A DNA stretch of 32,704 nucleotides from Thermoleophilia bacterium (GTDB lineage Bacteria > Actinomycetota > Thermoleophilia > Miltoncostaeales > Miltoncostaeaceae), in the NCBI GenBank assembly GCA_020848615.1, contig JADLHW010000118.1:1-32704 (forward strand). The letters are read 5' to 3'. Both the position numbers and the translations under genes were made by a program. The notes under the pieces are model-generated. The model searched no databases. It was not told the origin of the DNA and was given only the letters and a program-made list of their open reading frames with translations. Of this stretch, positions 1 through 32,704 are shown in pieces (within the stretch, counting starts at the first letter, position 1; every line of letters begins with the position of its first letter).

Positions 1-662
1 CCGGCGGAACCGGACCCCGAGCCCACCCACTTCTCCAGGGCCTCCCAGCCGGTCTTCCCGGACGGACCCGACGCGGCCGAGGCGGCGGGAGCGGCGGCGG
101 CCGAGGCGGCGGGAGCGGCGGCGGCCGAGGCGGCGGATGCAGCCGAGCCGGAGCCCGAGCCCACCCACTTCTCCAGGGCCTCCCAGCCGGTCTTCCCGGA
201 CGGACCCGACGCGGCCGGAGCCGCGGCGGACGACGCGGACCCGGCGGAGCCCGAGCCGACCCACTTCTCCAGGGCCTCCCAGCCGGTCTTCCCGGACGGG
301 CCCGACGCGGCCGGAGCCGCGGCGGAGGACGCGGACCCGGCGGAACCGGACCCCGAGCCCACCCACTTCTCCAGGGCCTCCCAGCCGGTCTTCCCGGACG
401 GACCCGACGCGGCCGGAGCCGCGGCGGAGGACGCGGACCCGGCGGAGCCCGAGCCGACCCACTTCTCGAGGGCCTCCCAGCCGGTCTTCTGACCCGGGCC
501 GCCGGACGCGATGGGGGCGCCGGAATCGGCGGACGGGGTGCTGCCCGGCGACACCCACTTCTCGAGGGCCTCCCAGCCGGTGGGAGCACCGCCGGCGGCG
601 GGCGGCGGGAACCGGAACGTGAGCGACCGCGGGGCGGTTCCCTCCTGCAGGCGGTGGGACAT
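1..662 (-). CDS. Tandem-motif protein with six GWEALEKWV helices on flexible linkers (3' end beyond window)
   Basis: I do not recognise this family. The visible 220 residues start MSHRLQEG, followed by a Pro/Ala-rich stretch, then six copies of TGWEALEKWV at about residues 28, 60, 92, 126, 158 and 204. Linkers contain only Gly, Ser, Ala, Pro and a few other residues, and most motifs are preceded by PSGK. No signal peptide or membrane segment is visible. The motif has the spacing of a short amphipathic helix with two tryptophans. The start is the ATG at 660-662, directly preceded by GGAGGAGG. The frame stays open to the left edge, so the C-terminus is unseen. It lies 124 bp downstream of rsgA with its own candidate promoter. 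The opposite strand is also open, but has no comparable start. A multivalent binding scaffold is an inference from the architecture only. Confidence 0.8.
   Translation of the reverse strand, partial: MSHRLQEGTAPRSLTFRFPPPAAGGAPTGWEALEKWVSPGSTPSADSGAPIASGGPGQKTGWEALEKWVGSGSAGSASSAAAPAASGPSGKTGWEALEKWVGSGSGSAGSASSAAAPAASGPSGKTGWEALEKWVGSGSAGSASSAAAPAASGPSGKTGWEALEKWVGSGSGSAASAASAAAAPAASAAAAPAASAASGPSGKTGWEALEKWVGSGSGSA
25..581 (-). repeat. Six in-frame direct repeats, 96-bp basic period
   Basis: The 29-bp core encoding the TGWEALEKWV motif occurs at 25-53, 163-191, 259-287, 361-389, 457-485 and 553-581. Spacings are 138, 96, 102, 96 and 96 bp, all multiples of three. The two copies nearest the start codon use CTC for the motif leucine and the other four use CTG, so the difference is synonymous. 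Linker DNA is also nearly identical between copies, which suggests recent unit duplication or gene conversion. Confidence 0.95.
76..136 (-). repeat. 24-bp tandem repeat inside the linker between motifs 5 and 6
   Basis: A 24-bp unit is present at 76-99 and 100-123, with a partial third copy at 124-136. It lengthens the Ala-rich linker without breaking frame and explains the 138-bp spacing of the last two motifs. Confidence 0.8.
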
Positions 663-703
663 CTCCTCCTCCAACCTTCTCTCCCGAACGACAGGGGTTC
701 TCG

Positions 704-761
704 CCGCACGGGGTTCGTGCGGGTGGTCACGAACCTACGGGTTGGCTCCGCACAGGGTCAA
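704..761 (-). promoter_or_regulatory. Candidate promoter and dyad operator for the repeat-protein gene
   Basis: On the minus strand TTGACC (756-761) is followed after 18 nt by TAGGTT (732-737), a plausible housekeeping-sigma promoter with its start point near 725. The -10 box overlaps an 8-bp inverted repeat, GGTTCGTG (712-719) and CACGAACC (728-735) with an 8-nt spacer, which looks like a repressor site. A second hairpin, CCGCACG (704-710) with CGTGCGG (716-722), falls at the predicted 5' end of the transcript and shares bases with the first dyad, so the two structures exclude each other. Confidence 0.5.
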
Positions 762-786
762 GGTTCCAATGGGGAGTTGCGCCGGG

Positions 787-1629
787 TCACACGGTGTCCA
801 GGAGCCGCAGGTAGCTGTCCAGGCGGTCCGGGTGGACGCGCCCGACCACGGCGCATCCCGGCTCACCCGCATGCCTGCACCCACGAAAGCGACAGTCCCT
901 GGATGCTGCGGCGATCTCGGGGAAGCCGGCGCCCAGATCCTCAGCGTCCATCGGCGGCAGGTGGAACATGCGCACGCCCGCCGTGTCCACCACGGCGCCG
1001 CCGCCCGGCATGGGGATGAGCCGGGGGTCGCTGGTGGTGTGGCGCCCCTTGCCGATCTTGCGGCTCACCTCCCCCACGGCCCGGTGCACGCCGGTGAGCT
1101 CCTGGGTGAGCGACGACTTCCCCACCCCGGAGTGCCCGGCGAGGGCGGCGATGCGGTCGCCGATGAGCGACCGGATGCGCCGCACGAACCCCGGGTCGAA
1201 GGTGCTGCCCACCTCCACGGGGTACCCGACGTCCCGGTACACGGCCAGCTGCTCATCGAGGGCCGCGCGGTCCTCCACCAGGTCGAGCTTGGTGATCGCC
1301 AGGGCCGGCTCGAGGCCGCCGAGCGCCGCGGCGACCATGTAGCGGTCCACCAGGCGGGGACGGAAGGGGGGGTCCACGGCGGCGGCGACCACCAGCAGCA
1401 TGTCCGCGTTCGCGACCAGCGGGCGGGCCCGGTTCCGGCTGCCGAACTCCCCACGGCTCAGCAGCGTGCGGCGCTCGAGGATCTCCTCCAGGCGCGGCTG
1501 CCCCCCGCGCTCCACCAGCCGCACGTCGTCCCCGGCGACCGGGGGCCCCCCGGGCATGCGCGGCAGGATCGGCACCTCCAGCTCCCGGCCGTCGACGAGC
1601 ACCGAGGCACTCGGCCCCGACACGCGCAC
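787..1629 (-). CDS. rsgA: Ribosome small-subunit-dependent GTPase A (RsgA)
   Basis: RsgA is a circularly permuted GTPase that acts in late 30S subunit maturation, releasing assembly factors after GTP hydrolysis. The 280-residue product has the permuted motif order: an OB-fold N-terminus, G4 TKLD at 113-116, P-loop GHSGVGKSS at 165-173, the GRHTT switch at 195-199 and G3 DTAG at 215-218. The C-terminal zinc site is C246, C251, H253 and C259. The start is a GTG 16 nt after the pyrE stop, so the two genes are probably co-transcribed. The N-terminus is short for the family, but a TGA lies just upstream and leaves no room for an ATG or GTG start. Confidence 0.93.
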   Translation of the reverse strand: MRVSGPSASVLVDGRELEVPILPRMPGGPPVAGDDVRLVERGGQPRLEEILERRTLLSRGEFGSRNRARPLVANADMLLVVAAAVDPPFRPRLVDRYMVAAALGGLEPALAITKLDLVEDRAALDEQLAVYRDVGYPVEVGSTFDPGFVRRIRSLIGDRIAALAGHSGVGKSSLTQELTGVHRAVGEVSRKIGKGRHTTSDPRLIPMPGGGAVVDTAGVRMFHLPPMDAEDLGAGFPEIAAASRDCRFRGCRHAGEPGCAVVGRVHPDRLDSYLRLLDTV

Positions 1630-1645
1630 GACGAGGGCGGGCAGG

Positions 1646-2209
1646 TCAGCCGTTCAGGAGCTCCCGCGCGGAGTAGAGCGCGAACAGCGGGGCGTCGCCG
1701 AGGATCTCCTCGATGACGGCCCGGCCGCCCTCCTCACGATCGATCACGACGAGGGCCGCCACGACCACGCCGCCGGCCTGGCGGGCCTTCTCGATGGCGA
1801 CGGCCAGCGACCCGCCGGAGGTGAGGACGTCGTCGATGACCGCGACGGGGGTGCCCTCCTCGATGAACGGCCCCTCGATCCACTGCTGCAGGCCGTGCTT
1901 CTTGCTCTCCTTGCGGACGAAGAACCCGGTGACCCGCTCCCCCGCGGCCCACGCCGCGGCGGACGCGGCGCACACCAGGGGGTCGGCGCCCAGGGTGAGG
2001 CCGCCCACGGCCCTGGGGCCGGTGGGGGCGAGTGCCTCCCATGCGAGCGCCCCGGCGAGCGCGGCGCCCTCGGGGTCCAGGAGCACCTGCCGGGCGTCCA
2101 CGTAGTAGGCGGACCGCTTGCCGGAGGACAGCACCACGGATTCGTGGATGACCGCGTGGTCCGTCAGGAGGGTGCGCAGCCGGTCGCGCCGCATGTTCGT
2201 CGTCGTCAC
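1646..2209 (-). CDS. pyrE: Orotate phosphoribosyltransferase
   Basis: The enzyme transfers phosphoribose from PRPP to orotate, giving OMP, in de novo pyrimidine synthesis. The 187-residue product has the PRPP-binding signature VAVIDDVLTSGGS at about 122-134 and the mobile catalytic loop around FFVRKESKKHG (97-107). The N-terminal substrate hood contains SGKRSAYYVDAR. The GTG at 2209 is preferred because the minus-strand hexamer TAGGCT (2218-2223) ends 8 nt upstream, which is the geometry of a leaderless promoter. An in-frame ATG at 2194 is the alternative. No strong Shine-Dalgarno sequence precedes either. rsgA follows in the same direction. Confidence 0.92.
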   Translation of the reverse strand: MTTTNMRRDRLRTLLTDHAVIHESVVLSSGKRSAYYVDARQVLLDPEGAALAGALAWEALAPTGPRAVGGLTLGADPLVCAASAAAWAAGERVTGFFVRKESKKHGLQQWIEGPFIEEGTPVAVIDDVLTSGGSLAVAIEKARQAGGVVVAALVVIDREEGGRAVIEEILGDAPLFALYSARELLNG

Positions 2210-2217
2210 GGGGCGGG

Positions 2218-2260
2218 AGCCTACCGGGCCCGACGGGCGTGCTCGGCCGCTCGGTAACCT
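2218..2260. promoter_or_regulatory. Divergent -10 elements for pyrE (minus) and the Nfu-domain gene (plus)
   Basis: The minus strand carries TAGGCT at 2218-2223, 8 nt before the pyrE GTG. The plus strand carries TAACCT at 2255-2260, about 20 nt before the Shine-Dalgarno site of the next gene. No convincing -35 box is visible for either. Confidence 0.4.
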
Positions 2261-2292
2261 GACCGGGTCACCCAGCAGCGGAGGAACGGGAC

Positions 2293-2559
2293 GTGGTCCA
2301 GGTCATGCCGGAAGGCACCCCCAACCCGAACGCGGTCAAGTTCACGCTCGACCGGCCGGCCACCGAGAAGCGCAACGAGACGTTCCGGGCCGGGTCCGAC
2401 CCCGCGGACTCGCCGCTCGGCGCGGCGATCTTCGCCCTCGACGGCGTGACCAACGTGTTCATCACCGCGAACTTCGTGAGCGTGAACAAGGAGGACGGCG
2501 CCGACTGGGACGACCTGGTGCCCGACGTCACCGCGGTCATCGAGGAGCACTTCGGGTGA
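2293..2559 (+). CDS. Stand-alone Nfu/NifU N-terminal domain protein
   Basis: The 88-residue product matches the N-terminal domain of Nfu iron-sulfur scaffold proteins: TPNPNAVKFTLDR near the start, then SPLGAAIFALDGVTNVFITANFV. The C-terminal NifU-like domain that would carry the CxxC cluster ligands is absent, so the protein cannot hold a cluster in the usual Nfu way. It may act in trans with a separate Nfu or NifU domain; this is inference. The GTG start is set by GGAGG at 2280-2284, 8 nt upstream. The stop overlaps the next start as GTGA. Confidence 0.85.
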   Translation: MVQVMPEGTPNPNAVKFTLDRPATEKRNETFRAGSDPADSPLGAAIFALDGVTNVFITANFVSVNKEDGADWDDLVPDVTAVIEEHFG

Positions 2560-2804
2560 GCAGCGGCACCGGCGTCATCTTCAGCTACGCGATCGGGTTC
2601 ATCTTCCTGCTCGGCGGGATCGTCTTCATGGTGTTCCTGGACGACAACCGTTTCCTGTTCGGCATCCCGTATGCCCTCATGGGCCTGGCGATCGTGGGTG
2701 GCATGTACTCGGGCCGCAAGCGCAAGCGGCGGCGGGAGGCCGAGGAGGTCGCGCACGACGCCGCCGAGCGCGCGCGGGCCGAGGGCGCCGGCGGCGCGGG
2801 TTAG
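2556..2804 (+). CDS. Small two-helix membrane protein of unknown function
   Basis: The 82-residue product starts at a GTG that overlaps the Nfu-domain stop (GTGA), so translation is probably coupled. Two hydrophobic segments, about residues 6-28 and 35-52, surround a short DDNR loop. The tail is highly charged, starting SGRKRKRRREAEE, and is probably cytoplasmic. The frame is open much further upstream, but the overlap and the hydrophobic start favour this GTG. No family is recognised. The stop overlaps the stop of the convergent gene by a few bases. Confidence 0.75.
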   Translation: MSSGTGVIFSYAIGFIFLLGGIVFMVFLDDNRFLFGIPYALMGLAIVGGMYSGRKRKRRREAEEVAHDAAERARAEGAGGAG

Positions 2805-3229
2805 ACGAATCGCAGGCGCACGCTGCGCGCCGCGCGGGCCCGCGCGCCGCCCGCGCCGGTGACCTGCACCACGTACCCGAGCACATACGTGGTGCGCGGG
2901 TCGCGTGCGCCCACGGGCAGGCGGGCGGACGCGAAGTACTCCCCGGACTCCCCGGACTCGGCGGGCGGGGCGACGCGGGCGATCACCGTGCCGCCGGCGG
3001 TGCGCAGCACGGCCCGGCGCTTCACGCGCAGCGTCCCCGCACCGGTGATGCGGTATCGCACCACGTAGGCGTAGGCCCGGTCACGCCGGTAGGGCGGCGA
3101 CGCCGCCACGCGGGTGTCGGCCGTGATGACCCGGATGGAGGTGATGCGGGCGTGCACCGCGCCGTCCGCGGTGGCGGCGGCCGGGCCGAGGACGGCGGCG
3201 GCCGCGGCGACGAGCAGCGCCCGCCTCAT
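2801..3229 (-). CDS. Putative secreted protein, last gene of the two-component operon
   Basis: The 142-residue product begins with a signal peptide (MRRALLVAAAAAVLG, then cleavage near residue 20-24). The mature part looks all-beta, with alternating segments such as AYAYVVRYRITGAGTLRVKR and TTYVLGYVVQVTG, and a basic C-terminus. No cysteines and no catalytic motif are visible. Its ATG overlaps the histidine-kinase stop (ATGA), so it is coupled to the two-component system and may be an accessory sensor or an output of it. This is inference from context only. Confidence 0.7.
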   Translation of the reverse strand: MRRALLVAAAAAVLGPAAATADGAVHARITSIRVITADTRVAASPPYRRDRAYAYVVRYRITGAGTLRVKRRAVLRTAGGTVIARVAPPAESGESGEYFASARLPVGARDPRTTYVLGYVVQVTGAGGARARAARSVRLRFV

Positions 3230-4572
3230 TCGGCGGCCTGCGCGGCGACCGGCGGCTGCACGTCCTCCCGGGCGCCCAGGAGCCAGACGGTGAACGTGGT
3301 GCCCTCGCCCACCTGGCTCTGCACCGTCACCCGCCCGCCCAGCAGCATCGCGAGGCGCTTCACGATGGACAGGCCCAGGCCCGACCCGCCGTCGTCGCCG
3401 CGCACGCGGGAGGCGTCCACCCGGAAGAGGCGGTCGAAGAGGTAGGGCAGGTGCTCGGGGGAGATGCCCACCCCGGTGTCGGTGACGGTGAGCACCGCGT
3501 CGCCGCCCTCGCCCGTGGCGCGGATCTCCACCCGCCCGCCCTCCGGGGTGGCCGCGATGGCGTTGGACACCAGGTTGCCGAGGATCGTGCCGACGTGCGC
3601 CGGGTCCGTGAACGCCCGGACGGTTCCCTCGGGCCCCACCAGCTCGACGCCCCGCCGGCGGGCGGCGGCGCGCTGACGGGCGAGCGCCTCGCGGGACAGC
3701 TCCGCCAGGTCCACGGGTTCCGACCGCACGGGCGGGTCGAGGTCCAGCCAGGTGAGCTCCTGCAGCTCCCGCACGAGCGTGCGCATGCGGGCGGCCTCGT
3801 CCCGGATGAACCCCGCGGCCTCGCGGCGGTCGTCGTCGCTGCGGGCGGTGCCGTCCTGGAGGGCGCAGGCGAACCCCTCGATGGCGGTGACGGGGGTGCG
3901 CAGCTCGTGGGCGACGTCGGCGAGGAAGTCCCGCTGGCGCGCCTCGTCGTGCTCAAGCCGCGCGGCCATGTGGTTGAACGTCTCGGCGAGGCGTCCCACC
4001 TCGTCGTCGGTGACCCGCGCCCGGTGGTCCAGGTGGCCCTCGGCGACACGGTCGGCGGACGCCGACAGCTCGTTCAGCCGGCCGCGCAGCCGCAGGGCCA
4101 GCCCGCCGGAGACCAGCCACACCACGAGGGCGGCGACGCCGAAGCCGATCGCGCTGACCGTGAAGATGACGCGGCGGTCGACGGCGCTGATCGGGTCGAC
4201 GCGTTCGAGGGTGACCTCGAGTTCGCCGTCGCGGGCCGCCCCCATCGCGTAGGTCGCGCCGCTGGGCTGGCTCCAGTAGACGGTGACGCCGCCGTCCTTC
4301 ACCTTCACGCGGGTGTCGGTGAGCATGTTCGCGGCACGGCGGGCGACGCTGTCCCGGTCGGGCGGCGTGGCGGCCGTGACCTGTGCGAGCACCGCCGCGG
4401 CCTGCCGGTCGAGGGTGCGCTCCACCTCCTGCTTGGCGCGGTCCTCGAGCAGCTGCGACAGCACGGACTGCGCCACGAAGATCACGGCGAGCGACGCGAT
4501 GATGCCGAGGGCGGTCCAGGCCCGGAAGCTGCGCGGCCGCAGGCGCGCGAGCAGCCCCCGCGCGGGCGTCAC
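3226..4572 (-). CDS. Sensor histidine kinase, HAMP-HisKA-HATPase
   Basis: This is the membrane sensor partner of the adjacent response regulator. The 448-residue product has two membrane helices (about 19-38 and 136-157) bracketing an extracytoplasmic sensor region of about 95 residues, then HAMP (158-210). HisKA has the phosphoacceptor H222 in DVAHELRTP. The ATPase domain shows an N box near 332-339, G1 DTGVGI near 365-370 and G2 GSGLGL at 396-401. The GTG start at 4572 overlaps the regulator stop (GTGA). The frame is open further upstream across the regulator gene, but that part is antisense-like noise. The signal sensed is unknown. Confidence 0.93.
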   Translation of the reverse strand: MTPARGLLARLRPRSFRAWTALGIIASLAVIFVAQSVLSQLLEDRAKQEVERTLDRQAAAVLAQVTAATPPDRDSVARRAANMLTDTRVKVKDGGVTVYWSQPSGATYAMGAARDGELEVTLERVDPISAVDRRVIFTVSAIGFGVAALVVWLVSGGLALRLRGRLNELSASADRVAEGHLDHRARVTDDEVGRLAETFNHMAARLEHDEARQRDFLADVAHELRTPVTAIEGFACALQDGTARSDDDRREAAGFIRDEAARMRTLVRELQELTWLDLDPPVRSEPVDLAELSREALARQRAAARRRGVELVGPEGTVRAFTDPAHVGTILGNLVSNAIAATPEGGRVEIRATGEGGDAVLTVTDTGVGISPEHLPYLFDRLFRVDASRVRGDDGGSGLGLSIVKRLAMLLGGRVTVQSQVGEGTTFTVWLLGAREDVQPPVAAQAAE

Positions 4573-5249
4573 CGGCCGGGCTCCAGCTTGTAGCCCACCC
4601 CGCGCACCGCGACGATCCCGAGGTCGTCGCCGAGCTTGCGGCGCAGGTTCGCGACGTGGACGTCGACGGTCTTTGCGCCCACGGGCGACTGGTAGCCCCA
4701 CACCTTCTCCAGCAGGCGCTCCCGCGTGTAGACGACACGCGGGTGGGCGGCGAGCTCGGCGAGGAGGTCGAACTCCAGGCGGGTGAGCTCCACCTCGTTG
4801 CCCGCCCGGGTGACGCGCCGGGCGGCGGGCTCGATCTCGATGTCCCCGAACCCGAGGGTGCGCTGGGCCTCCGGCTCCCCGGTGGTGCGCCGCAGCACGG
4901 CCTTCACGCGGGCGACCACCTCGATGGGCGAGAACGGCTTGGTGACGTAGTCGTCGGCGCCGAGCTCCAGGCCGGTCACCCGGTGGGCCTCCTCGCTGCG
5001 CGCCGTCACCATGATCACGGGGATGCTGGCGATCTCCCGCAGCCGGCGGGTCACCTCGAAGCCGTCGACCTCCGGGATCATGAGGTCCAGCAGCACCAGG
5101 TCGATGCCGCCGCGGCGCACCTGGTCGAGCGCCTCGTTGCCGTCCGCCGCCTCGGTGACCGTGAAGCCCGCGTCGGAGAGGTACATGCGCAGCAGACGCC
5201 GGATCGCGCGCTCGTCGTCCACCACCAGGATGTGCCCGCGGCTCGCCAT
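4569..5249 (-). CDS. OmpR/PhoB-family response regulator
   Basis: The 226-residue regulator has a receiver domain with acidic residues D11 and D12, phosphoacceptor D55 in VLLDLMIPEVDGF, T82 and K104. A winged-helix DNA-binding domain covers about 130-226 (LTRLEFDLLAEL, then VDVHVANLRRKLG and VRGVGYKLE). It is the first gene of an operon with the kinase and the secreted protein. The minus strand has CATACT (5259-5264) 9 nt before the ATG and no Shine-Dalgarno sequence, so a leaderless message is possible. Confidence 0.95.
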   Translation of the reverse strand: MASRGHILVVDDERAIRRLLRMYLSDAGFTVTEAADGNEALDQVRRGGIDLVLLDLMIPEVDGFEVTRRLREIASIPVIMVTARSEEAHRVTGLELGADDYVTKPFSPIEVVARVKAVLRRTTGEPEAQRTLGFGDIEIEPAARRVTRAGNEVELTRLEFDLLAELAAHPRVVYTRERLLEKVWGYQSPVGAKTVDVHVANLRRKLGDDLGIVAVRGVGYKLEPGR

Positions 5250-5330
5250 ACGTGGCCGAGTATGGCACCGCCCGCCGGCGGGGACCGGGGCTTCACCGAC
5301 CCTGAACCGCCTTCATCCGGGCCGGGAGGG

Positions 5331-5359
5331 TTGAATCCCCGCTTCGCGGGGCCTACCGT
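5331..5359 (+). promoter_or_regulatory. Promoter of tRNA-Phe
   Basis: TTGAAT (5331-5336) and TACCGT (5354-5359) are 17 nt apart and end 11 nt before the mature tRNA. The spacer is itself a hairpin, CCCCGC-TTC-GCGGGG. Confidence 0.6.
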
Positions 5360-5370
5360 TCCGTGGCCCC

Positions 5371-5443
5371 GGCGGGATAGCTCAGTTGGTAGAGCACACG
5401 ACTGAAAATCGTGGTGTCCCCAGTTCGAGTCTGGGTCCCGCCA
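5371..5443 (+). tRNA. tRNA-Phe (GAA)
   Basis: A 73-nt cloverleaf. The acceptor stem pairs GGCGGGA (5371-5377) with TCCCGCC (5436-5442) and the discriminator is A. The anticodon arm is CACGA-CTGAAAA-TCGTG with GAA at 5404-5406. The T arm contains GTTCGAG. CCA is not encoded. Confidence 0.97.
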
Positions 5444-5446
5444 CTG

Positions 5447-5507
5447 CCTGAAGGCCGAAGGGCTTCAGGATCTCGGCCCTCCCGGCGTCCACACGCTCGG
5501 AGGGCCG
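5447..5507 (+). terminator. Two hairpins downstream of tRNA-Phe
   Basis: CCTGAAG (5447-5453) pairs with CTTCAGG (5463-5469). CGGCCCTCC (5474-5482) pairs with GGAGGGCCG (5499-5507). Neither is followed by a T run, so termination is plausible but unproven. Confidence 0.45.
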
Positions 5508-5813
5508 TCGTGCGTCTGAGGACATGCGGGACCATGCGGGGCTTTCGATGACGGACTGGCCACCAACGCCGGGCACCGTCCACGTCGCGGTCTGGGGCCC
5601 GAGCGGAGCACACGTGATGGGCGCTTCATCGCTCGACAGTCCGTCCTTCGCCGACCAGCACTACTCGGTTCCTTCGAGAGCGACGGTGGGAAAGCCGGTG
5701 AACGTCGCAACGGATGGACGGTTGGAGCCCACCGGGGGGTGTGGGGTCGCCGATCGGTCAGGCCGTCAAGGTCCCGCGCCGCGATCCGACGAAGGCCCGG
5801 AGGGCCGAGTCGG
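5508..5813. other. Gene-poor stretch between tRNA-Phe hairpins and the IS element
   Basis: I see no supported gene here. Short open frames exist on both strands but lack ribosome-binding sites and recognisable motifs, and the composition is less skewed than in neighbouring genes. No second copy of the tRNA 3' end is visible that would mark an integrated island. Confidence 0.6.
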
Positions 5814-5935
5814 TGTCAACGGCCACCGAAAAGTGCACCAGGATCGGCCAGCGAAAAGTGCGCCAGTCTCGCCGGGCCGCGACGCTTCCGGCCAGAGCAG
5901 GCGTGGCCCGGCGGCGGGCCCGTAGGGCCCGTTTG

Positions 5936-6742
5936 TTAGGTGCGTGCTGGCCCGGGTGTGGGTGGGGCCGGGATCTGGGCGGCGGGCACGATGCCGGTTC
6001 CGCGCTCGCGCAGGCGGTAGCTTTTGCCCTTGAGGCCGATCATGGTCGCGTGGTGTACCAGGCGATCGATGAGGGCGGCGGCCACCATCGCATCGCCGAG
6101 GATCTCGCCCCATTGTTCGAAGCCGCGGTTGCTGGTGATGATCATCGAGCCGCGTTCGTAGCGGCGGGCCACCAGGGCAAACAGCAGGTTCGCGGCCTGG
6201 CGTTCCAGGGGCAGGTAGCCGACCTCGTCGACCACCAGCACGCCGTAGCGCTCCAGGCGCCGCAGTTCGGCCTCCAGGGTGTTGCGCTGCTGGGCGGCCT
6301 CCAGGCGCGCGACCCAGTCGGCGGCCGTCGCGAAGGCGACCCGGTGCCCGGCATGGCAGGCCCGCATCGCCAGGGCGATCGCCAGGTGGGTCTTGCCGGT
6401 CCCAGGGGGGCCGAGAAAGCAGACGTTGGCGGCCTCGGAGATCCAGGTCAGCTGGGCCAGGTGCTCCACCAGGGGCCGCTCGGCAGAGGGCTGGGCGGCC
6501 CAGTCGAAGTCCTCCAGGGACTTCAGGGCCGGGAATCCGGCCGCGCGGATCCTCTGGCGCGCCCCCGAGGCGTCACGGGCAAACCCCTCGGCCTCAAGCA
6601 GGGCCTCCAGGAACTGCTCATAGGCCCAGCCCTCGGCGCGGGCCCGCTCGGCGGTGACCAAAAGGCGCTCGGCGATCCGGGGTGCCTTCATCTTGGCCAC
6701 CAGGTAGGGCAGCCGCTCACCTGTGGGCCCGCTCACCGGCAC
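5936..6742 (-). CDS. istB: IS21-family helper ATPase IstB
   Basis: IstB is the AAA+ ATPase that helps the IS21 transposase choose and remodel target DNA. The 268-residue product has Walker A GPPGTGKT at 111-118 and Walker B VLVVDEVGYLP near 168-178, with the usual IstB N-terminal helical part. The start is either the GTG at 6742 or the GTG at 6736, which overlaps the istA stop as GTGA. Overlap with istA is normal for the family. No frameshift or stop is seen, so it looks functional. Confidence 0.93.
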   Translation of the reverse strand: MPVSGPTGERLPYLVAKMKAPRIAERLLVTAERARAEGWAYEQFLEALLEAEGFARDASGARQRIRAAGFPALKSLEDFDWAAQPSAERPLVEHLAQLTWISEAANVCFLGPPGTGKTHLAIALAMRACHAGHRVAFATAADWVARLEAAQQRNTLEAELRRLERYGVLVVDEVGYLPLERQAANLLFALVARRYERGSMIITSNRGFEQWGEILGDAMVAAALIDRLVHHATMIGLKGKSYRLRERGTGIVPAAQIPAPPTPGPART

Positions 6743-7929
6743 AGCTCGGCATAGGGAGCCAGCTCAGGCGCAGCGACCCGGATCGCGGGAAGGATCGCCG
6801 GGGCCGGCGGCGGCGGCGGAACCGGACGCATCACCGGCGCCGGCAGCCAGGTGCCCGCCTGATAGCTGCGCGCATAGCGGGCGACCTCGACGCCGCGATG
6901 GCAGATCCAGACCTCATCACGGCTAAAGCGCAGATCGACGCGCTGATGCACCAACTCGGGCGGTGCCCGGTAGAAGGAGCCGGCGTGCTTGAGGTAGCCG
7001 TCGATCGGCACGCGCGTTTGCCGCTCGCCTGCCGGGTCAAAGCGCCCGGGCGGCAGCGCCCGCAGCGCGGCCCGCTCGGCCGCCAGACGCTCGCCGACAG
7101 GGAACCGGCCGGTGGCGTGGATGCGCACGTTGGCGATCCGATCACGCCAGTGGGCGTACTGCTCATCCAGATCGACAAGATCGCGGATCCGGCGTGCCGG
7201 CCAGAAGCTGGTCTTCAGATAACGCACCCCGGACTCCACCGAGCCCTTCTCGCGCGGTGTGGCCGGCGTGCACGCGTGGGCAGAAAACGCGTAGTGGCCA
7301 CGCAGATGGCTGAACCGATGCGCCCAACGGATCTGATCGCCCTCGCGGCGGGCCACGGCCGAGCGCAAGTTGTCATACACACACTCACCCGGCACCCCAC
7401 CCAGGAACTCAAAGGCGGCGACGTGCCCTTCCAGGAAACTCTCGACGGTCATGTCAAAACTGAAATGGGCGGTTTGTGCGCCCGAATAGGGCAAGGTCAA
7501 AACCAGCGCGTAAATGCGCCGCTCGGCCCCGAGGATCCGCGGGCGGCTGTCCATCTCGGCCCAGTCAATCTGGGCCACCTGGCCGGGGGCGTATCCGGTG
7601 CGCTGAGCCGCTCGCACCACAGGCGGGCGCAGCTCGCGAAGGCGCCGACGCACAACCCGCTCAGAACCCTCAAAACCATGACCGCGCAGGATCTCGGTCA
7701 TGCGCGGCGCATGGATGCGCGGCCACTCAGCAAGCACCTCACGCATCAGCGGCTCGTGGAGATCAAGCGCCGACCCCGCCGGCTCCCGCTCATAACGCGG
7801 CGGCTCCGGGGACGCCGCCAACCGCGCCACCGTACGCCGGTTCATCCCAAGCTGCCGGGCAACCTGCCGCTGGGACAAGCCCATCGCCACCAGCTCCCTG
7901 ACCTTCACCCACTCCATGATCGCCCGCAC
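6733..7929 (-). CDS. istA: IS21-family transposase IstA
   Basis: A DDE transposase of 398 residues. A helix-turn-helix lies near 8-36 (SQRQVARQLGMNRRTVARL). The rve-type core has D122 in QIDWAEMD, D186 in VYDNLRSAV and E232 in REKGSVESGVRYLK. The C-terminus has the beta-rich segment VHQRVDLRFSRDEVWICHRG seen in IstA proteins and ends in a Pro-rich tail. The start is the GTG at 7929 or the in-frame ATG at 7917. The gene is intact and precedes istB with a 10-bp overlap. Confidence 0.93.
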   Translation of the reverse strand: MRAIMEWVKVRELVAMGLSQRQVARQLGMNRRTVARLAASPEPPRYEREPAGSALDLHEPLMREVLAEWPRIHAPRMTEILRGHGFEGSERVVRRRLRELRPPVVRAAQRTGYAPGQVAQIDWAEMDSRPRILGAERRIYALVLTLPYSGAQTAHFSFDMTVESFLEGHVAAFEFLGGVPGECVYDNLRSAVARREGDQIRWAHRFSHLRGHYAFSAHACTPATPREKGSVESGVRYLKTSFWPARRIRDLVDLDEQYAHWRDRIANVRIHATGRFPVGERLAAERAALRALPPGRFDPAGERQTRVPIDGYLKHAGSFYRAPPELVHQRVDLRFSRDEVWICHRGVEVARYARSYQAGTWLPAPVMRPVPPPPPAPAILPAIRVAAPELAPYAELCR

Positions 7930-8055
7930 CTCCGACCCCTCCCACTCGCCGTCATCGACGATCCGGGCTTCGAGGCCACAGAGCCGATCACCTACGCGCG
8001 GGCTGGCGCACTATTGGATGGCCGATTCCGGTGCAGTATTGGGCGTCCGGCATCA

Positions 8056-8415
8056 CATTGTGGATGGCGAGGGTCAGATGCCGGGAGCCATGGACGGCGA
8101 CCTGGAGTCAGATCCAGGCAGGCGCAAGCCGTGGTTCCTGGGGCAAACGGCCCCGAACGCGCGCATACGGCACGGATACGCGAGTCGACCAGGCCATGAG
8201 AAGCCACAGGAGACGCCTCTCAGTACCGGAGAGGACGCTGATCCCGTTCAGGCGCAGAGCAGCCCATTGTGGATGGCGAGGGTCAGATGCCGGGAGCCAT
8301 GGACGGCGACCTGGAGTCAGATCCAGGCAGGCGCAAGCCGTGGTTCCTGGGGCAAACGGCCCCGAACGCGCGCATACGGCGCGGATACGCGAGTCGACCA
8401 GGCCATAAGAAGCCA
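8056..8415. repeat. 151-bp direct repeat, two copies
   Basis: Copies lie at 8056-8206 and 8265-8415 (offset 209 bp) and differ at only two positions. Each holds two potential hairpins. In copy 1, CCTGGA (8101-8106) pairs with TCCAGG (8113-8118), and GGGGC (8140-8144) pairs with GCCCC (8150-8154), extended by GTTC/GAAC around a 2-nt bulge. The 58-bp spacer also has a hairpin, CCTCTC (8216-8221) with GAGAGG (8229-8234). Similarity begins exactly at the base after the IS right end. No convincing gene overlaps it. Confidence 0.85.
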
Positions 8416-8460
8416 AGGCCATGAGAAGCCAGGCCATAGGAAGCCAGGCCATGAGAAGCC
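8400..8460. repeat. 15-bp tandem repeat, four units
   Basis: Units of the form AGGCCATGAGAAGCC lie at 8400-8414, 8416-8430, 8431-8445 and 8446-8460, with one or two changes each. A fifth, isolated copy is at 8191-8205, at the end of the first 151-bp copy. The array ends 1 bp before the stop codon of the membrane-protein gene. Confidence 0.85.
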
Positions 8461-8461
8461 C

Positions 8462-9043
8462 CTACAGAGGGTTGATCCGCTCGCGGGCGAGGACGCGGAG
8501 GAACTCGGACGGGATGGGCCCGATCTGGCTTGGGGCGGGCAGGGGCTGCCCCGCCTCGCTGGGCCGGTTCCACACGCCGGTGAGCCGTTCCGGGAGCGTT
8601 TCCTCGGGCGCTGCGAGCACGGGCAGCTGCTCGTGCGCCGCGGGAAGCGTCCACCTCACGGAGCGCAGCTCACCCCCGTCCTCGATGCGGGTGAGGAACA
8701 GGAGCGGCAGGACCGCGACGCGCACGCATTGCGCGATGAGCCACACCGCCGCGTAGAACAGGGTCGCCCGCCCCACGGGGATGGTGAAGCCCAGGGCGAG
8801 CGCCAGGACGAGCAGCAGGACGTACTCGGCGAGGCCGAGGATGCCCGTGAGCCATCCCGGCTGCCAGGAGACGACGGGCGCGTAGACCACGCAGTCCAGG
8901 ATGGCGCCCATCACCAGGTACAGGCCCACCAGCGCGAGCCATTCCCCGTTGGAGGTGACCAGCGACAGCAACGCGGCGAGGACGGCCGGCAGGACCAGGA
9001 TCACGATGCGGGTCTGGAGGCGTCCGAGGAGCGTCGGGCACAT
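8462..9043 (-). CDS. Four-helix membrane protein, end of the sigma/oxidoreductase operon
   Basis: The 193-residue product has four hydrophobic segments at about 12-30, 34-54, 63-86 and 93-117, then a soluble tail of roughly 75 residues rich in Pro and Glu. No family is recognised. The ATG is preceded by AGGAGG that overlaps the stop of the FAD oxidoreductase gene, so the two are translated from one message. It could anchor or supply electrons to the oxidoreductase, but that is inference. The stop lies directly beside the 15-bp repeat array. Confidence 0.75.
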   Translation of the reverse strand: MCPTLLGRLQTRIVILVLPAVLAALLSLVTSNGEWLALVGLYLVMGAILDCVVYAPVVSWQPGWLTGILGLAEYVLLLVLALALGFTIPVGRATLFYAAVWLIAQCVRVAVLPLLFLTRIEDGGELRSVRWTLPAAHEQLPVLAAPEETLPERLTGVWNRPSEAGQPLPAPSQIGPIPSEFLRVLARERINPL

Positions 9044-9052
9044 GGCGGCCTC

Positions 9053-10396
9053 CTAGGCGAGCTGCGGGGTGTCGGGAAGGGCGCGGATGTCGGCGATCGT
9101 GCGCCGCATGGCCCGGAAGTGCAGGGCGTTGCGTTCCACGATGCCGCGCGTGGCGCGGCGCTCGGCGCGCATCACGTCCGCGGAGAACCGCCGCGCGATG
9201 TACTTGAGCCCGGCGATGGTGTCGCCGTTCGGGACCACGATGTTCGCGTGGATGCCGATCATGCACAGGCGGCTCTCGGGCCGGTCGGCGGGCGGGATGC
9301 CGCAGCTGCCGTTCAGCGCGATGCGCGGCCCCTCCATGGGCGGCCGGTACCGCTCCACCAGACGTGCGAGCAGTGGGTGCGACGCCGCGTCCTTGCGGAA
9401 CCCGGTCGCGGCCGACACTCCGGTCACGTGCAGGGGCCCGGTGCGGCCCCCCTGCTGCAGGGCGATGTCGACGACCAGCCCCTCCGGGCCCGGGGCGACG
9501 GAGGCGATCTCCCCGATGACCTCGCGGAACGTGCCGTCCCGGTGGCCGTCGGCGATGAGCGTCTGCCAGTTGCGCCGCTGCGGGGTGGTGCCCTTCAGCA
9601 CCTGTCCGAGCAGCCGCAGCCGCTGGGCGTGGTCGAGCTGCTGGAACGCGTCGATGCCGTACGCCTCGAACAGGCAGCGCGGGACGTTGAGGTCCTGGTC
9701 GTCGGGGGCGGGGGTGCGCCGCAGGGCGATGCACTCACCGCCGGCCTCCAGCACGTTCACCCATTCGTTCACGCCGGCGATGCCGCTGCCCACCACCACG
9801 TACCGCCCGCCCGGCGCGTACCGCTTGGGCTCGTACGCCTGCACGATCCGCTCGCGCAGCGCCGAGTCCTTCCGGGCCTCCTCGAGCACCTGCGGGAAGA
9901 ACAGCGGGCTGTGGCCGACCGCCACCAGCACGTGCCGGGCCCTGGCCCGGAGCGTGCCGGCGGTGTCGTAGATGCCGAAGTGCGGGTCGCGGTCCTCGCC
10001 GCCGCGCACGATGTCGCCCACCAGCCCGTGCTGGAAGCTCTCCCGGTAGCCGAAGGTGTCGGCAACCGCCCGGGCCTCGGCCAGGATGTCCGGGACGCCC
10101 GGGTTGAACGTGCGGTTCACGCTGCGGGCGACGCTGTGCAGCCGTCGCCGCGCGAACATGTCGAGCACCGCGAACGTGGGCCAGTCGGCGGGGAGGAAGT
10201 GGCTCTCGCTCTCGGACCGCAGCACGGTCTGCCCCAGGCCCCACGCGAACGCCCGGTAGGTCGCCACCGGATCCTCCTGGTCCCCGAGGATCACGATCTC
10301 GTCGTTCTCGAGGCCCAGGTAGCGCAGGGTCGTGTGCGTCAGCAGCGCGCCGAAGCCGCCGCCGACGATGCCCACCAGGTAGTTGCCGTCGGCCAT
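9053..10396 (-). CDS. FAD-dependent oxidoreductase, two Rossmann folds
   Basis: The 447-residue product has an N-terminal dinucleotide-binding motif VGIVGGGFGALLTH (8-21) and a second one, VVVGSGIAGVNEW (about 200-212), the layout of flavin-dependent monooxygenases and related pyridine-nucleotide oxidoreductases. A conserved-looking segment, VSAATGFRKD, resembles the ATG motif that follows the second Rossmann fold. No thioredoxin-reductase-like CxxC is visible. The substrate is unknown. It lies 88 bp downstream of the ECF sigma gene, with AAAGG upstream of the ATG and a possible internal promoter, TAGGAT (10463-10468 on the minus strand). Confidence 0.82.
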   Translation of the reverse strand: MADGNYLVGIVGGGFGALLTHTTLRYLGLENDEIVILGDQEDPVATYRAFAWGLGQTVLRSESESHFLPADWPTFAVLDMFARRRLHSVARSVNRTFNPGVPDILAEARAVADTFGYRESFQHGLVGDIVRGGEDRDPHFGIYDTAGTLRARARHVLVAVGHSPLFFPQVLEEARKDSALRERIVQAYEPKRYAPGGRYVVVGSGIAGVNEWVNVLEAGGECIALRRTPAPDDQDLNVPRCLFEAYGIDAFQQLDHAQRLRLLGQVLKGTTPQRRNWQTLIADGHRDGTFREVIGEIASVAPGPEGLVVDIALQQGGRTGPLHVTGVSAATGFRKDAASHPLLARLVERYRPPMEGPRIALNGSCGIPPADRPESRLCMIGIHANIVVPNGDTIAGLKYIARRFSADVMRAERRATRGIVERNALHFRAMRRTIADIRALPDTPQLA

Positions 10397-10484
10397 TGGC
10401 CGTGCCTTTCGTCGTCCGGGTTCCTCCCCTGGACCCGCCCGCGATGCCCGCGTTTCCGGGCGATCCTATTGCCGGGGTCCCGCG

Positions 10485-11459
10485 CTATCCCCCGAGGGCC
10501 GTGTTCATGCGGGACAGGTACGGGGCGAAGGAGGCCAGGTGCAGGGCCTCCAGCACCTGCGGTTCCGTCCATCCCTCCGCCGCCAGGATCTCGTAGTCCG
10601 CGCGGGTGAGCTCGGCCGGGGCCCGCGCCGCCTTCCGCGCGAACTCCTGCAGGAGCGCGACCGGGGGATCCGGGTCGGTCACGTCGTCCCGGTCGATGGC
10701 GGCGAGCAGGCGCCGCTTCACGACCGCCGACAGGGCCCCGTCGTCGATGACGGTGCGCATCATCTGGGCGGCCGCGTCCAGGAGCGCGGGGTTGGCGGCG
10801 AGCGCCGAGAACGCCGGCGGGACCTGCCCCCAGCTGCGCTCCAGCCCCTCCAGGCGCGGCTGCGCCGCGGGGTCCGGGGCGTCGACGCGAGGACGGCTGC
10901 GGTCCGGCAGCCCGGCCCGGTCGGCGAGGCCGCGCTCCAGTGCCCGGCGGGCGCGGGACAGGCGGCTCATGACGGTGCCCACCGGCACCTCCAGCACGTC
11001 CGCGATCTCCTGGTACCGCAGGCCCGCGACGTGGGAGAGCACCAGCACCTGGCGGGCCCACTCCGGCAGGCCGTCCATGACCTCGCGCACCTCGTCGCGG
11101 TCGCTCCAGCGCGACACCAGCCGCTGGGGGTCGCTGAAGATGCCGGTGTCGCGGCCGGCCTCCAGGCGGTCGTACAGCCCCCCGCCCTCGTCGTCCACCG
11201 ACAGCGGGTCGGGCCGGCGCTCACGGGCCCGGGCACGGTCGGCGGCCAGGTTCAGGAGGATCCGCTGGCACCACGCGGCGGGGTTCTCCGGCGGTGCCGC
11301 CGGGTCGAACGCGCGGAACGCCCGCAGCATGGTCTCCTGCACCAGGTCCTCGGCGTCGGCGTCGCTTGGCACGTGCCGGCGGGCGGCGCGGTACAGGCGC
11401 GGCAGCTCGGCCCCGAAGACCACCTCGAACCGCCGCCTGCGGACGGTGCTGGGCCTCAC
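10485..11459 (-). CDS. ECF sigma factor fused to a cysteine-free AhpD-like C-terminal domain
   Basis: Regions 2 (about 13-80, DAEDLVQETMLRAFRAF) and 4 (about 122-178, YQEIADVLEVPVGTVMSRLSRAR) make a SigR-type ECF sigma factor. Residues 205-324 then resemble the AhpD/carboxymuconolactone-decarboxylase fold: VPPAFSALAANPALLDA before the catalytic region, and LTRADYEILAAEGWTEPQVLEALHLAS after it. The roughly 35-residue segment that should carry CxxC and the catalytic His is replaced by a short DRDDVTDPD link. The only cysteine is C64 in region 2. The GTG at 11459 overlaps the anti-sigma stop (GTGA). The frame is open further upstream, but only as a shadow of the anti-sigma gene. A sensory or structural role for the tail is inference. 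Confidence 0.88.
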   Translation of the reverse strand: MRPSTVRRRRFEVVFGAELPRLYRAARRHVPSDADAEDLVQETMLRAFRAFDPAAPPENPAAWCQRILLNLAADRARARERRPDPLSVDDEGGGLYDRLEAGRDTGIFSDPQRLVSRWSDRDEVREVMDGLPEWARQVLVLSHVAGLRYQEIADVLEVPVGTVMSRLSRARRALERGLADRAGLPDRSRPRVDAPDPAAQPRLEGLERSWGQVPPAFSALAANPALLDAAAQMMRTVIDDGALSAVVKRRLLAAIDRDDVTDPDPPVALLQEFARKAARAPAELTRADYEILAAEGWTEPQVLEALHLASFAPYLSRMNTALGG

Positions 11460-11728
11460 GCGCCGGCCCCCTCGGCGCGCCGTTCCTCCTCCTCCAGCAG
11501 CCGGGCCATCCGCTCCAGGAGCGCCGGGGGCGGGGCGTCTGCCGCGAGGGCGGCGTCCAGGCGGCCGCGCAGGTCCGCCTGGAACGCGCGCCGGGCGCGG
11601 CAGGCGGGGCACGAGGCCAGGTGCGTTTCGGCGAAGGCCCGCTGGGCGGGGTTGAGCTCGCCGTCGAGGTCGCGGTCGATGAGCGCCGCGAGCCTGCGGC
11701 AGTCCTGGGGGCCGGATGCGGTGCTCAA
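11456..11728 (-). CDS. RsrA-like zinc-binding anti-sigma factor
   Basis: The 90-residue soluble protein has the ZAS motif H36-x3-C40-x2-C43 plus C10. RsrA of Streptomyces coelicolor uses C11, H37, C41 and C44, so the spacing is identical and the register differs by one. In RsrA oxidation makes a C11-C44 disulfide, expels zinc and frees the sigma factor; the same chemistry is possible here. The start is the TTG at 11726-11728, with GGAG seven nt upstream. A longer frame reaches 11848 but would run through the promoter. It precedes and overlaps the sigma gene, the reverse of the usual sigma-then-anti-sigma order. Confidence 0.85.
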   Translation of the reverse strand: MSTASGPQDCRRLAALIDRDLDGELNPAQRAFAETHLASCPACRARRAFQADLRGRLDAALAADAPPPALLERMARLLEEEERRAEGAGA

Positions 11729-11761
11729 AGCTTGTCTCCGTTCGGTGGCCGAACCACTCAC

Positions 11762-11787
11762 GACGACCGCGGCCCGCGGATTATTCC
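11762..11787 (-). promoter_or_regulatory. SigR-type promoter of the anti-sigma/sigma operon
   Basis: On the minus strand GGAAT (11783-11787) is followed after 18 nt by GTC (11762-11764). The known SigR consensus is GGAAT-N18-GTT. The start point would lie near 11755, giving a leader of about 27 nt that contains the GGAG site of the anti-sigma gene. This suggests positive autoregulation by the encoded sigma factor. Confidence 0.6.
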
Positions 11788-11799
11788 AGGCGGGTTCAT

Positions 11800-11825
11800 G
11801 GAAGGCGGGAGCGGTCGCCGGCGTC
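11800..11825 (+). promoter_or_regulatory. Candidate ECF promoter of the orphan sigma gene
   Basis: GGAAGG (11800-11805) and CGTC (11822-11825) are 16 nt apart, which matches the general GGAA...CGTC form of ECF-dependent promoters. It points at the sigma gene starting at 11868 and could mean autoregulation. Confidence 0.4.
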
Positions 11826-11867
11826 GTGTCGGGTGAAACGCCCATCACCGATCAGGAGCCTCCTGAC

Positions 11868-12443
11868 ATGCAGACCGTTTCCGCCCCCGTCGTCGCCATC
11901 CGCTCCAACGCCGACCGCCGCCTGGCGGCCCGGGCCGCCGCCGGCGACCCGTGGGCGCAGCGCGAGCTGGTGGAGGCCCACGACGCCCGCCTGCGCCGCA
12001 TGTGCCGGTCGATCCTCCGCAACGACCACGACGCCGACGACGCCGTGCAGGAGGCCTGGACGCGTGCGATGCGCGCCCTGCCCCGCTTCAACGGCGACGA
12101 CATCGGCGCGTGGCTGTCGGCCATCGCCCGCAACGAGGCGTACCGCGTCGCCCGGCGCCGGGCCCTGCGTCCCGTGCCGGTGGAGGAGCTCCCGCAGGTC
12201 GCCGACCGGTCCGCCGACCCGTTCACCGTGGTCCACGGCCGCGAGCTCGGTGCGGCGGTCGCCGCCGCCGTGCGCGAGCTGAGCCCCGAGTACCGCGAGG
12301 TCGCGGCCCGCGACATCGCCGGGCAGGCCCCCGCGGAGATCGCCGAGGTCATCGGCCTCACCGCCGGCGCCACCCGCGTGCGCGCCCACCGCGCCCGCCG
12401 GCGGGTGGCCGAGGCCCTCGCGGCCTCCGGGTGGGCGGCGTGA
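11868..12443 (+). CDS. ECF-type RNA polymerase sigma factor, orphan
   Basis: The 191-residue product has region 2 at about 36-102 (DHDADDAVQEAWTRAMRALP) and region 4 at about 128-182 (LSPEYREVAARDIAG, then an HTH ending RVRAHRARRRV). Region 4 has the unusual Ala-rich helix QAPAEIAEVIGLTAGATRV. No anti-sigma gene is adjacent on its strand: downstream, 10 bp away, is the convergent kinase. It is divergent from the RsrA-like operon, so the shared 139-bp region holds promoters for both sigma genes. GGAG at 11855-11858 precedes the ATG. Confidence 0.9.
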   Translation: MQTVSAPVVAIRSNADRRLAARAAAGDPWAQRELVEAHDARLRRMCRSILRNDHDADDAVQEAWTRAMRALPRFNGDDIGAWLSAIARNEAYRVARRRALRPVPVEELPQVADRSADPFTVVHGRELGAAVAAAVRELSPEYREVAARDIAGQAPAEIAEVIGLTAGATRVRAHRARRRVAEALAASGWAA

Positions 12444-12453
12444 CGAACCTGCG

Positions 12454-13278
12454 CTACGCGCCGAGCGCGCCCGCGAGGGCGTGGACGAAGGCGGCGGCGG
12501 TCCCGAACCGCTGCGCCGGCTCCTTCGCCAGCCCCCGCGCCAGCACGGCGTCGGCGGCGGCCAGCTCGGGCCGCAGCGCCGACGCCGGCCGCGGCGCGTC
12601 GGCGAGGTGCGCGCGCATGAGGTCCGCCGCGTTACCCCGCACGAACGGCGGCCGCCCGGTGAGCGCCTCGTACGCCACCGCCGCCAGCGCGTAGAGGTCC
12701 GCCGCGGGGCCCACGCGCTGCGCCCGGATCTGCTCGGGCGCCATGTACTCCAGGGTCCCGACCCACATGCCGGTGCGCGTGAGCCGCTCCGCATCGGCGG
12801 CGACGCGGGCGAGGCCGAAGTCCGACAGCCACGCGTCCCCGGACCGGTCGATGAGGATGTTCCCGGGCTTGACGTCGCGGTGCACCAGGCCCGCGCCGTG
12901 GGCGTGGTCGAGGGCCGACGCGACGCGCCGCAGCACGGCGGCCGCCTCCTGCGGGGCCACCGCCCCGCCCTCCGCCAGGCGGGCCTGCAGGGTGCCGCCG
13001 TCGACGAGTTCCATGCAGATGTACGGCCGGCCGGCGACCTCACCGGTGTCATGCACGGCGACGACCGCGGGATGGTCGAGTCCCGCGACCAGTCGCGCCT
13101 CCCGCTCGAAGCGGGCCCGCAACGTGGGGTCGTGCGCCAGGTCGACGGACAGGACCTTCACGGCCACGTCCCGGCCGCGCCCGGCGTCGTGCGCCCGGTA
13201 CACCGTGGCCTGGGCACCGGCCCCGATCTCCGCCTCGATGCGGTACGGGCCGATCCGGTACCCCGGCCAGAGGCTCAC
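12454..13278 (-). CDS. Minimal soluble Ser/Thr protein kinase
   Basis: The 274-residue protein is a bare Hanks-type kinase domain. It has a Gly-rich loop at 19-26 (GAGAQATV), K41 in VAVK, E60, the catalytic loop HRDVKPGN (133-140), DFG 153-155 and APE 180-182. It ends at the last helix of the kinase fold, with no transmembrane segment, PASTA repeats or other sensor, unlike PknB. All catalytic residues are present. The GTG at 13278 overlaps the methyltransferase stop (GTGA). It is the last gene after pyk and the methyltransferase, so a link to central metabolism is possible but unproven. Confidence 0.92.
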   Translation of the reverse strand: MSLWPGYRIGPYRIEAEIGAGAQATVYRAHDAGRGRDVAVKVLSVDLAHDPTLRARFEREARLVAGLDHPAVVAVHDTGEVAGRPYICMELVDGGTLQARLAEGGAVAPQEAAAVLRRVASALDHAHGAGLVHRDVKPGNILIDRSGDAWLSDFGLARVAADAERLTRTGMWVGTLEYMAPEQIRAQRVGPAADLYALAAVAYEALTGRPPFVRGNAADLMRAHLADAPRPASALRPELAAADAVLARGLAKEPAQRFGTAAAFVHALAGALGA

Positions 13279-14102
13279 CGGCGGCGCAACGGCCCCACCA
13301 GGGGCCGCTCGGCGATCACCACGATCGCCGCGAGCCGGTCCTGGTGGCGCGTGGCGGACTCCACGGACCGCCTGACGCGGCGGAAGTCCGATCCGGGCCG
13401 CAGCAGGGCGCCCATCGCGCGGGCCGCGCCGCGCGGACCCTCCTGCCGGGCGAGCGTCCGCAGGTTCGGCAGCTCGATCGCGCCGAGGGCGGTCCCGCCC
13501 ATCGACAGCCCCGCCTCCTCCACCAGCCCCCGCCAGCCGGCCTCGGTGAGCGGCCGCAGGCCGCCGTTCGCGAACGCCGACAGCTCGGCGATGATGTCCT
13601 CGGCCGGGACGCTGCCCCACGGCCCCTCCAGCACGCACAGCTCGTGCACGCCAAGGCGCCCGCCGGGCCGCAGCACGCGGGCGGCCTCCTCCAGCACCGC
13701 GAGCTTGCTGGGCCGCGACAAGCCGGTGAGCAGGCCCTCGGCCAGCATCACGGTCGCCGAGCCGGACGCCAGGCCGGTGCGGTCGGGCGCGCCCAGCACC
13801 GTGCCGGACGCGTGGCCGGTGACCGCGGCGGCCACCCGCCGGGCCTGCGCCCGGTCGAGGCACACCCCGGTCCACTGGTGCAGGTCCCGGGCCATGGCCG
13901 CGCGGCCGAGCCGCCCCGCCCCCGGGGTGAGGTCGACGACCCGTTCCCCCATCCCCACCCCGGCGCCCGACAGCAGCCGGTCGCTCATGGCGGCACCGCC
14001 GAACCGCAGCGCCCCGAGGCCCATGCGCCGTGCCGGCGGCCATCCCGAGGCCACGCTGACGGTGGGCCGGGCGGACCGGCTGACGGTGGTGACGCGGGCC
14101 AT
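13275..14102 (-). CDS. SAM-dependent methyltransferase, class I fold
   Basis: The 275-residue product has motif I ERVVDLTPGAGRLG (53-66), an acidic end of strand 2 in TGVCLDRAQARRV, and the post-IV segment ARVLRPGGRLGVHELCVLEG, typical of small-molecule methyltransferases. The substrate is not predictable. The ATG at 14102 has an excellent Shine-Dalgarno AGGAGG. A second in-frame ATG at 14183 overlaps the pyk stop (ATGA) and would add 27 residues, but its upstream site is poorer. It sits between pyk and the kinase in one apparent operon. Confidence 0.85.
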   Translation of the reverse strand: MARVTTVSRSARPTVSVASGWPPARRMGLGALRFGGAAMSDRLLSGAGVGMGERVVDLTPGAGRLGRAAMARDLHQWTGVCLDRAQARRVAAAVTGHASGTVLGAPDRTGLASGSATVMLAEGLLTGLSRPSKLAVLEEAARVLRPGGRLGVHELCVLEGPWGSVPAEDIIAELSAFANGGLRPLTEAGWRGLVEEAGLSMGGTALGAIELPNLRTLARQEGPRGAARAMGALLRPGSDFRRVRRSVESATRHQDRLAAIVVIAERPLVGPLRRR

Positions 14103-14179
14103 CGGGCCTCCTGAGCGATGGGGACTGCCGGGCACGATACCGCGGCGGGTGGCGGTCACCCGGCCGGGGGCGGAGGTCG

Positions 14180-15640
14180 TCATGTCCCCCCGTCGGCCAG
14201 CCGGCGCACGAGGATGAGGTTCGTGCTTCCCGGGCGGGAGACCCGCTGCCCGTAGGTGAGGACGACCAGGTCGTCGTCGGTCAGGCCCAGCTGCCGCCGG
14301 CCGCCCGCCAGCGTGCCGTGGATGAGCTGGTCGGGGGTGTCGAGCCCCTCGGGCAGCATCCCCGGGACCACGCCCCACTCCAGGGCCAGCTGGTTGTGCA
14401 CCGTCTCGTCCAGGCACAGGGCGAGCACCGGCCGGCTGGGACGGTACTTGGCGGCGGCGCGCGCCGAGCCCCCGGTGGTGGTGGGGATGAGGATCGCCGC
14501 GGCGTCGAGCTGCTCCGCCATGTGCACCGCGGACTGGATCACGGCCTCCGGGACGGTGCGCGGCTCCGCGTCGATGTCCAGGTGGAAGGGCCGGTCGGCG
14601 GCCTCCGCCACCTCGGCGATCTCCGCCATGGCCCGCACCGCGTCCACGGGGTGGCGTCCCACGGTGGTCTCCCCGGAGAGCATCACCGCGGACGTGCCGT
14701 CCAGGACCGCGTTCGCCACGTCGGTGGCCTCCGCGCGGGTCGGCTCCGGGCTGGTGACCATGGACTCCAGCATCTGGGTGGCGGTGATCACCATCTTGCC
14801 CCGGGTGGTGGCCTTGTGGATCACCTCCTTCTGCAGCGTGGGGACGCGGGCGACGCCCACCTCCACGCCCAGGTCCCCGCGGGCGACCATCACGCCGTCG
14901 GCGACCTCCAGGATCTCGTCGAGCACCGCGACCGCCTCGACCTTCTCGATCTTGGCGACCATCCGCGCGCTGCTGCCGCGGGCGTCCAGCTCGTCCCGCA
15001 GCCGCCGCACGTCGGCGGCGGTCCGCACGAACGACAGGGCCACGAAGTCCACGCCGATGCGGCACATGGCGTCCAGGTCGCGCAGGTCGTCCTCGTCGAG
15101 GGTCCCGGCGCCCCCCGTCGCGAACGTCACATAGAAGCCCTTGCGGGGCGCGAGCCGCCCGGCGCGGGTGCAGACCGCGCGCACCGTGCCGCCGGACACC
15201 CCGGTGACGCGCAGCCGGGGGGTGCCGTCGCCGATCACGATCTCCGAGCGCTCCGGGTCGACGGCCTCCGGCAGGCCCGCCCAGCCGCTGGTGATCGCCC
15301 CGTCCACGGTCGCGTCCCCGGTGAACGCCAGCTCCTGGCCCACCGCGACGTCCAGCGGCTCGGTGTCCTCGGGAAGGCGCAGCTTCGGGCCGGACAGGTC
15401 GGCGAGCACCGACAGCGCCTTGCCCGCGTGGCGGGCGGCGCCGCGCACCCGGGCGACCCGCTCGGCCCACATCTCCGCGGTGTCGTACGCGCAGTTGATG
15501 CGCACGCCGTCGAGGCCCGAGTCGACCATCCGCTCCAGCACGCCGGGCCGGTCCGTGGACGGCCCGAGCGTCGCGAGGATCTTCGTGCGCCGCGGCTCCC
15601 GGTGGGGCGTGGACAGCTCGGGGATGGGGTCCAGTGTCAT
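14180..15640 (-). CDS. pyk: Pyruvate kinase, divergent
   Basis: The enzyme converts phosphoenolpyruvate and ADP to pyruvate and ATP. The 486-residue product has RRTKILATLGPS at the start, the barrel lysine in MVAKIEKVEAV, the metal site in GVMVARGDLGVEVG, TATQMLESM and the loop GTSAVMLSGETTVG. The normally conserved NFSHG near residue 50 reads N49-C-A-Y-D, losing the Ser and His that usually follow. A C-terminal domain of normal size is present. The ATG has GGAG 7 nt upstream. On the minus strand TATGCT (15678-15683) lies 37 nt before the ATG and is a candidate -10. Confidence 0.9.
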   Translation of the reverse strand: MTLDPIPELSTPHREPRRTKILATLGPSTDRPGVLERMVDSGLDGVRINCAYDTAEMWAERVARVRGAARHAGKALSVLADLSGPKLRLPEDTEPLDVAVGQELAFTGDATVDGAITSGWAGLPEAVDPERSEIVIGDGTPRLRVTGVSGGTVRAVCTRAGRLAPRKGFYVTFATGGAGTLDEDDLRDLDAMCRIGVDFVALSFVRTAADVRRLRDELDARGSSARMVAKIEKVEAVAVLDEILEVADGVMVARGDLGVEVGVARVPTLQKEVIHKATTRGKMVITATQMLESMVTSPEPTRAEATDVANAVLDGTSAVMLSGETTVGRHPVDAVRAMAEIAEVAEAADRPFHLDIDAEPRTVPEAVIQSAVHMAEQLDAAAILIPTTTGGSARAAAKYRPSRPVLALCLDETVHNQLALEWGVVPGMLPEGLDTPDQLIHGTLAGGRRQLGLTDDDLVVLTYGQRVSRPGSTNLILVRRLADGGT

Positions 15641-15749
15641 GGGGTGCTCCGGTCGTGGGGCCCGCCGGCCGCTGCGCAGCATAGGCCCGCTTCCCCCGGC
15701 CCGGAAACGCCGTCGCGGCCGCGGCGAGGGATTGCCGGGCCGCGGGTGG

Positions 15750-15779
15750 TTGATCCCGCGCGCCGGCTGCCGATACAGA
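15750..15779 (+). promoter_or_regulatory. Candidate promoter of the two small genes
   Basis: TTGATC (15750-15755) is followed by TACAGA (15774-15779, 18-nt spacer) or GATACA (15772-15777, 16-nt spacer). It directs transcription toward the small gene starting at 15823. Confidence 0.45.
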
Positions 15780-15822
15780 CGACACGGACGTGGTCCCCGC
15801 CGAGGGGACCCAGGAGGTGAGC

Positions 15823-16023
15823 GTGCAGGCCGAGACCACCCGCATCGATCCCGTCGCCGATCTCGAACGCGCCAGGTCCGACTACCTGGCCGTGTCGCGC
15901 GGCGCGCACATGTACGCCACGCCGGCGGACCACATGCGCGCCGAGGAGATGGCCTGGGAGCGCCTCGAGAAGGCGCGGATCGCCGCGGAGGCCGCCGCCG
16001 CCGGGACGGGCCCGCAGGCCTAG
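15823..16023 (+). CDS. Small helical protein of unknown function
   Basis: A 66-residue protein, starting VQAETTRIDPV, with helix-forming, charged segments (DLERARSDYLAV and AEEMAWERLEKARIAAE). There are no cysteines and no membrane segment. The GTG at 15823 is chosen because AGGAGG ends 5 nt upstream; GTG at 15817 lies inside that site. It is followed 13 bp later by another small gene in the same direction. I do not recognise a family. Confidence 0.65.
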   Translation: MQAETTRIDPVADLERARSDYLAVSRGAHMYATPADHMRAEEMAWERLEKARIAAEAAAAGTGPQA

Positions 16024-16036
16024 GAGGGGTCGCGCG

Positions 16037-16306
16037 ATGACGTACGCCACGGGGTTCCACCAGGCGGCGAGCATCGACGCGGTCCGCATCGCGCAGGCCA
16101 CGATCCACCGGGACGCCCAGACCCAGGCGCTGGCAACGGCCTCGGTGAAGCGGGACCTGGAGAAGTCGCGCAGGATCCCCGAGGCGGAGCGCGCCGCCAA
16201 GCAGCGGGACCGCTTCAAGCGGGACCCGGACCGCGAGCCGGAGGCCGGCGCCCCCGGGGGACGGACCCCCGGCGGGCCGGGGTCCCGGCTGGACTTCCTC
16301 GCCTGA
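16037..16306 (+). CDS. Small charged protein of unknown function
   Basis: An 89-residue protein. The first half is helical with regular Ala and charged residues (IAQATIHRDAQTQALATASV). The middle is strongly basic and acidic (KRDLEKSRRIPEAERAAKQR) and the tail is Gly/Pro-rich, ending RLDFLA. AGGAGG at 16022-16027 precedes the ATG. It is probably co-transcribed with the preceding small gene and converges on the PilZ gene, 7 bp away. No family is recognised. Confidence 0.6.
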   Translation: MTYATGFHQAASIDAVRIAQATIHRDAQTQALATASVKRDLEKSRRIPEAERAAKQRDRFKRDPDREPEAGAPGGRTPGGPGSRLDFLA

Positions 16307-16313
16307 CCGTGAG

Positions 16314-16673
16314 TCAGTTGATGCGGTAGGCGGCGGCGCCCAGGCGCGCCTCGAAGAAGGCGCGGATGGCGTCGCGGCCCCCCTCGGTGGCGACACGCGC
16401 GAACCGCGCGGCGATCCGCTCCTCCCCCTCGCCGGCCTCCTCACGCCGCACCACGTCGGCGTCGAGGACATGCCAGCCCAGCTCCGCGAGCTCGATCTCG
16501 AGCCGCACACGCGAACCGGTGGGCAGGTCGGAGCCGGTCACGAGGAACCCGCCCTCGGACAGGTCGATGATGTCGGCGGGCACGCCGTGGCCTTCGGCGG
16601 CGAGGCGCACCGGCACGTCGACGCGCATCCGGGGGTGTCTGCGGCGCTCTCCGCCGCTGGGCGCGTTGGTCAT
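16314..16673 (-). CDS. PilZ-domain protein, probable c-di-GMP receptor
   Basis: The 119-residue protein is essentially one PilZ domain. It carries both c-di-GMP-binding signatures: RRHPR (R11/R12 to R15, the RxxxR type) and D37-L-S39-E-G-G42 (D/NxSxxG). Such proteins change partner binding when they bind cyclic-di-GMP. The ATG at 16673 has AGGAGG 7 nt upstream, and the longer upstream frame is unsupported. It is divergent from the hybrid-type sensor kinase starting near 16814. Confidence 0.88.
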   Translation of the reverse strand: MTNAPSGGERRRHPRMRVDVPVRLAAEGHGVPADIIDLSEGGFLVTGSDLPTGSRVRLEIELAELGWHVLDADVVRREEAGEGEERIAARFARVATEGGRDAIRAFFEARLGAAAYRIN

Positions 16674-16813
16674 CTGGGGGCCTCCTGATCGTCCGGCCGG
16701 CCGCTCGCGCGGGGTGCCGGGGGCACACGGTCGTGCCCCCAATCGGCAGCTCCCCCGAAAACTTGAGCGTCGCCACGGGTCAAGGCCACCGGGCCACGGC
16801 CGATGGACGTCCG

Positions 16814-18544
16814 GTGACCCCCCGCCGCCTCGACCGCCTGGTGCTGTGGATGGCCCTCGCGGCGACCGCCTCCGTGGCCGCGATGCTGCCCGTGCTGGGC
16901 GGATCCCGCACCCAGGACGCCGTCGTGGGCCTGCTCGCCCTGCTGGTGCTGGTCATGGTGCTCGGCCGCCTGCGGGCGGAGCGCGGCGACCGGCGGCGCA
17001 TGCTCGAGCAGAACCGGGAGCTCCGCGCCCTGCTGGCCGAGCGCGGCCGCGAGCAGGAGCGCACCGAGACCCTGTACCGGGTGGGGCAGCGCCTCTCCGG
17101 CGAGACCGAGCCCCAGGCGATCGCCCGGATCGGCCTGGCGGGGCTCTGCGCCCTGGCCGGCGCGTCGGGAGGCGCGTTCCCGCTGGGCGACGACGGCCCT
17201 CCGGTCACCTTCGGCGACTGCCCGGAGGCGCTGCGCGAGCGTGCCGACAAGGCCGACGGCATCCGCATCCAGCCGGACCCGTGGGGCGCGACGGTGCGGG
17301 TGCCGGTGGCCCGCGCGGACCGCCTGCTTGGCACCGCGCACCTCGCCCTGCCGGAGATCTCCGGCATCGCGGACCTCGACGGGCCGGCGATCTCCCACCT
17401 GGCCGGCCAGATCGCGATCGCCCTCGACAACGCACGGGCGTTCCAGGCGGCCCGCCGCCAGGCCGGCATCGTGCGCGCCGTGCTGGACGCCACGCCGGAC
17501 GCCATCCACCTGGTGGACGCCGGCGGCCGGCTCCTCATCTCGAACACCCCGTTCGACACCGCGCTGGTCCCGCTGCTCGGCCCGTGCGGCGGCGCGGACG
17601 CGACCACGCCCGACGACGTGGCGGGGGTGCTGGACCCGCAGGCGTACCTGGCGGACGTCGCGACGATCCGCGCGGACCGCGACCTGCAGGCCGTGCACGA
17701 GTTCCGCCTCGCCGGGAACGGCCGGTCCTTCGTGCGGTACACCGCGCCGGTGCGCGACCGCCTGGGCCACCACATCGGCAGGGTGTTCGTGCACCGGGAG
17801 GTCACCGCGGAGCGGGAGGCCGAGCGGCTGAAGGACGAGTTCCTCGCCCTGGTGAGCCACGAGCTGCGGACGCCGCTGACCTCGGTGATCGGGTACCTGG
17901 AGCTGCTCCTGGACGGCGAGGGCGGCGAGCTCACCGCCGACCAGGAGCGCTTCCTCGGCATCACCGACCGCAACGCCCGGCGCCTCCTGCGCCTCGTGGG
18001 CGACCTGCTGGTGGTCGCCCAGGCCGAGGCGGGACGCATGAGCCTCACCCCGGAGCCGCTGGACCTGGTCGCCCTCGCCGCCGAGCGGGTCGAGGCGGCG
18101 GGCCCCGCGGCCGACGCCGCGGGCGTGGTCATCCGCCTGGAGGGCGACACGGCCCTGCCCACCGACGGCGACCGGGAGCGGCTGGGCCAGGTCGTGGACA
18201 ACCTCCTGGCGAACGCCGTGCGGTTCTCCCCCACCGGCACCTCGGTGCGCATGCGGGTCGAGCGGCGCGGTGACGACGCGGTCCTCGCCGTGAGCGACAG
18301 CGGCCCCGGGATCGACCCCGACGAGCTGCCGCACGTCTTCGAGCGCTTCTACCGGGGCCGCGCGGCGGGCGCGACCTCCGGGACCGGCCTGGGCCTGGCG
18401 ATCTGCCAGCTCATCGCCAGCGCGCACGGGGGCCGCATGGAGGTGGCGAGCCGCCCCGGCGCCGGCGCGACATTCCGGCTGCGCATGCCGGTCGCCCACG
18501 GGGCGCCCGCGACCTCCTCCGTGGTGGGCCTGCTGGCCGGCTGA
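16814..18544 (+). CDS. Orphan sensor histidine kinase, 2 TM-GAF-PAS-HisKA-HATPase
   Basis: The 576-residue product has two membrane helices close together (about 8-27 and 34-51), so the sensor part is cytoplasmic. A coiled coil (about 54-84) leads to a GAF-like domain (85-208), a PAS domain (216-335, ATPDAIHLVDAGGRLLISN), and HisKA with H349 in LVSHELRTP. The ATPase domain has NLLANAVRFSPTG, DSGPGIDPDELPHVFERFYRG and GTGLGLAICQLI. No response regulator lies next to it. The GTG at 16814 is chosen because the upstream extension (from an ATG at 16733) looks unlike a protein; the ribosome site is weak. Confidence 0.88.
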   Translation: MTPRRLDRLVLWMALAATASVAAMLPVLGGSRTQDAVVGLLALLVLVMVLGRLRAERGDRRRMLEQNRELRALLAERGREQERTETLYRVGQRLSGETEPQAIARIGLAGLCALAGASGGAFPLGDDGPPVTFGDCPEALRERADKADGIRIQPDPWGATVRVPVARADRLLGTAHLALPEISGIADLDGPAISHLAGQIAIALDNARAFQAARRQAGIVRAVLDATPDAIHLVDAGGRLLISNTPFDTALVPLLGPCGGADATTPDDVAGVLDPQAYLADVATIRADRDLQAVHEFRLAGNGRSFVRYTAPVRDRLGHHIGRVFVHREVTAEREAERLKDEFLALVSHELRTPLTSVIGYLELLLDGEGGELTADQERFLGITDRNARRLLRLVGDLLVVAQAEAGRMSLTPEPLDLVALAAERVEAAGPAADAAGVVIRLEGDTALPTDGDRERLGQVVDNLLANAVRFSPTGTSVRMRVERRGDDAVLAVSDSGPGIDPDELPHVFERFYRGRAAGATSGTGLGLAICQLIASAHGGRMEVASRPGAGATFRLRMPVAHGAPATSSVVGLLAG

Positions 18545-18782
18545 ACCGTCCACGGCGAGCCGGATCCGCCCGGGTCCGGAGGGATCCGCCGAGCCGCGCC
18601 GCGGGGCCCCGGAACCTCCCCGATCGGGGGGCGGACAACCATCCGTTCCTCTGGCGTAATCCATGGCGACGCCGCGCCGATGTAACCGTGCCGCACCCCC
18701 GTGGGTCGGTCGTGCAACGGTCGACGCGGCGCCACGTTCCGCGGAACCCGGACCCGAGACGCCGCAAGGAGGCCTCCACGCC
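18545..18782. other. Intergenic region upstream of the lipoprotein gene
   Basis: No gene is seen. GC-rich palindromes just after the kinase stop (CGGATCC with GGATCCG, and CCCCGATCGGGG) may aid termination, although no T run follows. AAGGAGG near 18768 is the ribosome site of the next gene. Confidence 0.5.
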
Positions 18783-19748
18783 ATGAAGTCCATCCGCCGC
18801 CGTTCCATCGCCGCCGCGCTCGCCGCCGCCAGCATCCTGGTCGCCGCGGGCTGCGGGGGGAGCAAGACGGCCGACAAGCCGGTGACGCAGACCACGGCGG
18901 CGCTCACCGCGGACCAGTTCCGTCAGCAGGCCGATGCCATCTGCGCCGACATCGACACCAAGGTGGAGGCCCTCGGCGATCCGGCCTCCGAGGCCGACAT
19001 CGTGCCGTACCTGGAGAAGGGCCTCGCGGTCCAGAACGAGCAGATCACCCGGCTCAAGGCCCTCACCCCGCCCTCGGACCTGAAGGCCGCGTACGACGAG
19101 GCCCTCGGCCTGCTGCAGCAGCAGACCGACGCCATCACGCAGGCGAAGGACCGCATCTCCGGCGGTGAGAGCGCCACGACCGTGCTCGCCGACCTGAGCC
19201 CCAAGATCGAGGCGCTGGAGAGCCAGGCCAAGCAGAAGGCCGCCGAGCTCGGCCTCACCAAGTGCGGCGAGACGGACGACACCGCGACCGGGGCCACCAC
19301 CGAGAGCCTCACCCCGACCGCCCCGGTGGAGACCACCGCCACGGCGCCCCCGGTGGACACCACCGCCACGCCGCCCACCCCGGGCCAGACCGTGAGCACC
19401 GCGACGTTCGTCGCCGACATCCAGACCTTCGCGCAGACCCTCACGCAGTTCGGCCTCACCCTGCAGGCCGCCGCGGACGGGCCGGACGCGCTGAAGAAGA
19501 ACAGCAGCCTGCTGCGCAGCCAGCTCGACGACTTCGACTCGATCACCGCGAAGATGGGCGGCTACACCGTCGACGTCCCCGCCCTGGAGACCAAGCGGGC
19601 CGCCATCGTCGCCGCGTCCCCGGACATCTCGCGCCTCGGGCGGGAGCTGCTGGACGCCGCGGAGGCCGGTGACGCCTCCAGGGTCGCGTCCATCGCCCAG
19701 GAGTTCACGACCGCCCTGCAGCGACTGCAGACCGCCGCGGCCTCCTGA
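18783..19748 (+). CDS. Predicted lipoprotein, two helical halves joined by a Thr/Pro linker
   Basis: The 321-residue product has an n-region with RRR, a hydrophobic core and a lipobox-like VAAGC with C24. Two alpha-helical halves (about 40-162 and 200-320) are separated by a flexible linker of repeated T, P and V (PVETTATAPPVDTTATPP). Two cysteines in the first half (ADAICADID and LTKCGE) could form a disulfide after export. Heptad-like stretches such as QQQTDAITQAK occur throughout. AAGGAGG stands about 10 nt before the ATG. The function is unknown; it is probably anchored outside the membrane. Confidence 0.8.
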   Translation: MKSIRRRSIAAALAAASILVAAGCGGSKTADKPVTQTTAALTADQFRQQADAICADIDTKVEALGDPASEADIVPYLEKGLAVQNEQITRLKALTPPSDLKAAYDEALGLLQQQTDAITQAKDRISGGESATTVLADLSPKIEALESQAKQKAAELGLTKCGETDDTATGATTESLTPTAPVETTATAPPVDTTATPPTPGQTVSTATFVADIQTFAQTLTQFGLTLQAAADGPDALKKNSSLLRSQLDDFDSITAKMGGYTVDVPALETKRAAIVAASPDISRLGRELLDAAEAGDASRVASIAQEFTTALQRLQTAAAS

Positions 19749-19756
19749 CCGGCCGG

Positions 19757-19796
19757 GCACCCGGTTCCGGGCGGTGCGCCGTCCGGGACCGGGTGC
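19757..19796. terminator. Bidirectional hairpin between convergent genes
   Basis: GCACCCGGTTCCGG (19757-19770) pairs with CCGGGACCGGGTGC (19783-19796), 14 bp with one G-T pair and a 12-nt loop. It lies between the lipoprotein stop and the stop of the convergent small gene. No T run is present. Confidence 0.6.
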
Positions 19797-20051
19797 TCAC
19801 CCCCGGTCCGGCGGGCGCGCAGCCCGCCGCCGCGCGCGCTCCGCACGCGTCGAGCCGACGATGACGAACGTCGCGATGAGGCCCCAGAACAGCCCGTAGC
19901 CGAAGCCGCGGCCGTTCGGCTGGCCCAGGAACCACACGTGCACGGCCCACAGGCCGAGGATGGCGGTGGGCAGCACCACGGCGATCTGGACCCCGATCGG
20001 CAGGTCCTCCCACAGGATCAGGAGGCGGTTGCGCTTCACGGGCCCGGTCAC
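19797..20051 (-). CDS. Small two-helix membrane protein of unknown function
   Basis: An 84-residue protein with hydrophobic segments at about 18-40 and 47-66 and a basic tail (RAERARRRAARPPDRG). The GTG at 20051 is supported by TAGGGT on the minus strand (20059-20064), 7 nt upstream, the leaderless pattern. An in-frame GTG 4 codons later is the alternative. The longer upstream frame would run through the divergent carboxypeptidase gene. No family is recognised. Confidence 0.7.
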   Translation of the reverse strand: MTGPVKRNRLLILWEDLPIGVQIAVVLPTAILGLWAVHVWFLGQPNGRGFGYGLFWGLIATFVIVGSTRAERARRRAARPPDRG

Positions 20052-20058
20052 GCACCGG

Positions 20059-20088
20059 ACCCTACCCCGCCCGGGCGTCCCGTAGGAT
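20059..20088. promoter_or_regulatory. Back-to-back leaderless promoters
   Basis: Minus strand: TAGGGT (20059-20064), 7 nt before the GTG at 20051. Plus strand: TAGGAT (20083-20088), 6 nt before the GTG at 20095. The two -10 boxes are only 18 bp apart, so polymerase binding should be mutually exclusive. Confidence 0.5.
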
Positions 20089-20094
20089 CGTGCG

Positions 20095-21570
20095 GTGACC
20101 GACGCGTGGCAGCTGTTCGAGGAGTGGTCCGGCACCCTCGCCGCCGTCGGCGGCGCCGCCGGCCTGCTGGGGTGGGACCGGGAGACCGGCATGCCGCCCG
20201 GCGGCAGCGAGACCCGGGCGCGGCAGCTCGGCACCCTGGCGACGATCCATCACCGCGAGCTCGTGCGGCCGGACCTCGACGGCCCCCTCGCCGAGCTGGA
20301 GGCCCACGACGGCCTGCCCCCGGAACGCGCCCGGCAGGTGGAGCTCATGCTCCGCGCCCGGCGGCGGGCGCAGCGCATGCCGGTCTCCCTGGTGCGGGAC
20401 CTCTCGGAGGCGACGTCCCGGTGCGTGGGGATGTGGATCGAGCTGCGCCCCACGGGTGACTTCGCCGCGTTCGCCGAGCCGTTCCGCCGGGTGGTGGAGC
20501 TCAAGCGCCTGCAGGCCCGCACGGTGGCGGACGGCGTGGAGCCGTACGACGCGCTGCTCGACGACTACGAGCCGGGTGCGCGGGCCGCGGAGCTGGTGCC
20601 GGTGTTCGCGGACCTCCGGGAGCGGCTCACGCCGCTGGTGGAGATCGGCGCGTCCCGGCCGCGTCCCCCGCTCCCGCGGCGGCAGTGGCCGGCGGAGGCC
20701 CAGGTCGCGCTCGCCAGGGACCTGGCGGAGATGGTGGGCTACGACCTGTCCGGCGGCGCCGTCGCGCTCTCCGCCCATCCGTTCACCAGCAGCCCCGGGT
20801 ACGGGGACGTGCGGTTCACGACCCGCGTCGACGAGGCGAACCCGGTGGGCAGCATCATGGCGGTGCTGCACGAGGCCGGCCACGCGATGTACGAGCAGGG
20901 GTTCCCCGCCGCGTACGCGCGCACGGCCCTGCTGGACGCCCCGTCCATGGGGGCCCACGAGTCGCAGTCCCGGTTCTGGGAGAACCACGTGGGCCGCACC
21001 CGGGCGTTCTGGGAGCGCATCACCCCCCTCCTGCACGGCCGGTTCCCCGACGCCATGCGCGGCCTGGAGACCGCCGCCCTGCACCGCGAGGCGACGGCCG
21101 TGGAGCCGTCGTACATCCGCGTGGAGGCCGACGAGGTGACCTACAACCTCCACATCGCCCTGCGCTTCGAGCTGGAGCTCGCGCTGATGCGCGGCGACCT
21201 GGAGGTCGGGGACCTGCCCGGCGAGTGGAACACCCGGATGCGCGAGTTCCTCGGGGTCACGCCGCCCGACGACGGCGCCGGCGTGATGCAGGACATCCAC
21301 TGGCCCGAGGGGCTGTTCGGCTACTTCCCGACCTACACGCTGGGGAACCTGTACGCCGCCCAGCTCGCGGAGGCCGCCGACACCCACCTGGGCGGCCTGG
21401 ACGCCGCGGTCGCCGACGGGCGCTTCCCGGAGATCCTCGGGTTCATGCGGGACCGGGTCCACCACAGCGGCAACCTGCTGCCCACCGGGGAGCTCATGCG
21501 CGCGGCCACGGGCACCCCCCTGTCGGCCGACGCCCTGGTCGCCCACCTGCGGGGCGTCGCCACCGGCTGA
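20095..21570 (+). CDS. M32-family metallocarboxypeptidase (carboxypeptidase Taq type)
   Basis: The enzyme removes C-terminal residues from peptides using one zinc ion. The 491-residue product is full length for M32. It has the zinc motif H259-E-A-G-H263, the third ligand in HES(289)QSRFWEN, and family segments [13 protein letters not shown] and [19 protein letters not shown]. There is no signal peptide, so it is cytoplasmic. The GTG start lacks a Shine-Dalgarno sequence but follows TAGGAT by 6 nt, which suggests a leaderless message. Confidence 0.95.
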
Positions 21571-21626
21571 TCGCGGTCCGCCCCGCGGGTCAACGCGGGC
21601 CCGGCACCGGCCGATACCCAAGGGTG

Positions 21627-22649
21627 ATGCGCGCCGTCCCCCGAGTCGCCCTCGCGCCCCTGGCGGTGATCGCCGTGGGCGTCGTCACCGCCCACGCCGC
21701 GGCGGCCCCGGACATCGGCCGCCTGGAGCAGCGCCAGCGGGCCGTGGCCCGCGCCCACGACCGCGCGGAGGCCGCCCTCGACCAGGAGCGCGCCGCGCTC
21801 GTCGCGACCCGCGCCCGCCTGGATGCGACCCGCAGCCGCTACCGGGCGCGCCTGCTCATCCTCAACACGAGGCTCCGGCAGATCTACGCGCAGCCCGTGG
21901 TGAGCCCGATCCTGGAGATCATCGGCGGTGACCCGGACGGGGCGCGGGCCCGGAAGGACCTCATGGACGCGGTCGCCCGCAGCGACGCCGCCATGCTGGA
22001 GGAGTACCGGCGGTCCGTCGTCGAGCTCCGCGCCACCGAGGTGCAGCTGCAGCGGCGCAAGGAGCGCCTGGCCGCCGACACGCGCCTGCTCGCCGCCCGC
22101 CGCGCCCGGGTGACCGCCCGGCTGCGCGCCGCCCGCGCCACGGTGGGCGGGACCGGTCGCACGGCGCAGCCGCTCGGCGGCGCCAGGACCGACGCGGGCG
22201 TCACCCGCGGCCTTCCCGCCGCGGTCCTGCAGAACCGCAGCCTCCCGGGGGCCACCCCGGTGGACGCCCGCTCCGGCCTGCCCATCACGTTCGGCGCGGC
22301 GCCCGCCGGCCCAGCCCAGTCGGTGGCGACGCCGTCCGGGATGACGGGCGACACCCCCACCCCCGCCGGCGCGCGCTTCACCGCGAAGGTCGGCTGGTAC
22401 GCGCCCACGGTGCGCTTCACGGCCTCCGGCGAGGCGTTCGACCAGACCGCCCTGTCGGCCGCGCACCGCACCCTCCCGTTCGGGACGCTGCTGCGGCTCA
22501 CCCACGCCGGCCGGGAGGTCGTCGTGCGCGTCAACGACCGCGGCCCGTTCGTGCCGGGGCGCGACCTGGACCTCTCACCCGCCGCCGCCGCGGCCCTGGG
22601 CCTCCGTCACGTGACCACCGTCCACGCGCAGGTGATCCGAACCCCGTAA
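21627..22649 (+). CDS. Secreted coiled-coil protein with C-terminal RlpA-like double-psi barrel
   Basis: The 340-residue product has a signal peptide (residues 1-27), a long charged coiled coil (about 30-165, [20 protein letters not shown] and onward) like that of peptidoglycan-hydrolase regulators, a Pro/Ala/Thr linker, and a C-terminal RlpA-like domain (about 250-335: [45 protein letters not shown]). RlpA-type domains act on or bind peptidoglycan. The Asp of VNDRGPF and the His of AHRTLPFG, catalytic in some RlpA proteins, are present. GATACC (21613-21618) lies 8 nt before the ATG. A GTG at 21624 is the alternative start. Confidence 0.87.
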
Positions 22650-22656
22650 CCGGCGG

Positions 22657-23394
22657 CTATGAACGCCCCTCGGCCGCCCGCATCGCGGCACCCACGATGC
22701 CCGCCCGGTTCTCCAGGCGCGCGATCTCGATGGGCGGGCGGGCCTCCAGGAGGTGCAGGAACCGCTCGGCGTTCTTGGTGACCCCGCCGCCCAGGACGAT
22801 GAGGTCGGGCCACACGAGCCGGTCGACGTGGTCCAGGTACTCGTTCACGCGCTCGGCCCACTCCTCCCACGACAACTTCTTGCGCTCCCGGACGCTGGCG
22901 GCGGCCCGGACCTCCCCCTCCTTGCCGCGCACCTCGATGTGGCCGAGCTCCAGGTTCGGCACCAGCGAGCCGTCGACGAACATCGCGGAGCCGATCCCGG
23001 TGCCGAGGGTGAGCATGAGCATCACGCCGGGGACGTCCCTGGCGGCGCCGAACCGGCACTCGGCGAGCCCCGCGGCATCGGCATCGTTCAGGACGACCAC
23101 GTCCCGGCCGGCGGCGTCGCGCATCGCCGCGCGGAAGTCCATCCCCTGCCACTCGTCGTCGACGTGGGCGGAGGTGAACACCACGCCGTCCTTCACCACG
23201 CCCGGGAAGCCGATGCCGATGGGCCCGTCCGAGCCGAGCCGCGTGAGCTGCTCCGCGAGGGCCGCGGCGATGTGGCCGGGCGAGCCGCCCGCGGTGAGGG
23301 TGCGCAGCCGCTCGCTCACCAGCTCGCCGCTCGCGGTGTCCACCAGGGCGGACTTGATGCCCGTGCCGCCGATGTCGACGCCGATCGCGATCAC
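22657..23394 (-). CDS. ppgK: Polyphosphate glucokinase
   Basis: A ROK-fold kinase that phosphorylates glucose using polyphosphate or ATP. The 245-residue product has the phosphate-1 motif GVDIGGTGIKSALVD, GIGFPGVV, the catalytic NDADAAGLAE and TLGTGIGSAMFVDGSLVPN. The segment SWEEWAERVNEYLDHVDRLV is characteristic of actinobacterial PpgK, and the zinc-binding CxC motif of ordinary ROK kinases is missing, as expected. The GTG start overlaps the apt stop (GTGA), making it the last gene of the garA-apt operon. Confidence 0.92.
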   Translation of the reverse strand: MIAIGVDIGGTGIKSALVDTASGELVSERLRTLTAGGSPGHIAAALAEQLTRLGSDGPIGIGFPGVVKDGVVFTSAHVDDEWQGMDFRAAMRDAAGRDVVVLNDADAAGLAECRFGAARDVPGVMLMLTLGTGIGSAMFVDGSLVPNLELGHIEVRGKEGEVRAAASVRERKKLSWEEWAERVNEYLDHVDRLVWPDLIVLGGGVTKNAERFLHLLEARPPIEIARLENRAGIVGAAMRAAEGRS

Positions 23395-23927
23395 GCCGCC
23401 GGCACCGCCTCCGAGTCGTAGGCGACCAGGGCGCGCACCGGGTGCGGCGCCAGCCGCGCGCGCCCGGGCAGGAACGTGAGCTCCACGACGAACGCGACGC
23501 CGGCCACGACGCCGCCCATGGCCTCCACCAGCCGGATCTTCGCGGCGGCGGTGCCGCCGGTCGCCAGCAGGTCGTCGTGCACCAGCACGCGCTGCCCCGG
23601 GCGGACGGCGTCGGCGTGCATCTCCAGCACATCCGTGCCGTACTCCAGCTCGTACTCCTCGCGGATCGTCGCGCCGGGCAGCTTCCCGGGCTTGCGGGCC
23701 GTCACGAACCCCGTGCCGAGCTCCCGGGCGAGCGCGCCGCCCAGGATGAAGCCGCGGCTCTCCGCGCCCAGCACCACGTCCACGTCCATGGGCCGGGCCC
23801 ACCCGGCGAGCTCCCGCACGCAGTGGTCCAGGGCTGCGGGGTCCGCGAACACCGGCATGACGTCGTAGAACAGGATCCCCGGCTTCGGGTGGTCCGGGAC
23901 CTTGCGGATCACCGCGTCCAGGTCCAT
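23391..23927 (-). CDS. apt: Adenine phosphoribosyltransferase
   Basis: The enzyme salvages adenine to AMP using PRPP. The 178-residue product has the PRPP-binding motif VLVHDDLLATGGTA at 114-127, the N-terminal VPDHPKPGILFYDVMP and the ESRGFILGGALA loop, all typical of bacterial Apt. Its ATG overlaps the MerR-gene stop (TGATG), and its stop overlaps the ppgK start, so the three are translationally coupled. Confidence 0.95.
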   Translation of the reverse strand: MDLDAVIRKVPDHPKPGILFYDVMPVFADPAALDHCVRELAGWARPMDVDVVLGAESRGFILGGALARELGTGFVTARKPGKLPGATIREEYELEYGTDVLEMHADAVRPGQRVLVHDDLLATGGTAAAKIRLVEAMGGVVAGVAFVVELTFLPGRARLAPHPVRALVAYDSEAVPAA

Positions 23928-24646
23928 CAGCCCGGATGCACCATTCCCCGCAGCTCCGTCACGAGCATCAGGTGGCGCATGTGCGACACCATCGCGGCGA
24001 GGCTCTCCAGCGCGTCCAGCGCCTCCCGCCGGCGCTCCGGGTTGCGCGACCGCAGGCCCGTCGTGAGCAGCTGCTCCAGCAGGCCCGCCTCGCGTTCGGC
24101 GGCGGTGCGGAACAGGCGCAGGTGGCGGGGCTCCACGCCGTACGCGGCGAGCTCCGCGGCGGTCTGCAGGATCTCCTTCTCGGTGTCGTCCAGGCCGGCG
24201 CCGGCATTCACCAGGCCGTACGCCTGGAGGTCGCGCAGCAGCCCCGGCGATGCGCCGGTCTCGCGCAGCACCTCGTCGACGGAATGCCGCCGCGTGGGCG
24301 CCGGCTCCGACAGGCGCGCCCGCTTGAGCTCCTTGGCCTGCGTGGTGGCGCTGAACGCCCCGGTGGCCGAGGCGTCGAGCTCCTGGCGGATCACCCGCAA
24401 CGGCAGGAACTCGTCGCGCTGCAGCCGCAGGATGGTGCGCAGGCGCTCCACGTCGCGGGTCGTGAACAGCCGGTACCCGCCGGGCGTGCGCTTCGGCGCG
24501 ATGAGCTTCTGGTCCTCGAGGTACCGGATCTTCGAGATCGAGATCGTCGGATGCTCGGACTTGAGCATTTCGCAGACGGCCCCGATCGTGATGGTGGGCT
24601 CCTCCTCGCCGGGCGGGAACAGGGCGGGTGCGTCCTGGGTGGTCAT
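23927..24646 (-). CDS. ftsR: MerR-family regulator, FtsR-like
   Basis: The 239-residue product has a MerR helix-turn-helix near 19-70 (TITIGAVCEMLK, then SKIRYLEDQKLIAPKRTPGGYRLF). A helical C-terminal part (about 115-239) has no metal-binding cysteines. It directly follows the garA-type gene, the arrangement of Rv1827-Rv1828 in Mycobacterium and odhI-ftsR in Corynebacterium, where FtsR activates ftsZ. The orthology is inferred from this order and the domain layout. The ATG overlaps the FHA-gene stop (ATGA). Confidence 0.82.
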   Translation of the reverse strand: MTTQDAPALFPPGEEEPTITIGAVCEMLKSEHPTISISKIRYLEDQKLIAPKRTPGGYRLFTTRDVERLRTILRLQRDEFLPLRVIRQELDASATGAFSATTQAKELKRARLSEPAPTRRHSVDEVLRETGASPGLLRDLQAYGLVNAGAGLDDTEKEILQTAAELAAYGVEPRHLRLFRTAAEREAGLLEQLLTTGLRSRNPERRREALDALESLAAMVSHMRHLMLVTELRGMVHPG

Positions 24647-25098
24647 TGGGCGATGAACGTGAGACGGAACTTGCCGACCTGGAGCTCGTCGCCGTCGTGG
24701 AGGACCTCGTCCTCGTCGATGCGGCGGCGGTTCACGTACGTGCCGTTGAGGCTGCCGAGGTCGCGCAGGATGAGCCCGCGGTCGCCGCTGAGGATCTGCG
24801 CGTGGTCACGCGACACCGTCACGTCGTCCAGGAACACGTCGGAGGTCGGCGACCGCCCGATGGTCACGACACCCTGGTCGGGGATCACGATGAGCGCGCC
24901 CTGCGGCCCGCCGGCGCGGACCGCGAGCACCGGCCCGTCGGGGTGGGCGCCGGCGGCGGTCCACTCCTCCGAGGTGCCCCCCATCGTCCACGGCCCCGTG
25001 GACTCCGCGGTTGCGCCCTCCGGGCGCAGCGGCGCGCCGCAGTTGCTGCAGAACCGGTGCGCCTCGCTCTGGACCGCCCCGCATTCGGCGCACCTCAT
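24643..25098 (-). CDS. garA: GarA/OdhI-type FHA protein with an N-terminal zinc ribbon
   Basis: GarA and OdhI bind 2-oxoglutarate dehydrogenase and glutamate enzymes and are switched off by phosphorylation at an N-terminal threonine. The 151-residue product has the FHA core G81-R82, S96-R-x-H99 and N118-G119, with DVFLDDVTVSR, GSLNGTYVNR and GDELQVGKFRL very close to GarA. The N-terminus differs: C3-x2-C6 and C17-x2-C20 form a zinc ribbon where GarA has its ETTSVF phospho-switch. The ATG at 25098 begins the ribbon; the longer frame upstream is the shadow of the RsiG-like gene. Confidence 0.88.
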   Translation of the reverse strand: MRCAECGAVQSEAHRFCSNCGAPLRPEGATAESTGPWTMGGTSEEWTAAGAHPDGPVLAVRAGGPQGALIVIPDQGVVTIGRSPTSDVFLDDVTVSRDHAQILSGDRGLILRDLGSLNGTYVNRRRIDEDEVLHDGDELQVGKFRLTFIAQ

Positions 25099-25111
25099 CG
25101 CTCGGCTCCCG

Positions 25112-25369
25112 TCAGCCCTCGAGGCGTCCGACGTCCTGGATCCGGCCGGCGAGGATGTTCGCCAGCTGGTCCAAGTCGAGCACCGACAGCTCGCCCTCGT
25201 CCTTCGCGGACAGCCTGCGGACGAGCTCGCCGCGCAGGATGTCGATGCGCCCGTGCAGCGCGCGCCGCTGCATCGAGAGCTCCATCTCACGCTCCTTCAG
25301 CTCCCCGATGTGCGCCTTCAGCTCGGCATCCGACAGGGAGCCCAGCTCGGGCAGGGGTTCCAGCTCCAT
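25112..25369 (-). CDS. RsiG-like coiled-coil protein
   Basis: The 85-residue protein is mostly a long helical hairpin. RsiG, the cyclic-di-GMP-dependent anti-sigma factor of WhiG, binds the nucleotide through E(x)3S(x)2R(x)3Q(x)3D. Here the same spacing reads E28, S32, R35, H39 and D43, with only the Gln changed to His. The flanking MQRRALHGRIDILRGELVRR is typical of this actinobacterial family. No WhiG-like sigma gene is in the window. It lies 13 bp before garA and has its own possible -10, TATGCT on the minus strand (25407-25412). AAGGA precedes the ATG. Anti-sigma function is inference. Confidence 0.68.
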   Translation of the reverse strand: MELEPLPELGSLSDAELKAHIGELKEREMELSMQRRALHGRIDILRGELVRRLSAKDEGELSVLDLDQLANILAGRIQDVGRLEG

Positions 25370-25431
25370 GAACGTTTCCGTCCTTCTCGGGTTGCGTGAG
25401 GTGCCCAGCATAGCCCAGGAACCGGAAACCC

Positions 25432-26016
25432 TCATGCGGGGGTCGAGGGCGGTGCGGCCCGCAGCTGCCGGGCGGCGGTGCGCGCGTAGTTCGCGAACGC
25501 CACCAGCGACAGCACGACCCCCGCCCAGAACAGCCAGTCGATCCATGCGGCGGTGGACAGCAGGGCGAGCGCGATGGCCGCCATCACCAGCGAGCTGCTG
25601 GTCTTGCCGAGCATGTCGACGCGCATGTCCAGCCCGCTCCTGCGGAACGCGACCACCGCGCCGATGGTCCCGACGTCGCGCACCAGCACGATGACCGGCC
25701 CGGCGGGGTGCATGCGGTCCAGCAGGATGAGCCCGATCAGCCCCACGGCCACCAGCATGCGGTCGGCGAACGGGTCCGCGAGCCGCCCGAAGGTGGTCTC
25801 CGCATGCCAGGCGCGGGCGAGCTTCCCGTCGATGAAGTCGGTCACGGCGACGCCGGCGAACAGCCAGGCCGCGGTCGCCGATGTGGGGCCGTCCGCGGCC
25901 GCCAGCACCCAGACGAGCACGGGCAGCGCCGCGAGGCGGCCCACGGTGAGGGCGTTCGGCAGCCAGCGCAACGGGTGCGGCCGGCGCGGCGGGCCGGGCT
26001 GCTCGGGCGTCGTCAC
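25432..26016 (-). CDS. pgsA: CDP-alcohol phosphatidyltransferase (PgsA family)
   Basis: The membrane enzyme transfers a phosphatidyl group from CDP-diacylglycerol to an alcohol such as glycerol phosphate. The 194-residue product has the full family signature D60-x2-D63-G64-x2-A67-R68-x8-G77-x3-D81-x3-D85, with several hydrophobic helices around it. The exact acceptor cannot be told from sequence. Its position upstream of garA matches pgsA2-garA in mycobacteria. The GTG at 26016 follows TAGGAT (26024-26029, minus strand) by 7 nt, so the message may be leaderless. Confidence 0.88.
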   Translation of the reverse strand: MTTPEQPGPPRRPHPLRWLPNALTVGRLAALPVLVWVLAAADGPTSATAAWLFAGVAVTDFIDGKLARAWHAETTFGRLADPFADRMLVAVGLIGLILLDRMHPAGPVIVLVRDVGTIGAVVAFRRSGLDMRVDMLGKTSSSLVMAAIALALLSTAAWIDWLFWAGVVLSLVAFANYARTAARQLRAAPPSTPA

Positions 26017-26037
26017 GCGGGCGATCCTACCGGCGGG

Positions 26038-26940
26038 TCACGGCACCTCGTGCCCCGTCGACGCCTCCCACACGCGGTACCACTCCTCGGCGCTCAGCGT
26101 CACCTCGAGGGCCCCCACGGCGTCCCGCAGCCCCTCGGCGCGCATCGTCCCGGTCACCGGCAGCACGCCGGCGGGATGCCGCAGCACCCAGGCGAACGCC
26201 ATCGTCGCCGCGCTCACGCCCCGCTCCGCCCCCAGCGCCTCCAGCACGGCCCGCACCCGCGCCGCGGGGGCGTCCCGCGCGTCGAACAGGCGCCCGCCGC
26301 CCAGCGGCGACCAGGCCATGGGCCTGAGCCCGAGGTCGAGGCACTGGTCGAGGGTCCCGTCGCCGAGCGCGTCCAGGTGCAGCGGCGAGAGCTCGACCTG
26401 GTTCGTCACCAGCGGGAGGCGGCGGTGCAGGGGGGCGAACTGCGACGGCGCGTGGTTCGACACGCCGAAGTGGCGCGCCTTCCCGGCGTCCCGCAGGTCG
26501 CGGAAGGTCGCGGCCACCTCGTCCGGGTCCATCAGGGCGTCCGGCCGGTGCAGGAGCAGCACGTCGATGTGCCCGCAGCGGAGCGCCCGCAGCGAGGCGT
26601 CCACGGAGGCGGTGATGTGCGCACGCGAGGTGTCGTAGGACTTCACGGTGTGCGCGGGCCGGCCGGGGTCGACCGGGCGGATGCCGCACTTGGTGACGAT
26701 CCGCATGCGGTCCCGCAGCCCGGGCGCGGCGCCGAGCACCTCGCCGAACAGCTCCTCCACCGCGGACCCGCCGTAGATGTCGGCGTGGTCGAACGCGGTG
26801 ATGCCGAGATCAAGGCAGGTCTCGACCCACCGGCGCCGGCCCGCGGCCCCCAGGTCCCGGTCGGCGAGGCGCCACGCGCCGGCGACGATCCGGGACAGCT
26901 CCGGCCCGTCCGCCGCGAGCCGCACACGTGGGACGCTCAT
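26038..26940 (-). CDS. Aldo/keto reductase
   Basis: An NADPH-dependent TIM-barrel oxidoreductase of unknown substrate. The 300-residue product carries the catalytic tetrad: D51, Y56 (FDHADIYGG), K84 (VTKCG) and H131 (LLHRPD). The coenzyme end shows TNQVELSPLHLDAL and LRHPAGVLPVTGT. It resembles the YdhF subgroup. GGAGG stands 4 nt before the ATG. The only room for a promoter is the 22 bp after the tRNA-Pro terminator, so it probably depends on read-through from proS. Confidence 0.9.
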   Translation of the reverse strand: MSVPRVRLAADGPELSRIVAGAWRLADRDLGAAGRRRWVETCLDLGITAFDHADIYGGSAVEELFGEVLGAAPGLRDRMRIVTKCGIRPVDPGRPAHTVKSYDTSRAHITASVDASLRALRCGHIDVLLLHRPDALMDPDEVAATFRDLRDAGKARHFGVSNHAPSQFAPLHRRLPLVTNQVELSPLHLDALGDGTLDQCLDLGLRPMAWSPLGGGRLFDARDAPAARVRAVLEALGAERGVSAATMAFAWVLRHPAGVLPVTGTMRAEGLRDAVGALEVTLSAEEWYRVWEASTGHEVP

Positions 26941-26962
26941 CGCACCTCCGGCCCGGGAAACG

Positions 26963-26991
26963 CGAGGGGCCCGCTCGTCGCGGGCCCCTCG
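26963..26991 (-). terminator. Strong hairpin downstream of tRNA-Pro
   Basis: A perfect 12-bp stem, CGAGGGGCCCGC (26963-26974) with GCGGGCCCCTCG (26980-26991), and a 5-nt loop. On the minus strand it is followed by CGTTTCCC, a short T tract. It ends the proS-tRNA-Pro unit, at least in part. Confidence 0.75.
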
Positions 26992-26997
26992 TTCACA

Positions 26998-27071
26998 TCG
27001 GGGCGAGAGGATTTGAACCTCCGACCGCCCGGCCCCCAGCCGGGTGCGCTACCAGACTGCGCCACGCCCCG
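26998..27071 (-). tRNA. tRNA-Pro (GGG)
   Basis: A 74-nt cloverleaf on the minus strand. The acceptor stem pairs CGGGGCG with CGCCCCG and the discriminator is A. The anticodon arm is CCCGG-CTGGGGG-CCGGG with anticodon GGG. The T arm contains GGTTCAAATCC. CCA is not encoded. The 5' end is 23 bp from the proS stop. Confidence 0.96.
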
Positions 27072-27094
27072 TGGACCCGGTCAGGCTACCACGC

Positions 27095-28846
27095 CTACAG
27101 GCTGTCCCACAGCTCCCGGATGGCCGCGGCCGCGCCGTCCAGCGGCACGTCGCGCCGCTCCCGGCCCCTGCGCACCTGCACCTCCAGCGGCCCGTCGGGC
27201 AGCGTGCGCTTGCCGATGGTGACGCGCACCGGGCAGCCCAGCAGCTCGGCCTCCACGAACTTCTCCCCCGGCTTGGTGCCCGCGCGGTCGTCCAGCAGGA
27301 CCTCCAGCCCCAGGCCGGTGAGCTCGGTGAACAGGCGCTCCGCGTACTCGCCCTGCGGGCTGCCCGCGTCGCCGACCAGCACCATGTGCACGTCGAACGG
27401 GGCGAGCGCCTTCGGCCACACGATGCCGGCCTCGTCGTTGCCCTGCTCGATGGCGGCGGCCAGCACCCGTGCCGGGCCGATGCCGTAGCTGCCCATCACG
27501 ATGGGCTGCTCCCGGCCCTCCTGATCGAGGTACGTCGCCCCCAGCGGCCCGGAGTACTTGGTGCCCAGCTTGAAGATGTTGCCGATCTCGATGACGGGCT
27601 CCAGGATCAGCGGCTCGCCGGACACGGGGCACCCCTCACCCTCCAGCACCTCCCGGATGTCGGCCACCTCGGCCTGGAAGTCCCGGCCCAGCACGACGCC
27701 CCGCAGGTGCACGCCGTCGCGGTTCGCGCCGGTGACGTGGTGGCCGCGGGCGATCGTCGGGTCGGCGACGATCCGGACGCCCTCGACGCCCACCGGGCCG
27801 AGCGACCCCGGGGACGCGCCGAACCACTCGCGGATCTCGTCCGGCTGCGCGGGACGGTGCCGGCCCACGACGTGCGCGAGCTTCTTCTCGTGCAGGGTGT
27901 GCTCGCCCCGCACCAGCGCCAGCACCGGCGTCCCGTCGTCGGTGACCACCACCACGCTCTTGGCCAGCATGCGCGGGGACAGGCCGGTGAACGCCGCCAG
28001 CTCGTCGATCGTGCCGATGCCGGGCGTGTCGAACGGCTCCGGCGCGGCCGGGGCGTCGCCGAAGTCCGGTTCCCCCGCCACCGACACCGCGAGCTCGACG
28101 TTCGCCGCGTACGCCCCGCCCGGGGAGCGGGCGATCGTGTCCTCCCCGGCGGTGCTCGGCGCCATGTACTCGTGGGCGCCCATGCCGCCCATCATCCCGA
28201 CGTCGCTCTCGACCATGTACCAGACCAGGCCGGCCCGGTCGAAGATGCGCGAGTACGCCCCGGCGTGCGCGGCGTACGACGCCTCGAGCCCCGCCACGTC
28301 GCGGTCCATCGAGTAGGAGTCCTTCATGATGAACTCGCGCACCCGCAGGATGCCGCTCTTGGGCCGCGGCTCGTCGCGCAGCTTGGTCTGGAACTGGTAC
28401 CAGGACTGCGGCAGGTCGCGGTAGGAGCGCAGCTCCCGGGCCGCATGCCAGGTGATGATCTCCTCGTGGGTCATGCCCAGCACCATGGCGCGGCCGCCCC
28501 GGTCCTGCAGGCGGAACTGCTCGTCAAGGCCGTACCGGCCCGTGGCCTCCCAGATCTCCGCCGGGTGCATCACCGGCAGCAGCAGCTCCTGGGCGCCGAT
28601 GCGGTCCATCTCCTCGCGGATGATCCGGATGATCCGCTCCAGCGACCGCAGCCCGAACGGCAGGAAGCTGTAGAGCCCGGAGGCCAGCTGCCGCACGAGG
28701 CCCGCCCGGACCATGAGCTTGTGGCTGATCGCCTCGGCGTCCGCCGGGGCGTCGCGGAGGGTCGGCCACAGCCGCCCGGAGAGCCGCACGGAGCCGCGCA
28801 GCGGGGAGGACGGCATGCGCCAGCCGTCGGGAGCGGAGTCGGTCAT
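27095..28846 (-). CDS. proS: Prolyl-tRNA synthetase, bacterial type
   Basis: The enzyme charges tRNA-Pro with proline. The 583-residue product has class II motif 1 near LASGLYSFLPFGLRSLERI, motif 2 in the FQTKLRDEPRPKSGILRVREF region and motif 3 in GSYGIGPARVLAA. Between motifs 2 and 3 is the YbaK-like editing insertion (VLALVRGEHTLHEKKL), which defines the bacterial type. A C-terminal anticodon-binding domain follows. The ATG at 28846 follows TAGGGT (28855-28860, minus strand) by 8 nt without a Shine-Dalgarno sequence. tRNA-Pro(GGG) lies immediately downstream in the same direction. Confidence 0.95.
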   Translation of the reverse strand: MTDSAPDGWRMPSSPLRGSVRLSGRLWPTLRDAPADAEAISHKLMVRAGLVRQLASGLYSFLPFGLRSLERIIRIIREEMDRIGAQELLLPVMHPAEIWEATGRYGLDEQFRLQDRGGRAMVLGMTHEEIITWHAARELRSYRDLPQSWYQFQTKLRDEPRPKSGILRVREFIMKDSYSMDRDVAGLEASYAAHAGAYSRIFDRAGLVWYMVESDVGMMGGMGAHEYMAPSTAGEDTIARSPGGAYAANVELAVSVAGEPDFGDAPAAPEPFDTPGIGTIDELAAFTGLSPRMLAKSVVVVTDDGTPVLALVRGEHTLHEKKLAHVVGRHRPAQPDEIREWFGASPGSLGPVGVEGVRIVADPTIARGHHVTGANRDGVHLRGVVLGRDFQAEVADIREVLEGEGCPVSGEPLILEPVIEIGNIFKLGTKYSGPLGATYLDQEGREQPIVMGSYGIGPARVLAAAIEQGNDEAGIVWPKALAPFDVHMVLVGDAGSPQGEYAERLFTELTGLGLEVLLDDRAGTKPGEKFVEAELLGCPVRVTIGKRTLPDGPLEVQVRRGRERRDVPLDGAAAAIRELWDSL

Positions 28847-28877
28847 GGCCGCGCACCCTAGCGGGTGCGCCCGCCGG

Positions 28878-29834
28878 TCAGCGCCCGCCCAGCCCCGCCC
28901 GGTGGGCGATGGCGACGGCCTGCAGACGGGAACGGCAGTCCAGGTGCCGCAGCACCGCCTGCACGTGGTTCCGGGCGGTGTGCCCGGAGATCACGAGGCG
29001 CACCGCGATGGTCTCGGTGTCGAGGCCCTCGCACAGCAGCTCCAGCACCTGCCGGCGCCGCGGGGTGAGCCGGGCCACCGCGGCCCGCGCCTCCGCCGGC
29101 GCGGGGGCCTCGGACGGGTCCGTCCAGCCGGTCTCCGGAGCCACCGTGAGCACGCGGACGGTGCGTCCCCGGGCGTCGCGCGAGTCGGCCACATCGGCGC
29201 GTGCGCGCACCAGCGCGCCGCGGCGGGACCGGATCGCGGCGGGGAACCGCCCGGGGCCGGCGGTGTGCGTCCACCCGTCCAGGAACGCCAGGGGCGTCCG
29301 CTCGCCCACCAGCTCCCCGGGACGCGCGCCCACGATGTCCGCCAGCGCGCGGCTCGCGGCGAGCACCACCCCGGTCTCCGCGTCCACGACCAGGGCCGGG
29401 ACGGGCAGGTGGTCGAACACCCCCTCCAGGAACCGCACGCGCACGCCGAGCCGGTCGGCCTCCTCGGCGGCGGCGTCCGCCGGCTGGGCCATCACCGACA
29501 TCCCCATCACGCGGCCCGACGCGTCGTGCTCCGGGGTGACCGTGATGAGCTCGCGCGCGCCGGTCACGCGGTTGGTGTGCACACCGCGGGCGGTCGCCCC
29601 CGTGCCCGCCGCCATCCCGATGAGCGGCGCGACCGGGGGCGTCCAGGCCTCCGCCAGCGGGCCGGTCAGGAACGGCGGGCCCACCGGATCGCCGTCACCC
29701 CGGAGGCAGAGCCGCACGGCGCGTGCGTTCGCGGCCGTCACGGCGAGGTCCGCGTCCAGCACGATCAGGGGATGCGGCACGTGCTCCAGCCCATCGCGCC
29801 GCACCGTGGCCTCGCCGATCTCGTATCCCCGCAT
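28878..29834 (-). CDS. PAS-domain LuxR-type transcriptional regulator
   Basis: The 318-residue product has two PAS-like domains (about 18-130, LEHVPHPLIVLDADLAVTAA, and 145-235, DHLPVPALVVDAETGVVLAA). A C-terminal LuxR/GerE helix-turn-helix covers about 252-315 (LTPRRRQVLELLCEGL, then HTARNHVQAVLRHLDCRSR). There is no receiver domain, so it is a one-component sensor-regulator; the ligand is unknown. The ATG at 29834 has GGAGAGG 3 nt upstream, and TAGACT (29855-29860, minus strand) is a possible -10. It is divergent from the globin-coupled cyclase. Confidence 0.88.
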   Translation of the reverse strand: MRGYEIGEATVRRDGLEHVPHPLIVLDADLAVTAANARAVRLCLRGDGDPVGPPFLTGPLAEAWTPPVAPLIGMAAGTGATARGVHTNRVTGARELITVTPEHDASGRVMGMSVMAQPADAAAEEADRLGVRVRFLEGVFDHLPVPALVVDAETGVVLAASRALADIVGARPGELVGERTPLAFLDGWTHTAGPGRFPAAIRSRRGALVRARADVADSRDARGRTVRVLTVAPETGWTDPSEAPAPAEARAAVARLTPRRRQVLELLCEGLDTETIAVRLVISGHTARNHVQAVLRHLDCRSRLQAVAIAHRAGLGGR

Positions 29835-29998
29835 CGTCCTCTCCGGTCCGGCCGAGTCTACCCGGGCCGTGTCCGGGCATGGTGCGCCGGCATCATGCGG
29901 CGGGACCCGGCGCCCGCACGACAGATTCCCGCCGGGTGCGCCATGGTGCGGCTGCGTCAAGCCGCGGCCCGGCTGTCACATTCCCGCACGTTCGGGCA

Positions 29999-30004
29999 TA
30001 GGAT
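29999..30004 (+). promoter_or_regulatory. Leaderless -10 of the diguanylate cyclase gene
   Basis: TAGGAT ends 8 nt before the ATG at 30013 and no Shine-Dalgarno sequence is present. No clear -35 box is visible. Confidence 0.45.
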
Positions 30005-30012
30005 CGCCGCCG

Positions 30013-31374
30013 ATGGCAGCGGGAGACACAGCGACCTGGTGCGCCACGGCGGAACGCGTGCCCGGCGAGGTCCGCGCGGCCGTCACCCGGCTCGTCGACG
30101 GTGCCCGGGGCGATCTGGCCGAGGTGTTCTACACGCACATGCTGGCCTCCCCGGAGGCCGCGGTGTTCCTGGACCACGACGTCGTCCACGAGCGGCTCCA
30201 CTCGACGATGCAGCGCTGGCTCACGGAGCTGTTCACCCCGTTCACGGCCGACGGCGCCGAGGCGGTCATCGCCCACCAGCGCCACATCGGCGAGATCCAC
30301 GCGCGCACCCAGGTGCCGGTGCACCTGGTCGTGCAGGGGATGCGCATCCTGAAGCGCCGCATCACCGAGATCCTCCAGGAGTCGGCGTTGGACCCCGCCG
30401 CGATCGTGGACGCCGCCCAGTTCGCGGGCGACATGCTCGACCTCTCGCTGGAGTGCATGAGCGAGGCGTTCGCCCGGAGCACCGAGCGCAGCGTCCGGAC
30501 CGACGAGGCGTACCGCCTCGCCACCGCCACCCAGAACGTCGCGGCGGAGCGCGAGCGGCAGCGGGCGGCCCTGCTGGAGTGGTGCCAGGGCGTGCTGTTC
30601 AGCCTCGAGACCCGCGAGGTCCCCGGGCCGCTGGCCGCCCTGGCGTCGTCGGAGTTCGGGCTGTGGCTCGCCCACAAGGGCGTCGTGATGCTGGGCGGGG
30701 GGCCGGAGCTCGACTCGCTCACCTCGTCGATCGAGCGGATCGACTCCATCCTGCTCCCCCGCCTGGGGACCGTGGGCATCACGCCGGAGATCCGTCGCCA
30801 GCTGCTCTCCGAGCTGCAGCGCGAGCTCGACGCGCTGCGGTTCCTGCTCACCACGCTCTTCGACCGGCAGCAGGAGTTCGACGCGGGCCGGGACCACCTC
30901 ACGCGGCTCCTGAACCGGCGGTTCCTCCCGGCGGTGCTGGGCCACGAGGTCGCGCTGCACCGCACCCGGTCCCAGCTGCTCGCGGTGATCCTCATCGACG
31001 TCGACCACTTCAAGCACATCAACGACGCCCACGGGCACGACGCGGGGGACGTGGCGCTCCAGCAGGTCGCCACCATCGTGTCCGACCAGGTCCGGGCCGG
31101 GGACTTCGTGTTCCGGTACGGCGGCGACGAGCTGCTGATCGTGCTGGTGGAGACCACGCCCGAGGCGACGCGACGCATCGCCGAGGCGATCCGCGCCAAG
31201 GTCGAGCACGCCGAGCTGACCCTCGGCGCCGGCAGCACCGCCCGGACGACGGTGAGCATGGGCATCGCCGTGTCCGACGGCCATCCGGACCCGCAGCGCC
31301 TGGTCACCCGCGCCGACGCGGCGCTCCTGGAGGCCAAGGCCGCCGGGCGCAACGGCTGGCGCACGTCCGGCTGA
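30013..31374 (+). CDS. Globin-coupled diguanylate cyclase
   Basis: The enzyme makes cyclic-di-GMP from two GTP under control of a heme sensor. The 453-residue product has an N-terminal sensor globin (about 15-165) with IGEIH96AR, the proximal-histidine context of DosC/YddV-type oxygen sensors, followed by VPVHLVVQGMRILKRRI. A middle helical domain (about 190-295) joins it to a GGDEF domain (about 300-453). The active site reads GGDEL (370-374), an accepted variant, with the product-inhibition I-site R361-A-G-D364 five residues before it. Activity is therefore likely. It is divergent from the PAS-LuxR gene. Confidence 0.93.
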   Translation: MAAGDTATWCATAERVPGEVRAAVTRLVDGARGDLAEVFYTHMLASPEAAVFLDHDVVHERLHSTMQRWLTELFTPFTADGAEAVIAHQRHIGEIHARTQVPVHLVVQGMRILKRRITEILQESALDPAAIVDAAQFAGDMLDLSLECMSEAFARSTERSVRTDEAYRLATATQNVAAERERQRAALLEWCQGVLFSLETREVPGPLAALASSEFGLWLAHKGVVMLGGGPELDSLTSSIERIDSILLPRLGTVGITPEIRRQLLSELQRELDALRFLLTTLFDRQQEFDAGRDHLTRLLNRRFLPAVLGHEVALHRTRSQLLAVILIDVDHFKHINDAHGHDAGDVALQQVATIVSDQVRAGDFVFRYGGDELLIVLVETTPEATRRIAEAIRAKVEHAELTLGAGSTARTTVSMGIAVSDGHPDPQRLVTRADAALLEAKAAGRNGWRTSG

Positions 31375-31413
31375 GCCCCGCCGGTTCGGCGTCCGGCGCC
31401 GGTCCCGCCCGGT

Positions 31414-31419
31414 TAACCT
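31414..31419 (+). promoter_or_regulatory. Candidate -10 of the OsmC gene
   Basis: TAACCT, inside the palindrome GGTTAACC, is 34 nt upstream of the ATG and ahead of a clear GGGAGGAG ribosome site. The same hexamer occurs before the Nfu-domain gene. Confidence 0.35.
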
Positions 31420-31453
31420 GTCCTCCCACGCCGAACACCATGGGAGGAGCGCA

Positions 31454-31885
31454 ATGGCCGCCGAACGCCGTGCCGAGGTCACCTGGAAGGGCGAGCTGTT
31501 CACCGGGAGCGGGACGATCACCAGCGTCGGCAGCGGCGCCTTCGGGCCGCTGGACGTGACATGGCCCTCCCGTGCCGAGACGCCCGACGGGCGCACGAGC
31601 CCCGAGGAGCTCATCGCCGCCGCGCACGCCTCCTGCTACTGCATGGCCCTCTCGAACGGGCTCACCAAGGCCGGCACCCCGCCCACCGAGCTGCGCGCGT
31701 CGGCGACCGTGACCTTCGTGCCCGGCACGGGCATCACCCGGTCGGCGCTCACCGTGGTGGGCGTCGTGGAGGGCATCGACGCGGCCGGGTTCCAGGCGGC
31801 GGCGGAGGCCGCGAAGGACGGCTGCCCCGTCTCCGGCGCCCTCAAGGGCAACGTGGAGCTGACGCTCGAGGCCAGCCTGGCCTGA
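31454..31885 (+). CDS. OsmC/Ohr-family peroxiredoxin
   Basis: OsmC-family enzymes reduce organic hydroperoxides using two cysteines. The 143-residue product has the first reactive cysteine in AAHASC61YC63MAL and the second in KDGC124PVSGAL, with the usual PEELIAAAHAS lead-in and a beta-rich N-terminus. It is close to OsmC rather than Ohr in the second-cysteine context. GGGAGGAG precedes the ATG by 5 nt. It is convergent with ispG, 23 bp away. Confidence 0.93.
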   Translation: MAAERRAEVTWKGELFTGSGTITSVGSGAFGPLDVTWPSRAETPDGRTSPEELIAAAHASCYCMALSNGLTKAGTPPTELRASATVTFVPGTGITRSALTVVGVVEGIDAAGFQAAAEAAKDGCPVSGALKGNVELTLEASLA

Positions 31886-31908
31886 TTCCGCGACGACCGG
31901 GCGGTGCG

Positions 31909-32704
31909 TCAGGCGGCGGGGAACCGCTCCGCGACGTACCGCTCGACCATCGCGATGAAGTCCTCGGCCACACCCGGCCCCTCCAGGGTCGCCACCTTCT
32001 CCCCGTCCACGTAGACGGGGGCCCTGGGCGACTCCCCGGTGCCGGGCAGGCTGATCCCGATGTCCGCGGCGCGGCTCTCCCCCGGCCCGTTGACGATGCA
32101 GCCCATCACCGCGACCGTCAGGTCCGCGACGCCCGGACGCTCCTCCCGCCAGGCCGGCATGCGCTCCTCCAGGTGGCCCTCGATACGCTGCGCCAGCTCC
32201 TGGAAGAACGTGCTGGTGGTGCGCCCGCACCCCGGGCAGGCGGTCACCTGCGGCCGGAACGACCGCAGCCCCAGGCTCTGCAACAGGTCGAGGCACACCC
32301 GCACCTCCAGCGACCGGTCCGCGCCGGGCTCCGGGGTGAGGCTCGCCCGGATCGTGTCGCCGATGCCGCGCTGCAGCAGGATCGCCAGGGCCGCCGAGGT
32401 CGAGACGATGCCCTTGCTGCCCATCCCGGCCTCGGTGAGCCCCAGGTGCAGCGGCAGGTCGCACCGTTCCGACAGCTCGGCGTAGACCGCCACCATCTCC
32501 CGCAGGCGGCTCGCCTTGCAGGACAGGATGATGCGATCGTGCGGCAGGCCGATCGCCTCCGCGGCCTCCGCGGAGGAGAGCGCGCTGCGGATCATCGCCT
32601 CCCGGATCACCGCGTCGCCGCTCACGGGCTCGGGCCGCCGGGCGTTCTCGTCCATGAGGGCGTCCACGAGCTCGGGGTCCAGGGACCCCGCGTTCACGCC
32701 GATC
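31909..32704 (-). CDS. ispG: 4-hydroxy-3-methylbut-2-enyl diphosphate synthase (5' part beyond window)
   Basis: IspG is the iron-sulfur enzyme of the penultimate step of the MEP isoprenoid pathway. The visible 265 residues are the C-terminal two-thirds. The barrel part includes [30 protein letters not shown] and [13 protein letters not shown]. The cluster-binding domain has ACPGCGRT and [10 protein letters not shown], which supply the three cysteines and the Glu ligand. The gene is cut only by the window edge, where the frame reads through IGVNAGSL, so no internal start should be assumed. Confidence 0.95.

Follow-up and report, generated by a model that had tools for sequence, protein, structure and literature searches.

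The linker of the alpha-carboxysome, CsoS2, is a disordered chain whose short helical stickers each bind one copy of a site that recurs on a multimeric partner. GW182-type GW-repeat proteins are eukaryotic, present isolated non-helical tryptophans and have no membrane anchor. In pyrenoids, each helical sticker of the green-algal linker EPYC1 binds one Rubisco small subunit, and the diatom linker PYCO1 has helical tryptophan stickers that oligomerise (PMC10288592). The membrane-targeting amphipathic helix of MinD is weak alone and binds well in two or more copies (PMC6803595). Here we describe a repeat protein of the bacterial family Miltoncostaeaceae that belongs to the sticker-and-linker class in having several near-identical short motifs on linkers, the disorder of the linkers and the helicity of the motifs being assigned by prediction. 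We consider this protein rather likely to be a cytoplasmic, membrane-tethered, multivalent sticker-and-linker scaffold.

The window is one whole contig (C118, 32704 nt) of a fragmented 3.64-Mb assembly (G000). The repeat-protein ORF lies on its minus strand, starts with an ATG at 660-662 and extends over 220 codons to the contig end (nt 3). It is left open at the edge because the contig stops inside the gene. The first-pass annotation had described a minus-strand gene with a ribosome site and six TGWEALEKWV units, which was confirmed (Table 1), with six as a minimum; the C-terminus and the 3' half are absent from the sequence of the window genome. In the translated ORF the units are separated by G/S/A/P-rich linkers, and at the DNA level Tandem Repeats Finder detected a 96-nt array with 92% match. 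The TGWEALEKWV pattern was found nowhere else in the 3.64-Mb genome, and a reversed control pattern gave 0 matches. The contig end at this gene was probably caused by the repeats breaking the assembly. Contigs likewise end in the repeat gene in G001, G010, G013, G015, G028 and others, and a locus that breaks assemblies is often truncated in genomes from metagenomes. A search of the window genome with a strict tail pattern and an ASCH bait did not find the 3' half, and in G015 the missing tail was recovered on a separate contig, just upstream of ASCH. Elsewhere in the window, an IS21-type insertion sequence occupies 5820-8049; its IstA-like (6733-7929) and IstB-like (5936-6742) ORFs, both on the minus strand and assigned by eye, lie between 47-nt terminal inverted repeats that are 79% complementary. 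Immediately next to one end of this element, a 157-nt sequence is directly duplicated (8050-8206 and 8259-8415) with 97% identity.

Table 1. Features of the repeat-gene locus, in window coordinates.
Feature	Position	Strand	Basis
5' portion of the repeat protein gene with six motif units, cut by the contig end	3..662	-	ORF reading
N-terminal segment MSHRLQEGTAPRSLTFRFPPPAAGGAPT	579..662	-	ORF reading, comparison with relatives
Motif unit 1, TGWEALEKWV	552..581	-	Pattern search
Motif unit 2, TGWEALEKWV	456..485	-	Pattern search
Motif unit 3, TGWEALEKWV	360..389	-	Pattern search
Motif unit 4, TGWEALEKWV	258..287	-	Pattern search
Motif unit 5, TGWEALEKWV	162..191	-	Pattern search
Motif unit 6, TGWEALEKWV, last before contig end	24..53	-	Pattern search
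Ribosome-binding site GGAGGAGGAG, directly upstream of ATG	663..672	-	Sequence
Perfect inverted repeat GGTTCGTG-N8-CACGAACC, 8-bp arms, overlaps -10 and start region	712..735	-	Sequence comparison
Sigma70-like promoter TTGACC-N18-TAGGTT	732..761	-	Sequence, recurrence in relatives
rsgA (ribosome small-subunit GTPase), conserved upstream neighbour, separate unit	787..1629	-	Synteny
Orotate phosphoribosyltransferase (pyrE-like), conserved neighbour	1646..2209	-	Synteny

In relatives, complete genes consist of an N-terminus, either extended with R[FH].PP.AGGA or merely MSTKK, followed by 2-14 units and then a C-terminal helix. The RF.PP.AGGA portion of the N-terminal segment is common to the larger-genome genera and absent in genus g9. 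The repeat number thus varies between species, as had been anticipated from the window. No stop or frameshift corresponding to a position beyond the window edge was seen in relatives, where the genes run on to the conserved tail.

Among 163 units from 36 genomes, T1, G2, W3, E4, L6 and V10 were each found in 163/163, a count made with a pattern demanding V10; in a count of 137 units, V10 was present in 136, the exception being a unit of G025 with I10. Position 5 is A, S, D or E, position 7 is almost always D or E, position 8 is mostly K, and E4 is never replaced by D. Position 9 is W in 155 of the 163 units, H in 7 and Y in 1. The eight non-W9 units all come from genera g3, g5 and g8, in which every readable unit has H (one Y). 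These replacements are a concerted change by repeat homogenisation, possibly together with a partner. Units are 93% identical within genes vs 88% between genes, and within-gene homogenisation through repeat exchange inflates the apparent conservation. The linkers are 9-33 residues long, consist of about 70% G/A/S/P and are free to vary in length and sequence.

The codons of the motif vary (GGC/GGT/GGG, GAG/GAA, CTC/CTG/CTT/TTG, GTC/GTG/GTT/GTA). The 163 units comprise 78 distinct 30-mers, which encode 17 sense peptides but 73 in-phase antisense peptides, and therefore it is the sense protein that is under selection. The opposite strand or frame, which the first-pass annotation had kept in view as the possible conserved protein, was rejected as the coding one on these numbers. 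The same constraint bears on the idea that the gene is a functionless low-complexity repeat, or an antisense or assembly artefact. Such an artefact would suit a high-GC region in which all frames are locally open and the contig ends inside the repeat, but the coding constraint extends over 36 genomes, an RBS and promoter-like elements precede the gene, the synteny is conserved, and the gene is also present in single-contig and long-contig assemblies. We regard the probability of this idea as negligible; judged from the sequences compared, the comparative data already refute it.

Upstream of the repeat gene, the TTGACC / TA[AG]GTT hexamer pair recurs in most larger-genome relatives, and in g9 a TATGAT/TATGCT-type element occupies this upstream region. 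The inverted repeat is exact in some relatives and degenerate or absent in others, and G008 has an exact version with 7-bp arms. The element may serve as an operator for some regulator. The gene order runs in one direction throughout, with pyrE-like, rsgA, repeat gene, FBA aldolase (in g9), Nudix, ASCH protein, groES and groEL, and the repeat gene sits between rsgA and the Nudix/ASCH/groESL cluster in every assembled Miltoncostaeaceae locus. The Nudix/ASCH/groESL set is also found in other families of the class, there without the repeat gene. This set is ancestral in the class, and the repeat gene therefore joined a pre-existing housekeeping neighbourhood. Naming a partner gene by synteny was rejected, because Nudix-ASCH-groESL occurs without the repeat gene in other families, and the neighbourhood thus carries no information on function.

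The neighbourhood also argues against a multi-core, RiPP-like peptide precursor, in which the repeats would be cores that are freed from the linkers and modified. No maturation enzyme is adjacent to the gene, its neighbours being pyrE, rsgA, FBA aldolase, Nudix, ASCH and groESL. Near-identical short Trp-containing segments between spacers are what such a precursor would present, but the linkers contain no conserved leader or cleavage site, and the protein has a conserved membrane tail and its gene a core-genome position across the family. We therefore consider a precursor of this kind very improbable.

A motif search in related genomes located the gene throughout the Miltoncostaeaceae, and its restriction to one family had not been foreseen in the first-pass annotation. 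In the class search, 34 of the 42 genomes of this family (f1) match, and G008 additionally has a W-to-H form of the gene, interrupted by a contig end. As for the other seven genomes, the contigs of G036 and G034 stop at rsgA, G014, G020, G023 and G158 gave no rsgA match, and G022 has only a different rsgA copy. The locus is thus broken or unfound in these seven, and therefore no assembled locus lacks the repeat gene. Outside the family, the gene was not found in the 257 other genomes of the class, bar one weak match in G201, and there was no match in 385 genomes of the phylum from outside the family. The G201 match was rejected as chance; it lies antisense to a gene that, judged by eye from its sense strand, resembles an acetylornithine-type aminotransferase. 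No copies were found in viral contigs, plasmids or phages. The repeat gene is a lineage marker for Miltoncostaeaceae. In a set of public MAGs (L092, L094, L095 and L089), three are titled 'Bifidobacterium breve' and L089 is titled 'Acidobacteria bacterium'; they carry the Miltoncostaeaceae locus, and these names look wrong.

Across 11 genomes scanned, the motif was found in no second protein, with a single gene per genome, and the co-conserved genes with one motif copy that had been envisaged earlier did not appear. An extra pattern match in G012 encodes a different peptide and was rejected as a second motif protein. The repeat protein had been called undescribed, and indeed no relative above chance was found in Pfam, NCBIfam, PHROGs or PDB sequences. 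None of the papers in the library searched prints the motif.

For the window protein, AlphaFold2 predicted helices at residues 30-37, 62-69, 94-101, 127-136, 159-168 and 206-214, one per motif and none elsewhere. For the G029 protein (L053; 104 residues), helices at 8-16, 33-42 and 59-67 correspond to its three motifs, and a tail helix at 92-102 is the best-scored block (pLDDT about 83; pTM 0.18), with coil elsewhere. With a pLDDT of about 55, confidence in the models was low to moderate, in keeping with disorder. The first-pass picture of short amphipathic helices on disordered linkers agrees with these models, in which both the helicity and the disorder are predicted. According to the definitions of the capping box and the C-terminal glycine cap (PMC4515027), T1-x-x-E4 would form a capping box, with T as the N-cap and E at N3, while the glycine that follows V10 would act as a C-terminal glycine cap. 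Capping could account for the invariant T1 and E4, which would leave W3, L6, W9 and V10 as an exposed binding face. The motif helix with this hydrophobic W3-L6-W9-V10 face has a moment of 0.57 and a net charge of -1.

The product of every complete gene has a basic amphipathic helix at its C-terminus, except that of G011 (one species). The tail is GGGFMG[FW]LKRLFGGK or one of the close variants GLVAALKRLFGGK, GFWDKLKAFFSGK and GFMKWLKGLFGGGEK, and the GFLKRLFGG found in G012, G025 and G019 is identical to the C-terminus of E. coli MinD (KKGFLKRLFGG). The HeliQuest lipid-binding discriminant is D = 0.944 x moment + 0.33 x charge. In our own computation with this formula, D was 0.98-1.68 for all 20 tails; for 137 motif units the mean was 0.33, and 7% of them exceeded 0.68 but none 1.34. 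Therefore the tail, and not the repeats, looks membrane-binding, the hydrophobic moment of the G-rich tail being only modest. These values weigh on the alternative that each unit is itself an amphipathic membrane-binding helix and that the protein lies flat on a membrane or lipid droplet, attached at multiple points. The W/L/W/V face with its moment and the membrane-binding sequence of the tail are consistent with such a coat, but the negative net charge and low D of the motif are not, and the off-face residues T1, G2 and E4 are invariant, with D never in place of E4. A coat of this kind seems distinctly improbable.

In G011, a hydrophobic segment of about 30 residues (19-residue Kyte-Doolittle maximum 3.27), a tail-anchor-like transmembrane helix, takes the place of the tail. 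This swap is independent support for the view that selection keeps membrane tethering. There is no obvious signal peptide at any N-terminus (e.g., the MSTKKTGWE... starts), and therefore the chain is most likely cytoplasmic. A stalk-like variant was observed in G007 and G016 (L042 / L112), where a long stretch that is charged and helix-like stands in for the final linker ahead of the tail (SEKVSEVVDNLRDKANEAATELKEDLAKIRENLPEYQDKLEEKGRG in G007).

In the mechanism that we propose, each TGWExL[DE]KWVG unit would be a self-contained, capped helix of roughly two turns, and 2-14 such helices would be strung together by disordered G/A/S/P linkers, each 9-33 residues long. A single membrane-targeting sequence like that of MinD, namely the basic amphipathic helix at the C-terminus (GFMGFLKRLFGGK type), would anchor the protein to the inner face of the membrane. 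By docking either to a site repeated on a partner or to each other, the stickers would concentrate that partner at the membrane. We infer the docking, the in-cell membrane tethering and the clustering from these features. The multivalent scaffold suggested by the first-pass annotation is still the best reading, and its free chain becomes one tethered to the membrane by a C-terminal helix that lies outside the window.

Because the MinD helix binds well only at two or more copies (PMC6803595), membrane binding by the repeat protein may depend on clustering, and may switch on once the stickers cluster several chains. We tentatively suggest a stricter form, in itself somewhat unlikely, in which the MinD-type helix binds the membrane only after the stickers have clustered chains on a multimeric partner, giving a condensate or microdomain unique to Miltoncostaeaceae. 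If this holds, the change of W9 to H/Y in all units of a gene would mirror a corresponding alteration of the pocket on the partner, and the repeat protein would organise the inner face of the bacterial membrane in a way that defines the family.

The W3-L6-W9-V10 faces might instead pack together, in which case the protein would build a membrane-bound condensate or meshwork by itself and need no dedicated partner. All units of one gene switch W9 together, as expected for unit-unit contact, but repeat homogenisation or a change in a partner would produce the same concerted pattern. The motif is missing from other proteins, and the stickers of PYCO1, which oligomerise via a tryptophan, provide a precedent (PMC10288592); a 10-residue helix, however, is a weak homotypic module, and we regard such self-association as unlikely. 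For the tethered scaffold that we favour, the natural variation in unit number (2-14), interface residue (W/H/Y) and anchor type offers a ready-made test of valency and anchoring in bacterial membrane clustering.

Among the known systems, GW182-type proteins resemble the repeat protein in having a disordered chain with repeated Trp docking points. EPYC1 and CsoS2 share with it a disordered chain carrying several short helical stickers; however, no sequence similarity to them was found, and the repeat protein has a membrane anchor. A link to Rubisco or to microcompartments was rejected, as neither Rubisco (PF00016; 0/12, with positive controls detected) nor the BMC/carboxysome shell (PF00936; 0/12) was found in 12 family genomes. 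The C-terminal basic amphipathic helix is a likeness to MinD and FtsA, with GFLKRLFGG the same as in E. coli MinD, but the repeat protein has no ATPase or any other folded domain and carries a single tail on a disordered chain. It was rejected as a MinD, since its chains consist of repeats, linkers and tail and the window protein gave no Pfam or NCBIfam match for a deviant Walker A ATPase domain. With PYCO1 it shares uneven linkers and a short helical motif that is repeated, contains a critical tryptophan and is limited to essentially one protein (PMC10288592). The motifs differ (KWSPRGGS vs TGWExLxKWV), PYCO1 has two sticker types whereas there is one here, and PYCO1 has Rubisco as its partner and no reported membrane helix. 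Its design is simple, with free linkers between capped Trp helices and a tail of the MinD type. We rate this uncatalogued protein, known to date from a single bacterial family, as a new family within an established general type, the sticker-and-linker scaffolds.
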